From NCBI RefSeq assembly GCF_000949135.2, contig NZ_JTAN02000003.1:434001-498000 (forward strand): DNA of 64,000 nucleotides, given 5' to 3'. Positions 1-64,000 of this stretch are shown here, piece after piece (positions within the stretch are counted from its first letter, which is position 1; each line of letters starts with the position of its first letter). This DNA comes from Burkholderia sp. USMB20 (lineage in GTDB: Bacteria > Pseudomonadota > Gammaproteobacteria > Burkholderiales > Burkholderiaceae). The notes below the pieces were generated by a model. It saw only the letters and a program-made list of their open reading frames with translations, did no database searches and was not told the DNA's origin. A program made the translations under genes and the position numbers.

Positions 1-998
1 CCGGCGCGGAAGCCGCGACCGTCGTCAACAACAATGCCGCGGCCGTGTTGCTCGTGTTGTCGGCGCTTGCGCCGAAACGCGAAGTGATCGTGTCGCGCGG
101 CGAACTCGTCGAGATCGGCGGCGCGTTCCGCATTCCCGACATCATGAGCCGTGCGGGTGCGAAACTGCGCGAGGTCGGCACCACCAACCGCACCCATCTG
201 CGCGACTACGCGGACGCGATCGGTCCGCGCACGGCGATCCTGATGAAGGTGCACTGCAGCAACTACGCGATCAGCGGCTTCACCAAGGAAGTGACGCTGG
301 CCGAACTCGCGCCGCTCGCGCGCGAGCACGGCCTGCCGGTGGCGGTCGACCTCGGCAGCGGCACGCTCGCCGATCTGTCGCAATGGGGCCTGCCGCACGA
401 GACGACCGTGCAGGAAACCGTCGCGGCCGGCGCGAACCTCGTCACGTTCAGCGGCGACAAGCTGCTCGGCGGGCCGCAGGCCGGGCTGATCGTCGGCGAT
501 CGCGCGCTCGTCGCGAAGATCAAGAAACATCCGCTCAAGCGCGCGCTGCGCGTCGGCAAGCTGACGCTCGCCGCGCTCGAACCCGTGCTGAGGCTGTACC
601 AGGCGCCGGAATTCCTGCGCGAGCGGCTCACCACGCTGCGTCTGCTGACGCGGCCGCAGCGTGACATCGCCGAGGCCGCCGAGCGCGTGCGTCCGGCGTT
701 GCAGGCCGCGCTCGGCGGCGGCTTCGACGTGCAGGTCGAGCCGATGTTCAGCCAGATCGGCAGCGGTGCGCTGCCGGTCGACCAGTTGCCGAGCGCCGGG
801 CTCGTCGTGCGCACGCCGGATGGCAAGCGCGGCGGCCGTGCGCTCGCGCAGCTCGAGAAGCGGTTGCGCGAATGGCCGCGCCCGGTGATCGGCCGCATCG
901 CCGACAATGCGCTGCGGCTCGACCTGCGCTGCCTCGAAGCGGCGGACGAAGCGGCATTCGTCGCGCAATGCGTGCAGGCCGCGGGGCCGGCTGCATGA
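1..998 (+). CDS. selA: L-seryl-tRNA(Sec) selenium transferase, C-terminal part
   Basis: SelA converts seryl-tRNA(Sec) to selenocysteyl-tRNA(Sec) with selenophosphate, using pyridoxal phosphate. The reading frame is already open at base 3 ([17 protein letters not shown]), so the N-terminus lies outside the window and about 330 residues are present. The PLP site is the motif [12 protein letters not shown], whose lysine codon is at 459-461. The TGA stop overlaps the ATG of selB (ATGA at 995-998), which implies translational coupling. Identification is firm from the PLP motif and from selB and selC following directly. Confidence 0.96.
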
Positions 999-2920
999 TC
1001 GTCGGTACCGCGGGACACATCGATCACGGCAAGACGACGCTCGTGCGCGCGCTGACCGGCGTCGACACCGACCGCTTGAAGGAAGAGAAGGCGCGCGGCA
1101 TCTCGATCGAGCTCGGCTATGCGTATACGCCGCTCGAGAACGGCGACGTGCTCGGCCTGATCGACGTGCCGGGCCACGAGAAGCTGATTCATACGATGGC
1201 GGCCGGTGCGAGCGGGATCGACTTCGCGCTGCTCGTGATCGCCGCCGACGACGGCGTGATGCCGCAGACCCGCGAGCACCTCGCGATCCTGCAACTGCTC
1301 GGCGTCGCGCATGGCGTGGTTGCGCTGACGAAGTGCGATCGGGTCGACGCCGCGCGCCTGTCGGCGGTGCGCGACGAGATCGCCGCGTGGCTGCACGGCT
1401 CGACGCTCGATGGCGCGCCGATCTTCGAGACCTGCGCGACGCGCGAGGACGATCCGGGCGTCGCTGCACTGAAGCGTCATCTCGCCGATGCGGCACTCGC
1501 GTGGCGTGCGCGCCGCGACGACGGCCTGTTCCGGCTCGCGGTCGATCGCGTGTTCACGCTCGCCGGGCAGGGGACCATCGTGACCGGCACCGCGTTCGCG
1601 GGCCGCGTGGCGACCGGCGACACGCTCGCGGTCGTGCGCACCGGCGGCGCGGCGCGCGTGCGCAGCATCCATGCGCAGAACCGGCCGGTCGACGCGGGCC
1701 GCGCGGGCGAGCGCTGCGCGCTGAACCTGGCCGGCGTCGACCGTGCGGACGTCGAGCGTGGCGACACCGTCGCGGATGCGCGGCTCGTCGCGACGTCGCC
1801 GCGTCTCGACGTCGAACTGACGCTCCTGGCCGATGCGGGGCTCACGCTGACGCACTGGGCGCCGCTACACGTGCATCTCGGCACGCTGCATCGCGTCGCG
1901 CACGTCGCGCTGCTCGACGGCGATACGCTCGCGGCGGGCCACACGATGCGCGTGCAACTGGTGTTCGACGAACCGGTGTTCGCGCTGCCGGGCGATCGCT
2001 TCATCGTCCGCAATCCGCAGGCGACGCGCACCGTCGGCGGCGGTCGTGTGCTCGATCCGTTCGGTCCTGCACGCAAGCGTCGCACGCCTGCGCGCCGCGC
2101 ATGGCTCGACGCACTGGCGGCGTGGCTCGACGAAGGGCGGCTCGATGCGCTGCTCGCGCAGGCGCCGCTCGGGATCGCACGCGCGATGCTCACGCACCTG
2201 ACGGGCTTCGCGCCCGACGTGCTGGCGTTGCCGGACGACGCACTGGCGATCGGCCAGCGCGAGCGCGCGTCGAACGACGGCACGGTGATCGCGCGAGTGC
2301 ACTGGGACGCGCTGCAGGCGCGGGCGATCGATACGCTGCACGCGTATCACGAACGCGTGCCGGACGAGCAGGGGCTCGATGCGGCGCGCCTGCGGCGGAT
2401 GGCGGCGCCGCTCGTCGGCGATGCGCTGTGGCGTGCGTTGGTCGATGCGCTGGTGGACGGCGGTGAGGTTGCGCGAAGCGGGCCGTGGCTGCATCTGCCG
2501 TCGCATTCGGTGAGTTTCGATGCGCGCGAGGAAGCGCTGGCGCAGCAATTGCTGCCGCTGATTCATGCGGGGCGTTTCGATCCGCCGTGGGTCCGCGATC
2601 TGGCGCGCGACACGGGCGCGCAGGAGGAGGCCGTGCGCACGCTGTTGCGCAAGCTCGCGCGGCGCGGCGACGTGCATCAGGTCGTGCGCGACCTGTTCTA
2701 TCACGCGGATGTCGTGCGCGAACTGGCCGGGCTGGTCGCGCATCTCGCGCCGGCGCGCGGCGGCGGGCTCGACGCGGCGACGTTTCGCGACGCGACGGGG
2801 CTCGGCCGCAAGCGCGCGATCCAGATTCTCGAGTTCTTCGATCGGGTTGGGTATACTCGCTTCCACCGCGATCTTCACTTCCTGCGGCCTGACAGCGGTT
2901 GGGTGGGTGTACAGGCGTAG
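995..2920 (+). CDS. selB: Selenocysteine-specific elongation factor SelB
   Basis: SelB is the EF-Tu-like GTPase that carries Sec-tRNA to in-frame UGA codons by binding the SECIS hairpin of selenoprotein mRNAs. The start [16 protein letters not shown] contains the P-loop (GHIDHGKT); the G2/G3 region follows with DVPGHEK near residue 60, and the base-recognition motif TKCD lies near residue 110. The 641-residue length fits a GTPase plus domains 2 and 3 plus four C-terminal winged helices; the last one ends with [13 protein letters not shown]. The ATG inside the selA stop is chosen because longer in-frame extensions would run through selA coding sequence. No selenoprotein gene is visible here; formate dehydrogenase genes often lie upstream of selA, outside the window. 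Confidence 0.96.
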
Positions 2921-2951
2921 GCGCTCGTCGTTCTTTGGTTTTTTTCCCCAC

Positions 2952-3047
2952 GGAAGGCATTCGTATCCGGTGGTACGGCCGGGCTTCAAATCCGGTTAGG
3001 GGCGTCAGACGCTCCTGGGTAGGTTCGACTCCTGCTGCCTTCCGCCA
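2952..3047 (+). tRNA. selC: tRNA-Sec (anticodon TCA)
   Basis: The 96-base gene folds as a selenocysteine tRNA: an 8-bp acceptor stem (GGAAGGCA with TGCCTTCC at 3036-3043), discriminator G at 3044, encoded CCA at 3045-3047, anticodon loop CTTCAAA with TCA at 2986-2988, a long variable arm, and the T arm GGTTCGACTCC. The long acceptor and extra arm distinguish it from ordinary tRNAs. It starts only 31 bases after the selB stop, so it may be co-transcribed with selAB or use a promoter inside selB. Its 3' end is repeated at 14008-14021. Confidence 0.97.
3034..3047 (+). repeat. Direct repeat at selC 3' end (candidate attL)
   Basis: The last 14 bases of selC, GCTGCCTTCCGCCA, recur exactly and in the same orientation at 14008-14021. 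Integrases that use tRNA genes typically leave such a duplication of the tRNA 3' end at the far end of the insert. The repeat is short and the similarity does not extend upstream. Confidence 0.5.
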
Positions 3048-3183
3048 CAAGGGTTACAAGATTTTGGTGCTCCGGGCAGTCTTTCCACGGCGGAACATCG
3101 AAATTTACGCAGCGAGCGATGGCGGCAATATCCGCTTTGGGAAGTGCGCCGGGCCGATTTGTGCCGCGTTCGAGTCCTCCGGA

Positions 3184-3213
3184 CGCCTGTCCAAAACTCC
3201 CGCCCATCAGGCG
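3184..3213 (+). terminator. Possible terminator downstream of selC
   Basis: CGCCTG at 3184-3189 can pair with CAGGCG at 3208-3213, and the hairpin is followed by TTTTCTTGCTTTTTC. The loop is long (18 bases), so the fold is only moderately convincing. The 3048-3306 gap otherwise holds no gene that I can recognise. Confidence 0.35.
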
Positions 3214-3306
3214 TTTTCTTGCTTTTTCGAAACGGAATCGCGTGCCTGTCACCCGCCGTCTCCCATTTCGCAATCGACAAGTCTGTTCGCGCGCGTTGGA
3301 ATCAGG

Positions 3307-4788
3307 TCAGTGATCACTACCGCCCAGCGCCTTGTATAAGTCCATCCGGTTGTTGAGTCGATGCAGGCGGTTCAGCGCGACGGCGCTCTGCGCGTCGCGC
3401 AGCCGCTGCTGCTGGTCGAGCCATGGCCGTACGTCGGTCGCGCCGGCCACGAAGCGGACTCGCGCCAGCGCTTCCGCATGCTGTGCCCACTTGAGCGACA
3501 GCGTGTGCTGTTCGCCTTCGCGTTCGAGCTGCACACGTGCAGACAATACGTTTTCGACCTCGCCGAGCGCGGTGTGCAACCGCTGGCGGAAAGCGACGAC
3601 TGCTTCCTCGTACTCCGTCTGCGACACCTTGATCTTCAGTCGCATCGAATTCCATTCGATGAGCGGCAGCGAGAGCCCGAGGCCGAGCATCGCGATCGGA
3701 TTCGACAGCACGCGCTCGAGGCTCGTGCTCGACGTGCCGAAGGAACTTGTCAGCGTGAACGAGGGATAGAATCTTGTGCAGGCGAAGTCGAGGTTCGCGA
3801 GTGATTCGCGCAGCCGGAATTCCGCTTCACGGAGATCCGGGCGTCGACCGAGCAGATCCGCAGGCACGCCCGCAGGCACCGCCGGCAGCGGCCGGTCGGG
3901 CAGCGCGGTCAGCTCTGCGGCTTTCGCCTGCGGCGGCCTGTCGAACAGGATCGCAAGCGCGTGACGTTTCACGGTGCGTTGCTGGATCAGATGCGTCTGA
4001 GCCGCGCGCTGCGCGGACACGCTCAGCTCGGCCTGTGTAACGTCGAACCCGGACACCGCGCCCGCCGCATGGCGCGCGCGCACCAGCGCAAGCGTGCGCT
4101 CCGCATACGTGATGCTTGCGTCGCCGAGCGCGATCTGCTGGTTCAGATAGCCGATCTCCCAGTACAGCGTGGCCGTCGCGCCGATCAACGAGAGCCGCGC
4201 CGCGTCGCGATTGGCCTGCGTCGCGTTGGCGCTCCAGCGCGCCGCATCGCGCAGCGCGGCGAGCTTGCCCCAGAGGTCGAGTTCGTAGCTGAGCATGCCG
4301 GACAGATTGCTCATGCGCGACGTTCGATGTGAATCGAGCGTGCGCGGCACGCTGTCATTTTCGTCAAAACTGCGCGACATGCCTTCGTTGCCGCCGAGCG
4401 AGTGCGACACGCTGCCGGCGCCCTCGTGCGTGACGTTCGGCGTCAGATTGGTCGCGACGAGTCCCGCCTGCAGGCGTGCACGATAGACGCGGATCGTGGC
4501 AGCAGCGAGGTCATTGTTGACATCGAGCGCGTCGGCGATCAGCCGGTCGAGCACCGGGTCGCCGAAGCCGCGCCACCAGTCGGCCGGGATCGGCGAGGTA
4601 GCAAAGGGCGCGGATGCGCTCGACGCAGCGGAAGCGGGCGCCGTGCCGGCCGCGTCGTACGTGGTCCATTGCGCGGGCAGGTTCACGGCGGGTAGCGGCT
4701 GGCGACGCGCGTTTGCGCAGCCGGCGAGCAGCGCGGCTGCGCATGCGAGCGCGAGCACGCTGCGAGGGGCGGTCGGGATGCAGATCAT
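3307..4788 (-). CDS. NodT-family outer-membrane efflux lipoprotein
   Basis: This is the outer-membrane channel of a tripartite pump (OprM/CusC/TolC type). The 493-residue protein starts MICIPTAPRSVLALAC and has a lipobox LAGC, so the cysteine should be lipidated after signal peptidase II cleavage. Two repeated outer-membrane efflux segments follow, with the typical RPDLREAEFRLRES sequence near residue 320. An ATG 30 bases upstream is possible, but this start has GAGGT placed correctly and lies just beyond the macB stop. It is the last gene of the leftward macA-macB-nodT group, which begins about 105 bases after the lasso exporter gene. The protein could serve macrolides, peptides or siderophores; the lasso peptide is an inference from position. 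Confidence 0.9.
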   Translation of the reverse strand: MICIPTAPRSVLALACAAALLAGCANARRQPLPAVNLPAQWTTYDAAGTAPASAASSASAPFATSPIPADWWRGFGDPVLDRLIADALDVNNDLAAATIRVYRARLQAGLVATNLTPNVTHEGAGSVSHSLGGNEGMSRSFDENDSVPRTLDSHRTSRMSNLSGMLSYELDLWGKLAALRDAARWSANATQANRDAARLSLIGATATLYWEIGYLNQQIALGDASITYAERTLALVRARHAAGAVSGFDVTQAELSVSAQRAAQTHLIQQRTVKRHALAILFDRPPQAKAAELTALPDRPLPAVPAGVPADLLGRRPDLREAEFRLRESLANLDFACTRFYPSFTLTSSFGTSSTSLERVLSNPIAMLGLGLSLPLIEWNSMRLKIKVSQTEYEEAVVAFRQRLHTALGEVENVLSARVQLEREGEQHTLSLKWAQHAEALARVRFVAGATDVRPWLDQQQRLRDAQSAVALNRLHRLNNRMDLYKALGGSDH

Positions 4789-4795
4789 CGCGACC

Positions 4796-6847
4796 TCAAT
4801 CGCGCGCGAGCGCATCAATCGGATCGAGCCGCGCCGCGTTGCGCGCGGGCATGAAGCCGAAGACGATGCCGATCAGCGTCGAACACAGGACTGCGGTGAC
4901 GATCGAGCCGACAGAGAACACCATTTTCCATTGGGTGACAAACAGCGAAAAGATGAAGCTCATGCCGAACGACAGCACGATCCCGATCGCGCCGCCCATC
5001 AGGCATACCATCACGGACTCGACGAGGAACTGTTGCATGATATCGCTCTGCCGCGCGCCGACCGCCATCCGGATGCCGATTTCGCGCGTGCGCTCCGTGA
5101 CCGACACGAGCATGATGTTCACCACTCCGATCCCGCCGACGATGAGCGAGATCACCGCGATCAGCGACAGCAGCAGCGCGATCGACTGGCCGGTCTTCGC
5201 GGTCGTCTTGGCTACGCTGTCCAGGTTGTACGTGAAGAAATCCTTGCGCCCGTGGCGCTGAGTCATCAGTTTCACAAGGCTGTTCTCGGCGGCCTTGCTC
5301 GGCTGGCCGTCGCGTACGCGTACGGTGATACTGCCGAAATGGGGTTGGCCGAACAGCCGGCCGCTCGCGGTCGTGTACGGTACCCATACGTTCAGGTCCT
5401 TCATGTCGCCGAACGCGCTCTTCTTGTCCGCCGTCACGCCGATCACGATGCACGGCAGGTTGTCGACGAGGATCACCTCGCCGAGCGGATTCGGGTTCGC
5501 GCCGAACAGCTTGCGGCGCGTGTTCTGGTCGATCACCGCGACCGGTGCCTGACGACGCACGTCATCCATGCTGAAACCGACACCCAGTGTGAAGTTCATT
5601 CCGCGCACGTCGAAGAAGCGCTCGCCGACACCGCTCACGAGCGCATTCACGTCGATATTTCGGTACCGCAGCAGCAGGCTGCGCGCCGTTTCGGGCGTCG
5701 CGCCGTCGATGTAGTGCTGCTCGGCGAGGGCGGCCACGTCGGCGGCCACGAGCGTCTGGATCGTGCCTGCCTGGCTGTCGCCCCAGTCGCGGCCCGGGTA
5801 GATGCCGATCGTGTTGGTACCCATACTGGCGATTTCGTCGAGCATGTAGCGCTTCGCGCCTTCACCGATCGCGGCGATCGACACGACCGACGTGATGCCG
5901 ATGATTATGCCGAGCATCGTCAGGATCGTTCGCAGCCGGTGCGATACGAGTGCGAGCCAGGCCATCCGGAACGCCTCGGCGAAGCTGCCGGCACTCGCCG
6001 ACCACTGGCGCGGGCGAAGCGGCGGGGCAACCAGTGCGTCCGCTGAGGCGGCTCGGACGCCGCGATCGGCCGACGCGTTTGCCTGCGCGGTTCGGTCGCC
6101 GGCGACGGTGGGCGACGCGTCGGCAGCATGCGCCGGGGTCGGCGCGCCATCCTCGACCGGCGAGTTTGGTCGGTCCGCGACGATCTCGCCGTCGTGGATC
6201 TCGATGATGCGGCGCGCGTGCGCGGCGACCTGCTCGTCGTGCGTGACGATGATCACCGTATGGCCGAGCGCATTCAGTTCGCGCAGGATCCGGATGACGT
6301 CCTGACCGCTTTTCGAATCGAGTGCGCCCGTCGGCTCGTCGGCAAGGATCACTTCGCCGCCGTTCATCAGTGCGCGTGCGATGCTGACGCGCTGCTGCTG
6401 GCCGCCGGACAGCTGGCTCGGCCGGTGGCCGGCGCGTTCCGTAAGCCCGAGGCGAGCAAGCAGGTGCTCGGCGCACGCGCGCCGGGCAGCATGCGCGCTC
6501 CCCGCATAGATAGCCGGCATCTCGACGTTTGCCCCCGCATTGAGATACGGCAGCAGGTGGTAACGCTGGAAGATGAAGCCGAAGTGCTCGCGCCGCAATT
6601 GAGCGAGCTCGTCCGCGTCGAGGTCGCGCGTCTCGCGGCCGCCGACCCGGTAGCTGCCAGCGCTCGGGTGGTCCAGGCAGCCGAGCATGTTCATCAGCGT
6701 CGACTTGCCGGAACCCGACGCGCCGACGATTGCGACGATCTCGCCAGCGTCGATCGACAGATTGACGTCTTTCAGCGCGATCACATCCCGATCGCCGGCC
6801 GGAAAGCGCCGTGTGACGTTGGTGAACTGCAGCAGCGGCCGGGTCAT
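4796..6847 (-). CDS. macB: MacB-type ABC transporter, ATPase-permease
   Basis: MacB couples cytoplasmic ATP hydrolysis to expulsion of periplasmic substrate through the MacA/TolC tunnel. The N-terminal ATPase has Walker [10 protein letters not shown] (about residues 42-50), signature LSGGQQQRV and Walker [14 protein letters not shown] first membrane segment comes near residue 305, then a large periplasmic domain, then three C-terminal membrane helices (residues about 560-675). The family is usually around 650 residues; this one has 683, with a low-complexity Ala/Asp-rich linker at about 230-285 between ATPase and membrane domain. It follows macA after 2 bases and runs into the NodT gene with 7 bases between stop and start. 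Confidence 0.93.
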
Positions 6848-6849
6848 CG

Positions 6850-8031
6850 CTAAATTTCCGAACCGGGAGTGTCGTCTGCCGCTTCGCCAATCACGACGCG
6901 CTCGCCGGCCATCAGGCCGTCGCGCACCTCGATCTTCACGTTGTTGTTCAGTCCGGTGAGGACCTGGCGCGTGACAACCTTGTCGTTGGCGCCAATCACG
7001 CGCACCGCATAGCGGCCGTCCGGCGCCCGCGCGCCGAGCGCGGCAACGGGAATGCTAAGCGCTTGGCGCGCGGTCTCGAGCACCACGCTGACCTGCGCGG
7101 TCATCGAGATGCGCAGCCGATGGCCGGGATTCGGCACCTCGAACAGTGCGTTGTAGAACACCGCAGTATTCGGCTTGGACAAGCCGCCGCCCATACCGGC
7201 GAGCGAACTCTGCGTGTCGAGGAAGTTCTGCGGCGCGGGCTCGATTGCTCGCAGCTTGCCGTAGTAGCGCTTGTCGGGGTCGCCGAGGATCGTGAAGTAC
7301 GCGGTCTGGCCGGGGTGCACGCGGATGACGTCGGCTTCGGACACCTGCGCCTTGACGGTCATCGTGTCGACGTCGGCGAGCTTCAGGATCACGGGCGCCT
7401 GCTGCTGCGCGAGTACGGTTTGCCCCTCCTGCGTGACGATCGCGACGACTTCGCCGTCCATCGGCGCGACGATTCGCGTGTAGCCGACGTTGGCCTGCTC
7501 GGTCTCGATCTGGATGCGGGCCGCGCGGATCTGTGCGTCGAACGACGCAAGGGTTGCACGCTGCACGTCGAGTGTGGCCTGCGCAGCTTCGTAGTCCTGC
7601 CGTGAGGTCGCGTCGTCCGGCAGCATTTGCCGTTGGCGGCGGAATGCGAGCTCGGCCTGAGCGAGCTGCGCGGCCGTCGCGCGTCTTTGCGCGACGAGGT
7701 TCTGCTCGCTGATTTTCGCTTGACGCAGCGCGTTCTTCGGGAGCACCGGGTCGATCTCCGCCAGCCATTGCCCCTTCTTGACCTTGTCGCCGAGTTTGAC
7801 CTTCAGCGACTTGAGCTGGCCGGTCACCTGCGCGCCGACGTCGACCCCCTTGAAGGCCTGCAGCGTGCCCGTCGCGAGCACCGCACTCTCGAGATCGCCG
7901 CGCTCGACCTTCGCGCTCAGGTATTGCGGACGCTTGTCCGGCGCGAGCCAGCGCCACGCGAACGCAATGAGCAAGACAGTGACGGCGAGGCCGGTAGCCA
8001 CGTAGCACCCGCGTTGGGGGGATTTCTTCAT
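6850..8031 (-). CDS. macA: MacA-type periplasmic adaptor
   Basis: MacA is the membrane-fusion protein that links MacB to the outer-membrane channel and stimulates its ATPase. The 393-residue protein has one N-terminal membrane anchor (about residues 11-30), a split lipoyl domain (GVDVGAQVTGQLKSL and TRIVAPMDGEVVAI), a helical hairpin rich in Ala/Gln/Arg at about 100-180, and beta-barrel plus membrane-proximal domains to the end. It is the first gene of the pump group and lies downstream of the lasso exporter on the same strand, with 105 bases and no clear terminator between, so read-through from the lasso operon is plausible. Confidence 0.92.
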   Translation of the reverse strand: MKKSPQRGCYVATGLAVTVLLIAFAWRWLAPDKRPQYLSAKVERGDLESAVLATGTLQAFKGVDVGAQVTGQLKSLKVKLGDKVKKGQWLAEIDPVLPKNALRQAKISEQNLVAQRRATAAQLAQAELAFRRQRQMLPDDATSRQDYEAAQATLDVQRATLASFDAQIRAARIQIETEQANVGYTRIVAPMDGEVVAIVTQEGQTVLAQQQAPVILKLADVDTMTVKAQVSEADVIRVHPGQTAYFTILGDPDKRYYGKLRAIEPAPQNFLDTQSSLAGMGGGLSKPNTAVFYNALFEVPNPGHRLRISMTAQVSVVLETARQALSIPVAALGARAPDGRYAVRVIGANDKVVTRQVLTGLNNNVKIEVRDGLMAGERVVIGEAADDTPGSEI

Positions 8032-8136
8032 GAGAGCAATGTGCTTCGGGGGTGTACGAGCGGCCGTCTGTAATGAAATGGAAATGGACTGGTTGAAATG
8101 CAGAAAGCTTCGGAGTTTCTGGGTTCCGGGGCGAAT

Positions 8137-9975
8137 TCAGCGCGGGCGTCGTCGATCGAATCCCTTCGAGTTCCTCCCCACCAGCACATCGGACCGCCGT
8201 ATTGCGGCAGGACCATCCGGAACGCTGTCGTGATAGAACATGGCTTGACTATGAAACATCCGCGCGTACTTCCCGTTTCGGGCGATGAGTTCGTCGTGAG
8301 ACCCCTCCTCAACGAGATGGCCCTTGTCGAGCACGACGATGCGATCGACGAATCGCGTCAACGCGAGACGGTGGCTAACGATGACGGTCGTCCGTTGCTC
8401 GGCCAGTTCGAGAATGAGTCGCATGATGTCCGCTTCGGACTCTGGATCGAGTGCTGAAGTGGGTTCGTCGAAGACGAGCAGGTCGGCTTCGTCGGCATGT
8501 GCCATCGCACGCGCGATGGCTAGCCTCTGCCACTGCCCCCCTGAAATATCGGTTCCGCCCGCCGTCTCCGTGGTCAGAGGGGTGTCCGGGCGGCGGCCCA
8601 GGAACTCGAGGCCGACCGCCTTCAGGTATTCGTCGGCTTGCTGCATGTCGTGCTCGACGAGGTTCTCGCGCACGTCGAGCGGAAAGCGCGCAAAGTCCTG
8701 AAACACACCGACCACACGCGGAGGATGATGGGCCGTCGACCACGCCAACACACCTGTCGTCGGCTCGTAGAGCCCGCACAGCAATTTGAGCAGGGTCGTC
8801 TTGCCGGCGCCATTTTCGCCGACGATCGCGATGACCTCTTGATCGCGAATCTCCAGACCGATCTGATCAAGCGCGGCATGTTCGGCGTCGCGGTACCGCA
8901 GACCCACGTTGCGCAGCGTCACGCAGGGTGCGGCCGCCGACGTTTCGCGCACCGGCGGCGGCCGGCGGGCAGGGTCGACCGCCTGCTTCTGCTGCGCAGC
9001 GTGAAGGGCGATCAGCTTGCGGAACGGGCGCACGGCATAGGAAACGCGCAACAGATCGCCGAAGTTGTAGACGATCGCGGCTAACCCGTCTTTCAACTGA
9101 ACGAGCGCGCCGAGCAGGAACGCGAGCTGGGCGATGCTGAACTTGCCGAGCTGAAATCCGTCGATGACGGCATAGAGCGGCAGTCCGAGGCAGACACTTG
9201 CCGCCAGCGACGTCGCGGCGAGCTTGAGCGCGTTGCGCGTGCGTACTCGCTTGATGGTCTCGAGATAGTTGTCGTAGAGACCCTGCCACTTGGCCAGCAG
9301 ACGCCCCTGCATGCGGTAGATGCGCAAGTCCTTGGCGAATTCGGGCTGCGTCAGAACCCGCTCGAGAAGGCGCAGATCGTTGAACGTTGCCGCATGATGC
9401 TCCTGGACATTCCAGCTCTCGCGTTCGGCCCGCGCCCGGAACAGGAGGGGCGGCACCATGCCAGCCAACACGAGGAAGGGAATCCACCATGCCGTTTGCC
9501 CCGTCAGGAGCAGGATCGGAATGATCATCACGGTTCCAATGCAGACTGCATAAAGATGCAGCACAAGGTCACCCACCTGGTCGCTCGCGCCGGCCGCGAG
9601 AATCGCCGTTTCGCGCAGATCGGCATCCTCGTGTATGCCGAGGTTCGGGAACGTCGCGACGATCGAGTTCACATCTCGCTTCAGCAGCATGCGCGCCGAA
9701 TCTCCAAGCGAGTCGACGATGAAGCTCGATATCGCGTTCAATCCATCGTGAAAGCCGCCGAGTATGAAGTAGGCGATGACGAGCGCCATGACAGCGGCTG
9801 CGGCCGCATTGGACGTCAGGCGCTCGATGAGCTGCGCGTTGATGTAGAGCAGCACGCTCGGTATGACGCCGACGACGAGGTTCGACATGATGGCGAGGCT
9901 CAGCGCCCGCGGCGCCGCTCGCCACAGCAGCAATAGCGTCTCGCCGAGATTGTGCAGGATTTCCCAGACTTTCAT
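8137..9975 (-). CDS. Lasso-peptide ABC exporter (D protein)
   Basis: This ABC protein has the exporter layout: N-terminal membrane domain (six helices within residues 1-310) fused to an ATPase. In the 612-residue form starting MKVWEILHNL, Walker A GENGAGKT is at about 386-393, signature ISGGQ at about 477-481 and Walker B LLVFDEP at about 499-505. In lasso clusters such a D protein moves the mature peptide out of the cytoplasm and gives self-immunity. It starts 10 bases after the cyclase stop and is the last of the dedicated lasso genes. I prefer this ATG to one nine codons upstream, which would overlap the cyclase gene and has no better ribosome site. Its substrate is inferred from the neighbours. 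Confidence 0.88.
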   Translation of the reverse strand: MKVWEILHNLGETLLLLWRAAPRALSLAIMSNLVVGVIPSVLLYINAQLIERLTSNAAAAAVMALVIAYFILGGFHDGLNAISSFIVDSLGDSARMLLKRDVNSIVATFPNLGIHEDADLRETAILAAGASDQVGDLVLHLYAVCIGTVMIIPILLLTGQTAWWIPFLVLAGMVPPLLFRARAERESWNVQEHHAATFNDLRLLERVLTQPEFAKDLRIYRMQGRLLAKWQGLYDNYLETIKRVRTRNALKLAATSLAASVCLGLPLYAVIDGFQLGKFSIAQLAFLLGALVQLKDGLAAIVYNFGDLLRVSYAVRPFRKLIALHAAQQKQAVDPARRPPPVRETSAAAPCVTLRNVGLRYRDAEHAALDQIGLEIRDQEVIAIVGENGAGKTTLLKLLCGLYEPTTGVLAWSTAHHPPRVVGVFQDFARFPLDVRENLVEHDMQQADEYLKAVGLEFLGRRPDTPLTTETAGGTDISGGQWQRLAIARAMAHADEADLLVFDEPTSALDPESEADIMRLILELAEQRTTVIVSHRLALTRFVDRIVVLDKGHLVEEGSHDELIARNGKYARMFHSQAMFYHDSVPDGPAAIRRSDVLVGRNSKGFDRRRPR

Positions 9976-9985
9976 GGCGGCTGGC

Positions 9986-11917
9986 TCAGCCCGCAAGGGC
10001 ACGTAGTGGACGGAATTTCAAATGCTTGACGACAGTAGCCCGCGCTCCGGAGAATCTTACGAGCCAGGCTTCAAGATCGGTCACGCCGCGAATATAGTGG
10101 TACTGAGTGCCGAGCTGTGCGTTAGGGTCTTCCGTCGCGACAATATAGGCCGTCAGGTGGCGGCGGAAACAAGCCTGATCGACGAGTCCCCAGTCATTCA
10201 GAATCATGGGGCGATCGGTCAGGCGCAGCAGCGCCCCCGCGCTATTGCGAAACATTCGCCGTGCCATCAGCGCATAGCTCGTCTTGCTCTTTTTCTCCGT
10301 CGCGAAATCCGGCAGCGCTCCGCGATAGGCGTTTCGCGCCAGCATTTTCGACGTCGCGTAGGGATTCGCGCGATTCAGGCGTCTATAGTCGTGGTGAAGA
10401 TGCGGCGGACACGCGAGTGCGAACGAGATCATCCGCGGGTCGAGGAACGGATGGGAGTGGGTGCAGTAGACATTCAAGGTGTCGAAGTAAGTCGCCCGCG
10501 GAAACAGCATTGCCCTGATGTAGTCGTGGCCCAGGTATCGCGTCCGCGAATGCCTCGCGTGCCCCTTTCCGGCGCGCGCATGGCGCCGCGCTCCCGCGAG
10601 CAGGCACTTTCCGAGATAGTCGGGCAATATCGCGCGCCCTTCGGTCGATTCCTTCTCAAGCCACTCGCGTCGCCCCAGGCGTGGCGACAGCGAGGTCAGC
10701 ATCTTGTGAAAGTAGGCTCGCGAGAAGGCTCGAATGCCGAGGTTTTCCGTCACGTAGTCGTGGAGTGCTTCGATCCCGTCATGCTCGCGAATGGAATCGA
10801 GAATCCAGGGATGCGTCGACTCGCCAAGAATGACGTCTCCCCCTTCGCCCGTCATGACGAGCGAAACATCGTGATCCTGGAACACGCGTGCGCAGGCTTC
10901 CTTGGCGAGCGGATTGGCGGCTGCGTCGGGCCCGTCGACATAGGCGCAGGCATCGTCCAGCGCCGGAAGACGCAAAAAATCGTCGGCGTAGATGATCCGA
11001 TGAGGAACGTCGCAGTGCCGAACGAGCGCCTCGACGAGCTTGTCATCCTGGCTCATCGCGAGATCCGCATCCCTGAAGCCCATGTTGGCGCAGAAGGGCG
11101 CGCTGCGCCCGTGCACCGAGAGGGTCGCCCCGAGGACGGTATTGGAGTCAACGCCGCCGCTCAGCATGATCCCGCCCGCGCCGGCTTCGATGCGGTCGAG
11201 CACGCAGGCGTCGAGGCGAGCCCGAAACACCTGCTCGAAGTCCTCCCGACGGGAGATCGCGCTGTCAAGCCGGAAAGCGACATCGTCGCGCGCCTGCGTC
11301 AGCTCGAACGTCTGGCCTGTTCTGTCGATGCTCAGAACGCCACTCGCCGGCATCTTCAGTACCTCTGCGAAGAATGTCGCTTCGCCGGCCAATTCGTTTT
11401 CGCCGACCATGACGGATTGCGTCAGGAACTCGATGCAAGACTCGCGCCTGATTTTCAGCGGCACGAGGCGGCATAGCAAGAGCAGCCGCAGATCGTTGCT
11501 CGCTACCCATTGCCCGTTTTTGCCGCGCCAGTAGTAAATCGGGTGCGTCGCATAATGGTCGGTCATCAGGATCACGCGTTCGGGCCGGATCGACGCGTAG
11601 CTGAACTCGCCGAGCACGACGTTTTTCGATGGATCGAGCGCAAGCGCGTCCTGGCGGAACGACGAATGGAGCGTGCCGCTGTGCAGGTCGCGCAACCAAC
11701 CGCTATACGCGGTGTCGCCGGCCGATGCGTCGATCCGTCGGGGGCTCCGGCATTCGGCTTCGCACAGGCGTATATCCATCTCGATCAGAGTCGCCCAGCC
11801 GTGAGCCATCCGCTTCGCGCTGTCGACCTGAACATCGCCCAAGGCATCGAAGAGGTCGTCGATGTAGGCGTCGACGTCCACCGTTGTGCCGTTCATCACT
11901 ATCGTCCAGAGTTTCAT
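9986..11917 (-). CDS. Lasso-peptide macrolactam synthetase (C protein, asparagine-synthetase-like)
   Basis: The protein is homologous to class B asparagine synthetases and in lasso systems adenylates the side chain of an Asp/Glu in the core, allowing attack by the new N-terminus to form the isopeptide ring. The N-terminal glutaminase-like domain starts MKLWTIVMNG and lacks the catalytic Cys2 of true amidotransferases, as usual for these cyclases. The C-terminal domain has the ATP pyrophosphatase loop LSGGVDSNTVLG (SGGVDS at about 253-258) and GEGGDVILGE. Length is 643 residues. Its ATG overlaps the stop of the B2 gene (ATGA), showing translational coupling with the leader protease. With the PqqD-like and transglutaminase-like genes beside it, a lasso function is much more likely than free asparagine synthesis. 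Confidence 0.92.
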   Translation of the reverse strand: MKLWTIVMNGTTVDVDAYIDDLFDALGDVQVDSAKRMAHGWATLIEMDIRLCEAECRSPRRIDASAGDTAYSGWLRDLHSGTLHSSFRQDALALDPSKNVVLGEFSYASIRPERVILMTDHYATHPIYYWRGKNGQWVASNDLRLLLLCRLVPLKIRRESCIEFLTQSVMVGENELAGEATFFAEVLKMPASGVLSIDRTGQTFELTQARDDVAFRLDSAISRREDFEQVFRARLDACVLDRIEAGAGGIMLSGGVDSNTVLGATLSVHGRSAPFCANMGFRDADLAMSQDDKLVEALVRHCDVPHRIIYADDFLRLPALDDACAYVDGPDAAANPLAKEACARVFQDHDVSLVMTGEGGDVILGESTHPWILDSIREHDGIEALHDYVTENLGIRAFSRAYFHKMLTSLSPRLGRREWLEKESTEGRAILPDYLGKCLLAGARRHARAGKGHARHSRTRYLGHDYIRAMLFPRATYFDTLNVYCTHSHPFLDPRMISFALACPPHLHHDYRRLNRANPYATSKMLARNAYRGALPDFATEKKSKTSYALMARRMFRNSAGALLRLTDRPMILNDWGLVDQACFRRHLTAYIVATEDPNAQLGTQYHYIRGVTDLEAWLVRFSGARATVVKHLKFRPLRALAG

Positions 11918-12378
11918 AGCGAGGCAACCCATCCCGTGACAGCCGTTTCAGGATTCATGCGCGTCAGCGCCCGATATTCGTTCAAATCCATGCGCCCTGG
12001 ATTGACGATTTCCGGCACGGATCCCGTGCGACACAATTCGATCCACGCGTGTCCGACGACCTTCTCATCCTGCCTTTTGACGCCGATCACCAGGTCGCTT
12101 GGAATGCCATGCAGAAATGCCAGGGCCTGCACGACGATGCTGGCCGAATAGCACGACGCGCCACCCATTTCGAGCAGGTCGGCCTGGTAAATGGAATCGC
12201 AGACTTCCTGAAGATAAGGTTGGTCGATACGGCCGACCGCGCCCGCGTACCTGCCTCTAACCGCGCCGGGAAAGATCGACTTGAAAATACCGAGATAGGC
12301 GTCGCTGACCGGCCGACCAAGCAACATGGCTCGCACGAGGCTATGGGTGAGAAAGATGTACGCGCCGTCATTTTTCAT
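11914..12378 (-). CDS. Lasso-peptide leader protease (B2, transglutaminase-like)
   Basis: B2 proteins cut the leader from the precursor so that the cyclase can close the ring. The 154-residue protein shows the cysteine-protease pattern of the family: Cys76 in GGASCYSAS and His110 in VGHAWIE. The third residue of the triad is not obvious: Glu123, Asn126 and Asp131 lie in the expected stretch. It is a stand-alone B2, whereas classical proteobacterial clusters such as capistruin and microcin J25 have a fused B protein. The start codon lies inside the end of B1 (11-base overlap) and the stop overlaps the cyclase start, so B1, B2 and C are translated as a coupled unit. Confidence 0.9.
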   Translation of the reverse strand: MKNDGAYIFLTHSLVRAMLLGRPVSDAYLGIFKSIFPGAVRGRYAGAVGRIDQPYLQEVCDSIYQADLLEMGGASCYSASIVVQALAFLHGIPSDLVIGVKRQDEKVVGHAWIELCRTGSVPEIVNPGRMDLNEYRALTRMNPETAVTGWVASL

Positions 12379-12667
12379 AAAGGGCGCCCAGATCGATTAA
12401 TGTGGTGACTCCATCTAAAATCAATTTCTTATCGGTGGTCGTTAGTGCTCGGCTACCTGCAATCTCATTAATAAAATCCTCCGCGCGTAGCCCCGTGTGC
12501 AATCTCCGAGAGATCGTCAAAATATCGACTGCTACCCCTGACAGACCGAAATAACTATTCTTTGTCTCGCTATAGAAGATCGTCTCACCATCAAGTAAAA
12601 CGCATTCGAGCGAATAGTTCGGATAAAGCAATTTCGCGTCTTGTTCTGTCGAGTGCTTGTGTGACAT
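12368..12667 (-). CDS. Lasso-peptide leader-binding protein (B1, PqqD-like RRE)
   Basis: The 99-residue protein has the PqqD fold pattern: a beta hairpin containing VLLDGETIFYSETKNSYFGLSG, then helices ending DGVTTLIDLGALYEK. Such RiPP recognition elements bind the precursor leader and present it to B2 and C. The start MSHKHSTEQ is chosen because GGTGGG lies at a suitable distance; a longer frame to 12736 would run through the stem-loop at 12692-12730. Codon use and base composition are clearly more AT-rich than in the flanking chromosome. It follows the precursor gene after 91 bases, and B2 starts before it ends. Confidence 0.87.
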   Translation of the reverse strand: MSHKHSTEQDAKLLYPNYSLECVLLDGETIFYSETKNSYFGLSGVAVDILTISRRLHTGLRAEDFINEIAGSRALTTTDKKLILDGVTTLIDLGALYEK

Positions 12668-12691
12668 GCATGCCCACCATGAGAGCATTCG

Positions 12692-12730
12692 CGAGGCACG
12701 CGCCCAGCCGATACTTGGGCGCGTGCCTCG
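12692..12730 (-). promoter_or_regulatory. Perfect 15-bp stem-loop between precursor gene and B1
   Basis: CGAGGCACGCGCCCA (12692-12706) pairs perfectly with TGGGCGCGTGCCTCG (12716-12730) around a 9-base loop. In the leftward transcript it falls 28 bases after the precursor stop and 24 bases before the B1 start, and has no U-tract after it. A stable hairpin here would be expected to protect the precursor message or cut read-through, giving more precursor than enzymes. Similar hairpins are known between A and downstream genes in other lasso clusters. Which of the two it does cannot be told from sequence. Confidence 0.75.
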
Positions 12731-12758
12731 TATCATCGTGTGACTCAGCGCGCTACTG

Positions 12759-12881
12759 TTACATACCTTTCACGCCGCGCCCGTAGAGTCCATCGCCTGG
12801 AATAGATTTCTTGGACAGAATGACGGCAAGAAACGAGCCATAGGCGACGACTTTGGTGGGTTGAATCGAGACAGCATTCAT
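12759..12881 (-). CDS. Lasso-peptide precursor (A), 40 residues
   Basis: The ORF has an ideal ribosome site (AAGGAG, six bases before ATG) and encodes a 22-residue leader, beginning MNAVSIQPTKVVAY and ending GSFLAVIL, and the proposed core SKKSIPGDGLYGRGVKGM. The leader end matches the usual lasso spacing: Gly at -8, Phe at -6 and a branched residue (Ile) at -2, where Thr is normal. Asp30 is the only acidic residue in the whole peptide; with the cut after Leu22 it is core residue 8, giving a Ser1-Asp8 eight-residue ring. Tyr11 and Arg13 of the core are the likely steric plugs. The gene is the first of the operon, directly upstream of B1, B2, C and D. Cuts giving a 7- or 9-residue ring are possible but fit the leader less well. 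Confidence 0.82.
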   Translation of the reverse strand: MNAVSIQPTKVVAYGSFLAVILSKKSIPGDGLYGRGVKGM

Positions 12882-12967
12882 TTCACTCTCCTTCAGTAAG
12901 GAAGCATTTGCGAAAACAACTGTTCTTGATGTTGCACTTCAGGTGTTGCGGTTGAAATGCAATCGTA

Positions 12968-12995
12968 AGTATATAGATGGGATCGGGAAAGTAAA
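12968..12995 (-). promoter_or_regulatory. Putative sigma-70 promoter of the lasso operon
   Basis: On the minus strand, TTTACT (12990-12995) and TATACT (12968-12973) are separated by 16 bases, in the most AT-rich stretch of the window and about 87 bases upstream of the precursor ATG. No operator repeat is obvious, so conditions of expression are not predictable. Confidence 0.55.
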
Positions 12996-13404
12996 CAATT
13001 TATTTCGGTGTGCTATATTTGAGATAATTCGTCGCGAGATATGTCACTATTTTTCTGGAGATGGATGGAGATAATAGGCATGGGGAATGAATCTATTGCC
13101 GTTCCAACGTCAGTCGCCGCGACGCAAGATTAATGATTGCAGGTCGAACGACCAAACCTGGCTTCATTTTTCGATCACCGTGGTGTCGTCAAGTCGATCG
13201 ATCAAGCGTAGATCGTGCGTCGCGTATCTGTCGCATAGTCGACGCAAATCGGGCGGCAGCGCGTTGGAGAGTTCGCGATTTAGTGCGCATGCCGGGAATG
13301 TAGCTCTCGCCGCGTTTGTCGATGCCTTGCCGGCGCGCAGCTCGCCCAACGTGGTTGCGCGATGCGGGCGGGCAGCTATCGCCGGAGGCTGTCGGTGGGT
13401 TTGA
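12996..13404. other. Low-GC leader region and gene remnants
   Basis: No intact gene is recognised. A 17-codon ORF on the plus strand (13080-13133, MGNESIAVPTSVAATQD) has a GGAG ribosome-site-like sequence and could be a small peptide or the start of the MFS gene now broken at 13405-13791. On the minus strand a frame ending at 13164 closes with LPPDLRRLCDRYATHDLRLI, which faintly resembles the C-terminus of a sulfotransferase-like protein. Both readings are weak. The region probably records decay at the edge of an inserted segment. Confidence 0.35.
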
Positions 13405-13791
13405 CGTCGCGGATTTCGCGGCGGGTCGACCGGAATGACGACGGACCTCGTCGCGTTGCTTGGGATTGCCTTCGGTTTACGTTTTCGGGCTTGGACGATC
13501 ATTGGCCATCAGCTGGCCGCACCTGCACAGGTTGGCATCGCGACTGCCTCAGTTCGAGCGCTGCGAACGATGGGTGGATTGATCGGTGTTGCGGTGACCG
13601 GCGGGCTAATCTCGTTGACTCATCGGGCGGCCGCGTCAAGCGGTGCGCCGACGCTGGATGGAAGCGGCGGTTTGGCGAATGCGATTCGCTTTGGACACGC
13701 CGCGGTGTATATGTCCTCGGCGGCCACATTGCTGATCAGCTCGCGGGTCTCCACGGTATCGTTCAATGTGGCCAATCGTGGATCACGGTAG
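13405..13791 (+). pseudogene. Remnant of an MFS (DHA2-type) drug transporter
   Basis: The readable part contains PAQVGIATASVRALRTMGGLIGVAVTGGLI, which matches the conserved C-terminal-half motif of 14-helix EmrB/QacA exporters (asVRxxRtlGGxiGvAv). Only about 120 codons are open and the preceding 300 or so residues are missing, so this is a fragment of a gene that is about 480-500 codons when whole. There is no convincing ribosome site at the first ATG (13435). Its presence between the lasso operon and the repeat at 14008 fits a region that has suffered insertion and deletion. Confidence 0.7.
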
Positions 13792-14007
13792 TCGCGTGCG
13801 CGGCATGTCTGCCGCTGAGGGAATGCCCATGACGTTGTCGCATTGGTCAGCCCGCCCGCCACGCATCTGTGCGAAGCGGCAAGCGCTTCTCGGCATGCAG
13901 CGAGTGATGCGGGTCGCAGTTGAACTGGCGCGAAGCATGGGTAGGAGGAGACTCGCAACGATGGAAGTCAAACCCTGGCGAGGCTTCCCGCCCGACAGTT
14001 GTAGTCG

Positions 14008-14021
14008 GCTGCCTTCCGCCA
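14008..14021 (+). repeat. Direct repeat of selC 3' end (candidate attR)
   Basis: GCTGCCTTCCGCCA is identical to bases 3034-3047 of selC, in the same orientation. It is followed after 32 bases by a transcription terminator and then genes of ordinary high GC, which is what the far edge of a tRNA-targeted insertion should look like. Confidence 0.5.
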
Positions 14022-14053
14022 TTCCGCCGCCATGCCCGTCATGCAGCGACCAT

Positions 14054-14081
14054 GAAAAAGGCCCGCAAAATACGCGGGCCT
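14054..14081 (-). terminator. Rho-independent terminator after small lipoprotein gene
   Basis: AGGCCCGC (14059-14066) pairs with GCGGGCCT (14074-14081) across a 7-base loop, and the leftward transcript continues with five U residues. It stops transcription of the lipoprotein gene before the lasso-side remnants. Confidence 0.85.
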
Positions 14082-14088
14082 CGTGCAA

Positions 14089-14250
14089 TCAGCAATTGCC
14101 TTTCTTCGCCTGTCCGGGCGGGCAGAACCCGTTCCCCGGCCCGCCCTGCGGTGCCACGACGACCGGCGGACCCGGCACGTATGCGACGCACCCGCTGAGC
14201 GCGCCGACCACGCTCGCCGCGGCGAGCAATGCGATAACCCCTTTCTTCAC
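14089..14250 (-). CDS. Small secreted lipoprotein, 53 residues
   Basis: The product starts (GTG) MKKGVIALLAAASVVGAL and has the lipobox LSGC, leaving a mature lipopeptide of about 33 residues rich in Pro, Gly and Val that ends CPPGQAKKGNC with two more cysteines. The GTG is chosen because GGGAGAACGAA precedes it and the signal peptide begins exactly there; upstream codons in the same frame are Arg/Ser-rich antisense sequence. A strong terminator follows. Function is unknown; small lipoproteins of this form are common in Burkholderia envelopes. Confidence 0.8.
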   Translation of the reverse strand: MKKGVIALLAAASVVGALSGCVAYVPGPPVVVAPQGGPGNGFCPPGQAKKGNC

Positions 14251-14272
14251 TTCGTTCTCCCGTTTATCGAGG

Positions 14273-14292
14273 AAAGGGCCGTGAGGCCCTTT
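14273..14292 (-). terminator. Hairpin terminator after DUF4382 gene
   Basis: AAAGGGCC and GGCCCTTT form an 8-bp stem with a GTGA loop between the DUF4382 gene and the small lipoprotein gene. The U-tract is short in the leftward direction (TTTCC is partly in the stem), so efficiency is uncertain. Confidence 0.6.
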
Positions 14293-14311
14293 CGATGATG
14301 CTGCCGATGCG

Positions 14312-15472
14312 TCAGAAGCTGAAATTGACGTTCGACTGGCTGGTCGTCGCGTTGACGTTCGTCGATTGCGTTGCGCCCGACGCTGCGTCCGCTTCGATCG
14401 TGTATTGTGCCGCGGCGGTCGGCGATGCGGCCAGCGCGACCGGCAGCGAGCCCGAGTACGTGCCGACGATCGGCGCGGCCGTGGGCACGTTGAGCGCATA
14501 CGTACCCGTATCCAGGTTCGCGGTGATCGACGTGATCTCGTACGCGTTCGCATCGACGGTCTGCAACGCGCGCACGAACGCGTTGGCGCTTGCCGTCACC
14601 GTGCCGCCGACCGTGCTCATCGTCGATGCCGGCAGCGTGATCGGGGCAGTCGACGCCGACACGGCCGTGGTCGTGTTCACCACGACCGGGACCGAGCGGA
14701 CGATGCCGGACGCGAAGTTGTTCTGCACGATCACGACGTCGTAGTTGCCTTGCGTCGAGCTCTGGATCAGCGGCGACAGCACGAATTTCCCGGTGTTGTC
14801 GGCAACCGTGCCGCGGACCACCTTGCCGCCTTGTTCCGCATACACGGTCGCGCCGGCTTCGGCCGAGGCGACATAGCCGGAGATCGCGCCGCTCACGACG
14901 GTCGGGATCGCGGTGACGACCGGCTTCAGCGCATACGTGCCGTTGCCGCGCTGGACGATCGACTTGCACGCGTTGAAGTCGAGCACGAGATCGACGAGCG
15001 TGTTCGGCTGGACCGTGAAAGGCTGGATGATCTTGTAACCGCTTTGCGTCGCGCTCGGCGTGGCGAGCGCCTGTTCCGTGCCGCCCGTCGGGACGACCGA
15101 GTTCGCGAGGGTGTTGCCCTGGTTCGGCGCGAGAACGAGGCGGATCTGCTGATACTGGCCGGCCGGCAAGGCGGTCTGGCCGATATCGGCGAGCACGCCG
15201 TTGGTCAGCGACAGCAGGTCGATCTTCTGCGGTGTCGCCAGCGTGATGGTCGACCAGCCGGCGTCGTTATCGGAAGCATTCCCATTCGCATTGACGCGGA
15301 CCTGAGAAACGGTCACGAATACGTGATCGAAGCCGCATGACGGTGCATCGGTCATCGCGACATGCAGCGTGCCGGTTTGCGGGCTGCCGCCATCGTCGCC
15401 GCCGCCGCATCCTGCGAGTGCGAACGGCACCGCCGCCGCGCATAGTGCGGCCTTCCAGAATGTGTTGTTCAT
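14312..15472 (-). CDS. DUF4382-domain lipoprotein
   Basis: The 386-residue protein begins MNNTFWKAALCAAAVPF and has lipobox LAGC, followed by GGGDDGG as a flexible tether. Residues about 35-170 match the DUF4382 pattern (GTLHVAMTDAPSCGFDHVFVTV, then KIDLLSLTNG and LPAGQYQQIRL). A carboxypeptidase-regulatory-like beta domain follows (SGYVASAEAGATVYAEQGG), and the tail is Ser/Thr/Ala-rich. It is predicted to sit on an envelope surface, perhaps in adhesion or matrix binding; no enzyme motif is visible. The start follows GGGGAC and is preceded by unrelated sequence. Confidence 0.85.
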   Translation of the reverse strand: MNNTFWKAALCAAAVPFALAGCGGGDDGGSPQTGTLHVAMTDAPSCGFDHVFVTVSQVRVNANGNASDNDAGWSTITLATPQKIDLLSLTNGVLADIGQTALPAGQYQQIRLVLAPNQGNTLANSVVPTGGTEQALATPSATQSGYKIIQPFTVQPNTLVDLVLDFNACKSIVQRGNGTYALKPVVTAIPTVVSGAISGYVASAEAGATVYAEQGGKVVRGTVADNTGKFVLSPLIQSSTQGNYDVVIVQNNFASGIVRSVPVVVNTTTAVSASTAPITLPASTMSTVGGTVTASANAFVRALQTVDANAYEITSITANLDTGTYALNVPTAAPIVGTYSGSLPVALAASPTAAAQYTIEADAASGATQSTNVNATTSQSNVNFSF

Positions 15473-15834
15473 TGTTTTGTCCCCTTTCGAGGTTATTGTG
15501 CGTGCAACGAAGCATAGCCGCGGGGAACGCCCACAGTATGAGCAGCTTTGAAACGAACCGTAATTCCTGCGTCGGAGCGTAAGAACCGCTGCCCGTCGAT
15601 CGATATTCGCGACGCAATGGCAGGCAATAAGGCTCACAGCGAAGGAATCCTGTCCGGATCGATCGAGCAGGGCATGAGTCGCCGGGACACGGCATGTTCG
15701 CGATCGGCAAAAACTTGATCGGTGAAAGCACTAAATCCGCCCTGATTATTTCGCCGCTATAGTCGAATCACGAATGGTAGATGCGAGCGCCATGCGCCGC
15801 CGCCATTCAGGCAAAGACTGTAGACGGGTGCTGT
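15473..15834. other. Intergenic region between divergent genes
   Basis: This stretch separates the DUF4382 gene (leftward) and a small membrane protein gene (rightward) and should hold both promoters. A TATAGT hexamer at 15758-15763 could be a -10 element for the rightward gene, but no matching -35 is seen. Nothing else is recognised. Confidence 0.4.
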
Positions 15835-16047
15835 ATGAAAAACACAATCGAAAAGACCACCGGACCGGTGTGGGGTGTGGCGGCAGGCGTGTTTCTGGCT
15901 GCCGCAGGACTGAGTCTCGGCATCTTCCCGAAATCGCTGAACAGCACGGGAACCGCAAACGACTTCCTGGCGTCCGGCGTCGCGATGCTCGGTATCTTCC
16001 TCGCCGTCTATTCCACACACGAACTACGACGAAAGCGCCTGCACTGA
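15835..16047 (+). CDS. Small two-helix inner-membrane protein
   Basis: The 70-residue product has two hydrophobic segments, VWGVAAGVFLAAAGLSLGIF and FLASGVAMLGIFLAVYSTH, joined by a polar loop (PKSLNSTGTAND), and a basic C-terminus ELRRKRLH. The start at MKNTIEKTTG is chosen because the hydrophobic pattern begins just after it; the ribosome site (GGGTG) is weak. No family is recognised and the gene stands alone. Confidence 0.65.
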   Translation: MKNTIEKTTGPVWGVAAGVFLAAAGLSLGIFPKSLNSTGTANDFLASGVAMLGIFLAVYSTHELRRKRLH

Positions 16048-16107
16048 GCGCCGGCACGCGCGCACACCGCAAAACGCCGCAAAGACGATACCGGGTCGAT
16101 CGACGGC

Positions 16108-16407
16108 TCAGGAATGCGCGCGTCCTTTTGCCTGACCTGGATCGATCAGCAGATCGTCGACGAGGATTTCGCCGGCCGCACGGCCTGCGCGCAACGCATT
16201 GCGGGTGTTGCCGAACAGGCGGCCGCCGTCGTCGGCGAGGCGAATCGGTCCGAGCAGGCGCGGCGCGCTGCCGGCCGAGCGCACCTGCACGACCGCGACG
16301 AACCCGAACCGCAGCTGGGCGGGCGGCGCGTGGTCGCGCGATTCGTCGAGCCGGAATTCGCAGCGGATATCGATTGTGTATCCGCGGTAGGTGTACGCAC
16401 TGTTCAT
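16108..16407 (-). CDS. Hypothetical protein, 99 residues
   Basis: The sequence begins MNSAYTYRGYTIDIRCEFRL and continues with alternating hydrophobic residues (AQLRFGFVAVVQVRSAG, RAAGEILVDDLLIDPGQ), suggesting a small soluble alpha/beta protein. No signal peptide, membrane segment or catalytic motif is seen. It resembles small conserved Burkholderia proteins of unknown role, but I cannot assign a family. It reads in the same direction as the NUDIX gene 86 bases upstream. Confidence 0.6.
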   Translation of the reverse strand: MNSAYTYRGYTIDIRCEFRLDESRDHAPPAQLRFGFVAVVQVRSAGSAPRLLGPIRLADDGGRLFGNTRNALRAGRAAGEILVDDLLIDPGQAKGRAHS

Positions 16408-16493
16408 CTGCAGCTCGCTCGGAAGGGAACGCGGTGATGGACCGTGGGCGCATCATATCGGCTCGCGCGAGCCGGCGGGGGTGGGGTGTCTAC

Positions 16494-16916
16494 CTACTCG
16501 AGGATTTCGTGCTCGTAGACGAGCTCGACGATGCGCTTCGTCGGGATGCTCGCGCGCAGTTCGTCGACGTTGTCGATGCGAAACCACTTGCACTTCTCGA
16601 TCTCGTTGCTCGCCTGGGCCGTGTGCTCCGGGCCGACTTCGGCGAAGAACACGTGATGCACCTTCGCGAGCCCGGTGAACTGCATCGAGTAGACGAGTGC
16701 CTGGCCCGTCAGGCCGGTTTCTTCATCGAGCTCCCGATGCGCGGCTTCGAGCGGCGTCTCGCCGCGCTTGATCGTGCCGCCGGGCAGCGCCCAGCGCGAC
16801 GATGCGCGCGCAACGAGCAGGACCTGCTGGTCGCGGTAGCAGACGACGGTCGCGCGTTCCTTGACGGGGACCGCACTGGCTTCCGGCGCATTCGTGGAGA
16901 CGGGGGCTTGAGGCAT
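16494..16916 (-). CDS. NUDIX hydrolase
   Basis: NUDIX enzymes cleave nucleoside diphosphates linked to another moiety, using divalent metals. The NUDIX box is complete: GGTIKRGETPLEAAHRELDE followed by ETG, giving the GX5EX7REUXEEXGU pattern at about residues 46-68. The fold is preceded by RATVVCYRDQQVLLVARA and followed by typical beta strands; length 140 is usual for the MutT/ADP-ribose pyrophosphatase type. The substrate cannot be read from the sequence. It lies alone, 98 bases after the end of the purine permease gene. Confidence 0.92.
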   Translation of the reverse strand: MPQAPVSTNAPEASAVPVKERATVVCYRDQQVLLVARASSRWALPGGTIKRGETPLEAAHRELDEETGLTGQALVYSMQFTGLAKVHHVFFAEVGPEHTAQASNEIEKCKWFRIDNVDELRASIPTKRIVELVYEHEILE

Positions 16917-16969
16917 GAACCGATTCTAGCGAGAGTCGGGCGCCCGGCCAAGCCGGGCTCGTCGAGCGC

Positions 16970-16996
16970 GACGCGGCCTGTCGGCCGGGCCGCGTC
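16970..16996 (-). terminator. Hairpin downstream of NCS2 permease
   Basis: GACGCGGCC pairs with GGCCGCGTC across a 9-base loop just after the permease stop in the leftward direction. There is no U-tract, so it may be an mRNA 3' stabiliser or weak terminator. Confidence 0.45.
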
Positions 16997-17014
16997 GTCA
17001 TGGAGTCCGTAGCG

Positions 17015-18403
17015 TTACTTCTGTTCCGGCAAGAACCAGTTCATCACGAGCGCGCAGATGCCACCCGTCGCGACACCCGACTCCAGCACGTTCTTCAGTG
17101 CATGCGGCAGGCTGTTCAGGATGTCCGGCACTTGCGACACGCCGAGGCCGAGCGCGAGCGACACCGCGATGATCAGCAGCGCGCGGCGATCGAGCTGGAT
17201 GCCGGACAGGATGTTGATGCCCGACGCGGCCACCGCGCCGAACATCACCATTGCCGCACCGCCGAGCACGGGCTCCGGCACGGCCTGCAGCGCGCCCGCG
17301 ACGACCGGGAACAGGCCGAGCACCACGAGCATGCCCGCGATCCAGATGCCGACGTAGCGGCTCGCGACGCCGGTGATCTGGATCACGCCGTTGTTCTGCG
17401 CGAACACGGAGCTCGGGAACGTGTTGAACATGCCGGCCAGCAGCGAGTTCGCGCCGTTCACGAGCACGCCGCCCTTGATCCGCTGCATCCACACCGGCCC
17501 TTCGACCGGCTCCTTCGAGATCTTGCTGGTGGCGGTGACGTCGCCGATCGCTTCGAGCGACGTGACGAGGTAGATGATCAGCATCGGCACGAACAGCGAC
17601 CACGAGAAGCCGATACCGAAGTGCAGCGGCGTCGGGACCTGGAACAGCGCGGCCTGGTGCACGCCGGTGAAGTCGAGGCGGCCGAGCACGGCGGCCGCGA
17701 CATAGCCGATCACGAGCGCGATCACGAGTGCGGTGCTGCGCACCCACACGATCGGCACGCGGTTCAGCAGGATGATGGTGCCGAGCACGAGGCACGACAG
17801 CGTCAGGTTCTGGGCGCTCGCGAACGTGCCGTTGGCCATCGCGCCGTAGCCGCCGCCCATGCTGATGAGGCCGACCTTGATCAGCGTGAGGCCGATCAGC
17901 AGCACGACGATGCCGGTGACGAGCGGCGTGATCAGGCGCTTCACGAACGGCAGGATGCGCGACACGCCCATCTCGACGAACGACCCGGCGATCACGACGC
18001 CGAAGATCGCGGCCATCACGGTCTCGACCGGCGTGCCTTGCTTGACCATCACGCTGCCGCCGGCGATCAGCGGGCCGACGAAGTTGAAGCTGGTGCCCTG
18101 TACGATCAGCAGGCCGGCGCCGAGCGGGCCGAAGCGCTTGCACTGCACGAAGGTCGCGATGCCGGAAATCACCAGCGACATCGACACGATAAGGGTCGTA
18201 TCGCGACTCGATACGCCGAGCGCCTGGCAAATCAGCAGGCCGGGCGTGACGATCGGCACGATGATCGCCAGCAGGTGCTGCAGCGCGGCGACGAAGGCGA
18301 CCATCGGCGCGGGCCGGTCGTCGGGACCGTAGACGAGATCGTGCGACAGGTCTGCATCGTCGGCGCCGTGGGCGGCGGATCGGGCGTGGGAAGCGGGTTG
18401 CAT
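17015..18403 (-). CDS. NCS2-family nucleobase (xanthine/uric acid) permease
   Basis: This is a 12-14-helix inner-membrane proton symporter of the nucleobase-ascorbate family. Family signatures are present: QH in ALQHLLAIIVP (helix 1), GTSFNFVGPL, the substrate-site stretch SLEAIGDVTATS and QNNGVIQITGVASR in the carrier motif. The length of about 462 and the SRYVG motif fit purine (xanthine or urate) rather than uracil carriers. An alternative TTG start six codons upstream exists. The gene is alone; no purine catabolic genes are adjacent. Confidence 0.88.
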   Translation of the reverse strand: MQPASHARSAAHGADDADLSHDLVYGPDDRPAPMVAFVAALQHLLAIIVPIVTPGLLICQALGVSSRDTTLIVSMSLVISGIATFVQCKRFGPLGAGLLIVQGTSFNFVGPLIAGGSVMVKQGTPVETVMAAIFGVVIAGSFVEMGVSRILPFVKRLITPLVTGIVVLLIGLTLIKVGLISMGGGYGAMANGTFASAQNLTLSCLVLGTIILLNRVPIVWVRSTALVIALVIGYVAAAVLGRLDFTGVHQAALFQVPTPLHFGIGFSWSLFVPMLIIYLVTSLEAIGDVTATSKISKEPVEGPVWMQRIKGGVLVNGANSLLAGMFNTFPSSVFAQNNGVIQITGVASRYVGIWIAGMLVVLGLFPVVAGALQAVPEPVLGGAAMVMFGAVAASGINILSGIQLDRRALLIIAVSLALGLGVSQVPDILNSLPHALKNVLESGVATGGICALVMNWFLPEQK

Positions 18404-18483
18404 GGCGAGCGGGCCGGACAAGGTGGAAAGTGCGGCATTTTAGCCGAAGGGCCCACCGGCGCCGCCCGGGGGCGATGCAATAG

Positions 18484-18924
18484 CCGGAATTCGGAATTCT
18501 GCTCGCCGCGCTGCAGGAGCGTATTGCCGGGCCGGTCCATGCGATCCGCGCCGCGTTGCCGCTGATGCCCGCGACCGGCTCGATCGTGCTCACCGGCGGA
18601 CAGCTGGCGGACCGTCCGTCCGGGCAAGGCACGTCGGTCATCGCGGCCGCCGTGCGCGGCGTCGAAGCACTGGCGCAGTCGCTTGCGCTGGAGCTCAAGC
18701 CGATTCGCGTGAACGTCGTCGCGCCCGGTTTCGTCGACACGCCGCTGTACGATGCATTCGGCCCGGAAGCGCGCGACGCGATGCTCGGCCAGGCCGCGTC
18801 GACGCTGCCCGGCGGACGCGTCGGTCGCGCCGACGAAGTCGGCGAAGCGATCGCGTTCCTGCTGGGCAACGGCTTCGTGAATGCCGAAATCCTGCATGTC
18901 GACGGGGGCGGCCGGCTGGTGTGA
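18484..18924 (+). pseudogene. 5'-truncated short-chain dehydrogenase/reductase
   Basis: The open frame begins after a stop at 18481 and reads FGILLAALQERIAGPVHAIR, the middle of an SDR. The N-terminal TGxxxGxG cofactor-binding Rossmann half is missing. The C-terminal half is well preserved: SIVLTGG, ALAQSLALELKPIRVNVVAPG, GRADEVGEAIAFLL and the terminal HVDGGGRLV. The catalytic Tyr-x-x-x-Lys is replaced by TSVIAAAVRG, so even a full-length ancestor may have been non-catalytic or of an unusual subgroup. No upstream remnant of the N-terminus is seen before the NCS2 start at 18403. Confidence 0.75.
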
Positions 18925-19140
18925 CGCGCGGGCATTCGACGGTCCCGCCGTGAACCTTTCGCGCGAAGCGTGCCGTCGCATGCATGGCGCGTGCGCGGCG
19001 CAAGCGGCACCGATTCAATACAATGCGACGACGAGGCGTCGGCACCGTGTCGGGCCGCCGACTGCCACCTTCGACGAGCGACCGCGCATGGTCGAATGAC
19101 GACCCGTCTTGACGGGCCGCTGGCGAATACGGAGCGCAGC

Positions 19141-19476
19141 ATGAACGAACCTTACCTGCAGGTCATCGCCCATTTCTTCGCGAAACCCGGCAACGGCGAG
19201 CGCGTGATCGAACTGCTCGCGGAACTCGCCCAGGCCACGCGTGCCGAGCCGAAGAACCTCGACTATGCGTACTTCCGGTCGCCGGTCGATCCCGACCACA
19301 TCGTGATCCTCGAGCGTTACCGGGATGCCGACGGCCTCGACGTGCATCGGGAAACGCCGCATTTCCAGCGGATCGCTGTCGGCGCGATCATTCCGTTGCT
19401 CGATCGCCGCGACGTGACGCGCTACATGGTGCAGCCGGACAGCGGCACGGCGACGCCACCGGGAGGCACCCGATGA
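19141..19476 (+). CDS. Antibiotic-biosynthesis-monooxygenase (ABM) domain protein
   Basis: A small ferredoxin-like alpha/beta barrel protein of the ABM/YgiN quinol monooxygenase type, 111 residues. The pattern is typical: LQVIAHFFAKPGNGERVIELL at the N-terminus, then LDYAYFRSPVDPDHIVILERY and HRETPHFQRI. Such proteins oxidise quinols or phenolic intermediates, or act as small accessory proteins in aromatic degradation. GGAGC precedes the ATG. The stop overlaps the ATG of the next gene (ATGA), so it is translationally coupled to the Fe-dehydrogenase, suggesting a two-step route on one substrate, perhaps aromatic ring-cleavage product metabolism. Confidence 0.85.
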   Translation: MNEPYLQVIAHFFAKPGNGERVIELLAELAQATRAEPKNLDYAYFRSPVDPDHIVILERYRDADGLDVHRETPHFQRIAVGAIIPLLDRRDVTRYMVQPDSGTATPPGGTR

Positions 19477-20630
19477 ACCCGTTTCAATTCCGTACCGTGC
19501 CGACGCAGATCGTCGAATTCGGCGCCGCGCGCCGGCTCGGCGCGCTGTTGCGCGAACGCTTTCCGGCGCTTGCGCGGCTGTGCGTCGTCACCGACGCGTT
19601 CCTGCATCGCAGCGGCGTGCTCGCGCCCGCGCTGGAGAGCCTCGCCGCGCACGGCTGGCAGGTGACCGTGATCGACGACGTGATCGCCGATCCACCCGAG
19701 CACGTCGTGCTCGAGGCGACCGCGCGGGCGGAGGCGGCCGATGCCGAGATCGTGCTCGGCCTCGGCGGCGGTTCGTCGATGGACGTCGCGAAGCTGATCG
19801 CGGTGCTCGCGCCGGGGCGGCAGGCGCTGGCCGACATGTATGGCGTCGACAAGGTTGCCACGTCCCGGCTGCCGCTCGTGCAGATGCCGACCACGGCCGG
19901 CACCGGCTCCGAAGTGACGGCCGTGTCGATCGTCACGGTCGGCGAGGCGCGCAAGATGGGCGTCGTGTCGCCGCAGCTGTTCGCGGACGTCGCGATCCTC
20001 GACGCCGAGCTGACGCTCGGGCTGCCGCGCGCGGCAACCGCCGCGACGGGCATCGACGCGATGGTGCACGCGATCGAAGCCTATACGTCGTCGCGGCTGA
20101 AGAATCCGGTGTCCGACATGCTGGCCGTGCACGCATTGACGCTGCTGTCCCGCAACCTGCTGAAGGCCTGCGACGACGGCAACGATCGCCGCGCGCGCGA
20201 AGCGATGCTGGTCGGCGCGATGTTCGCCGGCCAGGCGTTCGCGAACGCGCCGGTCGCGGCCGTGCATGCGCTGGCCTATCCGGTCGGCGGCATGTTCCAC
20301 GTGCCGCACGGGCTGTCGAACGCGCTCGTGCTGCCGCACGTGCTGCGCTTCAATGCGCCGGCTGCCGCGCCGCTGTATGCGGAACTCGCGGCGATCGTCG
20401 CGCCGTCGGCCGCGGGGAGCGACGAAGCGAGGACGCAGGCGCTGATCGACGAGATCGATCGCCTGATCGTCGCGACGGGCATTCCGCGCACGCTGCGCGA
20501 GGTCGGCATCGGCGAGGGCGACCTGCCGAGGATGGCGTCGGATGCGATGCTGCAGACGCGCCTGCTCGTGAACAATCCGCGCGAGGTGACGGAAGCCGAC
20601 GCGCTGGCGATCTATCGGCAGGCGTGGTGA
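19473..20630 (+). CDS. Iron-containing alcohol dehydrogenase (group III)
   Basis: The 385-residue protein has the dehydroquinate-synthase/Fe-ADH fold: dinucleotide motif LGLGGGSSMDVAKLIA, PTTAGTGSEVT, and the metal ligands in TGIDAMVHAIEAYTS and the C-terminal GMFHVPHG. It would use NAD(P)H to interconvert a primary alcohol or keto acid with its carbonyl form. The fused partner position of an ABM protein recalls hydroxyquinol/maleylacetate systems, but maleylacetate reductases differ in size and motifs, so I leave the substrate open. It is the second gene of a coupled pair; the LysR gene after it is convergent. Confidence 0.88.
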   Translation: MNPFQFRTVPTQIVEFGAARRLGALLRERFPALARLCVVTDAFLHRSGVLAPALESLAAHGWQVTVIDDVIADPPEHVVLEATARAEAADAEIVLGLGGGSSMDVAKLIAVLAPGRQALADMYGVDKVATSRLPLVQMPTTAGTGSEVTAVSIVTVGEARKMGVVSPQLFADVAILDAELTLGLPRAATAATGIDAMVHAIEAYTSSRLKNPVSDMLAVHALTLLSRNLLKACDDGNDRRAREAMLVGAMFAGQAFANAPVAAVHALAYPVGGMFHVPHGLSNALVLPHVLRFNAPAAAPLYAELAAIVAPSAAGSDEARTQALIDEIDRLIVATGIPRTLREVGIGEGDLPRMASDAMLQTRLLVNNPREVTEADALAIYRQAW

Positions 20631-20792
20631 TGCGGCGCGTGACTGAGTGGCGGCTGCACGGGCAACGACGCGACGGCGCCGGCAAACGCGTGGCCGCATG
20701 GAATCGAGTCGGATCGAATCGACGGACGGGTTTCGAGGCGAGGCTTCGGTTATCCGGAAAGCAGACGGTACCACTCGGGCGGGTGTGCGCGC

Positions 20793-21701
20793 TCAGGGTT
20801 TGCTTCTGTCCAAAAGCGCCGGAATCTCCTTCTTCAGCAGATCGACGACGACCCGCACGCGCGGCGGCAGCGGCCGTTGCGCCTGGACCAGCGCGTTGAG
20901 CGCGAATGCGGGAATCGTGTATTGCGGCAGGATCTCGACGAGCCTGCCGTGCGCGAGCGCATGGGCGCAGGCCGGCGCCTGCACGACGCCGATGCCGCCG
21001 CCGGCCAGGATCGTGTCGAACATCGGGCGCCAGTGGCTCGTCGTCATCACCGTCTGGATCCGCGCGTATTCGAGCGTCTTGTCTTCACTCCGCAGCGGCA
21101 ACTGCTCGTTCGCGAAGATGCCCTTGACGCGGATGAACGGGTGGTTCGCCAGATCGGCCTTCGTTTCGATCGGGCCGTAGCGGTCGAGATAGGCGGGCGC
21201 GGCCACGAGCGCGCGGTCGACCTGGCCGAGCGGATGCGCGACGAATCCGCCGTCGTCGAGCTGGCCGAGGCGGATCGAGATGTCGACGCCTTCCGTGACC
21301 GGATCGACGATGTTGTCGTTCAGCACCAGGTCGATGTGCAGTTGCGGATACGCGGTGCGGATATGCATCAGCGCCTGCGGAATCACGACCTCGCCGAAGC
21401 ATTGCGGCGCGGCGAGCCGGATCGTGCCGCCGAGCGTGTTTTCCGTTTTCGATACCGATGCGATCGACGCTTCGGCCGCTTCGAGCAGCGCCTTGCTGTG
21501 TTCGTAGAAAATGCGGCCTTCGTCGGTGCACGTGAGCGTACGTGCACTGCGCATCAGCAGACGTGTGCCGAGACGTTTTTCGAGCTTTTCGATGCGCTCG
21601 CTGACGGCCGGTTGGCCCATGTCCAGATCCCGTGCCGCGCCCGACATCGTGCCGCGCTCGACGACCCTCACGTAGATGCGCATCGTCGCCAGCAAATCCA
21701 T
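20793..21701 (-). CDS. LysR-family transcriptional regulator
   Basis: A 302-residue LTTR with an N-terminal winged helix (MDLLATMRIYVRVVERGTMS, then AARDLDMGQPAVSERIEKLE) and a periplasmic-binding-like effector domain (GTIRLAAPQCFGEVVIPQAL onward). The sequence type resembles the large CrgA-like group. The start is set at the canonical MDLLATMR; upstream codons are non-homologous. It converges on the Fe-ADH gene and diverges from the glycolipid-binding-like gene; the 184-base gap between them is where autoregulation would be expected. Confidence 0.92.
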   Translation of the reverse strand: MDLLATMRIYVRVVERGTMSGAARDLDMGQPAVSERIEKLEKRLGTRLLMRSARTLTCTDEGRIFYEHSKALLEAAEASIASVSKTENTLGGTIRLAAPQCFGEVVIPQALMHIRTAYPQLHIDLVLNDNIVDPVTEGVDISIRLGQLDDGGFVAHPLGQVDRALVAAPAYLDRYGPIETKADLANHPFIRVKGIFANEQLPLRSEDKTLEYARIQTVMTTSHWRPMFDTILAGGGIGVVQAPACAHALAHGRLVEILPQYTIPAFALNALVQAQRPLPPRVRVVVDLLKKEIPALLDRSKP

Positions 21702-21885
21702 GAAATCACGCCCCTTGTCCGGTTCGGGTGATGCCGAGCGGTGATGGTACCAAAGCAGGACCGGTACCGAAGGTGCGCGACGAGCCGATACTCGGTATCG
21801 GTACGAAGGCACGCGCCAGACAAAGGCCGTGAGATCATCGACGCCGTGAGCGAAAATCCGGCTCATGCGATCGACGGGAGCCGAC

Positions 21886-22470
21886 ATGACGCAACGGGAC
21901 GAAGCGGCGCGCACGCGCTGCGTCGCATGGCAGATCGCGCAGACCTGGCAGGCGGCCGAATGGTGCCGGCTCGCCGAGGCGCGTGCGGGCATCGACCTGT
22001 CGGGCGCGGTGGCGGGCGCGATCGACGGCACGCCGTTTCGCATCGACTATGCGATCGTGTGCGGCACCGACTGGCTGACGCGCTCGGTGCGCGTGACATA
22101 CTGGCTCGGCGCAGCGCCGCCCGGGCAACTCGCGATCGAATGCGACGCGGGGCACTGGACGATCGACGGCGGCGCAGCGCCGGCCCTCGCGGGCGCGACC
22201 GACATCGATCTCGGCTTCAGTCCGTCGACCAATACGCTGCCGATCCGGCGTCTCGGGCTGGCGGTCGGCGCATCGGCCGTCATTCATACCGCGTGGCTGC
22301 GTTTTCCGTCGTTCGAGATCGTGCGCGGCGAGCAGCGTTATGCGCGCACGGCGGAGCACGTGTACCGCTACGAGAGCGGCGCGTATGCGGCCGATATCGC
22401 GGTCGACGACGCGGGTCTCGTCACCGATTACGACGAATGGCGGCGGATCGGCGCGACGCGTTCGCCGTAA
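21886..22470 (+). CDS. Putative glycolipid-binding protein (DUF1089)
   Basis: The 194-residue protein matches the pattern of the DUF1089/putative glycolipid-binding family: WQIAQTWQAAEWCRL, IDYAIVCGTDWLTRSVRVTY, DIDLGFSPSTNTLPIRRL and the end VYRYESGAYAADIAVDDAG. The fold is an all-beta barrel related to bacterial outer-membrane lipoprotein-localisation factors, but the biological role is not established. No signal peptide is seen, so it is probably cytoplasmic. The start MTQRDEAARTR is preferred to one seven codons upstream. Confidence 0.8.
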   Translation: MTQRDEAARTRCVAWQIAQTWQAAEWCRLAEARAGIDLSGAVAGAIDGTPFRIDYAIVCGTDWLTRSVRVTYWLGAAPPGQLAIECDAGHWTIDGGAAPALAGATDIDLGFSPSTNTLPIRRLGLAVGASAVIHTAWLRFPSFEIVRGEQRYARTAEHVYRYESGAYAADIAVDDAGLVTDYDEWRRIGATRSP

Positions 22471-22490
22471 CGCGTCGCGGCAGCGGTGCG

Positions 22491-23483
22491 TCAGCGCGCG
22501 TTGGCGACCGTCACCTTGCCGGGAATCAGCTTCAGCGTGCTGAACGCGTCGGCGATGCCCTGCTGGTACGCCAGCGTCGCATCGGAGACGGGCTGCACGC
22601 CGTAGCCGGCACGCTTGAGCGCGACTTCGAGCGTCGGCGCATCGAGGCTGACGAGCGGCGACAGTTGCGCGGCGACTTCCGGCACATGGTCGCGCCCCCA
22701 GCGATCGACCGCGTCGACTTCCTCGAGCAGCGTGCGCAGCACCTGCGGCTGCGCGGTCGCATACTTGCGCGCGGCGAGGTAGTACTGCGTGTTGCGCACG
22801 AGCCCGTCGCCGTCCGCGACCACGCGTGCGCCGAGCTGCCGTTCGGCCGCGGCCAGGTACGGATCCCAGATCACCCACGCGTCGACGTTGCGCTGCACGA
22901 ACGCGGCGCGCGCGTCGGCGGGCGTCAGGTAGATCGGCTGGATGTCGGCATACGTGAGGCCCGCATGCTCCAGCGCCTTCACGAGCAGGTAGTGGACGTT
23001 CGAACCCTTGTTGAACGCGACCTTCTTGCCGCGCAGCTGCGCGACGGTGCGGATCGGCGAATCGGGCAGCACGACGATCGCCTCGCCGTGCGGCGCGGGC
23101 GGTTCGTTGCCGATATAGACGAAATCGACGCCCGCGGCCTGCGCGAAGATCGGCGGCGTTTCGCCGACCGTGCCGACGTCGATCGCGCCGGCGTTCAGCC
23201 CCTCGAGCAATTGCGGACCGGCCGGGAATTCGAGCCACTGGACCGCCACGCCCTGGCTTGCGAGCCGCTTCTCGAGCGTGCCGCGCGCCTTGAGTATGAC
23301 GAAGTTGCCGTATTTCTGGAAACCGATGCGCAGCCGCTTGTCGCTGCCCTGGGCCAGTGCAGGCATGCCCGCGAGCGGGCCGAGCGCGAGCCCGGCCAGT
23401 CCGGCGGCCGCGCCGTGCAGCCACTGGCGGCGGCGCGGGTTTGCCGGGGTCGTTTCAAGATCTGCGTGCGGTAGGTCGTTCAT
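22491..23483 (-). CDS. Aliphatic-sulfonate-type ABC substrate-binding protein (SsuA-like)
   Basis: A 330-residue periplasmic binding protein. The N-terminus has a twin-arginine-like stretch PRRRQWLHGAAAGLAGLAL and a cleavage region ALAQG. The mature part reads LRIGFQKYGNFVILKARGTL, then GAIDVGTVGETPP and KGSNVHYLLVKALEHAGL, all typical of SsuA/TauA. No permease or ATPase gene adjoins it, so it may feed the transporter encoded at 28398-30973. It overlaps nothing and converges on the DUF1089 gene with 20 bases between stops. Confidence 0.85.
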   Translation of the reverse strand: MNDLPHADLETTPANPRRRQWLHGAAAGLAGLALGPLAGMPALAQGSDKRLRIGFQKYGNFVILKARGTLEKRLASQGVAVQWLEFPAGPQLLEGLNAGAIDVGTVGETPPIFAQAAGVDFVYIGNEPPAPHGEAIVVLPDSPIRTVAQLRGKKVAFNKGSNVHYLLVKALEHAGLTYADIQPIYLTPADARAAFVQRNVDAWVIWDPYLAAAERQLGARVVADGDGLVRNTQYYLAARKYATAQPQVLRTLLEEVDAVDRWGRDHVPEVAAQLSPLVSLDAPTLEVALKRAGYGVQPVSDATLAYQQGIADAFSTLKLIPGKVTVANAR

Positions 23484-23689
23484 CGAGGCGTCCTGCTGGC
23501 GGGTTCACGGGTCGCGCGGGCTGTCAGCGCGCTCGGCACGGGACGCAGCCGGATGCGGGCGATGCGCGCAGCCGGCCGGCCCGCGCCGGATGCACGACGA
23601 TACGGCCGCGCGGGCCAGCGGCCAACCAACGAATCCGCATATGCAAATCAGCGGGCGGACAATACGTGACCGCCGGCGCGCCGCCGCGC

Positions 23690-24097
23690 TCAATCGGTAC
23701 CGAGCGGGCTTTCCTCGATCGCGTCGACGCGATCCGGATAGAACGCGAGGTGCGCGCGGATCGCTTCGACGGCCGGGTTCGGATGCTCGTACGTCCACAC
23801 CGCGTTGGTCGAGCGTTCGCCGCCGGCGGGAATCGAGTAGTACGCGCAATCGCCCTTGTACGGGCAGTACGTCGCATGGTCGGTGCGTTGCAGCAGCGCC
23901 ATGTCGGCATCCTCGCGCGGAACGTACAGCACGGCCGGATAGCTGGCTTCGCGCAGCGCCAGCGCACGGCGCGTATCGGCGACGATCTTGCCGGCCACCT
24001 TGACCACGACGCGCGACGGGTGCGGTTCGATCGTGATCGGATGATCGGGGCCCGGCGACTTCACGGGACGAGAGGGCGTAGCGGGGTTGAGCGACAT
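23690..24097 (-). CDS. DUF427-domain protein
   Basis: The 135-residue protein carries the DUF427 signature: SRVVVKVAGKIVADTRRAL, YPAVLYVPREDADMALLQRT and TYCPYKGDCAYYSI, followed by AVWTYEHPNP. The Cys-Pro-Tyr-Lys-Gly stretch is diagnostic. DUF427 proteins have a compact beta fold and no established function. GGAGGACCC precedes the ATG. The gene stands alone and diverges from the family-5 binding-protein gene. Confidence 0.88.
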   Translation of the reverse strand: MSLNPATPSRPVKSPGPDHPITIEPHPSRVVVKVAGKIVADTRRALALREASYPAVLYVPREDADMALLQRTDHATYCPYKGDCAYYSIPAGGERSTNAVWTYEHPNPAVEAIRAHLAFYPDRVDAIEESPLGTD

Positions 24098-24457
24098 CGT
24101 GGGTCCTCCGGGAAGGGGCGGCGCGCCGGCAGGCACGCCGCGCCGGAACGCGTGCGCCGGGCGTATCCCCGCGCACCGCTGCCGGCGTTGACCAACCGAT
24201 ACGATGCGCCCATTCCGGAGAACCTGCAGGGGGCCGGAAGGACGGATCGCGAACGGCGTCGATGCACGACGTGGGGCGGGCCGCTGCAGCGGCATTCGCA
24301 CGCATGTCCGCGGTGCTCGCGCGGACGTTTCCATGCGGCGGCAGCGGGATGCATCCGCGGCGATAAGCAACGCGGAATTAATTGGTAAGCGATCGGCGGG
24401 CGGCGCGCGAAGATCGGCGGTCGTCATTCGCATGACAGTCCTTCCCTGACCGCCACC
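24098..24457. other. Divergent intergenic region
   Basis: The 360 bases between the DUF427 gene and the family-5 binding protein gene must hold two outward promoters. TTGACC near 24188 could be a -35 element for rightward transcription but lacks a good -10. No RNA gene or repeat is recognised. Confidence 0.35.
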
Positions 24458-26119
24458 ATGAAGATTCCATTCGTTTCATCGGCCGCGCATCGTGCGCGGC
24501 AGACCTCCGTTGCCGTTGCAGTGCTGCGCGGCGTGGCCGCATCGCTGCTGCTCGCCGGCACGGTCACGCACGCGTTCGCGGCGCCGGCCGGCAAGACGCT
24601 CGTGTACTGCACCGAAGGCAGCCCGGCCGGCTTCGATCCGGGCCAGCACACGACCAGCACCGATTTCGACGCGAGCACGTACACGGTCTACAACGGGCTC
24701 GTGCAGTTCAAGCGCGGCACGCTCGATCTCGTGCCGTCGCTCGCGACGAGCTGGGACGTGTCGTCCGACCAGCGCGTCTACACGTTCCACCTGCGGCGCG
24801 GCGTGAAGTTCCAGACGACCGCGTGGTTCACGCCGACGCGTCCGTTCCAGGCGGACGACGTCGTGTTCACGTTCCGCCGGATGCTCGATCCCGACGATCC
24901 GTTCCGCAAGGCCTACCCGGTCAGTTTCCCGTACTTCAGCGACCTCGGGTTCGACCGCAACATCGAGCGCATCGAAAAGCTCGACGACGATACGGTGCGC
25001 TTCGTGCTGAAGCAGCCCGACGTCGTGTTCGTGCGCAATCTCGCGATGGCGTTCGCGTCGATCCTGTCGGCCGAATATGCGTCGCAGTTGACGGCGCGCC
25101 ATCGCGAAGCCGACATCAACCAGCTCCCGGTCGGCACCGGGCCGTTCCAGCTGCGCGCGTACCAGAAGGACGCCGTGATCCGCTACGACGCGAATCCCGA
25201 CTACTGGAAGCCGGACGACGTGAAGCTCGCGCATCTCGTGTTCGCGATCACGCCCGATCCGGCCGCACGCCTGCAGAAGCTCACGGCCGGCGAGTGCCAG
25301 GTGTCGGTGTTCCCGCGGCCGGCCGATCTCGAGACGGTGCGGCGCGATCCGAAGCTGACGCTGTTTTCGGGGACGGGCTTCAACGTCGGCTTCGTCGCGT
25401 ACAACACGCAGCATCCGCCGCTCGATCGCGTCGACGTGCGGCGCGCGCTCGACATCGCGATCGACAAGACGGCGATCATCAAGACCGTGTTCAACGGCGA
25501 CGCGACGATCGCGACGAACCCGATGCCGCCCGCGCAATGGTCGTACAACCCGCGCCTGAAGGATGCGCCGCGCGATCCGACCGCGGCGAAGGCGCTGCTC
25601 GCGCAGGCGGGATTCCCGAACGGCTTCGACCTGACGCTGTGGGCGATGCCGGTGCAGCGCCCCTACAACCCGAACGCGCAGCTGATGGCGCAACTGATCC
25701 AGCAGGACTGGGCGAAGATCGGCGTGCGCGCGAAGATCGTCAGCTACGAGTGGGGCGAATACAATCGCCGCGCGAAACGCGACGGGCAGCACGACGCGAT
25801 CCTGTACGGCTGGTCGGGCGACAACGGCGACCCCGACAACTGGCTCGGCACGCTGCTCGGCTGCGAGGCGGTGCACGGCAGCAATCTCGCGAAGTGGTGC
25901 AACGCGGATTTCGAGCGGCTCGTCAGCGCGGCGCGCACGAACTCGGACGTCGCGAAACGCACGTCGCTCTACGAGCAGGCACAGGTCGTCTTCAAGGATC
26001 AGGTGCCGTTCACGCCGATCGCGACGTCGATCGTGTCGCTGCCGATCTCGAAGCGCGTGCACGGGCTGACGTTCTCGCCGCTCGGCGGGCACCGGTTCGA
26101 CGGCGTGTGGCTGGATTGA
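24458..26119 (+). CDS. ABC dipeptide/oligopeptide-type substrate-binding protein (family 5)
   Basis: A 553-residue periplasmic protein with an N-terminal Sec signal (VAASLLLAGTVTHAFAAPA) and the DppA/OppA fold: TLVYCTEGSPAGFDPGQ, LVPSLATSWDVSSD, YTFHLRRGVKFQTT, then RRALDIAIDKTAII and the closing DQVPFTPIATS. DppA-like proteins bind dipeptides, haem or other small cationic solutes. No dppBCDF genes are present in the window, so it is an orphan that may work with a transporter encoded elsewhere. Confidence 0.87.
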   Translation: MKIPFVSSAAHRARQTSVAVAVLRGVAASLLLAGTVTHAFAAPAGKTLVYCTEGSPAGFDPGQHTTSTDFDASTYTVYNGLVQFKRGTLDLVPSLATSWDVSSDQRVYTFHLRRGVKFQTTAWFTPTRPFQADDVVFTFRRMLDPDDPFRKAYPVSFPYFSDLGFDRNIERIEKLDDDTVRFVLKQPDVVFVRNLAMAFASILSAEYASQLTARHREADINQLPVGTGPFQLRAYQKDAVIRYDANPDYWKPDDVKLAHLVFAITPDPAARLQKLTAGECQVSVFPRPADLETVRRDPKLTLFSGTGFNVGFVAYNTQHPPLDRVDVRRALDIAIDKTAIIKTVFNGDATIATNPMPPAQWSYNPRLKDAPRDPTAAKALLAQAGFPNGFDLTLWAMPVQRPYNPNAQLMAQLIQQDWAKIGVRAKIVSYEWGEYNRRAKRDGQHDAILYGWSGDNGDPDNWLGTLLGCEAVHGSNLAKWCNADFERLVSAARTNSDVAKRTSLYEQAQVVFKDQVPFTPIATSIVSLPISKRVHGLTFSPLGGHRFDGVWLD

Positions 26120-26126
26120 GGCAGGA

Positions 26127-26148
26127 AGCCGGCGCGGATGCGCCGGCT
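26127..26148. terminator. Hairpin between convergent genes
   Basis: AGCCGGCGC and GCGCCGGCT form a 9-bp stem with a GGAT loop between the family-5 binding-protein gene and the convergent dioxygenase gene. It lacks U-tracts but is placed as a bidirectional terminator. Confidence 0.55.
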
Positions 26149-26161
26149 GTCGACACAGCGG

Positions 26162-27109
26162 TCAGTTCAGCGCGACCGCGGCCGCTGCCTCGACCGGCGA
26201 GCCCTCGAGCGCGACGGACGCCCGGCCGTCGGGGCCGACCGGCACGTCGCCGATGAGCGTCGTGCGGTAGAGCTGGCGATCGAAGTCGAGATCGAAGATG
26301 TCGACCGGCGCGAGATGCGCGGTCGCGCGGTTGTCCCAGAACGCGATGCTGCGCGGCTCCCACTTGAAGCGGATCGTGAATTCCGGCCGCGTCACGTGTT
26401 CCCACAGCAGTTCGAGCAGGGCCTGGCTCTCGCGCGGCGTCAGCCCGACGATCGACTTCAGGAAACTCGGGCTCACGTACAGTGCGCGTTCGCCGGTCTC
26501 CGGATGCACGCGCACCAGCGGATGCTCGGTCACGAGCGGGCGGCGCTCGACGGCTTCGTCGAATGCGCCGGTCGCGCGCGCACCGGGCGGCGGCGTGAAG
26601 CGATGGATGCCGCGCAAGCCGTCGACGAAGTCGCGCAGCGGTGCGGACAGCGTTTCATAGGCGCGCACGAGGTTGGTCCAGTGCGTGTCGCCGCCGTACG
26701 GCGGAATCGTCACGCCGCGCAGGATCGACGCCCACGGCGGATTGACGGCGGCCGTCACGTCGGTGTGCCAGCCCGTCCACGGCCGGCGTACCGGCTCGCC
26801 TTCGAAGCGCGTCGCCTTGCGATGCTTCGCGATCGAATAGACGGCCGGATGACCGTCGACGTGGCCGAACACCGGGTGGCCGACGGTCGGCTCGCCGAAC
26901 TGCGCGGAGAACGCGACGTGCTGCTCGTGCGTGAGGAACTGCTCGCGGAAGAAGATCACGCGCCATTTCAGCAGCGCGGCGCGAATCGCGGCGATCTGCG
27001 GCGTGGTCAACGGCTGGGTGAGGTCGATGCCGCGGATCTCGGCGCCGATGTGGGCGGACAGCGGGATCACGTCGACCGGCTCGGCGGCGGGTACGGGTAG
27101 GGCGCTCAT
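26162..27109 (-). CDS. TauD/TfdA-family Fe(II)/2-oxoglutarate dioxygenase
   Basis: These enzymes hydroxylate sulfonates or sulfate esters next to the sulfur group, releasing sulfite or sulfate. The 315-residue protein has the iron facial triad in WHTDVTA (His, Asp) and TAHLAPVD (His), and the 2-oxoglutarate-binding arginine in RQLYRTTLIG. Other typical motifs are GAEIRGIDLTQPL and RVHPETGERALYVSP. A good ribosome site (AGGAG) precedes the ATG. It is the second of two tandem dioxygenase genes, separated from the first by a hairpin at 27241-27270, so it may be expressed separately. Confidence 0.9.
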   Translation of the reverse strand: MSALPVPAAEPVDVIPLSAHIGAEIRGIDLTQPLTTPQIAAIRAALLKWRVIFFREQFLTHEQHVAFSAQFGEPTVGHPVFGHVDGHPAVYSIAKHRKATRFEGEPVRRPWTGWHTDVTAAVNPPWASILRGVTIPPYGGDTHWTNLVRAYETLSAPLRDFVDGLRGIHRFTPPPGARATGAFDEAVERRPLVTEHPLVRVHPETGERALYVSPSFLKSIVGLTPRESQALLELLWEHVTRPEFTIRFKWEPRSIAFWDNRATAHLAPVDIFDLDFDRQLYRTTLIGDVPVGPDGRASVALEGSPVEAAAAVALN

Positions 27110-27240
27110 GCGACGCTCCTGGAGGAAGTGAACGGGGCGAACGGACGGCGACATCGTTGCGCATGCAAGCGTCGGCCCGGTGGCGGGAAGGTCATGGTCG
27201 GATCCTCCGGTCGGGAAGGCGGGAAGGCAGGGTGGCGCCG

Positions 27241-27270
27241 GCACGGTGGCGACCGAAGCCGCCACCGTGC
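27241..27270 (-). terminator. Strong hairpin between the two dioxygenase genes
   Basis: GCACGGTGGCG (27241-27251) pairs with CGCCACCGTGC (27260-27270) in an 11-bp perfect stem 8 bases after the upstream dioxygenase stop. No U-tract follows. It may attenuate transcription into the second dioxygenase gene. Confidence 0.55.
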
Positions 27271-27278
27271 GGCGAACG

Positions 27279-28235
27279 TCATTGCAGCGTCGCGCCCGGC
27301 CCCTTCAGCACGACGCTGCGGCGGCCGTCGATACCGACCGGCACGTCGCCGTGCACGGTCGCGCGACGCACGACGCGGCGCGCATCGCCGTAGTCGTTGA
27401 TCGCGTAGTGCTGCGTCGCGCGGTTGTCCCAGATCGCGACGTCGCCTTGCTGCCAGTTCCAGCGCACGGTGTTCTCGAGGCGCGTCACGTGTTCGTGCAG
27501 CACCTGCAGCAGATGGGCGGAATCCTGCGACGACAGCCCCTTGATCTTCTGCACGAAGTGTCCGAGCACGAGCGTGCGCTCGCCGGTCTCCGGATGCACG
27601 CGCACGACCGGATGTTCGGTTTCGTAGACGGTCGACGTGAACACTTCGCGGTAGCGCTTCAGTTGCGTGTCGTCGGCATGCACGTGCGTCGACGCGTAGT
27701 CGTACGCGTTCGTGTGCACCGCCCACAGCGTGTCGGCGAGCGCGCGCAGCGACTCGGGAAGATGCGTGTATGCGGCCGCCGTGTTGGCCCACACGGTGTC
27801 GCCGCCGAACGGCGGAATCACGACCGCGCGCAGGATCGACACCTTCGGGTACGCATCGACGAACGTCACGTCGGTGTGCCACGAATTGGCGCGCGCGCCG
27901 TGCGCGGAATCGAGTTCGAGCAGGTGCGCGCTGCCGTCGACGGAGGGCACGGTCGGGTGGGCGACCGTCTCGCCGAAGCGGCGCGCGAAGGCTTCCTGCG
28001 CGGTGTCGTCGAGATGGCCCTGGTTGCGGAAGAACAGCACCTTGTGGCGCAGCAGCGCGGCCTGGATCGCGTCGAACGTCGCATCGTCGAGCGTGCCGGA
28101 CAGCCGGACACCGGCGATTTCGGCGCCGATCCGGCCGGCGACCTGGCGAAGCTGAAGCGGGACGGCGGCCGTGCGCGGCGCGGCGGCGTGCGAAGCATGC
28201 GATGACGGGTGAGCGGCGTGCTGGACTTCGGACAT
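27279..28235 (-). CDS. TauD/AtsK-like Fe(II)/2-oxoglutarate dioxygenase
   Basis: The 318-residue protein carries the triad in WHTDVTFVDAYPK and TQHYAINDYG and the cosubstrate arginines in RRVVRRATVHG. The segment GRIGAEIAGVRLSGTLDDA and the long insertion ending TSTVYETEHPVVRVHPETGE resemble alkylsulfatase AtsK more than TauD itself. AtsK cleaves medium-chain alkyl sulfate esters to aldehyde and sulfate. Its position after the ABC genes matches sulfate-ester uptake and cleavage clusters. The start follows AGGAGACTCCCG. Substrate remains an inference. Confidence 0.88.
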   Translation of the reverse strand: MSEVQHAAHPSSHASHAAAPRTAAVPLQLRQVAGRIGAEIAGVRLSGTLDDATFDAIQAALLRHKVLFFRNQGHLDDTAQEAFARRFGETVAHPTVPSVDGSAHLLELDSAHGARANSWHTDVTFVDAYPKVSILRAVVIPPFGGDTVWANTAAAYTHLPESLRALADTLWAVHTNAYDYASTHVHADDTQLKRYREVFTSTVYETEHPVVRVHPETGERTLVLGHFVQKIKGLSSQDSAHLLQVLHEHVTRLENTVRWNWQQGDVAIWDNRATQHYAINDYGDARRVVRRATVHGDVPVGIDGRRSVVLKGPGATLQ

Positions 28236-28397
28236 CGGGAGTCTCCTGGGTCGGGTCGATCGAGTCTCCATTCAAGCAGGGACCGCGCGGAACCGGAACC
28301 GATGAATCGTCACAACCTTAGTGCGCGCCGTGATGATCGATATGTGTCGGCATGCTGAGCGTTTCGCGCGCGGCATCGGGCCCGCCGCGTGAGCGCA

Positions 28398-29249
28398 TCA
28401 CCACGCGAGCCGCCATGCGCCGATCCGGTGCGCATCGAGCGCCTCGTCACGGTTTGCCCGGCTGCCGCTGCCGCCGTTGCCGGGCGGTTCGAGATCGTCG
28501 AAATCGGCGAGCACCGCGTCGCGCAGCCGCGCGAATTCCGGCGAGTCGCGCCGGCGCGGCCGCGGCAACGCGACGTCGAGGATGCGCTCGATGCGCCCCG
28601 GGCGCGGCGCCATCGTGACGACGCGATCGCCGAGATACACGGCTTCGTCGACGTCGTGCGTGACCAGCACCATCGTGATGCGTTCCTGTTCCCAGATGCG
28701 CAGCAGTTCGTTCTGCATCCGCGCGCGCGTCTGTGCATCGAGTGCGCCGAACGGTTCGTCGAGCAGCAGCACGCGCGGGCGATTCACGAGGCCGCGCGCG
28801 ATCGCGACGCGTTGCGCCATGCCGCCCGACAGCTGGTTCGGGTACGCATGCTCGAAGCCGTTCAGCCCGACGAGCGCGATGTGCTCGGCTACCGCGCGCC
28901 GTTTGGCCGGCGCGTCGAGCGGCGCATTGCGCAGTGCTGCCTCGATGTTCTGCGCAACCGTCAGCCACGGGAACAGCCGGTGATCCTGGAACACGATCCC
29001 GCGCTGCAGCGACGTGTCGCGCACCGTTTCGTCGCCGGCGCGGATTTCGCCAGCGTAGTCGGTATCGAGCCCGGCGATCAGGCGCAGCAAAGTCGACTTG
29101 CCGCAGCCGCTCGCGCCGACGATCGTGACGAACTCGCCGGCACGCACGTGCAGCGACACGTCGTCGAGCACGGCGAGCGACGCGCCGCGTTGCGCATAGC
29201 GTTTGCTCACGTGGAGGATATCGAGCGAATCGGAAGCGGGAGTCGTCAT
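28398..29249 (-). CDS. Sulfonate/sulfate-ester ABC transporter ATPase (SsuB/AtsC-like)
   Basis: The 283-residue ATPase has Walker A GASGCGKST near residue 45, the Q-loop in IVFQDHRLFPWLT, signature LSGGMAQRV and Walker B VLLLDEPFGALD. These variants (FQDHRLFPW, GGMAQRVAIARGL) are typical of nitrate/sulfonate/taurine importers. The Asp/Gly-rich tail of about 35 residues is not part of the family core. It is 35 bases after the permease gene and 162 bases before the first dioxygenase gene. Confidence 0.9.
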   Translation of the reverse strand: MTTPASDSLDILHVSKRYAQRGASLAVLDDVSLHVRAGEFVTIVGASGCGKSTLLRLIAGLDTDYAGEIRAGDETVRDTSLQRGIVFQDHRLFPWLTVAQNIEAALRNAPLDAPAKRRAVAEHIALVGLNGFEHAYPNQLSGGMAQRVAIARGLVNRPRVLLLDEPFGALDAQTRARMQNELLRIWEQERITMVLVTHDVDEAVYLGDRVVTMAPRPGRIERILDVALPRPRRRDSPEFARLRDAVLADFDDLEPPGNGGSGSRANRDEALDAHRIGAWRLAW

Positions 29250-29284
29250 GGCGGAAAGGGTAGCAACGGGAAGGAAGAGGGCGA

Positions 29285-30109
29285 TCAGCGGCGCAGCTCG
29301 CCGCGCCGGGCCAGCACCTTGCGCTCGATCGCGCGCGCGACCGCGTTCAGCGCCCAGCCGGTCGCGCCGACGACGATGATCCCGAACAGCACGAGATCCA
29401 TCCGGAACTGCTCGCTGCCGTCGATCAGCGTGTTGCCGATCCCGGCGCCCGCGACGAGCAGGTACTCGGCGCCGAGCGTCGCGAGCCACGAGTAGATGAG
29501 GCCGAGATACAGCCCGGTGAAGATCGACGGCAGCGCGGCGGGCAGGATCACGTGGCGCACCAGCTGAAGCCGCGAATAACGCAGCGCGCGGGCCACGTCG
29601 ACGTAGGTGCGCGGCACCGCATGAATGCCGTCGCACGTATGCGCGGCGACCGGCAGCAGCGCGGCGAGCGACAGGAACACCACCTTGGCGACGTCGCCGA
29701 GGCCGAACCAGACGGAAATCAGCGGAATCCACGCGAACAGCGAGATCTGCTTGAACGTGTCGAAGCTCGGGCCGACCATGCGCGCGGCGATGCGCGACAG
29801 CCCGAGCGCGGTGCCGAGCAGCAGGCCGCCGGTCGCGCCGATCGCGAAGCCGCACGCTTCGCGCGCGAGCGATGCCGACAATGCACGCGCGAGCGCGCCG
29901 CCGGTCGTCTGGGTCCACGCGGTGTGCAGCACGTCGGCCGGGCCGACCAGCAGCCCGCTCTTGACGAGGTGCGCGGGCGACACGGCCCACCAGAGCGCGA
30001 GCGTGGCGAGCGGCAGGACGAAACCGCGCCAGTCGGGCACGGGAAAGCGACGGGCGATCCTGACGGCGGGCGATGGGGCGTCCGATGCGGACGTGGCGTC
30101 AAGCGGCAT
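29285..30109 (-). CDS. Sulfonate-type ABC permease (SsuC-like), second copy
   Basis: A 274-residue inner-membrane permease with about six helices. The coupling-helix motif is EAARALRYSR-like (VARALRYSRLQLVRHVILPAAL), followed by IFTGLYLGLIYSWLATLGAEYL as usual in SsuC/TauC proteins. It may pair with the neighbouring permease as a heterodimer served by one ATPase. It starts 24 bases after the first permease gene ends. Confidence 0.9.
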   Translation of the reverse strand: MPLDATSASDAPSPAVRIARRFPVPDWRGFVLPLATLALWWAVSPAHLVKSGLLVGPADVLHTAWTQTTGGALARALSASLAREACGFAIGATGGLLLGTALGLSRIAARMVGPSFDTFKQISLFAWIPLISVWFGLGDVAKVVFLSLAALLPVAAHTCDGIHAVPRTYVDVARALRYSRLQLVRHVILPAALPSIFTGLYLGLIYSWLATLGAEYLLVAGAGIGNTLIDGSEQFRMDLVLFGIIVVGATGWALNAVARAIERKVLARRGELRR

Positions 30110-30133
30110 GGGAGGAGAATCCTTGAATCGGGT

Positions 30134-30973
30134 TCAACCGCGGAATGCGGACGGCACGCCGCGGCGCAGCCGTGCTTCGAGCGCGTCGAGCAGCCGGTTG
30201 ATCGCGAGGCCGACCGCGCCGACCACGATCACCGCCGCCATCACGAGATCGAGCTGGAACAGCTGGCGCCCGTACACGATCAGGTAGCCGAGCCCTTCCG
30301 ACGACGCGACGAGTTCGACGACGACGAGCGCGAGCCACGATTTCGTGAATGCGAGCCGCACGCCGGTCGCGAGCGTCGGAATCGCGGCCGGCAGCACGAC
30401 GTGGACGATGCGCTGGCGGCGCGTATAGCCGAACACGCGCGCGGCTTCATCGAGCGCGGGCGGCGCCTGGCGGAACCCCTGCAGCGTGCTCATCGTCACG
30501 GGGACGAGCGCCGCATGCGCGATCAGCAGGTACTTCAGCGGCTCGCCGACGCCGACGAGCAGCAGCAGGAACGGCAGCCAGCCGAGCACGGGAATCTGCA
30601 CGAGCGCGTTGAAGCCGGGCAGCACGTAGGCTTCGAGCGTGCGCGACAGGCCGAGCGCCGCGCCGGTCGCGAAACCGAGCAGCGTGCCGGCCGCGAAGCC
30701 GACCAGCACGCGCTGCAGGCTGATCAGCGTGTGGCGCGCGAGATCGCCGCTGGCCGCGAGTTCGGCGAGCGAGTCGGCGACGTGCGCGGGCGGCGGCAGG
30801 ATCTGCGGTGCGATCCAGCCGCGCGCGCTGCCGACGGTCCACAACACGAACAGCAGCGCGGGCAGCGCCCACGGCGCGAGCAGCCACGCCACGCGTTTCG
30901 CGGCCGCCGCGCGGGACGGCGCGGCGCGCGCGTGCGAATCGGACGACGGAATCGGGATCGCGGTGTCGCTCAT
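30134..30973 (-). CDS. Sulfonate-type ABC permease (SsuC-like), first copy
   Basis: A 279-residue permease with the SsuC pattern: GRTL-like region HTLISLQRVLVGFAAGTLLG, then EAARVFGYTRRQRIVHVVLP as the ATPase-contact loop and TGVRLAFTKSWLALVVVELV. The N-terminal 25 residues are polar and Ala-rich. The gene begins 14 bases after the binding-protein gene. Presence of two different permeases with one ATPase recalls the atsB arrangement of sulfate-ester importers. Confidence 0.9.
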   Translation of the reverse strand: MSDTAIPIPSSDSHARAAPSRAAAAKRVAWLLAPWALPALLFVLWTVGSARGWIAPQILPPPAHVADSLAELAASGDLARHTLISLQRVLVGFAAGTLLGFATGAALGLSRTLEAYVLPGFNALVQIPVLGWLPFLLLLVGVGEPLKYLLIAHAALVPVTMSTLQGFRQAPPALDEAARVFGYTRRQRIVHVVLPAAIPTLATGVRLAFTKSWLALVVVELVASSEGLGYLIVYGRQLFQLDLVMAAVIVVGAVGLAINRLLDALEARLRRGVPSAFRG

Positions 30974-30987
30974 CGGGCGGGTCCGGG

Positions 30988-32070
30988 TCAGGAGAGGGGC
31001 TTGCCGGCCGCGTCGTAGCGCGGCCAGTAGTGCTCGAGGTGCTGCGCGCGCAACGCGTTGTCGAGATACTTCGGCTCGAACCAGCCGTCGACGTCGACCG
31101 GCTGGCGGATCAGTTTCAGCTTCAGCGCGTCCTGCGCGACGGCCTTGTAGCGCGCGACGAGGAACGGATCGATCAGCGGCGACAGGCGGTCCTTCAGGCG
31201 CTGGTTCGCGTAGTCGGCCTGCCACGACGTATACGGCACGCCGCTTTTTTCCCACAGCCTGAACAGCGCATCGCGGTTCGCTTCGTCGGACGACCATTGC
31301 GCACCCTTGACCAGCGCGTTGACGACGCGTTGCACGATGTCCGGATGCGCGTGCTCGAAGTCGTCGAGCACGAGCAGGTGGGTCTGCCGCGTGTACTGCG
31401 GGCCGTCGTTCTGCGATTCGTAGATGATTTTCGCGAGGCCCGCGTCGCGCAGTTTGTACAACTGATAGTCGCCCACCGACGCGTCGATGCCCTTCGACGC
31501 GAGCGCGGCGAGCGAACTCGCGGAGTCGAGGTTGATCACGCGCAGGTCGCGTTCGCCGAGGCCGTTCTTCGCGAGCGCGTTGTCGGCGACGAGCTGCAGG
31601 TTCGTGCCGCGGAAGATCGACACGCGGCGGTCCTTCAGGTCGGTGATCGAACGGATGCCGGAGTCGGGCGGCACCGCGATCTTCACGCCCGAGCGCACGC
31701 TCGCGGCGAGCAGCAGGCGCGTCCTGATGCCGTTCGAGCGCGCGAGCACGGCCGGCAGGTCGCCCTGGTAGGCGAAGTCGAGCGCCTTGTTGGCGATCGC
31801 CTCGTTGACGGCCGGGCCCGCGCCCTTGAAGAACAGCCACTGCACCTTGATGCCGTCGGCCGCGAATTCCTTTTCGACGAGTTGCTGCAACTGCGCGGTG
31901 GCCGCGCTCGACCCACCGAAGGTCGGCGGATCGCCGGTGCCCTGCTGGGCGACGCCGATGCGGATCGTGGCGGGCTTGTCGGCGTGCGCGGCGGCAGCGG
32001 GCAACGCGACGAGGGACGCGATCAGCAGCGATCGCAGCAGGCGCAGTGGAGACGGGAATCGGTCGATCAT
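30988..32070 (-). CDS. Sulfate-ester/sulfonate ABC substrate-binding protein (AtsR-like)
   Basis: The 360-residue protein starts with a Sec signal (LLRSLLIASLVALPAAAAHA) and continues IRIGVAQQGTGDPPTFGGSS, GPAVNEAIANKALDFAYQG and LKDRRVSIFRGTNLQLVADN, a SsuA/AtsR-type pattern. It is the first gene of the leftward operon SBP-permease-permease-ATPase-dioxygenase-dioxygenase, which points to scavenging sulfur from organic sulfonates or sulfate esters when sulfate is scarce. The ribosome site at this ATG is weak; longer frames have no signal-peptide logic. Confidence 0.88.
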   Translation of the reverse strand: MIDRFPSPLRLLRSLLIASLVALPAAAAHADKPATIRIGVAQQGTGDPPTFGGSSAATAQLQQLVEKEFAADGIKVQWLFFKGAGPAVNEAIANKALDFAYQGDLPAVLARSNGIRTRLLLAASVRSGVKIAVPPDSGIRSITDLKDRRVSIFRGTNLQLVADNALAKNGLGERDLRVINLDSASSLAALASKGIDASVGDYQLYKLRDAGLAKIIYESQNDGPQYTRQTHLLVLDDFEHAHPDIVQRVVNALVKGAQWSSDEANRDALFRLWEKSGVPYTSWQADYANQRLKDRLSPLIDPFLVARYKAVAQDALKLKLIRQPVDVDGWFEPKYLDNALRAQHLEHYWPRYDAAGKPLS

Positions 32071-32880
32071 GGTGCGTCGGATGGTGAGGAGTCGAAATCG
32101 GGCCGGAGGGTGTCGAACCATTCTGGAGGACGCCTCGGGCGCGGGACAAGCAACGATTTGAACTATGCTTATCGCCGCGTTTCGGGTTGGCAAATCACGC
32201 GTGGCGCCGATTGGAAATGGCGAGACGGGGGAGCGCGGCGTGCGGATTCCGCACGCCGATCGGCGGCGAACCGAGCGTCGGTGACAGCGGCGCCAATCCG
32301 GATCGGGCAATGCGATCGGGTGCGCAAAATTTTCCGGATCATGTCGGCGCGCACGAAAAAGATGCCGGGAAACGCACGCGCGAGTTCGTTTCAAGGTCGG
32401 GCAGGTAAATCACGCGGCATATCGGAAAACTGAATAAAAATCATCGAATTGCAACGGCGTCGGCAACGATGCATCCCGTTATTAACATTCTTACTGCACG
32501 CCGCGCCGGGCTTGTTGCATCATGCTGAAAAGCGGCAAATGGCATGCGCGAATTTCATCGCTGAAGGGCGCCGCCCATAAATGCACTCCGACGCTAAATA
32601 ATTTGAAATCGCCGAAAAAATTGTCTATACCCTAGACGAATCAGTGTGAATTGCATTGTGCCAATGCAGTTATGCAACAAGCGCGCGCATGTCGCGGCGG
32701 ATTCCATTGCCGACCATCGCGCGTTGCAGCGATCGAATGGATTCCGGGGGATGCGCATGGCCCGACGACAGGGCTGCCGCATGAGTCATGAATGGGCGAA
32801 AACGCCGTGCGTGCCACCGAAGCAGCGCCGCTTCTTTTCACTCAACGGTCGATCACCGACCCCGTCACACGGAGGTTGTC
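32071..32880. other. Long intergenic region between sulfur and Tad operons
   Basis: This 810-base divergent region has no recognisable gene. It contains a 10-bp perfect inverted repeat with a 3-base spacer, CGGCGTGCGG-ATT-CCGCACGCCG at 32236-32258, and a markedly AT-rich part at 32420-32660 with a promoter toward flp. No tRNA or CRISPR is seen. A CysB/SsuR-type activator site for the sulfur operon is expected on the left side but none could be singled out. Confidence 0.5.
32603..32631 (+). promoter_or_regulatory. Putative sigma-70 promoter of the Tad/Flp operon
   Basis: TTGAAA (32603-32608) and TATACC (32626-32631) are separated by 17 bases in an AT-rich context, giving a leader of roughly 240 bases before flp. 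A long leader could carry regulation, but no hairpin stands out. Confidence 0.5.
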
Positions 32881-33063
32881 ATGCTGCAATACGTCAAGAC
32901 CTTGCTGCGCGATGAACGCGGCGTCAGCTCGCTCGAGTACGCGGTTCTGGCCGGCATCGTCGTGGTCGCACTGGCGGCGGTCGGGGTGATCCTCAGCAGT
33001 ACATCCGGCGGCTTGCCGGCCGTGTTCACCGCGCTGATCAACAAGGTCACTGCGCTGATCTGA
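32881..33063 (+). CDS. flp: Flp-family type IVb pilin
   Basis: The major subunit of the tight-adherence pilus, 60 residues. The prepilin cleavage site is RDERG followed by VSSLEYAVLAGIVVVA, with the conserved Glu-Tyr at +5/+6, and a single hydrophobic helix follows, ending in a short C-terminal tail. Cleavage by the TadV peptidase encoded next is expected. GGAGGTTGTC precedes the ATG. It is the first gene of an operon that runs to 43395. Confidence 0.95.
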   Translation: MLQYVKTLLRDERGVSSLEYAVLAGIVVVALAAVGVILSSTSGGLPAVFTALINKVTALI

Positions 33064-33151
33064 TCTCCTGAACCCGCGCGCCGCCGACGAACACACGGAT
33101 CCGCAGCGGTACGACGTATCCAGCCGGGGCGCGCCGACGGACGGCTCTCCG

Positions 33152-33631
33152 ATGCTCTTTCTCGTACAGTCGGCGGCGACGCTCGTGCTGGTGTCGCTCG
33201 CGACGCAGGATGTGCGCGCGCGGCGCCTGTCCAATCGCGCGGTGCTGGCGTTCGCGATGCTGTATTTCGTTGCGGCGGCACTCGCGCGCGAAGGGCTCGC
33301 GCACGTCGCCGGTCACGTGGCGACCGCCGTGGCGATGCTGCTGCTGTTCGCCGGCCTGCGTCACGCGGGCTGGATCGCCGGCGGTGACGTGAAGCTCGCG
33401 GCGGCGGTATTCCTGTGGGCCGGCCCGGCGCTCGCGTTCCCGGTGTTGACGATCGTCGGTGCGAGCGGCGCCGCGTGCGGCCTCGCCGCGTTGGCGGCCG
33501 TCGCATGGCAGCGTCGCGCCGCGCCGGCGCGTACGATTGCGACGCGCGGCGTGCCGTACGGAATCGCGCTCGCGCTCGGCGGGGCGCTGGCCGTCTGGGC
33601 GCCGTTCCCTCACGCGGTTTCGCTTGCCTAG
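33152..33631 (+). CDS. tadV: Prepilin peptidase TadV/CpaA
   Basis: An A24-type aspartic membrane protease of 159 residues with about five helices. The two catalytic aspartates lie in ATQDVRARRLSNRAV and AGGDVKLAAAVFLW, matching the family. It lacks the N-methylation domain of larger PilD enzymes, as usual for TadV. Its substrates should be Flp and the TadE/TadG pseudopilin-like proteins of this operon. Confidence 0.92.
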   Translation: MLFLVQSAATLVLVSLATQDVRARRLSNRAVLAFAMLYFVAAALAREGLAHVAGHVATAVAMLLLFAGLRHAGWIAGGDVKLAAAVFLWAGPALAFPVLTIVGASGAACGLAALAAVAWQRRAAPARTIATRGVPYGIALALGGALAVWAPFPHAVSLA

Positions 33632-33650
33632 ACCGGGGACGCACGCCGCC

Positions 33651-34682
33651 ATGCCCAAACCCCTGAGAATGACCGTGCTGATCATCGCTGCCGCGATCGG
33701 CGCGTTCATCCTGCGCCAGCTGTATGTCGCCGCGTCGACGCCGCCGGTGCCCGGCGAAGCGGCCGAGGTACGCGTGCGCGTCGCGGCGGCGGACCTGCCC
33801 GAAGGGCTGCTGCTGCGCGACAACGATCTCGCGTGGAAGCGCATGCCGCGCACGCAGGTGCCGGCCGGTGCGTTCGTCGAGTCGCAACCGGGCGCGGACC
33901 TGAAAGGCGCGCTGCTGCGCAATCGTGTCGACGCCGGCGCGCCGATCCGTGCGGACAACGTGATTCCGGGCGCCGCGCCGGATTTTCTCGCGGCCGCGCT
34001 GCAGCCCGGCATGCGCGCGATCTCGGTGCCGGTCGACGACGTGTCGGGCAATGCGGGGCTGATCCAGCCGGGCGACTTCGTCGACGTGGTGCTCACGCAG
34101 GAGATCGGCGGTTCCGCGACGACGCCCGGCACGTTCGAAGCGGAGACGGTCGTGCGGCGCGCGCGCGTGCTCGCGGTCGGCTCGGAATTCCAGCGTGCGA
34201 AGACGCCTGCGAGTGCGCCGGACGTGCCGGCCCGCGCGCGCACGGTCACGCTCGAGGTCGCGCCGCGCACCGCGCAGGTCGTGCTGGTCGCGACGCGCCT
34301 CGGCTCGCTGTCGCTGTCGCTGCGCAGCTTCGCGACGAGCGATCGCCGGCAGGCGGCGGGCGGCGACGAAGCGGAGCCCGATACGCCGCCGGTGTGGGCC
34401 GGCGACGTGTCGCGCGCGGCGCGTCGTGCGCAGCTGGCGCCGCCCGCGAGAACGGACGCCGGCACGCGGCCGGCGCCGCAGGGCAATACGGTCGTGATCT
34501 ATCGCGGCTCGTCGGTCGACGACGGGTCGCACGGCAGCGGCACCGGCACGCCGGGCCTGCCGCCGCTGCCGTCCGGCTGGATGGGCACGCTGGTTGCGCC
34601 GGCGGCGCCCGCGGCGCCCCCGGGCGGCAATGTCGCCGCGGATGCGACGGCGCAGGTGCCACGGATCGCGGCGCCGCAGTGA
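33651..34682 (+). CDS. rcpC: Flp pilus assembly protein CpaB/RcpC
   Basis: A 343-residue periplasmic assembly protein with one N-terminal membrane segment (MTVLIIAAAIGAFILRQLYV), then the SAF-type beta-clip domain (VRVAAADLPEGLLLRDNDLAW) and RcpC motif AISVPVDDVSGNAGLIQPGD. It probably stabilises or gates the secretin. The C-terminal third is Pro/Ala/Gly-rich and low in structure. The gene follows tadV after 19 bases. Confidence 0.9.
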   Translation: MPKPLRMTVLIIAAAIGAFILRQLYVAASTPPVPGEAAEVRVRVAAADLPEGLLLRDNDLAWKRMPRTQVPAGAFVESQPGADLKGALLRNRVDAGAPIRADNVIPGAAPDFLAAALQPGMRAISVPVDDVSGNAGLIQPGDFVDVVLTQEIGGSATTPGTFEAETVVRRARVLAVGSEFQRAKTPASAPDVPARARTVTLEVAPRTAQVVLVATRLGSLSLSLRSFATSDRRQAAGGDEAEPDTPPVWAGDVSRAARRAQLAPPARTDAGTRPAPQGNTVVIYRGSSVDDGSHGSGTGTPGLPPLPSGWMGTLVAPAAPAAPPGGNVAADATAQVPRIAAPQ

Positions 34683-34735
34683 GCAGTGACGATTCGGGCC
34701 GGCCGCCCGGCGGCCGGCATTTGACGGGAACACGC

Positions 34736-36115
34736 ATGGTGCGCATGGTTCGTTGGATCGCTTTCTGGTGCCTGGCCTGCATCGTCGCGCTGGGCGTCGC
34801 ACTCGCGCAGCGCGCGAGCGCGGCGGACGCCGGCGCGGCGTTGTCGATCGCGACCGGCAAGGGCGAGATGCTGTCGCTGTCCGAACCCGCGACCGCGATG
34901 TTCGTCGCGGACCCGAGCATCGCGGACATCCAGGTGCCATCGCCGCGCACCGTGTTCGTGTTCGGCAAGAAGGCGGGCACCACCACGCTGATCGCGCTCG
35001 GCGCGAACCATCGGCCGATCCTGCGCCGTACGGTGATCGTGCAGGTCGACACCGCGTCGCTGCAGGCGGTGCTCGACAGCCGCTTTCCGCAATTGAAGCT
35101 GTCGGTGTCCGGCGCGCCGGGCTCGCTGATGGTGTCGGGCAAGGTGCCGAGTGCGGCCGACGCGGACGCCGTGATGCAGTCGCTCGCGCCTTACATCAAC
35201 GACAAGGAAAAGATCGTCAACCGGCTCACGCTGTCGCGCCCGATCCAGGTGAACCTGCGCGTGCGCGTGACCGAGGTGAGCCGCAACGTCACGCAGCAGC
35301 TCGGCATCAACTGGAGCTCGCTCGGCTCGGCCGGCAACTTCTTCGGCGGCTTGCTCAGCGGCCGCACGCTGTTCGATCCGACGACCAAGGTGTTCAACCT
35401 GTCGCCGACCGGTGCGTATTCGGTGCTCGGCGGCTTCCGCGCGGGGCGCTGGTCGATCGACGTCGTGCTCGACGCGCTCGATCAGGAAGGCCTGATCACG
35501 ATGCTCGCGGAGCCGAATCTCACCGCGATGTCCGGGCAGACCGCGAGCTTTCTCGCCGGCGGCGAAATTCCGATTCCGGTCGCGCAGGCCGGCAACACCG
35601 GCGCGATCACGGTCGAGTTCAAGCCGTTCGGCGTGTCGCTCGACTTCACGCCGACCGTGCTCGCCGACAACCGGATCAGCCTGAAGGTGCGCCCGGAGGT
35701 GAGCGAGGTCGATTCGAACAACAGCGTGACGACCGGCAGCGTCAGGGTGCCGGGGCTCTCGGTGCGGCGCGTCGAGACGACGGTCGAGCTGTCGAGCGGG
35801 CAGAGCTTCGCGATCGGCGGGCTGCTGCAGAGCCAGACGGCGGATACCGTGGCGCAGGTGCCGGGGCTCGGCCGGCTGCCGATCATCGGCCGGCTGTTTT
35901 CGTCGAAGAACTTCCAGGACAACAAGACCGAGGTCGTCGTGATCGTGACGCCGTACATCGTGCAGCCGACCGGCCCCGGCCAGCTCGAGCAGGCGCTCGA
36001 CACCGTCGCGCGGCCGAGCAGCGATCTCGAGTTCGCGATCCAGCGCAATCTCGGGCTCGACCTGCTGACGGGCGACACGCCGCGCCTCGTCGGCGCCGCG
36101 GGCTTCGTGTACTGA
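34736..36115 (+). CDS. rcpA: Tad secretin CpaC/RcpA
   Basis: The outer-membrane channel through which Flp pili exit, 459 residues. After a signal peptide (WCLACIVALGVALAQRASA) there is a pilus N-terminal domain (GEMLSLSEPATAMFVADPSI), a BON/STN-like part and the secretin domain, recognised by EPNLTAMSGQTASFLAGGEI and VPGLGRLPIIGRLFSS. The alternative start three codons later is equally possible. It is followed after 14 bases by a small lipoprotein gene that may assist its assembly. Confidence 0.93.
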   Translation: MVRMVRWIAFWCLACIVALGVALAQRASAADAGAALSIATGKGEMLSLSEPATAMFVADPSIADIQVPSPRTVFVFGKKAGTTTLIALGANHRPILRRTVIVQVDTASLQAVLDSRFPQLKLSVSGAPGSLMVSGKVPSAADADAVMQSLAPYINDKEKIVNRLTLSRPIQVNLRVRVTEVSRNVTQQLGINWSSLGSAGNFFGGLLSGRTLFDPTTKVFNLSPTGAYSVLGGFRAGRWSIDVVLDALDQEGLITMLAEPNLTAMSGQTASFLAGGEIPIPVAQAGNTGAITVEFKPFGVSLDFTPTVLADNRISLKVRPEVSEVDSNNSVTTGSVRVPGLSVRRVETTVELSSGQSFAIGGLLQSQTADTVAQVPGLGRLPIIGRLFSSKNFQDNKTEVVVIVTPYIVQPTGPGQLEQALDTVARPSSDLEFAIQRNLGLDLLTGDTPRLVGAAGFVY

Positions 36116-36129
36116 CCGGAGGAGCGCGC

Positions 36130-36513
36130 ATGCGAGTTCGAACCATCGTCGCCGCCTTGCCGCCACTGGTGCTTGCGGGCTGCTTCTCGGCGCCGCCGCC
36201 GCTCAACCTGCCCGATGCGCGCGCGATCGGCTTCGACGGCGTGCACGCGGTGCCGCCCGACTGTGCGAAGCTGATGCAGCCGTCGCATCTCGTCGATGCG
36301 GGGTTCGGACGGCCCGGCGTGCCGTTCGGCTGCGCGACCTACACGAATCTCGCGACGATGCTCGCGCGGCCGGAAGATCTGGTCGCGCCCGTGCCGTACG
36401 GCGGCGCCGATGCGCAAGTCGCCGCCGACGCGGTGCGCCGCTACGTCGAGGATCGCGTGAAGCAGCCGGCTCCGGACAAGACGCTGACGACGACCGGCTC
36501 GCCCGGCCACTGA
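36130..36513 (+). CDS. CpaD-like pilus assembly lipoprotein
   Basis: The 127-residue protein has a signal MRVRTIVAALPPLVLAGC with lipobox LAGC and a short mature domain containing FGCATYTNLATMLARPEDLV, the CpaD hallmark. CpaD proteins are usually near 200 residues; this one is clearly shorter, as in other beta-proteobacterial Tad loci. A role in secretin localisation is inferred from its position between rcpA and tadZ. Confidence 0.8.
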   Translation: MRVRTIVAALPPLVLAGCFSAPPPLNLPDARAIGFDGVHAVPPDCAKLMQPSHLVDAGFGRPGVPFGCATYTNLATMLARPEDLVAPVPYGGADAQVAADAVRRYVEDRVKQPAPDKTLTTTGSPGH

Positions 36514-36523
36514 CCCGCTCCCG

Positions 36524-37759
36524 ATGCCCATCGCGATGCCGCCCATGAACGTCCTCGATCGCCAGAATGCCAAGCGCGCCGCCGCAGCCGGTGCGGCGGA
36601 TCTCATCGCGGTCGTGTCCGATGCCGGCAGCGAAGACGTGATCCGCCGCGTCGCCCAGGACCTGTCGATCGCGCGCGCCCACGTGCAGCCGGGCAACTGC
36701 GACGACGCGATCCGGCTGCTGCAGCAGCACGAGCGCTCGCCGCGCCAGCTGATCGTCGACGTGTCGGATTCGGTGCTGCCGGTGTCCGACCTGATGCGGC
36801 TCGCCGACGTGTGCGATCCGTCCGTGAGGGTGGTCGCGATCGGCACGCAGAACGACGTCGGGCTGTTCCGCAACCTGCTCGGCATCGGTGTGCAGGACTA
36901 CATCGTGAAGCCGCTGACCGTCGAGTTGATGCGGCGCGCGTTGACCGCGACGGAATCGGTCGTGCAGGTGCGCACCGGCAAGATCGTCAGCTTCGTCGGC
37001 GCGCGCGGCGGCGTCGGCACGACGACGGTCGCGGTGAGTCTCGCGCGCTGCCTGGCAGGCGAGAAGCGCCGCCGCGTGGCATACGTCGACCTGAACCTGT
37101 ACGGCGGCGGCGCGAACTCGCGGCTCGGGCTGTCGAGCAACAACGGGCTGATCGAACTGCTGAACATGGAACAGCGTCCCGACGACGCGTTGTTCGACCG
37201 CATGTTCGTCACGAAGGGCGACCGCCTGCACGTGCTGTCGGCCGAACTGGCGTACGGCGACGACGCGCCGCTGCGCGACGATGCGATCGCGTCGCTCGTC
37301 GAGATGCTGAAGGACCGCTTCCATTACGTGCTGTTCGACGTGGGCAACCGCGCCGGCAAACTGTTCGAGGATGCGCTGACGGTGTCCGATCTCGTCTATA
37401 TCGTCGCCGACCGCTCGGTGCATGCCGCATACGAAGCCGCCCGGCTTGCGCGCTTCGTGAGGGAGCTGCCCGGCGAGCGGCTGCTGTCGATGATGCTGAA
37501 CAACCCGCTCGAGCCGGTCAAGGGGCGCGTCGCACAGGCCGACTTCGAGGACGCATTCGGCGGCGTGCGGCTGCGCGAGCTGCCGCACGAGCCGCAGACG
37601 CTCGCGGTCGCCGAGAACCTCGGCGAGCCGATCGAAGGCACGAAACGCCGCGGCTTCCTGGACGAGATCCGGTTGCTCGCGAACGGCATCACCGGCGAAT
37701 CGATGGCCGTCGCGCAGCCGTGGTACGCGCGCTTCGTGAAATGGAGGAAAGGATCGTGA
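36524..37759 (+). CDS. tadZ: Pilus assembly ATPase TadZ/CpaE
   Basis: TadZ localises the Tad machine at the cell pole. The 411-residue protein has an N-terminal receiver-like domain (LIAVVSDAGSEDVIRRVAQD to GVQDYIVKPLTVELM) lacking a clear phospho-acceptor set, then a ParA/MinD-like ATPase. Its deviant Walker A reads VGARGGVGTTTVAVSLAR, with Arg and Thr where ParA proteins have the two lysines, so ATP hydrolysis is probably weak or absent. The end overlaps the start of tadA by four bases. Confidence 0.9.
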   Translation: MPIAMPPMNVLDRQNAKRAAAAGAADLIAVVSDAGSEDVIRRVAQDLSIARAHVQPGNCDDAIRLLQQHERSPRQLIVDVSDSVLPVSDLMRLADVCDPSVRVVAIGTQNDVGLFRNLLGIGVQDYIVKPLTVELMRRALTATESVVQVRTGKIVSFVGARGGVGTTTVAVSLARCLAGEKRRRVAYVDLNLYGGGANSRLGLSSNNGLIELLNMEQRPDDALFDRMFVTKGDRLHVLSAELAYGDDAPLRDDAIASLVEMLKDRFHYVLFDVGNRAGKLFEDALTVSDLVYIVADRSVHAAYEAARLARFVRELPGERLLSMMLNNPLEPVKGRVAQADFEDAFGGVRLRELPHEPQTLAVAENLGEPIEGTKRRGFLDEIRLLANGITGESMAVAQPWYARFVKWRKGS

Positions 37760-39168
37760 CGTTCGGTACCCGCAAACGGCCGACGCCTGCGCCCGGGCCG
37801 GCGGCTTCTCCCGCCGCGCCGCGCGAAGGCGCACCGGAGCCGGGCCCGGCAGCGAGCCAGGCGCCCGCGTCCGCGCGCGGGCTTGCGGTGGCCGATACCC
37901 ACGAGGCGCTGATTCGTTCCGGCAAGTTCGACGCGATTCGCACCGCGGTGTTCTCGTCGATGAACATGTCGGCGGCGCTGATGAAGACGCGCGACGAAGT
38001 GCGCGCGGGCATCGAGCAGGTGGCCGCGCACACGGTCGAGCGCGAACGCCTGAAGATCACGGCGGGCGAGCAGGTGCTGATCGTCGACGCGATCCTGAAC
38101 GACATGTTCGGCGTCGGGCCGATCGAGCCGCTGCTCGCCGACGACACCGTCTCCGACATCCTCGTGAACGGCCCCGACCAGGTGTACGTCGAGCGCGCGG
38201 GCCGGCTCGAACTCACGCCGCTGAAGTTTCGCGACAACGCGCACGTGACGAGCGTCGCGCAGCGGATCGCGGCGGCGGTCGGGCGCCGCGTCGACGAGAG
38301 CAGCCCGATGGTCGACGCGCGGCTTGCCGACGGCAGCCGCGTGAACGTGGTCCTGCCGCCGATCGCGATGCGCGGCGCGTCGATCTCGATCCGCAAGTTC
38401 GCGAAGCGCGACATCACGCTCGCGCGGATGGCGCATCAGGGGAATATTTCGCACGGGATGCTGCAGGTGCTGAAGATCGCGTGCGCGTGCCGGCTGAACA
38501 TCGTGATCTCGGGCGGCACCGGGTCGGGCAAGACGACGCTGCTCAACGCGCTGTCGCAACACATCGAGGAGCACGAGCGGATCGTGACGATCGAGGATGC
38601 GGCCGAGCTGCAACTGCTGCAGCCGCACGTGGTCAGTCTCGAGACGCGGCCGGAGAATACGGAAGGGCTCGGCGGGATCTCGCAGCGCGACCTCGTGCGC
38701 AACGCGCTGCGGATGCGGCCCGACCGCATCATCCTCGGCGAAATCCGCGGCGCGGAGGCGTTCGACGTGCTGCAGGCGATGAATACCGGGCACGACGGCT
38801 CGATGACGACGATCCATGCGAACTCGCCGCGCGACGCGATCAGCCGGCTCGAAAGCATGGTGATGATGGCGAACGCGAACCTGCAGCTGCTGTCGATCCG
38901 GCGCCAGATCGCGAGCGCCGTGCACCTGTTCGTGCAGGTCGAGCGGATGCGCGACGGCGTGCGCCGCGTGACCCGGATCACCGAGATCGTCGGAATGGAA
39001 GGCGAGGTGGTGATCACGCAGGACCTGTTCGCGTTCCGCCAGGAGGGCGACACGACGCGGGACGTGGTGAAAGGCGTGTTCGAGGCGTCGTCGCTGCGGC
39101 CGGCGTTCGCGTCCCGCGCCGCGTACTACGGCGTCGAGGACGCGCTCTCCGAGGTCTTCCGGCAATGA
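37756..39168 (+). CDS. tadA: Tad secretion ATPase TadA/CpaF
   Basis: The motor of pilus assembly, a 470-residue GspE/VirB11-type hexameric ATPase. Motifs: Walker A SGGTGSGKTTLLNAL, Asp box EDAAELQLLQPHVVSLETRP, Walker B MRPDRIILGEIRGAEAFDVL and His box GSMTTIHANSPRDAI. The GTG at 37756 is preferred because AGGAAAGG lies just upstream and the GTGA overlap with the tadZ stop follows the pattern of this operon; an ATG five codons earlier is possible. The first 50 residues are Pro/Ala-rich. Confidence 0.94.
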   Translation: MTFGTRKRPTPAPGPAASPAAPREGAPEPGPAASQAPASARGLAVADTHEALIRSGKFDAIRTAVFSSMNMSAALMKTRDEVRAGIEQVAAHTVERERLKITAGEQVLIVDAILNDMFGVGPIEPLLADDTVSDILVNGPDQVYVERAGRLELTPLKFRDNAHVTSVAQRIAAAVGRRVDESSPMVDARLADGSRVNVVLPPIAMRGASISIRKFAKRDITLARMAHQGNISHGMLQVLKIACACRLNIVISGGTGSGKTTLLNALSQHIEEHERIVTIEDAAELQLLQPHVVSLETRPENTEGLGGISQRDLVRNALRMRPDRIILGEIRGAEAFDVLQAMNTGHDGSMTTIHANSPRDAISRLESMVMMANANLQLLSIRRQIASAVHLFVQVERMRDGVRRVTRITEIVGMEGEVVITQDLFAFRQEGDTTRDVVKGVFEASSLRPAFASRAAYYGVEDALSEVFRQ

Positions 39169-40142
39169 GCGCCGCGGATCTGCTCGGGCTCGGCGCCTTC
39201 GTCGTGATCCTCGCGGCGGGCCTCGCGCTGTCCGCGTGGCTGGACCGTGCGCGCCACACGCCGGAGCAGCGCATTCGCGAGCGGATGCGGCACCTTGCGC
39301 CGTCGCTGGCGGGTCGGGAAGCCGGTGCGGCCGCCGCACCGGGCATCGCGCTGTTCAACCTGCCGCGGCGGCAAAGCCGCGCGCGCGCGTGGCTGCAGCG
39401 CTACGTGACGCGCGTGCGGGCGGTTGGCGGCGAACGCGGGATGCGGATCGTCGTCGCCGGCACGATCGCCGGCGCGATTGCCGCGATCGTGGTGGTGCAA
39501 CTCGTCGCGTTGCCGCACGCGCTCCATCCGCTGATCTACGTCGGGCTGCCGCTGGTGGCGATGCGCGCCAGCTATCGCGCGCTGGTCGAGCGGTTCCGGC
39601 TGCGTTTTCTCGAAGCGTTCCCGGACGCGATCGACCTGATCGTGCGGGCGGTGCGCGCGGGCATTCCGGTCACGCAGGCGATCAGCACGGTGGGCGACAG
39701 CGCGGCGGAGCCGGTGCGCTCGACCTTCCGCTCGATGGGCGACAGCCTGCGCGTCGGCGCGGATCTGAAGGACGTGCTGACGCACGCGGCAGACCGGCTG
39801 ATGATCGCGGATTTCTCGTTCTTCACCGTCTACCTGCTGCTGCAGCGCGAGACCGGCGGCAGCCTTGGCGAGACGCTCGACGAGCTGTCGAGCATCATCC
39901 GCACGCGCCGCGACATACGCCTGAAGACACGCGCGTTGACCGCCGAGGGGCGGATCACGACGAAGATCATTTCGGCGGTGCCGTTCGTGATGATCGGCGC
40001 GTTGTTCCTCGTGAACCGCGCGTACGTGATGCTGCTGTTCGACACGCATGCCGGACGCGTGATGCTGACGATCGCCGCGGTGCTGCTGACGATCGGACTG
40101 CTGACGATTCACAAGATCTCGAAACTGGATACCGCGCGATGA
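39165..40142 (+). CDS. tadB: Tad platform protein TadB
   Basis: An inner-membrane GspF-like protein of 325 residues with an N-terminal helix, a cytoplasmic helical domain (RLRFLEAFPDAIDLIVRAVR, then AGIPVTQAIS) and three or so helices near the end. It forms the platform with TadC on which TadA acts. The ATG overlaps the tadA stop (ATGA), and the same overlap recurs at its own end. Confidence 0.92.
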   Translation: MSAADLLGLGAFVVILAAGLALSAWLDRARHTPEQRIRERMRHLAPSLAGREAGAAAAPGIALFNLPRRQSRARAWLQRYVTRVRAVGGERGMRIVVAGTIAGAIAAIVVVQLVALPHALHPLIYVGLPLVAMRASYRALVERFRLRFLEAFPDAIDLIVRAVRAGIPVTQAISTVGDSAAEPVRSTFRSMGDSLRVGADLKDVLTHAADRLMIADFSFFTVYLLLQRETGGSLGETLDELSSIIRTRRDIRLKTRALTAEGRITTKIISAVPFVMIGALFLVNRAYVMLLFDTHAGRVMLTIAAVLLTIGLLTIHKISKLDTAR

Positions 40143-41083
40143 CGATGTCGATGCTGGCCGCCCGCGGCCTCGAACTGTTGCTGTTGCTCGCGTGCGTCGC
40201 GGCGGCGCTCGCGACGCCCGGCGGCGGCACGCGCCGGCGAATCGCGGAGCGCGTGCAGCTGGCGGCCGGGCAACGTCCGCTGTCGCTGGTGGCGGGGCGG
40301 CTGCAGCCGGGCGAGGTACGTCAGGACCTGACGCGGCGGCTCGCGCAACTCGGCGAGCGGTTGCCCGTGCTCGACCCGATGCAGCGTGTGAAGCTCGGGC
40401 TGCAGCTGACGCGCGCGGGCTTTCGCGAGCGGCGTGCGGTGTCGTCGATGATCGGCATCAAGCTGAGCTGCGGCGTGCTGCTCGCGGGCGTCGCGATCGT
40501 GTTCAGCCCGTACATTCCGCGCTTCGGCGAATACGTCGTGATCCGGGCGCTGGCGATGGTCGCCGCGTTCGTGATCGGCGTGATCGTGCCGGAATACGTG
40601 CTCGGCGCAATGATCCGGCGGCGCCGGCGGATCATCGCCGCGTGCTTTCCGGACGCCCTCGACCTGCTGGTGATCTGCACGATGGCCGGCAACAGCCTCG
40701 TATCGGGCGTGCGGCGCGTCGCGCGCGAACTCGAGCGCATCTGCCCGCCGCTCGCCGACGAGTTGACGGTATGCGCGGACGAGCTGACGCTGAGCGGCAA
40801 CGTATCCGAAGCGCTCACGCATTTCGCGACGCGCGTCGACTTTGCGTCGGCGCGCTCGCTTGCCACGACGCTCACGCAATCGCAGCGCTTCGGCACGCCG
40901 ATCACGCAGGCGCTGCGAACGCTGTCGCGCAGCGAGCGCACCGAGCAGATCGTCGCGCTCGAGGAGCAGGCCGCGAAGCTCGCGCCGAAGATCACGCTGC
41001 CGATGATGCTGTTCATCCTGCCGACGGTCGGCCTGATCGCGGCGGGCCCGGCGGCGATTCGCCTGCTCGAGGTATTCAAATGA
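40139..41083 (+). CDS. tadC: Tad platform protein TadC
   Basis: The second GspF-like platform subunit, 314 residues. Membrane segments lie at the N-terminus (LELLLLLACVAAALATP), near residues 110-160, and at the end (MMLFILPTVGLIAAGPAAI). The cytoplasmic part has the family motif CFPDALDLLVICTMAGNSL and FGTPITQALRTLS. Translationally coupled on both sides by ATGA overlaps. Confidence 0.92.
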   Translation: MTMSMLAARGLELLLLLACVAAALATPGGGTRRRIAERVQLAAGQRPLSLVAGRLQPGEVRQDLTRRLAQLGERLPVLDPMQRVKLGLQLTRAGFRERRAVSSMIGIKLSCGVLLAGVAIVFSPYIPRFGEYVVIRALAMVAAFVIGVIVPEYVLGAMIRRRRRIIAACFPDALDLLVICTMAGNSLVSGVRRVARELERICPPLADELTVCADELTLSGNVSEALTHFATRVDFASARSLATTLTQSQRFGTPITQALRTLSRSERTEQIVALEEQAAKLAPKITLPMMLFILPTVGLIAAGPAAIRLLEVFK

Positions 41084-41937
41084 CACGATCCGTGATCCGT
41101 GCGTTCGCATTCGCGGCGGTGTTGCCGGTGCTGGCCGGCGGCTGCGCGCCGGGCATCCAGACGCGGCCGGCGTTGTCGCACAAGAGCGACGACCCGCAGG
41201 CCGAACTGCGCATTGCCGACAGCGCGCTCGCCGGCGGCAACGTCGATCTCGCGTCGACGCTGTACGAGAAGGTGCTCGCCCGGCATCCCGATTCGCTCCC
41301 GGCGCGCCTCGGGCTGGGCGACGTCAGCTACCGCGCGGGCGATCTGGAGCGCGCGCGGATTCTCTACGAGCAGGCACGACAGCAGGCACCCGCGGAACCC
41401 GGGCCGCAGGTCGGGCTCGCGCGCGTCGCGTTGCGGCAGCGCCGGCTCGACGAGGCCGCCCAGCGCTACCGCGAGCTGCTGGCCGCGCAGCCGAACCTGC
41501 CGCTCGCGGCGGAAGGTCTCGGTACGGTGCTCGACCTGCAGGGCCGCCATGAAGACGCGCAGGCCGTATACCGCGATGCGCTGCGCGTGCATCCGGATGC
41601 GCAGGGCTTGCGCGTCGACCTCGGGCTGTCGCTCGTGCTGAGCAACCGGCCGCGCGAAGGCGTGAACGTGCTGCTCGACGTGGCCGGGTTGCCCGATGCG
41701 CCGTGGCAGGCGCGCCAGAACCTCGCGTTCGCGTATGGCGTGCTCGGCAACACCGATTCGGCGAAGAAGCTGTTGTCGGCGGATCTGCCCGCATCGGCGG
41801 TGGCCGACAATCTGCGCGTCTACGAGGCAGTGCGCGCGCAGCTTGCGGCGCGCCCGGCGCCCGCCGCCGCACGACCGTCGACGGGGGCTGCGCTCGACCC
41901 GCACGCGCTGCCGCCCGCCGCGGGGGCGGCAAGATGA
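41080..41937 (+). CDS. tadD: TPR lipoprotein TadD
   Basis: The 285-residue protein has a signal peptide with lipobox AGGC and about four tetratricopeptide repeats between residues 40 and 200 (for example ASTLYEKVLARHPDSLPARL and EDAQAVYRDALRVHPDAQGL). TadD is a pilotin-like factor needed for secretin assembly and pilus biogenesis. The tail is Ala/Pro-rich. The start overlaps the tadC stop, the end overlaps the tadE start. Confidence 0.88.
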   Translation: MTRSVIRAFAFAAVLPVLAGGCAPGIQTRPALSHKSDDPQAELRIADSALAGGNVDLASTLYEKVLARHPDSLPARLGLGDVSYRAGDLERARILYEQARQQAPAEPGPQVGLARVALRQRRLDEAAQRYRELLAAQPNLPLAAEGLGTVLDLQGRHEDAQAVYRDALRVHPDAQGLRVDLGLSLVLSNRPREGVNVLLDVAGLPDAPWQARQNLAFAYGVLGNTDSAKKLLSADLPASAVADNLRVYEAVRAQLAARPAPAAARPSTGAALDPHALPPAAGAAR

Positions 41938-42362
41938 CACGCCAGGCGATGGGCGTCCGTCACGCGCGCGGCGTCGTATCCCTCGAGTTCGTGCTGATGC
42001 TGCCGTTCCTGCTGATGGTGCTGATCGGCATCATCGACACGAGCCTGCTGCTGTGCGACAAGGCCGTCATCACGAACGCGAGCCGCGAGGCCGCGCGCGC
42101 GGGCGTCGTGCTGCGCGTGCCGATGCTGACCCCGACACAGATCGCCAACGTCGCGTCGACCTACACGCAGAACAGCCTCATCACCGGCGGCACCGCGACG
42201 ACGCCGACCATCACCGTGACGCAGGCGAACGGCACGACGGCCGGCACCGCGCTGACGGTCACGGTGACCTACACGTATTCGGGGCTGGTGCTGGGGTCGG
42301 CATTCAGCGCGCTGACCGGCCCGGTGACGATCTCGGCCAGCTCGGTGATGCTCTATGAATGA
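41934..42362 (+). CDS. tadE: TadE-like minor pilin
   Basis: The 142-residue protein has a prepilin-like site ARG followed by VVSLEFVLMLPFLLMVLIG, with Glu at +5, and continues in the TadE pattern (TNASREAARAGVVLRVP) and a Thr-rich beta tail. TadE is a pseudopilin processed by TadV. Its gene overlaps tadG by eight bases. Confidence 0.88.
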   Translation: MTRQAMGVRHARGVVSLEFVLMLPFLLMVLIGIIDTSLLLCDKAVITNASREAARAGVVLRVPMLTPTQIANVASTYTQNSLITGGTATTPTITVTQANGTTAGTALTVTVTYTYSGLVLGSAFSALTGPVTISASSVMLYE

Positions 42363-43395
42363 CGCAGCCGGCACGCCATGCATCGGCGCCACGCGCGAGC
42401 GCGGTTCCGTCGCGCTGTTCTTCCTGCTGTTCCTGATTCCGCTGCTGTCGTTCGGCGCGCTGGCGATCGACATCGCGTGGGTGGCCACGGTGCGCAACCA
42501 GTTGCAGAACGCCGCCGACGCGGCCGCGCTCGCGGCGGCCGACGCGATGATGTCGCCGACGGGCGGCGCGCTGAACTGGTCGCAGGCCGCGCCGGCGGCG
42601 AACGGCGTGATCGCGCAGAATGCGGCGGCAGGCGCGCCGCTCGCGACCGGCACGGTGACGACCGGGTACTGGAACGTGACGCGCAACCCCGCATCGATGC
42701 AGCCGACGACCATCACGCCCGGCCAATACGACGTGCCGGCGGTTCAGGTGACCGTGTCGCGCGCGCCGGGCGTGAACGGCGGCTCGATTCCGCTGCTGCT
42801 CGGCGGGCTGCTCGGCATTCCGGGCGCGTCCGGCAGCGCGACCGCGATTGCGGTGCTCGCCGCGCCCGGCGGGGTGGCGGCGGGCGGGCTCTTTCCGGTT
42901 GCGATCGACCAGTGCGTGTACAACCAGTACTGGAACCCGCTGACCAACCAGCCGCTGATCAATCCGCTGACCAACCTGCCGTACGAATTCTCGATCACGA
43001 ACGGCCAGACCTACGGCACGCTGTGCATGGGCGGCCAGTGGACGTCGTTCCAGTCGACCGCGACCGACACGACGACGATGGGCGGCCTGATGGTGACCGG
43101 CAACCCGACGACGCTCAATATCGGCGACAGCATTTATCTCGCGACCGGCGTGAAGGCGACGCTCTACACGTCGGTGCCGGTCGGCACGACGGTCGTGCTG
43201 CCGGTCGTCACGCAGACGTCGAGCAGCACCTACGTGCCGATCGTCGCGTTCGCGGCGTTCCATATCGACGTGTCGCTCGGCGGCTCGTACAAGTACATCC
43301 AGGGGCACTTCGTGGCCGGCGTGAAGATGACCGGCGTCGCGACGGGCGTCGGGCCGTATTACGGGCTGTACGTGCCGCCGCGGCTCGCGTTGTAA
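42355..43395 (+). CDS. tadG: TadG-like pilus-associated protein
   Basis: The 346-residue protein begins with a polar stretch, then RERGSVALFFLLFLIPLLSF and the TadG hallmark VRNQLQNAADAAALAAADAM. The remaining 270 residues form a Thr/Gly/Val-rich extracytoplasmic domain ending YKYIQGHFVAGVKMTGVATG. TadG-type proteins anchor or decorate the pilus. The last 37 bases of the gene overlap the end of the convergent glycosyltransferase gene. Confidence 0.86.
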   Translation: MNDAAGTPCIGATRERGSVALFFLLFLIPLLSFGALAIDIAWVATVRNQLQNAADAAALAAADAMMSPTGGALNWSQAAPAANGVIAQNAAAGAPLATGTVTTGYWNVTRNPASMQPTTITPGQYDVPAVQVTVSRAPGVNGGSIPLLLGGLLGIPGASGSATAIAVLAAPGGVAAGGLFPVAIDQCVYNQYWNPLTNQPLINPLTNLPYEFSITNGQTYGTLCMGGQWTSFQSTATDTTTMGGLMVTGNPTTLNIGDSIYLATGVKATLYTSVPVGTTVVLPVVTQTSSSTYVPIVAFAAFHIDVSLGGSYKYIQGHFVAGVKMTGVATGVGPYYGLYVPPRLAL

Positions 43396-44621
43396 GCGTC
43401 GTGCCGCGCGCGGCGCAGCAGCACGAGCAGCGCGAAGAGCGTCACGGCCGGGCCGATCTGCGGCAGCAGCAGCCACGGGTTCAGGTATTCGGCGACCGGC
43501 AGCGCCCACATCAGCACGATCGCGGCCTGTTCGCCGCGCAGCCAGCCGTCGCGCCAGCCGATCGACAGCATGCAGGCGATTGCGATGGCGAGCCACGCAA
43601 GTTCGTAGTGCCACACGTACGGGTTCGCCACGAGCGTCGCGACCGCCAGCACGGCGGCGCGCACGCGGGTATCGCGCGATTGCGTCCATGCGATGCACGC
43701 GGCGGCGATCGCGATTGCCGCAATACACGCTTGCGCGGCATAGGCGGCGCCGAGCGGCACGCCCGCAAGCCGGAACGCCGCGAACGGCGTCGGCGACGCG
43801 AGCCAGAACACGACACCGTGTTCGAGGACGATCGATCGCGCGAGTCCGGTGCTGGCGACGAACAGGCGCAGCGACTCGATGCCGCAAATCAGGACGCTCA
43901 GCGCGACGAACGTGCCGGTGGCGAGCGCGGCCCATGCGATCGTGCGCCATGCGCGCACGGCGACCAGCACGAACGGTAACAGCAGCGCCATCTGCGGCTT
44001 GACCGACAGCAGGCCGATGCAGAGGCCCGCCCAGATCGGCCGCCGTTCGGCCCAGTGGACGGCCAGCGCCGCGCACGACGCGGTCAGGAACGCGTTCTGC
44101 CCGAGCGTCGCGGTGACGAACACGCAAGGCGCGGCGGCCAGCGCGAGCGGGGCGATGCGCGATGCGCCCGGAATCGTGCCGAGACGCGACACGCGCCACG
44201 CGACGAGGCCGAGCACGACGACGCCGATCGCGACGAACAACGGATAACCGAGCGCGAAGGGCAGTAGCGCCAGCGGGGTCACGAGCAGCAGATAGGTGGG
44301 CGGGTACAGCCACGGGGCGAAGACGTCGCGGCGAAGGTGCGTGAACAGCGCGGTCGTCAGCCGCGAGAAGGCGGAGAAGTCGTACGCCTGCGCCGGCGAG
44401 CCGTGCAGCATCACGTACGAGGCCGACCAGAACACCGAGAAGTCGGCACCGGGGCGTGCCCCGATGCTCCCGGCCCCGTGACGAACGACGGTCGTCCAGA
44501 TCGTGACGAACAGTGCGTCGAGCACGAGCATCAGCACGCTGTACACGACGACGCGCCGCAGCGTGAGCCACGCGCGCACGGGCCGCTCCGCCGAGCGCAT
44601 CGATTCGCGGGAAATGTCCAA
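43359..44621 (-). CDS. GT87-like polytopic glycosyltransferase (DUF2029)
   Basis: A 420-residue membrane protein with about nine or ten helices and the GT-C signature of the DUF2029/mannosyltransferase family: ADFSVFWSASYVMLHGSPAQ near the N-terminus, WLYPPTYLLLVTPLALLPFAL, GLLSVKPQMALLLPFVL and VANPYVWHYELAWLAIA. Such proteins transfer a sugar from a polyprenyl-phosphate donor on the outer face of the membrane. The donor could be made by the GT2 protein encoded just upstream (16 bases). The acceptor is unknown. Confidence 0.83.
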   Translation of the reverse strand: MDISRESMRSAERPVRAWLTLRRVVVYSVLMLVLDALFVTIWTTVVRHGAGSIGARPGADFSVFWSASYVMLHGSPAQAYDFSAFSRLTTALFTHLRRDVFAPWLYPPTYLLLVTPLALLPFALGYPLFVAIGVVVLGLVAWRVSRLGTIPGASRIAPLALAAAPCVFVTATLGQNAFLTASCAALAVHWAERRPIWAGLCIGLLSVKPQMALLLPFVLVAVRAWRTIAWAALATGTFVALSVLICGIESLRLFVASTGLARSIVLEHGVVFWLASPTPFAAFRLAGVPLGAAYAAQACIAAIAIAAACIAWTQSRDTRVRAAVLAVATLVANPYVWHYELAWLAIAIACMLSIGWRDGWLRGEQAAIVLMWALPVAEYLNPWLLLPQIGPAVTLFALLVLLRRARHDAYNASRGGTYSP

Positions 44622-44637
44622 TTGCGGCGGTCCGGTT

Positions 44638-45714
44638 CTACTTGAACGACGCTTTGCGGGCGGCGGCGCCGGCGACCGCCGGCATCGCTGCCCTGCGGCG
44701 GGCCGCGGGCGTGCGCTTCAGCGGAAACTGCAGCAGCTTCGATGCCGGCTGGGCGGCGGCATCGCGCTCCGCTCGGTAGCGCCGCCTCACGAGATAGACG
44801 GGCCGCTGCTTGGACTCGTGATAGATCCGCCCGAGGTATTCGCCGATCACGCCGATACCGATCAGCTGGATACCGCCGACGAACAGCACGACGGAAATCA
44901 GCGACGGGTAACCGTGCACCGGATTGCCGTAGAGCAGCGTCCGTACCACGATGAAGGCGCCATACGCGAGCGACAGCATCGCGAACGTGAGACCGACGTA
45001 GGTCCACACGCGCAACGGCACGGTGCTGAAGCTCGTGATGCCCTCGAGCGCGAAGTTCCAGCGTCGCCATCCGGAGAACTTCGAGCGGCCGCCGCTGCGC
45101 GGCGCACGCGTGTATTCGACGATCGCGGTGCGAAAGCCGACCCACGCGAACAGCCCCTTCATGAACCGCCGCCGCTCCGGCAGCGCGCGCAGCGCTTCGA
45201 CGACCTCGCGATCCATCAGGCGGAAATCGCCGACGTTTTCCGGCATTTCGACTTCGGACAGCGCATTGTGCACGCGATAGTAGAGCGCCGCCGCCGCGCG
45301 CTGCAGGTATGGGTCGCACATGCGGTCGGTGCGTTTCGCGGCGACGACCTCGGCACCGGCGCGCCAGTGTTCGATCATCGCGGGAATCAGGGCGGGAGGG
45401 TCCTGCAGGTCGGCGTCGATCAGGATCACCGCGGCGCCGGCGGCCTCGTCGAGGCCCGCGGTGAGCGCCGCTTCCTTGCCGAAGCGGCGTGTGAGATCCA
45501 CGACGTGTACGCGCGCGTCGCGGGCGGCGATCGCGAGCAGCCGGTCGAGCGTGCGATCGCGGCTGCCGTCGTTGATGCAGACGATCTCGAAGCGGACCCC
45601 GCCGACCGACTCGAGAACGGGCAGCGTTTCGGCAAAGAACGCGTCGATCGCTTCCTCTTCGTCATGAAACGGCACGACGAGCGATATCAGCGGTTTCCTG
45701 GCGTGCGTGGACAT
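44638..45714 (-). CDS. GT2 polyprenyl-phosphate glycosyltransferase (GtrB/DPM1-like)
   Basis: The 358-residue enzyme starts MSTHARKPLISLVVPFHDEE and has the GT-A motifs VVPFHDEEEAI, INDGSRDRTLDRL, the metal-binding DADLQDPPALI and the acceptor loop RRRFMKGLFAWVGFRTAIVEY. Two membrane helices follow (about residues 235-300), as in bactoprenol glucosyltransferases. It would load a sugar onto undecaprenyl phosphate for the neighbouring GT-C protein. GGGAG precedes the start. Possible targets are lipopolysaccharide or the pilus encoded beside it. Confidence 0.87.
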   Translation of the reverse strand: MSTHARKPLISLVVPFHDEEEAIDAFFAETLPVLESVGGVRFEIVCINDGSRDRTLDRLLAIAARDARVHVVDLTRRFGKEAALTAGLDEAAGAAVILIDADLQDPPALIPAMIEHWRAGAEVVAAKRTDRMCDPYLQRAAAALYYRVHNALSEVEMPENVGDFRLMDREVVEALRALPERRRFMKGLFAWVGFRTAIVEYTRAPRSGGRSKFSGWRRWNFALEGITSFSTVPLRVWTYVGLTFAMLSLAYGAFIVVRTLLYGNPVHGYPSLISVVLFVGGIQLIGIGVIGEYLGRIYHESKQRPVYLVRRRYRAERDAAAQPASKLLQFPLKRTPAARRRAAMPAVAGAAARKASFK

Positions 45715-46003
45715 GCTGCGGTCTCCCGAGAGATCCGGCCTGCGCTGCACCGTATGGTTCCGGTTGTCGTCCGCCGAACGGGCCCGGCCCGGTTCGGCGT
45801 GAATGCGGTTCCGGGGTGCGTGTCCACCGCCGCCCGGACGATACGTGTTGCGTTCATTGTACGCAGGAATCGCCGATTCGTAACACGTATCGGCGGTTTC
45901 GCACGACGGGCGAGCTTGCCGGGCAACGCACCGGTCGCGGCGTGGCCGGCGCATCGCGCGCGGCAGCGCTAGGATGGCGTTTTCACGACCGCGGGAGGGC
46001 GCG

Positions 46004-46378
46004 ATGCAGGTTCACGATCTGGTCGGTGCGCCGCTCGATTTCTGGGTGGCGATGGCGGAAGCACTCGGCGCGCCGCGCGTCGACGCCGCGGGATGCACGG
46101 TCCTGCGCGAACCGGGCGGCACGCCGGTGCCGTACGCGCCGTCGTCGTCGTGGGTAGACGGCGGGCCGCTCGTCGAGCGTTTGCCGTTCGGCGCGTTCGA
46201 GCGCGACGGCGGGCACGGTGCGTGGCGCGCGGTGCTGCATCGGGCAGTGCCGGCGGCCGGCGAGCGCTGCACGTTCAACCAGTCGGGCCCGACGCTGCTG
46301 GTCGCCGCGATGCGCACGCTGGTTGCGTCGACGTTCGGCGACGACGTGCCGGATCTCGACATGGCGAAGGCGCGTTGA
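46004..46378 (+). CDS. DUF2591-domain protein
   Basis: The 124-residue protein matches the NinX/DUF2591 pattern: [20 protein letters not shown], then [20 protein letters not shown] and [23 protein letters not shown]-like end. DUF2591 proteins occur in phages and in Burkholderia chromosomes and have no known function. No phage genes flank it. The start MQVHDL is used because the domain begins there; an ATG ten codons upstream gives no extra homology. Confidence 0.75.
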
Positions 46379-46408
46379 ACGCCCGCACAGGCGACGACGT
46401 GCAGCCGG

Positions 46409-47398
46409 TTACGCGGCCGGCAGGTTACGCACCGCGATCGACGCGACGTCGACGCGCTTCGGCAGGATCGCGTCCGCTGCCGCGCGATCGGCGACGCGCT
46501 GCAGCACGTCGATGTCCGCGTCGGTGACGCCGCGCTGCGCGAGCGCCGCCCGGCGCGCGATGTCGGCGGCCGCCTCGCGCGGCAGGCGCGTGAGCGACGC
46601 ATAGACGGTCGCGTAATCGGCGGGATGCCCGAGCGCCCACTGGCCGGCTCGGGTGAGCCGCGAGAGCACGTCCGACAGCGCCGCGCGCTTCGCGCGATCG
46701 TCGAGCGTCTCGACCGGCGACGTGAGGAACGCGAGCCCGGAATTGATCCCGCTGCCGTCGCGCACGATGCGCGCACCGCGCCGGACCACGTTGCCGTAAT
46801 ACGGATCGAAGGTCGCCCAGATACCGATCTGCTTCGCCTCAAATGCGGCGAACGCGTCGACCGGCAGCACGAAGCGCACGTCGACGTCGCCCGGCGCGAG
46901 GCCGTGTTCGCGCAGCGCGCCGTAGAGCTGGTATTGCGAGATGCTGCCGCGCGCCGACGACACGACGACGGTGCGCCCCTTCAGGTCGGCGACGGTGCGC
47001 ACCGGCGAATCGGGCTGCACGACGATGCCGAGCGACGTCGGCGAGCCGACGCGCGTGGCCACGATCCGCAGCGCCGGATCGCCGAGCGCGGCCGTCAACA
47101 CCGGCAGGTCGCCGGCCGGCGCGAGGTCGATCGCACCCGCGCGCTGTGCTTCGAACAGCGGCGCGGCGCCCTGGAAATTCGCCCAGCGAAACCGGTACGG
47201 CACGCCGTCGAGCACGCGCGCGGCTTCGGCCAGCGCGCGCAGGCCGCCGGCCTGGTCGCCGAGCACCAGCGTCACGTTGGACAGGTCGGGGCCGGCCGCG
47301 CGGACGGGCCGTGCGGCGGCGCCGGCAAGCGGTGCTGCGGCCAGGGCGGCCACGCGCAGCAGTGCGCGGCGGCGGGCCGGGGCGGAGGGCGAAGTCAT
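46409..47398 (-). CDS. Orphan ABC substrate-binding protein (SsuA/NMT1-like)
   Basis: A 329-residue periplasmic protein with a twin-arginine-like start APARRRALLRVAALAAAPLA and mature motifs GAIDLAPAGDLPVLTAALGD, VQPDSPVRTVADLKGRTVVV and SSARGSISQYQLYGALREHG. The family binds sulfonates, nitrate or pyrimidine precursors. No permease adjoins it. It reads in the same direction as the LysR gene 131 bases upstream. Confidence 0.82.
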   Translation of the reverse strand: MTSPSAPARRRALLRVAALAAAPLAGAAARPVRAAGPDLSNVTLVLGDQAGGLRALAEAARVLDGVPYRFRWANFQGAAPLFEAQRAGAIDLAPAGDLPVLTAALGDPALRIVATRVGSPTSLGIVVQPDSPVRTVADLKGRTVVVSSARGSISQYQLYGALREHGLAPGDVDVRFVLPVDAFAAFEAKQIGIWATFDPYYGNVVRRGARIVRDGSGINSGLAFLTSPVETLDDRAKRAALSDVLSRLTRAGQWALGHPADYATVYASLTRLPREAAADIARRAALAQRGVTDADIDVLQRVADRAAADAILPKRVDVASIAVRNLPAA

Positions 47399-47529
47399 CG
47401 GCGGCAGGTCCTCGGTGATCCGCGCGAGAGGCCGCGCGGCTGCCGGGCAGATTACGGAATCGGTTTCGCGCCGGCAAACATCGAATCGCGAAATGCTTAT
47501 TCGTGCGTCCGTTATCGGCGAGACAGGCG

Positions 47530-48408
47530 CTAGCCCGCGGCAGTCACGGCGCGCAGGAACGCGCGTACCGCGGGCGCCTTCTCGAAGCGCCGGTACGCGA
47601 GCGCGAGTTCGGACATGATCGGCTTGCCGGCGATCGGCCGGTACACGACGCCCGGCAACGACACGCAGTCGGCGAGCGCGTCCGGGATCACGGCGACCCA
47701 GCCGTTTACCGATACGCACGCGAGCACCGCGAGCAACCCGCCCGGCCGCGCGGCGATCACCGGCGCGAAGCGGCCGCGGCGCGCGACTTCGAGCGTGCCG
47801 CGCTCCTGTTCCGGCACGGCGAAGCGCGCGTCGGCGAGATCGGCGGCACGCACGGTGGTCATCGCCGCGTAGCGCGAATCGGCCGGCACCGCCGCGACGA
47901 ATACGTCGCGCTGCAGCGTGACGATCCGCAGCCCGCCCGGCAGCGGCAACGGCGGCCGCACGTACGCGAGGTCGAGCCGGCCCGCGTCGAGTTGTTTCGC
48001 GACGTCGTCCATCGGTACCTCGCGCAGGTTCAGCTCGATGCGCGGATGCGCGGCGCGGAACGCGCCGACCGTGCGCTGCAGCGTGCCCGAATAGACGGCC
48101 GACGACACGTAGCCGATCTCGATCCGGCCGAGTTCGCCGCGCTCGGCGAGCGTCGCGAGTTCGCGGCCGCGCTGCAGATGCTCGACCGCCGCGCGCGCCT
48201 CGGCGAGAAACGCAACGCCTGCCGCCGTCAGCGAAACCTCCCGGCGCGAGCGCTGGAACAGCCGCACGCCGAGCAGCCGCTCGGCTTCCTGGATCTGCCG
48301 CGTGAGCGCGGGCGGCGCCATGTCGAGCGCGTCGGCCGCGCGCGCGAAATGCAGGTGCTGCGCGACGCTCAGGAACGCGCGCACGTGACGGAATTCGAGC
48401 GGATTCAT
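47530..48408 (-). CDS. LysR-family transcriptional regulator, divergent from MFS gene
   Basis: A 292-residue LTTR: FRHVRAFLSVAQHLHFARAA, then ADALDMAPPALTRQIQEAER in the winged helix and GRIEIGYVSSAVYSGTLQRT at the effector domain. The sequence type is CatM/BenM-like. It diverges from the drug-exporter gene at 48509 with 100 bases between starts, and a clear dyad sits in that gap, so it probably controls the exporter and itself. Confidence 0.92.
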   Translation of the reverse strand: MNPLEFRHVRAFLSVAQHLHFARAADALDMAPPALTRQIQEAERLLGVRLFQRSRREVSLTAAGVAFLAEARAAVEHLQRGRELATLAERGELGRIEIGYVSSAVYSGTLQRTVGAFRAAHPRIELNLREVPMDDVAKQLDAGRLDLAYVRPPLPLPGGLRIVTLQRDVFVAAVPADSRYAAMTTVRAADLADARFAVPEQERGTLEVARRGRFAPVIAARPGGLLAVLACVSVNGWVAVIPDALADCVSLPGVVYRPIAGKPIMSELALAYRRFEKAPAVRAFLRAVTAAG

Positions 48409-48411
48409 GAT

Positions 48412-48436
48412 TGCAATTTTCGTTAATGAAACTGCA
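48412..48436. promoter_or_regulatory. LysR-type operator dyad
   Basis: TGCA at 48412-48415 and 48433-48436 flank TTTC-GTTAAT-GAAA (48418-48431), an interrupted palindrome of the T-N11-A kind that LysR regulators bind. It begins four bases upstream of the LysR start and 72 bases upstream of the exporter start. Confidence 0.55.
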
Positions 48437-48508
48437 TCGGTATGTCAATGACGGGTAATACCGGGTAAGCCTAGCATACGACTCGTTCCTCTCGTTCCGG
48501 AGCCGTCG

Positions 48509-50082
48509 ATGTCCCAGTCTTCTCCCGCCCCGCGCGCAGGCGCGCCTGCCGTCGCGCGCGCGGGCACCCGCCTGCCGGCCGCCGCGACGCTCGCGGTCGC
48601 GTCGGCGACATGCTCGCTGATCGTGCTCGACACGAACGTCGTCGCCGTGTCGCTGCCGAGCATCGCGCGCAGCTTCCATGCGAGTTTCGCCGACATCGAA
48701 TGGGTCGTGAGCGCCTACATGACCGCGTTCGCCGCATGCCTGCTGCCGGCCGGCGGGCTGGCCGACCGCTTCGGGCGCAAGCGCATGCTCGGCGCGGGGC
48801 TCGCGCTTTTTTCGCTCGCGTCGCTCGGGTGCGGGATCGCGCCGTCGGCCGGCTGGCTGATCGCCGCGCGCGCGGCAAAGGGCGGCGGGGCCGCGCTGTT
48901 GCTGACGGCCGCGCTCGCGGTGATCGCGAACCGCTTTCCGGACGGACGCGAACGGGCCCGGCGCGTGGGGCGATCTGGGGGATGTGCATGGGGATCGCGA
49001 CGGCCGTCCGCCGCTGGTCGGCGGCGCGATCACGCAGTGGATCGGCTGGCGCTGGGTGTCCTGCTGAACCTGCCGGTGTGCGCGCCTGCTCGCGGCCGGC
49101 CGCGCGCCGTCGCGATCCGACGAGTCGCGCGATCCGCACGCGAAACGGGTGGATGCCGCCGGCAGCCTGCTGTTCGGCGCGGCGCTCGCGTGCGCGATCG
49201 CGCGCTGATCGGCGCGCCGCGTCGCATGGCTGGCTGTCGACCGCGACGCTCGGCCGGTTCGCGCTGGCCGCCGCGCTGCTGGCCGCGTTCATCGGTGCGG
49301 AGCGCTGGCAGGCGCGGCCCATGATCGATCTGACGTTGTTCCGCCAGCCGCGCTTCGTCGGCGCCGTGCTCGCGATGTTCGGCTATGCGGCGTGCGCGCA
49401 GGTGATGATGACGTTCCTGCCGCTGTACCTGCAGAACGCGTTCGGGATGTCCGCGATCGACGCGGGGCTCGGGATGCTGCCGTTCGCGTTCGCGATGATC
49501 GCCGGGCCCTCGCTCGGCGGCCTGCTCGCCGCGCGCGTATCGTCCGGCGGCGTGCTGGCGGGCGGGCTCGCACTGATCGGCGCGGGCAATCTCGCGACCG
49601 CGGCGCTGACGGCCGGCGGCGACTACCGGCTCGTCGCGCTCGGCATGTTCGTGACCGGCTGCGGCGCGGGCATCATGAACGGCGACACGCAGAAGGCGAT
49701 CATGGCGTGCGTGCCGCCGAGCCGGACCGGGATGGCGTCGGGCATCAGCACGACCACGCGCTTCTCGGCGATCGTGACGGCCGTCGGCGTGCTCGGCGCG
49801 GTGCTGGCCGCCAGCACGCACGCGCACCTCGACCGGCTGCTGTCCGCCGCGCCGGGCATGCGCGCGTTCGTCGACGCGCCGTTCATGTCGAGCCTGCTGG
49901 CCGGCGATCTCGCGCAGGCGCTCGCGCACGTGCCGCCGTCGGCCGCGCGCACGCTTGCCGATGCGGCACCTGCGGCCTTCGCGAGCGGATTCGCCGCGGC
50001 GCTGACGGTCAGCGGCGTGCTCGCGCTTGCCGTCGCCGTCATCGCATACAAGTTGCTTGCGCAACCGATGCGCGACGCGTGA
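48509..50082 (+). pseudogene. DHA2-type MFS drug exporter with clustered frameshifts
   Basis: Both ends read as a normal 14-helix EmrB/QacA exporter: MSQSSPAPRAGAPAVARAGT, ATCSLIVLDTNVVAVSLPSI and FADIEWVVSAYMTAF at the start, and from about 49240 STATLGRFALAAALL through MSAIDAGLGMLPFAFAMIAG to the end. Between about 48965 and 49240 the protein sequence can be followed only by changing frame at least five times (after GRERAR, TAV, WRWV, LPVCA and ALACAI), mostly by single missing bases. An intact gene would give about 525 residues. Either the gene is dead or the assembly is poor over 270 bases; clustering with perfect flanks favours a sequence error. Confidence 0.8.
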
Positions 50083-50192
50083 CGTGTGCGGCGGGCGTTC
50101 ATGCCCCGCTCATTGCACGCGACGATACGGAGCCGCCAGGCTTGCGCGTTCCGGTTTCACGCAGCGTGTTCAGGATGTCGTCGGCGATCGAT

Positions 50193-51380
50193 TCAGCGCG
50201 ACTTCGTCGCCTTCGTCGCGACGCGATGAACGCGCGCCGCGCGCGCGACACGCGTCCGTTGCGATGCACCGCAATGCGTCGCCTGCCGGCGGCGCGTGCG
50301 TCGGGTCGGTTCCGGCGGGGCGTCGGCGCTCGGCACGTTCGCCCGCGCATCCGCATCCGCATCCGCATTCGCGGCAACCGCCGCGACGGCCGGCTGCGCG
50401 GCCTCCGCGTCGAGCCAGCCGCGCGTCGCCTCCGCGATCAGCCCGCGCAGCCAGCGAACACCGTCGACGCAGGCGCCCGACTCGTTCCACGTCATCCGGT
50501 ACACGATTTCGGGCGGCTCGGCCGGCAGCGCCACCGCGCCGAGCGGCAGCAGCTTCGCGTAGTGGCGCGCGAGCCGGTACGTGGTGGTGAGGATCAGGTC
50601 GGAGCGCACGAGCGCATGCGCGGCGAGTTCGAAGTGCGGCAGCGTGACGACGATCCGCCGCTGCAGGCCGACGCGTTCGAGCTGCCGGTCGATCGCGCCG
50701 GACGCTTCGAGCCATGACGGCGTCGGGCACAGTTGCGCGGCCTGCGCGAATTCGGCGGCCGTCATCGCGCCGCGCCGTGCGAGCGGATGCGTGGCGCGCA
50801 TCAGGCACACGACGCGATCGTCGAACAGGTCGTCCTGCCGGAACCGCGACAGGCGGGCAGGGCGGTTGTCGATCACGACGTCGAGCTCGCCGTCGGCGAG
50901 CGCGCGTTCGTCGTCGTAGCCGTCGCCGAGCGGATGGAACACGAGTTGCGCGTTCGGCGCGCGTTCGCGGAACAACGCGACGAGCTTCGGCACGAACAGC
51001 ACATTCAGGTAGTCGGGGCAACCGATCCGGTAGGTGCGCACCGACGTGCGCGCGTCGAAGGTCGGCTGCTGGATGCGGATGAAGTCGATCACGCGCAGCG
51101 CGTTGCGCAGCGGCTCGATCAGCCGCGCGCCGAACTCGGTCGGCACCATGCCGTAGCGGCTGCGCACCAGCAGCGGATCGCCGAGCAGCGTGCGCAGCCG
51201 CTTGAGAGCGGCGCTCGTCGCCGGCTGCGACATGTTCAGCCGCACGGCCGCGCGCGACACGGTGCGCTCGGTGAGCAGCACGAGCAGGATGCGCATCAGC
51301 CGCGCGTCCAGACCGTCGAGCGCACTCCTTGCGTCGGACGCATCGAGGGACAGGCCGTTCGGCGCCGGTGCGTCCCGCAT
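50193..51380 (-). CDS. LysR-family regulator with long C-terminal extension
   Basis: The first 315 or so residues are a standard LTTR (LDARLMRILLVLLTERTVSR, AAVRLNMSQPATSAALKRLR, then YRIGCPDYLNVLFVPKLVAL). The protein is 395 residues long, against about 300 for the family: the last 70 residues are Ala/Asp-rich then Arg-rich, and are encoded partly by a hexanucleotide repeat (50347-50370). It lies downstream of the racemase and permease genes on the same strand and probably regulates them. Confidence 0.88.
   Translation of the reverse strand: MRDAPAPNGLSLDASDARSALDGLDARLMRILLVLLTERTVSRAAVRLNMSQPATSAALKRLRTLLGDPLLVRSRYGMVPTEFGARLIEPLRNALRVIDFIRIQQPTFDARTSVRTYRIGCPDYLNVLFVPKLVALFRERAPNAQLVFHPLGDGYDDERALADGELDVVIDNRPARLSRFRQDDLFDDRVVCLMRATHPLARRGAMTAAEFAQAAQLCPTPSWLEASGAIDRQLERVGLQRRIVVTLPHFELAAHALVRSDLILTTTYRLARHYAKLLPLGAVALPAEPPEIVYRMTWNESGACVDGVRWLRGLIAEATRGWLDAEAAQPAVAAVAANADADADARANVPSADAPPEPTRRTRRRQATHCGASQRTRVARAARVHRVATKATKSR
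50347..50370 (-). repeat. Hexanucleotide tandem repeat within LysR gene
   Basis: Three exact copies of GCATCC and one GCATTC encode part of the Ala-Asp tract in the C-terminal extension. Slippage would change the tract by two residues per unit without breaking the frame. Confidence 0.7.
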
Positions 51381-51404
51381 GTCGCTACGCGTTCCCGCGG
51401 CCCG

Positions 51405-52133
51405 TCATTTGACGAAGGTGCCCGGCCAGCCGACGATCCGCTTCGGGCGCGGCGGCGCATAGGTGCGGACCTTCGACGTCTTCAGCTTCAGGCGCACCAG
51501 CGATTCCGCGAGCGCGACCGCGGCCGACACGCCGTCGACGACGGGCACGCCCGTGCATTCCTCGATCTGCCGGTCGAGGCCGGCCATCCCGCCGCAGCCG
51601 AGGCAGATCACTTCCGCGCGATCGTCCTTCACCGCGCGCGCGGCCTGGTCGACGATCGACTCGATCGCGCGGGCAGGGTTCTCCTCGAGCTCGAGCACCG
51701 CGAGACCGCTCGCGCGCACCGACGCGCAGCGCGCGTCGAGCCCCGCGAGCTTCAGGCGATCCTCGATCAGCGGCACCGTGCGGTCGAGCGTCGTGACGAC
51801 CGAGTAGCGGTGGCCGAGCAGCATCGCGACGCTCGCGGCCGCTTCGGTGATGTCGACGACCGGCACCGTCAGCAGTTCCTGCAGCCCTTCGCGGCCGTGT
51901 TCGCCGTAGCCGGCCTGGATCACCGCGTCGTATGGCTCGTCGTAGCTCAACACGCGGTCCATCACGGCGATCGCCGCGAGGTAGCTCTCGAAATTGCCTT
52001 CGACCGATTCCGCGCCGAAGTGCGGCGTCAGCCCGACGATCTCCGTGCCCGGCGACGCGGCGGCGCGCGCCTGCGCGGCGATGGCGTCGGTGATCGACGC
52101 GGTCGTGTTGACGTTGACTACCAGGATTCTCAT
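51405..52133 (-). CDS. Asp/Glu/hydantoin racemase family protein
   Basis: The 242-residue protein has the two-domain racemase pattern: MRILVVNVNTTASITDAIAA, DAVIQAGYGEHGREGLQELL, PVVDITEAAASVAMLLGHRY and VICLGCGGMAGLDRQIEECT. The second catalytic cysteine (LGCGG) is present, but the first one, usually in an ACFGDPG-like motif, is replaced here by AGYGEHG. Some annotated family members share that change, so the enzyme may use another base or a one-base mechanism. The gene follows the NCS1 permease with 22 bases between, suggesting hydantoin or related ring-compound use. Confidence 0.83.
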   Translation of the reverse strand: MRILVVNVNTTASITDAIAAQARAAASPGTEIVGLTPHFGAESVEGNFESYLAAIAVMDRVLSYDEPYDAVIQAGYGEHGREGLQELLTVPVVDITEAAASVAMLLGHRYSVVTTLDRTVPLIEDRLKLAGLDARCASVRASGLAVLELEENPARAIESIVDQAARAVKDDRAEVICLGCGGMAGLDRQIEECTGVPVVDGVSAAVALAESLVRLKLKTSKVRTYAPPRPKRIVGWPGTFVK

Positions 52134-52155
52134 CGGTGCACTCCGTATGCTGCGT

Positions 52156-53688
52156 TCAGTGTCGGGCGCAGGCGACCGCGATGGGTTCGCCCGAGCGCTC
52201 GTCGTATTGCCGTTTGCGATCGGCCGTCAGCCAGTACACGCTGCCCGCGATGGCCGCGCCGAGCAGCCAGGAGAACGGCGTCATCGCGCTGAAGGCCGGC
52301 ACGACGGCGAGCGTGATCGAGATCAGCGCGGACGGCACGAGCGCCGCGAGCGCCTTGCGGTTCACGCCGCGCGTGTAGAAATACGCGCCGCTCGGCGCTT
52401 CGGTATATAGGTCCGGCACGTTCACGCGCTGCTTGCGCACGAGCCAGTAGTCGACCGTGATGATCCCGTACAGCGGGCCGAGCAGCGCGCCGAGGCCGGA
52501 CAGGAAGTAGACGATCACGATCGGGCTGTTGTACAGGTTCCACGGCAGGATCAGCACCGCGACCGTCGCGCTGATCAGGCCCGCGCGGCGGAACGTCAGG
52601 CGGTGCGGCGCGAGGCTCGTCAGCACGAAGGCCGGCGCGACGAAGTTCGCCATGATGTTGACCGCGACCGTCACGATCAGGAATGCGAGGCAACCGAGCA
52701 CGAGGAACAGCTTGTTCGGCACCGTCGCGATGATTTCCGTCGGGCTGTGGATGATCTGGCCGTTCAGCTTGAATTGCGCGCCCGCGAGCACGAAGCTGAT
52801 CGTCGCGAACACCAGGATGTTCACCGGCAGGCCCCAGAAGTTGCCGACCCGCACCGTCTTCGCGCTCGGCGACGCGCGCGCGAAATCGCAGAAGTTGAGC
52901 ACCAGCGTGCCGTAGATCGCAAGCCACAGCGCGCCGCCCGCGAACACTTCGGTCCACATCTTCAGGCCGGTCATCGGCTTGCCGATCGACATCGCGAGAT
53001 GGCCGCCGGTGCGGCTGAACATCCATGCGGCGAGCGACAGCGTCGTGACGAGGATGATCGGGCCGGCGAGCCCTTCGTACTTGCGGACCATCTCCATCCC
53101 GTAGGTGAGGATGCCGATCTGCACCAGCCAGATCGCGACGAACGTCACCCAGCCGAGCGTCGACAGCCCGCAGATCGCGTTCTGGTCGAACGCGGCGAGG
53201 CCCGGCCAGATCGCGGTGAGCAGCACGCGCAGCACGACCGACGCGAGGTAGGTCTGGATTCCGAACCATGCGATCGCGATCACCGCGCGGATCATCGCGG
53301 GCAACAGCGCGCCGTAGATGCCGAAGCTCATCCGGCTGATCACCGGGAACGGCACGCCGGTCTTCTGGCCCATGTAGCCGGTGAGGTTCATGAAGCCGTA
53401 CACCAGCACCGCGCCGATCGCGAGCGATGCGAGCATCTGCCAGCCCGACAGGCCGAGCGCGAACAGCCCGATCGCGAACGAGTAGTTCGCGATGTTGTGC
53501 ACGTCGTTGGTCCACAGCGCGAAGATGCTGTAGCGGCCCCAGGTGCGGCCCTCCGCCTTGGTCGGCGCGAGGTCGGGATTGTGCAGCCGGGGGCTCAGCG
53601 CGGGGTCGCGCGCGGCGGTACCGGTTCGATGCAATGCGTCGTCCGCGCCGAGCACGATGCCCGCGCGGTGGGTGGCTTCCAGTTGCAC
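52156..53688 (-). CDS. NCS1-family hydantoin/allantoin-type permease
   Basis: A 510-residue, 12-helix sodium- or proton-coupled transporter related to Mhp1 and allantoin permeases. Typical segments: NPDLAPTKAEGRTWGRYSIF at the start, ALWTNDVHNIANYSFAIGLF (helix 1 substrate site), PVISRMSFGIYGALLPAMIR, NFCDFARASPSAKTVRVGNF and LGPLYGIITVDYWLVRKQRV. Together with the racemase gene after it, it probably imports a hydantoin or ureide. No hydantoinase or carbamoylase gene is in the window. Confidence 0.9.
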   Translation of the reverse strand: MQLEATHRAGIVLGADDALHRTGTAARDPALSPRLHNPDLAPTKAEGRTWGRYSIFALWTNDVHNIANYSFAIGLFALGLSGWQMLASLAIGAVLVYGFMNLTGYMGQKTGVPFPVISRMSFGIYGALLPAMIRAVIAIAWFGIQTYLASVVLRVLLTAIWPGLAAFDQNAICGLSTLGWVTFVAIWLVQIGILTYGMEMVRKYEGLAGPIILVTTLSLAAWMFSRTGGHLAMSIGKPMTGLKMWTEVFAGGALWLAIYGTLVLNFCDFARASPSAKTVRVGNFWGLPVNILVFATISFVLAGAQFKLNGQIIHSPTEIIATVPNKLFLVLGCLAFLIVTVAVNIMANFVAPAFVLTSLAPHRLTFRRAGLISATVAVLILPWNLYNSPIVIVYFLSGLGALLGPLYGIITVDYWLVRKQRVNVPDLYTEAPSGAYFYTRGVNRKALAALVPSALISITLAVVPAFSAMTPFSWLLGAAIAGSVYWLTADRKRQYDERSGEPIAVACARH

Positions 53689-53944
53689 GCGTTGTCTCCT
53701 TCCATGTGCGGGGCGCGAACCGGCAGCGTGTGCACGCAGCGCCGGCCCGGCCGCCGTGGACGTTATGTCTCGGATTTGTTCGCGAGTATGGGTGGCCGTC
53801 GCGGCGATGGGAAATTAAATATTCGGCTGGGGGGCATTTGAAAAATGAATGGGGCCGGGTCGCCGGCGGTGGCGATGGAGGAGATGGACGGCACGCGCAT
53901 TGCTCGCCACAGGTCTCCATCCAGTCGACATCAGCGGAGGTGTC

Positions 53945-54202
53945 ATGCAGCGATATTCCATTCGTCACGTATCGCGGGTCGTCTTCGCCGGCATCCTGAT
54001 TGCCGGCCTGGCGGTGGGTGCGGGTTGTCAGAAGAAGAGCGAGAGCGACACCACTACCGGCGGGAGCTCAACCGGCTCCACCAGCAGCATGGCGCCGGCG
54101 CCGTCTACCGCGCCGTCGGGCATGCCGGGCAGCGGCACGGCCGGCGGCCCGGCGAGCATGCCCGGCGCCGCTTCCGCGCCCGCGGGAGCAAGCGGCGGCT
54201 GA
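53945..54202 (+). CDS. Small Ser/Pro/Ala-rich lipoprotein
   Basis: The 85-residue product begins MQRYSIRHVSRVVFAGILIA and has lipobox VGAGC followed by QKKSESDTTTGGSSTGSTSS and a Pro/Ala/Gly tail with no structure. GGAGGTGTC lies just before the ATG. The composition suggests a disordered envelope lipoprotein; function is unknown. The following 190 bases hold no other gene. Confidence 0.78.
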   Translation: MQRYSIRHVSRVVFAGILIAGLAVGAGCQKKSESDTTTGGSSTGSTSSMAPAPSTAPSGMPGSGTAGGPASMPGAASAPAGASGG

Positions 54203-54395
54203 CGGTCGGCGCGGGCGGCATGCGCGGGCCCGTCGCCCGCGTGCCGCCGGGACGGCTGTCGGCGCAGCACGCGTGTCGCAGGGCACGCGTGGGCGGCGCC
54301 GTGCGCGTGAAAGATTTGCAACGACCGTTGTAGCGATTCCCGGACCGGCGCCGGCTGCATCCCGCCGGCGCACGCCGTCCGGAACAGGAGGTGCG

Positions 54396-54962
54396 ATGCA
54401 CAACGCGGAATCGAACCCAACCCCGAAACAGCAGCGCGAACAGATCGCGAAGAGCCCGGTGCAGACGCCGGCGGCCGGCGACATGCCCGATGCGGCGACC
54501 CAGGCCGCCGAGGTCGCCGAAGCCGCCGAGGTCACGAAGCGGGCGCTGACCCCTGAGGCCGTCGCGGCGAAGACGCCGACCGGCCTGCCGCCGATCGATG
54601 TCGGCGCGCATGCGGTCGACAGCGGCGATCCGGTGCGTCGCGCCAGCGGCAGGATCGTGACGCTCGATAACGCGAACATGGCGATGACCGACAACACGGT
54701 CGACGTCGACGGCAAGGGCATGGAGGCGCGCAGCGGCGCGACCGAGTGGCACGACAACGTGATCTATTCGAATGCGTCGCTCGACGACGCGGTCGAGACG
54801 CCGGACGAAGGGCTCGGCGGCATCGACAGCCGGCCGGGCGGCAACGTGCCGCAGATTGCGACGCGGCCGGGCTGGCGCGTCCGGCATGTCGGCGATGTCG
54901 ATGTCGAGCACGGCGACGGTACGCGGGTCGAGCACGTGATTCGTCTCGAGCGGACCGACTGA
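54396..54962 (+). CDS. Hypothetical hydrophilic protein, 188 residues
   Basis: A perfect ribosome site (AGGAGGTGCG) precedes MHNAESNPTPKQQREQIAKS. The first half is Ala/Glu-rich (AAEVAEAAEVTKRALTPEAV) and likely helical or disordered; the second half has short beta-like stretches (GRIVTLDNANMAMTDNTVDV, TEWHDNVIYSNASLDDAVE) and ends DGTRVEHVIRLERTD. No signal peptide or membrane helix. I recognise no family. A strong palindromic terminator follows. Confidence 0.7.
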   Translation: MHNAESNPTPKQQREQIAKSPVQTPAAGDMPDAATQAAEVAEAAEVTKRALTPEAVAAKTPTGLPPIDVGAHAVDSGDPVRRASGRIVTLDNANMAMTDNTVDVDGKGMEARSGATEWHDNVIYSNASLDDAVETPDEGLGGIDSRPGGNVPQIATRPGWRVRHVGDVDVEHGDGTRVEHVIRLERTD

Positions 54963-54982
54963 CGACGTAGCGAGGGCTGCCG

Positions 54983-55008
54983 GGCGGACCGCCGGCCGGC
55001 GGTCCGCC
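54983..55008. terminator. Bidirectional hairpin terminator
   Basis: GGCGGACCGCC and GGCGGTCCGCC form an 11-bp perfect stem with a GGCC loop between the convergent hypothetical and DUF4397 genes. No U-tract is present. Confidence 0.65.
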
Positions 55009-55022
55009 GAAGCCGTTATCCG

Positions 55023-55787
55023 TTATTGCGGGCCGAGTTCCTGCGCGGACGTGTCCGCATCGTTGCCCTGCGCGACGAGCACGTGAATGTCGTTCGGCGT
55101 CACGTCGCCGATGCCGCCCGCCGGAATCGTCACCAGCAACCAGTCGGCGTTGTTGTTGATCGCGACCGGCGCGGTTTTCAGGATCGGCGCCTTGCTGCCG
55201 GCCGTCGTGACGATCACCTGGTAGGTTCCGCCGTTCAGGTAGATGGAATCCTGTGTGGATGCCGGCACGGCGTTCTGATACGCGGCGCCCGCCAGCGTCG
55301 GGCTTTGCGTGTTGATGTCGGTGCCCGGCGGCACGACGTACACGTCGACGTTCTGCGTGTTCGGCGACGCGTTGAAGCTGCGCACGCGCGCCTTGTCGGA
55401 CAGCAGCTTCTTGTCGAACGGATCGTCGATCAGCGAAATCGCCGACGAGGTGCTCGGCAACGCGATGGTCGTGTAGTGGTGACCGTTCGCCGCGCCGAAC
55501 GACTGCGACGCGACGGTCGTGGTCGTTCCCGATACGTCGTAACTGGCGGTCTGCGTGCCCGAATCGATGTCGTGATAACGGGTCACGCCCTTGTACGCGA
55601 CACCCGACGCATCGAGCTTCGCGTTCAGGTAGTAGTCGAGATTCGGGCCGGCCGGCACCGCGTTGATGAAGCGCGCCTGCGGCTTCGAGATGCCGAGCAC
55701 GGTGCCGACGTCGTTGCTGTCTCCGCCGCACGCCGTGAGTACGGAAATGACCGAGCACAGGGCCACTATCGTTCGTATGGATTTCAT
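55023..55787 (-). CDS. DUF4397-domain lipoprotein
   Basis: The 254-residue protein begins MKSIRTIVALCSVISVLTAC with lipobox LTAC, then two DUF4397 repeats recognised by ARFINAVPAGPNLDYYLNAK and ARVRSFNASPNTQNVDVYVV, each forming a beta sandwich, and the ending WLLVTIPAGGIGDVTPNDIH. Envelope proteins of this kind are common in Burkholderia and have no known activity. GAGAGGAC precedes the ATG. Confidence 0.85.
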   Translation of the reverse strand: MKSIRTIVALCSVISVLTACGGDSNDVGTVLGISKPQARFINAVPAGPNLDYYLNAKLDASGVAYKGVTRYHDIDSGTQTASYDVSGTTTTVASQSFGAANGHHYTTIALPSTSSAISLIDDPFDKKLLSDKARVRSFNASPNTQNVDVYVVPPGTDINTQSPTLAGAAYQNAVPASTQDSIYLNGGTYQVIVTTAGSKAPILKTAPVAINNNADWLLVTIPAGGIGDVTPNDIHVLVAQGNDADTSAQELGPQ

Positions 55788-56241
55788 GTCGTCCTCTCGT
55801 TCAGGGGGAACCCTGCTTGCGATGCGGGATCGCCGCGCGAGGACTCGCGCGGTGTGCAGCGCCGGGTTGAAGGAAGGATTGCCGTCCGCCCCGGGGGGCG
55901 GGCGCGTTGATATCGCAAACGACGTGCCTGCACGGCGGGACACGTGTACGCGCCGGTGTGGCGCGAAGCTGCGCGGGGAGGCAGTGGCATGCCGTGCGCG
56001 AACACGCGCGCGAGGTGACGTGTTTGTAAAAAGGCAGTGCGGCACGTCGCGAGGCGACCTGTGCGCGAGTGCGGCGCCCAGGAAAGCTGTTCAAGCCGTC
56101 AGCCGGGGGCGCTGCGACGAATGCGGAAGGGCGAGAGGGGGTATGCGCGCATATCGTTGGGCACGCATCGATACGCGGAGAGTCGTGCGAATTGTACGAA
56201 TCGCGCGCGACGACCTCGGGTCGCCGCGCGCATGGAGCGCA
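55788..56241. other. Intergenic region
   Basis: The stretch lies between the DUF4397 start and the end of the transporter gene; it should contain the DUF4397 promoter. It is GC-rich with short Cys/Arg-coding antisense frames that show no homology or ribosome sites. No RNA gene or repeat is recognised. Confidence 0.35.
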
Positions 56242-57549
56242 TCAGCGGTTCACGAGCTTTGCAGGATACGCGAGCGCGAGCGCGCATCCGACCAGCATGC
56301 ATGCGGCGAAGCCGTACAGCCCCGCGCTCTGCGAATGGAACGTGTCGCGCAGCCAGCCGATGAAGTAGGTGCTGCCGAAGCCGCCGAGGTTCGCGATCGA
56401 GCACGCGAACGCGATCCCGCCGGCGGCGGCCGAGCCCTTCAGGAACGTGGACGGCAGCGCCCAGACGACCGGCATCGCGGCGGCCGCGCCCGCGTTGATC
56501 AGCGAGAACAGCAGCACGGTCGCGAGCGTGCCGTGCGACGACGCGGCGGCAAACGCGAGCGCGACGGCCGACACCAGGAACGGCACGACGATATGCCAGC
56601 GGCGCTCGCGCGCGCGGTCGGAGCTCGCGCCGCAATACAGCGTCGCGAGCACGGCCGCGGCATTCGGGATCACCATCAGCCAGCCGATGTGATACGCGTC
56701 CTTCACGCCGGTGTCGCGCAGGATCGTCGGCAGCCAGAAGCTCACCGCATACAGCCCGAGCAGCACGCACAGGTCGATGAGGCCGAGTGCCCACACCTTC
56801 GGATCGGAGAACGCGCGGCCGAGCGCGTGGCTCTTGTTGCCGGACGGATCGGCATCGAGGTTCGCGCGCAGCGTGCGCTGCTCGTCCGCGTTCAGCCAGC
56901 GCGCGGTCTCGATGCTGTTGGGCAGCCAGCGCAGCACCGCGAAGCCGAGCAGCACCGACGGCAATGCCTCGAGCAGGAACAGCCACTGCCAGCCGCCGAG
57001 CCCGTGGGCGCCGTCGAACGCACGCATGATCCAGCCGGAGATCGGGCTGCCGATCATGCTCGACAGCGGCAGCCCGACCATGAACAGCGCGACGATGCGT
57101 GCGCGGCGCGCATCGGGATACCACTGGGTCAGGTACAGCAGCACGCCGGGCAGGAAGCCGGCTTCGGCGGCGCCGAGCAGGAAGCGCACGACGTAGAACT
57201 GCATCGGCGTATGCACGAACATCGTCGCGCCCGACAGCAGGCCCCACGTGATCATGATCCGTGCGATCCACAGCTTCGCGCCGACGCGCTGCAGCACCAG
57301 ATTGCTCGGGACTTCGAACAGGATGTAGCCGGCGAAGAACAGGCCGGCGCCGAGCCCGTACACAGTGTCGCTGAACTTCAGCGCGTCGAGCATCTGCAGC
57401 TTCGCGAGCCCGATGTTGATGCGGTCGAGATAGGCCGCGAAATAGCACAGGCAGAACAGCGTGATCAGGCGCAGCGTGACCTTGCGGTAGAGCGCGCCGT
57501 GCAGCGTGTCGTCGGCGGAGACGGCGGCGCTCGGGTGTGCGGTAGACAT
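56242..57549 (-). CDS. MFS anion/cation symporter, probable nicotinate-pathway transporter (NicT-like)
   Basis: A 435-residue, 12-helix major-facilitator protein of the anion:cation symporter group: RKVTLRLITLFCLCYFAAYL, DRINIGLAKLQMLDALKFSD, then LFFAGYILFEVPSNLVLQRV and the end AACMLVGCALALAYPAKLVN. Its nearest well-known relatives include NicT and 4-hydroxyphenylacetate carriers. It diverges from the MarR-type regulator gene, and the catabolic genes for nicotinate lie beyond, so it may import nicotinate or 6-hydroxynicotinate. The start MSTAHPSAAV begins the conserved region. Confidence 0.85.
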   Translation of the reverse strand: MSTAHPSAAVSADDTLHGALYRKVTLRLITLFCLCYFAAYLDRINIGLAKLQMLDALKFSDTVYGLGAGLFFAGYILFEVPSNLVLQRVGAKLWIARIMITWGLLSGATMFVHTPMQFYVVRFLLGAAEAGFLPGVLLYLTQWYPDARRARIVALFMVGLPLSSMIGSPISGWIMRAFDGAHGLGGWQWLFLLEALPSVLLGFAVLRWLPNSIETARWLNADEQRTLRANLDADPSGNKSHALGRAFSDPKVWALGLIDLCVLLGLYAVSFWLPTILRDTGVKDAYHIGWLMVIPNAAAVLATLYCGASSDRARERRWHIVVPFLVSAVALAFAAASSHGTLATVLLFSLINAGAAAAMPVVWALPSTFLKGSAAAGGIAFACSIANLGGFGSTYFIGWLRDTFHSQSAGLYGFAACMLVGCALALAYPAKLVNR

Positions 57550-58084
57550 GGGATTGCCCCTGTTCGAATGTGACGGATGAAGTGGGTGGCCGTTCGACGC
57601 GAGCGAAGGTTCGCCGCGCGCTGGAGTCTGTATAGCACGCCAATTACATAGCGTACACACTAGAAAATACGGAATCTCACAGGCACGAAAGTGAACGCGC
57701 CAGGATCGATCGATAAACCAGATAAACCCGGAATTTTTCGGGGATTAATCTGGGAATTTGCACATACCAACATGGTTTTTCCCATCCGGAGGCATGCACG
57801 AAATTCGTGCGTATACGCTCAAAAGTGGAGTGTGTGCACGCCAGTGATTCGGCGTTCGGAGCGCGCGCGTCCGGCAGCCCGCCGGATCGCGCGAGCCGCG
57901 GGCGTTGCAGCGGCGACGTCCGCGGGCAGGCCGACACGGTCAGGCGCTTGTCGGGCGCGACGCGGGCAAGGCGCGACGAACCCTGACGCACCGCAACGAA
58001 GCAGCGGCCGCGTGACCGGATGCACCGATTTGAGGGTGTACACTGCTTGCCTTTCCCATTCATGCCGCGCGAGCCTTCATCTTC
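57550..58084. other. Divergent regulatory region nicT-nicR
   Basis: This 535-base gap between the transporter and regulator genes is more AT-rich near 57620-57830 and holds the palindrome at 57796-57810 and a GTGTACAC octamer at 58036-58043, 42 bases before the regulator start. Both outward promoters must lie here, but no -35/-10 pair is clear enough to call. Confidence 0.5.
57796..57810. promoter_or_regulatory. Candidate MarR-type operator
   Basis: GCACGAA-A-TTCGTGC is a perfect 7-bp inverted repeat with a single central base, in the divergent nicT-nicR gap. MarR-family dimers bind such 15-18-base palindromes, and it is the best candidate site for the adjacent regulator. Confidence 0.55.
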
Positions 58085-58531
58085 ATGGCGTCTTCCAAGG
58101 ATTCCTACGACTTTCACGACCAGGTCGGGCACCTGCTGCGCCGTGCCTATCAGCGGCACGTCGCGATCTTCCAGGAAGCGATCCCCGATTCGGACCTGAC
58201 GGCCGCGCAGTTCGTCGCGCTGTGCGCGGTCAAGGAAAAGCAGGCGTGTTCGCTGAACGACATCGTGAAGGCGACCGCGATCGACCAGGCGACGATTCGT
58301 GGCGTCGTCGAGCGCTTGAAGACGCGCGCGCTGGTCGAGGTGCTGCCCGACCCGAACGACGGCCGCAAGCTGATCGTGCGCGCGACCGCGGCGGGCCTCG
58401 CGCTGATCGACCGCACGGTGCCGTTCGCGCGGCAGGTGACCGAGCGCACGTACGGGCCGCTCAATCCGGGCGAACGCGTCGCATTGCAGTACCTGCTGCG
58501 CAAGATGATGGAGGCCGACGGCGACGCGTGA
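58085..58531 (+). CDS. nicR: MarR-family regulator, probable nicotinate-cluster repressor (NicR-like)
   Basis: A 148-residue winged-helix dimer: DQVGHLLRRAYQRHVAIFQE, DLTAAQFVALCAVKEKQACS, then the recognition helix DQATIRGVVERLKTRALVEV and the wing DPNDGRKLIVRATAAG. In Pseudomonas putida NicR represses the nic genes and is released by 6-hydroxynicotinate. It sits between the transporter and the catabolic genes, which supports the same role here; the ligand is inferred from the neighbourhood. Confidence 0.85.
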   Translation: MASSKDSYDFHDQVGHLLRRAYQRHVAIFQEAIPDSDLTAAQFVALCAVKEKQACSLNDIVKATAIDQATIRGVVERLKTRALVEVLPDPNDGRKLIVRATAAGLALIDRTVPFARQVTERTYGPLNPGERVALQYLLRKMMEADGDA

Positions 58532-58567
58532 CGCGCGGCGCCGTCCGGCCCTCGACGCAAACCGGCC

Positions 58568-60850
58568 TCATGCGGCGCTTGCCGCGACACTCGCTTCGGT
58601 AGGCGGAAGCCGGCCAGCCTCGCGCAGCGCGGCGCGCACCGTCTCGGGCGTGAACGGCGGCGCGTAGAAGCGCACGCCGGTCGCATCGAACAGCGCATTC
58701 GCGACGGCGGCGGGCCCCGGCACCGACGCCGATTCGCCCGCGCCGAGCGGCGGTTCGCCTTGCCGCGGCATCAGCACCACGTCGACGTCCGGCACTTCGT
58801 CGAAAGTCAGGATCGGATAACTCGCCCATTCGCGCGACGCGACCTTGCCGTCGGCAAACCGCACGCGCTCCTTCAGCGTGCGGCTCAGTACCTGGATCAC
58901 GTTGCCGTGGATCTGGTGGCGCACGCCGTCGGGGTTGATCATCGTGCCGGTGTCCTGGCCGACCGTCACGCGTTCGATGCGGATCTCGCCCGACACGCGA
59001 TCGACGCTCAGGTCGACGATCCATGCGGACCAGGCCGCACCGAAACCGGGGAAGCGGCTGTGGACGTAGCGTGCGTAGGCGACGCCGCGTCCGCGGACGA
59101 CGCGCGCTGCTGCCGCTTCATTTCCGCGATCCACGCGCCGCGGCGTCCAGCCCGCGCGATCGGCGACGGCCTGCAGCAGTTCGGTCGCGCGCGCGTCCTT
59201 GAGATGGCGCAGCCGGAACGCGAGCGGATCGATGCCGGCCAGCGCCGCGCATTCGTCGACGAACGCGTCGTGCGCGAACGAGTTCGGCAATGCCGACACG
59301 CCGCGCAGCCACGAGGCGCGCACGAGCGGCGCGAGATCCTCGCAGACGAAGCGGCGGTTCGGGCTTTCATACGGCGACACGGCGGTGCGGTCGCCCATTT
59401 CGAACACGCGCGGTTCGGGCGCGATCGCGCCGGTCAGGAGCGTCGCGAGCAGCGGCGCGTCGTTCGACGGATAGCGCGTCGTGAAGTCGTAGCCGAGCAG
59501 GCGGCCGTCGCGCGTCACGGTGCCCGTCACCTGCATCAGCTGCCCGGCGCCCTTCGGTTCCCACAGATGCTCGTCCGCGCGCGACAGCTGCACGCGCACC
59601 GGGCGGCCGACCGCGCGCGACAGCAGCAGCGCGTCGCCGCAGACGTCGTCCGCGCCGTTGCGGCCGTAGCAGCCGGCCGCTTCCATCCGCACGATGTCGA
59701 TATCGGCTTCGTCGCGCGCCACGAGCGTCGCGAGGTCGTAGCGCAGCGATACGGGGTTCTGGGTGCCGGACCATACGGTGATCCGGCCGTCGCCGGGCGC
59801 GCGATAGTCGGCGAGCGCGCACGACGGGCCGATCGAGCCGTGCATCTGGAACGGCCACGCATAGGTGCGCGACAGCGTGATCGTGCCGGGTTGCGCGCGT
59901 GCCGCGTCGACGTCGCCTTCGTCGAGCAGCAACCGGCGTTGCGCGGGCGCGGCGGCGATCGCGGCCGCGGGCGTGTCGAGCGGCGGCAGCGCGGGATGCG
60001 GGCGCCACGCGATGCGCAGCTGGCGTGCCGCGCGGATCGCGTGTTCCTCGCGCTCGGCGACGACGCCGACGAAGTCGCCGAGCGCGACGACCGCCACGAG
60101 CCCGGGCACGTCGGCGACCGACGCGCGATCGACGTCGACCAGCGACGTGCCGACGAACGCGCCGCTGTCGTGGCCCGCATACGGCGGCCGCACGACGCGG
60201 CCGTGCAGCATGCCCGGCACGCGCATGTCGTGCACGAACGTGAGCTGGCCGGTGGCTTTCGCAGGCAGGTCGACGCGCGGCGACGACCGGCCGACGATCC
60301 GGTAGCGGGCGGGATCCTTCGTGCGGGCGTTCAGGTCGAGCGTGAGCGCGATGCGGCGCGCCGCGACGAGCGCGGCGAACGTTGCGGTGTGCCCGCCGGC
60401 CGGCGCTGCGATCGTCCCGTCGTCGATGCTCAGTTGCGCGGGGTCGACACCGAAGCGCTCGGCGGCCAGCGCCAGCAGCGCGTGGCGTGCCTGCGCGGCC
60501 GCGCAGCGCAGCGGCGTCGCGGAAATCTGGATCGTCGCGCTCGCGATGGTCGGACCCTGGTTCGGCGTCGCGGCCGTGTCGCCGAGCACCATCGTCACGC
60601 GCGCGGCCGGCACGTCGAGCTCTTCGGCCACGATCTGCGCGAGCGACGTGCGGATGCCGGTGCCGAGGTCGACGTGGCCGTTGAACGCGAGGATGCGTCC
60701 GTCGTCGAGGATCGCGACGAACACCTCGGGCAGCGCCGGCACGTACGACGACAGGCTGCCCGGCTGGCCGGGCGCCGGCTTGGGCGGCGGCGCGGGCGGC
60801 CGGATCACGGTCAGGCAGCCGTCGCGCGCAAGCAGTTCGGAGCGGTTCAC
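58568..60850 (-). CDS. nicB: Molybdopterin-binding large subunit of a NicB-like dehydrogenase
   Basis: A xanthine-dehydrogenase-family molybdenum subunit of 760 residues with the isoquinoline-oxidoreductase domain order: VFVAILDDGRILAFNGHVDL, GDTAATPNQGPTIASATIQI, GRSSPRVDLPAKATGQLTFV, then GCYGRNGADDVCGDALLLSR and the glutamate-containing PPLGAGESASVPGPAAVANA near the end. In the nicotinate pathway this subunit hydroxylates nicotinate at C6. Known NicB of Pseudomonas is longer because of C-terminal cytochrome c domains; no CxxCH motif is present here, and no [2Fe-2S] small-subunit gene (nicA) lies next to it. The start is GTG. Substrate is inferred from the cluster. Confidence 0.82.
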   Translation of the reverse strand: MNRSELLARDGCLTVIRPPAPPPKPAPGQPGSLSSYVPALPEVFVAILDDGRILAFNGHVDLGTGIRTSLAQIVAEELDVPAARVTMVLGDTAATPNQGPTIASATIQISATPLRCAAAQARHALLALAAERFGVDPAQLSIDDGTIAAPAGGHTATFAALVAARRIALTLDLNARTKDPARYRIVGRSSPRVDLPAKATGQLTFVHDMRVPGMLHGRVVRPPYAGHDSGAFVGTSLVDVDRASVADVPGLVAVVALGDFVGVVAEREEHAIRAARQLRIAWRPHPALPPLDTPAAAIAAAPAQRRLLLDEGDVDAARAQPGTITLSRTYAWPFQMHGSIGPSCALADYRAPGDGRITVWSGTQNPVSLRYDLATLVARDEADIDIVRMEAAGCYGRNGADDVCGDALLLSRAVGRPVRVQLSRADEHLWEPKGAGQLMQVTGTVTRDGRLLGYDFTTRYPSNDAPLLATLLTGAIAPEPRVFEMGDRTAVSPYESPNRRFVCEDLAPLVRASWLRGVSALPNSFAHDAFVDECAALAGIDPLAFRLRHLKDARATELLQAVADRAGWTPRRVDRGNEAAAARVVRGRGVAYARYVHSRFPGFGAAWSAWIVDLSVDRVSGEIRIERVTVGQDTGTMINPDGVRHQIHGNVIQVLSRTLKERVRFADGKVASREWASYPILTFDEVPDVDVVLMPRQGEPPLGAGESASVPGPAAVANALFDATGVRFYAPPFTPETVRAALREAGRLPPTEASVAASAA

Positions 60851-61068
60851 GGTTCAGGTGTCCTGTCGGGGAGGGCGCGACCGGCGGCCGGTCGCAGCGG
60901 CTGCGGCGCTGCTGCCGCGTGCCGCGCACGGGGCGTCGGCCCGGGCGTGCGCGATGGCGCACGCGGTCAATCTAGGTCGCCAAAAGCGCAGCGTCAATCG
61001 CGCGCCGGCGCGGGCACGGCTGCCGTTCGTCCCACCCGTGCCGCACCGCCCGCGATCGGCGCGGCGGC

Positions 61069-61728
61069 TCAGCGCGCGTGCACGGCATCGATCGCCGCGA
61101 TCGCATCGTCGAGCGGCATCACGGCCGCGTATTTCTGCTGCATGTCGAACAGGTTCGCGTCGTGCGGCGCGATCGCGCGATCGCCGACGCAATCGGCGAG
61201 CACGAGCGGGCGGAACCCGTGCGACATCGCGTCGACCACGCTCGCGCGCACGCAGCCGCTCGTCACCGCGCCCGCGACGAGCAGCGTCTGCACCGCGCGC
61301 TGCGCGAGCCACGGCGCGAGCTGCGTGCCGAAGAACGCCGACGGCACGGTCTTGCGCACGACGAGTTCGCCGGCGGCGGGCGTGAGTTCGGGCACGATCG
61401 CGCTGTTCGGATGGTGCTCGGTCAGCGTCGCCATGCCGGGCACCTTCAGCGAGAACACGTTGTCGTCGCTGCCGTCGTCCGCGTACACGATGCGGCTGTG
61501 CGCGACCGGCCAGCCGCGTGCGCGCGCGAGCGCGAGCGCCCGCGTCGTGCGCGCGATCGCCGGCGCGATGTTGCCGCCGCCGAACGTCGCGGGATCGGCG
61601 AAGCCGACCACGAAGTCGACGATCAGCAGTCCGATGTTGCCGTGCGGCGGCAGCGGCGTGCCGAAACCCTGCTGGCGGTAGACGTTTGCTTCGGCGTGGC
61701 GGGAAAGATCGGTCATGGTGTCGGGCAC
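61069..61728 (-). CDS. nicF: Maleamate amidohydrolase (isochorismatase-like)
   Basis: NicF hydrolyses maleamate to maleate and ammonia. The 219-residue cysteine hydrolase has the triad Asp38 (LIVDFVVGF), Lys126 (VVRKTVPSAFFGT) and Cys159 (GAVTSGCVRAS), with the cis-peptide before it. The spacing is that of isochorismatase-fold amidohydrolases. Its start is eight bases after the nicX stop in the leftward operon nicE-nicD-nicX-nicF. A second in-frame ATG four codons later is possible. Confidence 0.9.
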   Translation of the reverse strand: MPDTMTDLSRHAEANVYRQQGFGTPLPPHGNIGLLIVDFVVGFADPATFGGGNIAPAIARTTRALALARARGWPVAHSRIVYADDGSDDNVFSLKVPGMATLTEHHPNSAIVPELTPAAGELVVRKTVPSAFFGTQLAPWLAQRAVQTLLVAGAVTSGCVRASVVDAMSHGFRPLVLADCVGDRAIAPHDANLFDMQQKYAAVMPLDDAIAAIDAVHAR

Positions 61729-61735
61729 TCGTCGG

Positions 61736-62776
61736 TCACGCGGGTTGATCGGTCACGCGGCCTTCGCGCACGACGGTCTCGCCGTCGAGCTCGACCGTGC
61801 AGCGGCGCAGCGGGATGTCGATGTGGCAGGTGGTCGTGCGGGTGCCGCCGCCTTCGTTGTTCGGGCCGAGCGAGAACAGGAAGTTGCCTTCGAACGCTCG
61901 CGCATCCATCCCGATCGTCGCCTCGCGGTCGTACAGGCCGAGCGTCGACCAGCGCGCGCGCGGCTGCAGCCCCCAGCCGATGTGCGAGATCGCATAGCCT
62001 TCCGGGTCCGCGAAGGTTTCCATGTAGTCGCGCAGCAGGTCGGCATCGACGCCGCCTTCGATGCGCGTCGCATAGCCGCCTTCGACGGTCAGCGCGATCG
62101 GCTCGCTCACGTAATGTTTCTGCGGCAGCAGGATGTCGCCGCGATCGATCACGATCGTGCCGCGTGCGGCGCGGTCGTTCGGGAAGGTCAGCGCGAAGCC
62201 GCTCGGCCAGTGGTCCCAGCGGCCCGGCGCGTCGACGAAGCCGTATTCGGCGGTCGGCGGGAAATCGCCGAGCGGGCACACGAGCGCCGTGCCGGCCGCC
62301 GAGGTCACGCGCATCTCGCGCGCGGCGGCGATTTTCTTCGCGGCGCCGAGCACGCGCGTGCGGTCGGCCAGTGTCGGCACCATCCGCACCAGCACTTCGG
62401 GCGGCTCGACCGCGAGCAGGATCTTCGTGCCGGATTTCAGGATGTCGTGCTGCTCGGGCGAGAACAGCAGCGTCATCAGGTCGAGCACGAGGTCGCTCTC
62501 GCGCAATGCGGCGATCGCGGCGCGGTTGCCGGTGAGCGGCGTCGTGCCGAGATACGCGAGCGGGTCGCGGCTGAACGCCTTCTCGCCGTTCACCGGCGGC
62601 AGGTCGAGCCGGTTGACGATCGCGCCCATCGATTGCGTCGCGATCAGCGCGCACGACAGCGTCTGCGGATGAGTGGCCGCGCTCGTCAGGATCGTGACGG
62701 TCTGGCCCGGTTCGAGGCGCGACAGCGTGAGCACCTGCTTCCACGCGTCGATCAGTTGATAGTCGCTGACTGGCAT
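61736..62776 (-). CDS. nicX: 2,5-dihydroxypyridine 5,6-dioxygenase
   Basis: NicX opens the ring of 2,5-dihydroxypyridine to N-formylmaleamate with Fe(II) and oxygen. It belongs to a dioxygenase family that resembles M29 aminopeptidases. The 346-residue protein shows the expected iron-site region SHIGWGLQPRARWS and TTTCHIDIPL (His, then His-x-Asp) near residues 262 and 318, and the N-terminal half SRLEPGQTVTILTSAATHPQ. The start follows GGAGC at 62776. It lies between nicD and nicF as in known nic clusters. Confidence 0.9.
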   Translation of the reverse strand: MPVSDYQLIDAWKQVLTLSRLEPGQTVTILTSAATHPQTLSCALIATQSMGAIVNRLDLPPVNGEKAFSRDPLAYLGTTPLTGNRAAIAALRESDLVLDLMTLLFSPEQHDILKSGTKILLAVEPPEVLVRMVPTLADRTRVLGAAKKIAAAREMRVTSAAGTALVCPLGDFPPTAEYGFVDAPGRWDHWPSGFALTFPNDRAARGTIVIDRGDILLPQKHYVSEPIALTVEGGYATRIEGGVDADLLRDYMETFADPEGYAISHIGWGLQPRARWSTLGLYDREATIGMDARAFEGNFLFSLGPNNEGGGTRTTTCHIDIPLRRCTVELDGETVVREGRVTDQPA

Positions 62777-62817
62777 CGTCGGCTCCGGTAATGGCGTGAA
62801 GGGAAGGGGGGGCGAAA

Positions 62818-63648
62818 TCAGGCCGCGAGCGGCGCGCCGAGGAAGTTGCCGAACGCCGCGTAGAAGCCCGCCGCGTTGTCCCACGGGATCATGTGGCCGG
62901 CATCGGGCACGCGCACGTGCTGCATCGACGGCGTCGCACGCTGCAGTTCGGCGACGTCGTCGTCGCGCACCACGTCGCCGCGCTCGGCCGTGATCAGCAG
63001 CGACGGCACGGCCAGTTGCGCGGCATCCGCGTGGAAGTCGTCGGTGTGGAAGCCTTCGTACGACGTACGCACCGCGCGCTCGTCGCAGGTATGCAGCCAC
63101 TCGGCGCGCAGTTGCAGCTCGGCATCGGTCCAGGTCGGGCAGAACGCGCGCATCCCTTCGGCGTCGGTGCCGGCTCGCGCGAGCGCCATCGAGTCGATGT
63201 ACCACGGCAGCTTGCCCGGATAGTCGCGGCGGTTCGGGCCGGACACCGGTGGATCGACGAGCACGACCGATTCGAGCCCGCGGACGCCGCGCCGTGCCGC
63301 GCGCGCGGCGATCCGCGCGCCCATCGAATGGCCGACCAGGCTCGTGCGCGGCAGGCCGAGCGCGGCGACGAACGCCGCGATGTCATCGGCGTGCGCATCG
63401 AGGCCGTAGTCGAGCGACGGCGACGCGTCGGACAGCCCGCGGCCGCGCACGTCGAGCACATAGGTGTCGAACGCCGCGCCGAACACCTCGCCGACGAAGC
63501 CCCACGTGATCGCGGGGCTCGTGATGCCGGGAATCAGCACGATCGCGGGGCGCGACGCGCGCGCGCCCGTGGCGCCGCCGTAGCGCAGGTAGTGCTGGCG
63601 GATGCCGTTGGCGCGGACGTTCGCGCCGTACAGGAAAGTCGAGGACAT
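62818..63648 (-). CDS. nicD: N-formylmaleamate deformylase (alpha/beta hydrolase)
   Basis: NicD removes formate from N-formylmaleamate. The 276-residue alpha/beta hydrolase has nucleophile Ser108 in the elbow VGHSMGARIAA, an oxyanion-hole region VLIPGITSPAITW, an acid in the strand VVLVDPPVSG or after it, and the catalytic His in DAGHMIPWDNA near residue 252. The start MSSTFLYGANVR is the first methionine with homology. It is 26 bases from the preceding nicE gene. Confidence 0.88.
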   Translation of the reverse strand: MSSTFLYGANVRANGIRQHYLRYGGATGARASRPAIVLIPGITSPAITWGFVGEVFGAAFDTYVLDVRGRGLSDASPSLDYGLDAHADDIAAFVAALGLPRTSLVGHSMGARIAARAARRGVRGLESVVLVDPPVSGPNRRDYPGKLPWYIDSMALARAGTDAEGMRAFCPTWTDAELQLRAEWLHTCDERAVRTSYEGFHTDDFHADAAQLAVPSLLITAERGDVVRDDDVAELQRATPSMQHVRVPDAGHMIPWDNAAGFYAAFGNFLGAPLAA

Positions 63649-63674
63649 GGCGATGCTCCGAAGTAGCGGGGCGC

Positions 63675-64000
63675 TCAATACGCGCCGGACAGCAGCGCGC
63701 CGGCGCCGGGCACGATCGGTTCGAGATCGAGTTCGCGCAGCATCGCGTAGGTCGTCGCGATCGCGGCCGTGATCACGGGCTTGCCCGTCATCGCCTCGAC
63801 CTTCGCGACGGCCGGCAGCGACGGCATCTGCACGCACGCGGACAGCACGATCGCATCGGCGTCCTGGTAAGGCAGCGTCTTCACGATGTCGGGCAGGCGC
63901 GCCGGGTCGTGGCGGCCGACGTCGAGGTTGTCGGGGATCTCGAGCGCGCGATACGCGATCACGTCGTAGCCTTCGTTGCGGATGTAGTCGACCACGAGCT
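63675..64000 (-). CDS. nicE: Maleate cis-trans isomerase, C-terminal part
   Basis: NicE isomerises maleate to fumarate by a two-cysteine mechanism in the Asp/Glu racemase fold. Only the last 108 or so residues are in the window; the frame is still open at the right edge (codons read LVVDYIRNEGYD). The second catalytic cysteine lies in VLSACVQMPSLPAV, and the end is GKPVITAAIATTYAMLRELD. The operon order nicE-nicD-nicX-nicF supports the call; a related arylmalonate-type racemase is the alternative. Confidence 0.85.
   Translation of the reverse strand, partial: LVVDYIRNEGYDVIAYRALEIPDNLDVGRHDPARLPDIVKTLPYQDADAIVLSACVQMPSLPAVAKVEAMTGKPVITAAIATTYAMLRELDLEPIVPGAGALLSGAY

What the first reader, a model, noticed from the sequence alone, without database searches (positions are those of the whole stretch)
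8137..12881. Complete lasso-peptide biosynthetic cluster with an unannotated 40-residue precursor
Seen: in leftward order a 40-codon gene with an ideal ribosome site, a PqqD-like protein, a Cys/His transglutaminase-like protein, an asparagine-synthetase-like protein lacking Cys2 and with an SGGVDS loop, and an ABC exporter. Known: exactly this set (A, B1, B2, C, D) makes and exports lasso peptides. Inference: the locus makes a new lasso peptide; its core does not resemble the Burkholderia examples I know (capistruin, ubonodin, burhizin).
Basis: partly seen in the sequence, partly recalled or inferred. Interest (0 to 1): 0.85.

Follow-up and report, generated by a model that had tools for sequence, protein, structure and literature searches.

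The report
Lariocidin-type lasso antibiotic cluster, Burkholderia
A soil-type Burkholderia carries an intact gene cluster predicted to make a knotted peptide closely related to lariocidin, a recently discovered antibiotic that jams bacterial ribosomes, but without the usual self-protection gene beside it.

Summary
In detail: five intact, overlapping or closely spaced minus-strand genes (12881 to 8137) encode a 40-residue precursor, an RRE protein (B1), a transglutaminase-like peptidase (B2), an asparagine-synthetase-like cyclase (C) and an ABC exporter (D). The precursor hits NCBIfam's lariocidin-family lasso peptide model (E 1.1e-21). The predicted core SKKSIPGDGLYGRGVKGM matches lariocidin SKKSKPGDGKFGRGVKRG at 13 of 18 positions, keeping Ser1-Asp8, Pro6-Gly7 and an aromatic residue 11, but has 4 instead of 7 Lys/Arg. 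Best reading: a ribosome-targeting lasso antibiotic (class near certain, target inferred). Its Burkholderiaceae/Photorhabdus clade differs from the lariocidin clade: Ile instead of Thr at leader position -2, and no acetyltransferase or clostripain near the cluster (0 of 7 loci; 7 of 9 other leader-bearing loci have both). Self-protection must then differ, probably export by D, possibly helped by a MacA-MacB-NodT pump inserted with the cluster beside tRNA-Sec. The precursor is rare (2 of 65 Burkholderia species genomes). New member of a known kind, with a testable open point on immunity.

The parts
12759..12881 (-). precursor A, 40 aa: 22-aa leader (YGSF at -9, Ile -2) + 18-aa core SKKSIPGDGLYGRGVKGM
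   Evidence: NF050021 E 1.1e-21, NF050022 core E 8.7e-12; leader/core tabulated with 15 relatives
12692..12730 (-). strong hairpin between A and B1 (15-pair outer stem), possible attenuator/3' end that favours precursor over enzymes
   Evidence: MFE z -3.65, 0 of 200 shuffles as good; MFE at least 1.6 sd below mononucleotide shuffles in 15 of 16 loci folded, Chitinasiproducens no better than shuffles; covariation support modest: 4 of 15 pairs with changes on both sides in 5 distinct rows, 33 of 500 shuffles reach that, sliding by 2 columns gives 4 too
12368..12736 (-). B1, RRE (leader-binding) protein; likely start at 12667 (inferred)
   Evidence: AF2 model pLDDT 78; six best Foldseek PDB hits are lasso B1 chains, TbiB1 E 6.8e-4; profile hit TbiB1 E 0.0047
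11914..12378 (-). B2, transglutaminase-like leader peptidase
   Evidence: PF13471 E 1.2e-12; NF033537 lasso B2 35.8 bits, cut-off 33; C and H invariant
9986..11932 (-). C, asparagine-synthetase-like lasso cyclase without Cys2, SGGVDS loop
   Evidence: PF00733 E 6.1e-19; sub-threshold to lasso cyclase models; 33% to the cyclase of a cluster encoding the exact lariocidin core
8137..10002 (-). D, ABC exporter, GTG start
   Evidence: PF00005 E 2.2e-25
6850..8031 (-). MacA-like periplasmic adaptor, possible accessory
   Evidence: PF13437 E 2.4e-15; 105-nt gap after D; inside the same insertion
4796..6847 (-). MacB-like ABC transporter, possible accessory
   Evidence: PF12704 E 1.3e-45
3307..4818 (-). 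NodT/TolC-type outer-membrane efflux protein, possible accessory
   Evidence: PF02321 E 7e-35
12968..12995 (-). promoter-like site TTTACT-16-TATACT upstream of A
   Evidence: consensus scan only; 4 sites in the region against 1.6 (sd 1.2) in shuffles
2952..3047 (+). tRNA-Sec (selC), left edge of the insertion
   Evidence: ARAGORN, Rfam RF01852 74.8 bits; B. arboris lacks window 3048-15710 here

Best explanation
The locus makes, cyclises and exports an 18-residue lasso peptide of the lariocidin family. B1 binds the short leader (probably through the YGSF element nine residues before the core), B2 cuts after Leu(-1) with Ile at -2, C activates Asp8 and joins it to the amine of Ser1 around the tail, and D exports the product. 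The peptide (predicted monoisotopic mass 1830.977, [M+2H]2+ 916.496) most likely acts like lariocidin, binding the head of the 30S subunit and blocking translocation in competitors. The producer is protected by export through D, perhaps completed across the outer membrane by the adjacent MacA-MacB-NodT pump, rather than by the acetyltransferase used in the lariocidin clade. Shown here: gene content, family membership of A, B1 and B2, conservation, no acetyltransferase or clostripain detected near the cluster. Inferred: cleavage site, ring, target, role of D and of the pump in immunity.
For: NF050021/NF050022 hits well over cut-off. Core 13/18 identical to lariocidin (sequence from a table passage of PMC12427821), keeping Ser1, Asp8, Pro6, Gly7 and an aromatic at 11; the preprint PMC11451635 (results section read) reports the Ser1-Asp8 lactam, Pro6/Gly7 near the A-site tRNA and Phe11 stacking on U531. 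The same mass routine gives 1870.065 for lariocidin against the reported 1870.06. B1 and B2 tests met. Homologous C in 15 of 15 leader-bearing genomes, within about 4 kb of the precursor in the 15 loci drawn. YGxF at -9 in 16 of 16 precursors; Ile(-2) in 7, Thr(-2) in 9. GNAT and clostripain in 7 of 9 leader-bearing loci outside the clade and 0 of 7 inside it.
Against: No product, structure or target was measured. C is far below curated lasso-cyclase cut-offs and has no solved relative by sequence at E 0.001. Three basic residues of lariocidin (K5, K10, R17) are I, L and G here, so uptake or ribosome affinity may be weaker. A MacB at 75% identity or more is listed in 45 of 65 Burkholderia genomes, 43 of them without the precursor; lasso-adjacent MacBs form no supported clade; two clade Photorhabdus loci have no pump and the Cupriavidus IDO locus only a fragment. 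So the pump's role is weakly supported.
Confidence: 0.72

Rival explanations
1. A lasso peptide of this fold is made but has lost the ribosome as target (too few positive charges) and serves another role, such as signalling or inhibition of a narrow set of relatives.
For: 4 Lys/Arg against 7 in lariocidin; positions 5, 10 and 17 all non-basic here; uptake of lariocidin depends on membrane potential (preprint PMC11451635) and is ascribed to charge (review PMC13352647, passages); the clade lacks the acetyltransferase.
Against: The residues named as tRNA/16S contacts (P6, G7, aromatic 11) are kept; triculamin, presumed to act on the ribosome, also lacks K10 (sequence in a table passage of PMC13192320); R13, G14 and K16 are unchanged.
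Confidence: 0.2
2. The cluster is decaying or silent, a relic of transfer.
For: Rare (2 of 65 Burkholderia species genomes); B2 of strain Bp8963 has an in-frame stop; Cupriavidus necator C39 keeps only the last 118 aa of C plus D; A/B1 GC 0.48-0.50 against 0.68 for the window.
Against: All five genes are open and full-length in the window and in IMCC1007, with ribosome site and promoter-like site; core and catalytic residues conserved across genera.
Confidence: 0.08
3. Protection comes mainly from the MacA-MacB-NodT pump, which is a genuine cluster component (compatible with the best explanation, which leaves this open).
For: Co-directional, 105-nt gap, inside the same insertion beside tRNA-Sec, collinear in IMCC1007; the same pump lies next to the cluster, in convergent orientation, in Bp8963; MacA and MacB (no NodT found) likewise in Chitinasiproducens; a MacA fragment remains near the cluster in Cupriavidus IDO.
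Against: Common in Burkholderia without the cluster; no supported clade of lasso-adjacent pumps; none in two Photorhabdus loci; MacB lies in two reading frames in Chitinasiproducens.
Confidence: 0.25

Closest known systems
Lariocidin (lrc cluster, Paenibacillus sp. M2; lariocidin family NF050021)
   Same: 18-aa core, 13/18 identical; Ser1-Asp8 ring predicted; short N-terminal leader with YGxF at -9; separate B1 and B2; homologous cyclase (33% to that of P. polymyxa ISL-58, whose core is identical to lariocidin)
   Different: 4 not 7 Lys/Arg; C-terminus GM not RG; Ile not Thr at -2; one exporter D where P. polymyxa has two; no GNAT and no clostripain found, hence no lariocidin-B type second ring expected
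Triculamin (Streptomyces; NF050031)
   Same: similar core (SKKSKPGDGIRGKGVRG)
   Different: triculamin-type precursors start at the core and carry a C-terminal extension; cyclase barely related (20 bits)
Capistruin, ubonodin, burhizin (other Burkholderia-group lasso peptides)
   Same: lasso class and A-B-C-D logic (recalled)
   Different: core not alike and a fused B protein, both from recall; not compared by a tool here
Bradymonas BsfA (first validated Ile(-2) lasso precursor; PMC10368454, abstract and outline seen)
   Same: Ile at leader position -2
   Different: kinase-containing cluster, YxxPxL leader motif; core not compared

Membership tests
Lariocidin family lasso peptide | precursor over the curated cut-off of NF050021 and NF050022 | tested here: met
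   76.4 bits (cut-off 40) and 45.1 bits (cut-off 27)
Lariocidin family lasso peptide | 18-aa core with Ser1 and Asp8 able to form an 8-residue macrolactam | tested here: met
   sequence; the bond itself was not observed
Lariocidin family lasso peptide | threaded lasso product | not testable with these tools
   needs MS/NMR
Lariocidin family lasso peptide | binds 30S and blocks translocation | not testable with these tools
   only residue conservation was examined
Lariocidin family lasso peptide | cluster-borne GNAT self-resistance (common, not defining) | tested here: not met
   0 of 7 clade loci against 7 of 9 others with an HMM of nine GNATs, those seven being among its seeds; upstream DNA is short in IMCC1007 and Bp8963 (contig ends)
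Lasso peptide biosynthetic cluster | B1 is a leader-binding RRE | tested here: met
   Foldseek: five TbiB1 chains and 6jx3 as top six hits; binding itself not tested
Lasso peptide biosynthetic cluster | B2 transglutaminase-like Cys protease | tested here: met
   NF033537 over cut-off; Cys/His invariant
Lasso peptide biosynthetic cluster | C is an AsnB homologue lacking the glutaminase Cys2 | tested here: met
   PF00733, SGGVDS and no Cys2
Lasso peptide biosynthetic cluster | C over the curated cut-off of NCBIfam's lasso cyclase models | tested here: not met
   54.3 of 525 bits (NF033535) and 60.1 of 300 (NF033561); all 8 members of the alignment match NF033535 at E 0.001 or better, but their bit scores are not shown
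Lasso peptide biosynthetic cluster | Thr at leader position -2 | tested here: not met
   Ile in 7 of 16 leader-bearing precursors, all of this clade; Ile(-2) is documented elsewhere, so it is not a strict criterion

The most novel reading that the evidence does not exclude
A Burkholderiaceae/Photorhabdus lineage makes ribosome-targeting lariocidin-type lasso peptides of reduced charge with a stripped cluster (A-B1-B2-C-D only) and protects itself without acetylating the peptide, by export alone (D, or D plus the co-transferred MacA-MacB-NodT pump), with a B1/B2 pair re-tuned to an Ile(-2) leader.
Probability: 0.4. Interest if true: 0.6.

Novelty: new member of a known kind. Interest (0 to 1): 0.42.

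Why it matters
Lariocidin is a new type of ribosome inhibitor with broad activity. A natural variant from a Gram-negative soil bacterium that replaces three basic residues and lacks the known self-resistance gene nearby would tell which charges the activity needs, and whether producers can live without acetylating the peptide. It also extends the leader-bearing branch to Burkholderiaceae; the text of the lariocidin preprint names Alpha- and Gammaproteobacteria, Bacillota and Actinomycetota (its tree figure was not seen).

Tried and rejected
Generic lasso reading: sharpened after NF050021. Cleavage giving a Lys1, Leu1 or Gly1 core: rejected because all 16 leader-bearing precursors align as [S/A/R]KKS with Asp8. 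Missing B1: rejected. Plasmid-borne copy: no precursor hit in 72,556 plasmid records at E 10, only the Cupriavidus necator remnant for C. Repeat of the tRNA end at the other side of the insertion: only the tRNA's own copy in the window, 3 mismatches allowed; no integrase was noticed among the ORFs read, but none was searched for by profile. Co-evolution of the MacB pump with the cluster: no support in a quick tree of 22 MacBs (18 of the cluster-free Burkholderia ones fetched). Target-site protection through 16S rRNA: could not be tested; no 16S found in 6 of 6 genomes by Rfam, and a 30-base 16S pattern in 1 of 8 (P. asymbiotica). A genome-wide search with the P. polymyxa acetyltransferase found remote GNATs (23-32%) in 7 of 8 other genomes, none in Cupriavidus IDO, one of them in the P. 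caribbeanensis cluster; general GNATs are common, so this says little. Pattern hits in Patescibacteria: no SGGxDS protein in the DNA held, left open. In the phylum sample two of three matches are below the family's cut-off: one is a leaderless triculamin-type precursor, one looks like chance.
Full report
What is there. Five open minus-strand ORFs lie end to end between 12881 and 8137: a 40-aa precursor with a strong ribosome site, B1, B2, C and D. Pfam and NCBIfam name B2 (Transglut_core3 E 1.2e-12; lasso B2 model 35.8 bits, cut-off 33), C (Asn_synthase E 6.1e-19) and D (ABC transporter). B1 has no Pfam or NCBIfam hit, but its AlphaFold model (pLDDT 78 from an 8-row alignment) matches six lasso B1 chains first (five of TbiB1, best E 6.8e-4; 6jx3), and a profile search of PDB sequences gives TbiB1 first (E 0.0047). 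C reaches only 54 and 60 bits with the NCBIfam lasso cyclase models (cut-offs 525 and 300).

What the precursor is. The 40-aa product is a member of NCBIfam's 'lariocidin family lasso peptide' (NF050021, E 1.1e-21, 76.4 bits, cut-off 40), with the core model NF050022 matching residues 22-40. Aligned with relatives the core starts at Ser23: SKKSIPGDGLYGRGVKGM. Lariocidin is SKKSKPGDGKFGRGVKRG (table of PMC12427821, passage seen): 13 of 18 identical. Predicted lasso mass is 1830.977; the same routine reproduces lariocidin (1870.065 against 1870.06 reported).

Family context. A DNA pattern for KKSxPGDGxxxxGx[KR] found 46 stretches in the collection of 84,980 species genomes. By reading them, 15 are leader-bearing precursors like this one, 15 are leaderless triculamin-type precursors that begin M[SA]KKS and carry a C-terminal extension, and 16 look like chance. 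All 15 leader-bearing genomes hold a homologue of the window's C, within about 4 kb of the precursor in the 15 loci drawn. The nearest are Burkholderia sp. IMCC1007 (C 99%), Cupriavidus sp. IDO (83%), Burkholderia sp. Bp8963 (79%), Photorhabdus asymbiotica and australis (63, 62%) and Chitinasiproducens palmae (59%); Xenorhabdus innexi, P. caribbeanensis and the Bacilli are at 30-33% (one piece of the split B. paralicheniformis C at 37%). In a tree of 23 cyclases (B. paralicheniformis left out) these six and the window form one clade (100/100); the program warns of long branches, among them the one that leads to this clade, and the join with Xenorhabdus/P. caribbeanensis is weak (80/81). P. polymyxa ISL-58 encodes exactly the lariocidin core (18 of 18), so its cluster serves as the reference. 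Across Burkholderia, 2 of 65 species genomes have the precursor; in an even sample of 398 genomes of the phylum 3 match, 1 over the cut-off, and that one is IMCC1007.

What differs. (a) Leader: YGxF sits at -9 in 16 of 16; position -2 is Thr in 9 and Ile in 7, the 7 being this clade. Ile(-2) has been validated in another lasso precursor (PMC10368454, abstract and outline seen). (b) Charge: 4 Lys/Arg in the window, IMCC1007, Bp8963 and IDO cores, 5-6 in Chitinasiproducens and Photorhabdus asymbiotica/australis, 6-7 elsewhere. (c) Self-resistance and tailoring: an HMM from nine GNATs near such clusters finds strong members in 7 of 9 leader-bearing loci outside the clade (a weak one, 24 bits, in P. 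tarimensis; none in B. glycinifermentans) and in the 7 clade loci nothing better than E 0.77; clostripain likewise 7 of 9 and 0 of 7. The seven GNAT loci are also among the model's own seeds. For the window the first 25 kb were searched, for the others the 16-20 kb fetched; upstream DNA is short for IMCC1007 and Bp8963, where the contigs end. The lariocidin preprint hypothesises that the GNAT gives self-resistance (PMC11451635, results section read), and a review says acetylation was since shown to be self-resistance in triculamin and lariocidin (PMC13352647, passages seen). So this clade probably protects itself otherwise. By analogy with McjD in microcin J25 (recalled), export through D is the simplest answer.

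The pump. MacA, MacB and a NodT-type outer-membrane protein follow D on the same strand (gaps of 105 and 2 nt, then a 23-nt overlap). B. arboris has tRNA-Sec followed, after 81 bases, by the sequence that lies at 15711 in the window, so window 3048-15710 (12.7 kb) is an insertion relative to it, with pump and cluster together (one genome compared in detail); IMCC1007 is collinear at 97% over 13.2 kb. In Bp8963 the pump lies beside the cluster in the opposite direction, and so do MacA and MacB in Chitinasiproducens, MacB there in two frames and no NodT found; in Cupriavidus IDO only a 76-aa MacA piece was found, in the two clade Photorhabdus loci none. Against a specific role: all 65 Burkholderia genomes have MacB-like hits, and the (capped) list shows one at 75% identity or more, whole or in two pieces, in 45 of them; lasso-adjacent ones form no supported clade. 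I give the pump a minority chance of being needed.

Mobility. A, B1 and the upstream DNA are GC-poor (0.50, 0.48, 0.42) against 0.68 for the window. Cluster DNA is 86.6% identical over 4.8 kb in Cupriavidus IDO and 86.2% over 2.2 kb on a C. necator megaplasmid that keeps only the 3' end of C plus D. This fits transfer among Burkholderiaceae. B2 of Bp8963 has an in-frame stop.

RNA element. A stem-loop follows A directly: 15 outer pairs in the window, z -3.65. The folding energy of this stretch is at least 1.6 sd below mononucleotide shuffles in 15 of 16 loci; Chitinasiproducens does not exceed shuffles. In six aligned rows (five distinct; Chitinasiproducens not included) 84% of cells pair and 4 pairs change on both sides; 33 of 500 shuffles reach the latter, and sliding by 2 columns also gives 4, so covariation support is modest. 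It may set the precursor-to-enzyme ratio.

Literature. Searches of the open library for lariocidin (18 papers, all listed) and triculamin (9, all listed), and combinations with Burkholderia or Photorhabdus (20 of 1,113, 20 of 3,152 and 12 of 21 listed), showed no title or abstract start on a Burkholderia lariocidin-type peptide. The final lariocidin paper was not met in these listings, its tree figure was not seen, and the triculamin-like genome-mining paper (PMC12070363) is not held, so an earlier mention cannot be excluded. The IMCC1007 genome note does not contain 'lasso' or 'antiSMASH' in its main text and calls the strain an undescribed species, nearest B. anthina (ANI 91.9%).

Verdict. 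Observation confirmed; interpretation right in class; identity sharpened to the lariocidin family. Ordinary as a cluster, of interest for its missing acetyltransferase and its altered charge.

Noticed in passing
window 2952-3047 and 3048-15710: The cluster and pump sit in a 12.7-kb insertion (relative to B. arboris) directly beside tRNA-Sec (selC) after selA-selB; the tRNA end is not repeated elsewhere in the window.
   Followed up: partly
L027, L029, L030, L036, L040, L042, L043, L044, L049, L050, L054, L058, L059, L062, L067: Leaderless precursors with almost the same core but a C-terminal extension occur in 15 loci, including Lewinella, Chloroflexi, Sinorhizobium and Patescibacteria contigs; four of six inspected have an SGGxDS protein nearby and no HAW (B2-like) motif was flagged; the two Patescibacteria have neither in the DNA held. 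Very different cyclases seem to serve one core.
   Followed up: partly
L024 8018-10220 (Cupriavidus necator C39 plasmid p1): Remnant of the cluster: last 118 aa of C plus nearly all of D, no precursor, B1 or B2 found.
   Followed up: partly
L023 18392-18853 (-): B2 of Burkholderia sp. Bp8963 carries an in-frame stop about two thirds along.
   Followed up: partly
L028 and L055: Xenorhabdus innexi and Photorhabdus caribbeanensis precursors have Arg, not Ser or Ala, as core residue 1 if the register holds, which would be an unusual ring-forming residue.
   Followed up: no
window 14312-15637 (-): DUF4382 gene (PF14321 E 3.5e-40), within the inserted stretch, with similar DNA on Burkholderia and Cupriavidus megaplasmids.
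   Followed up: no
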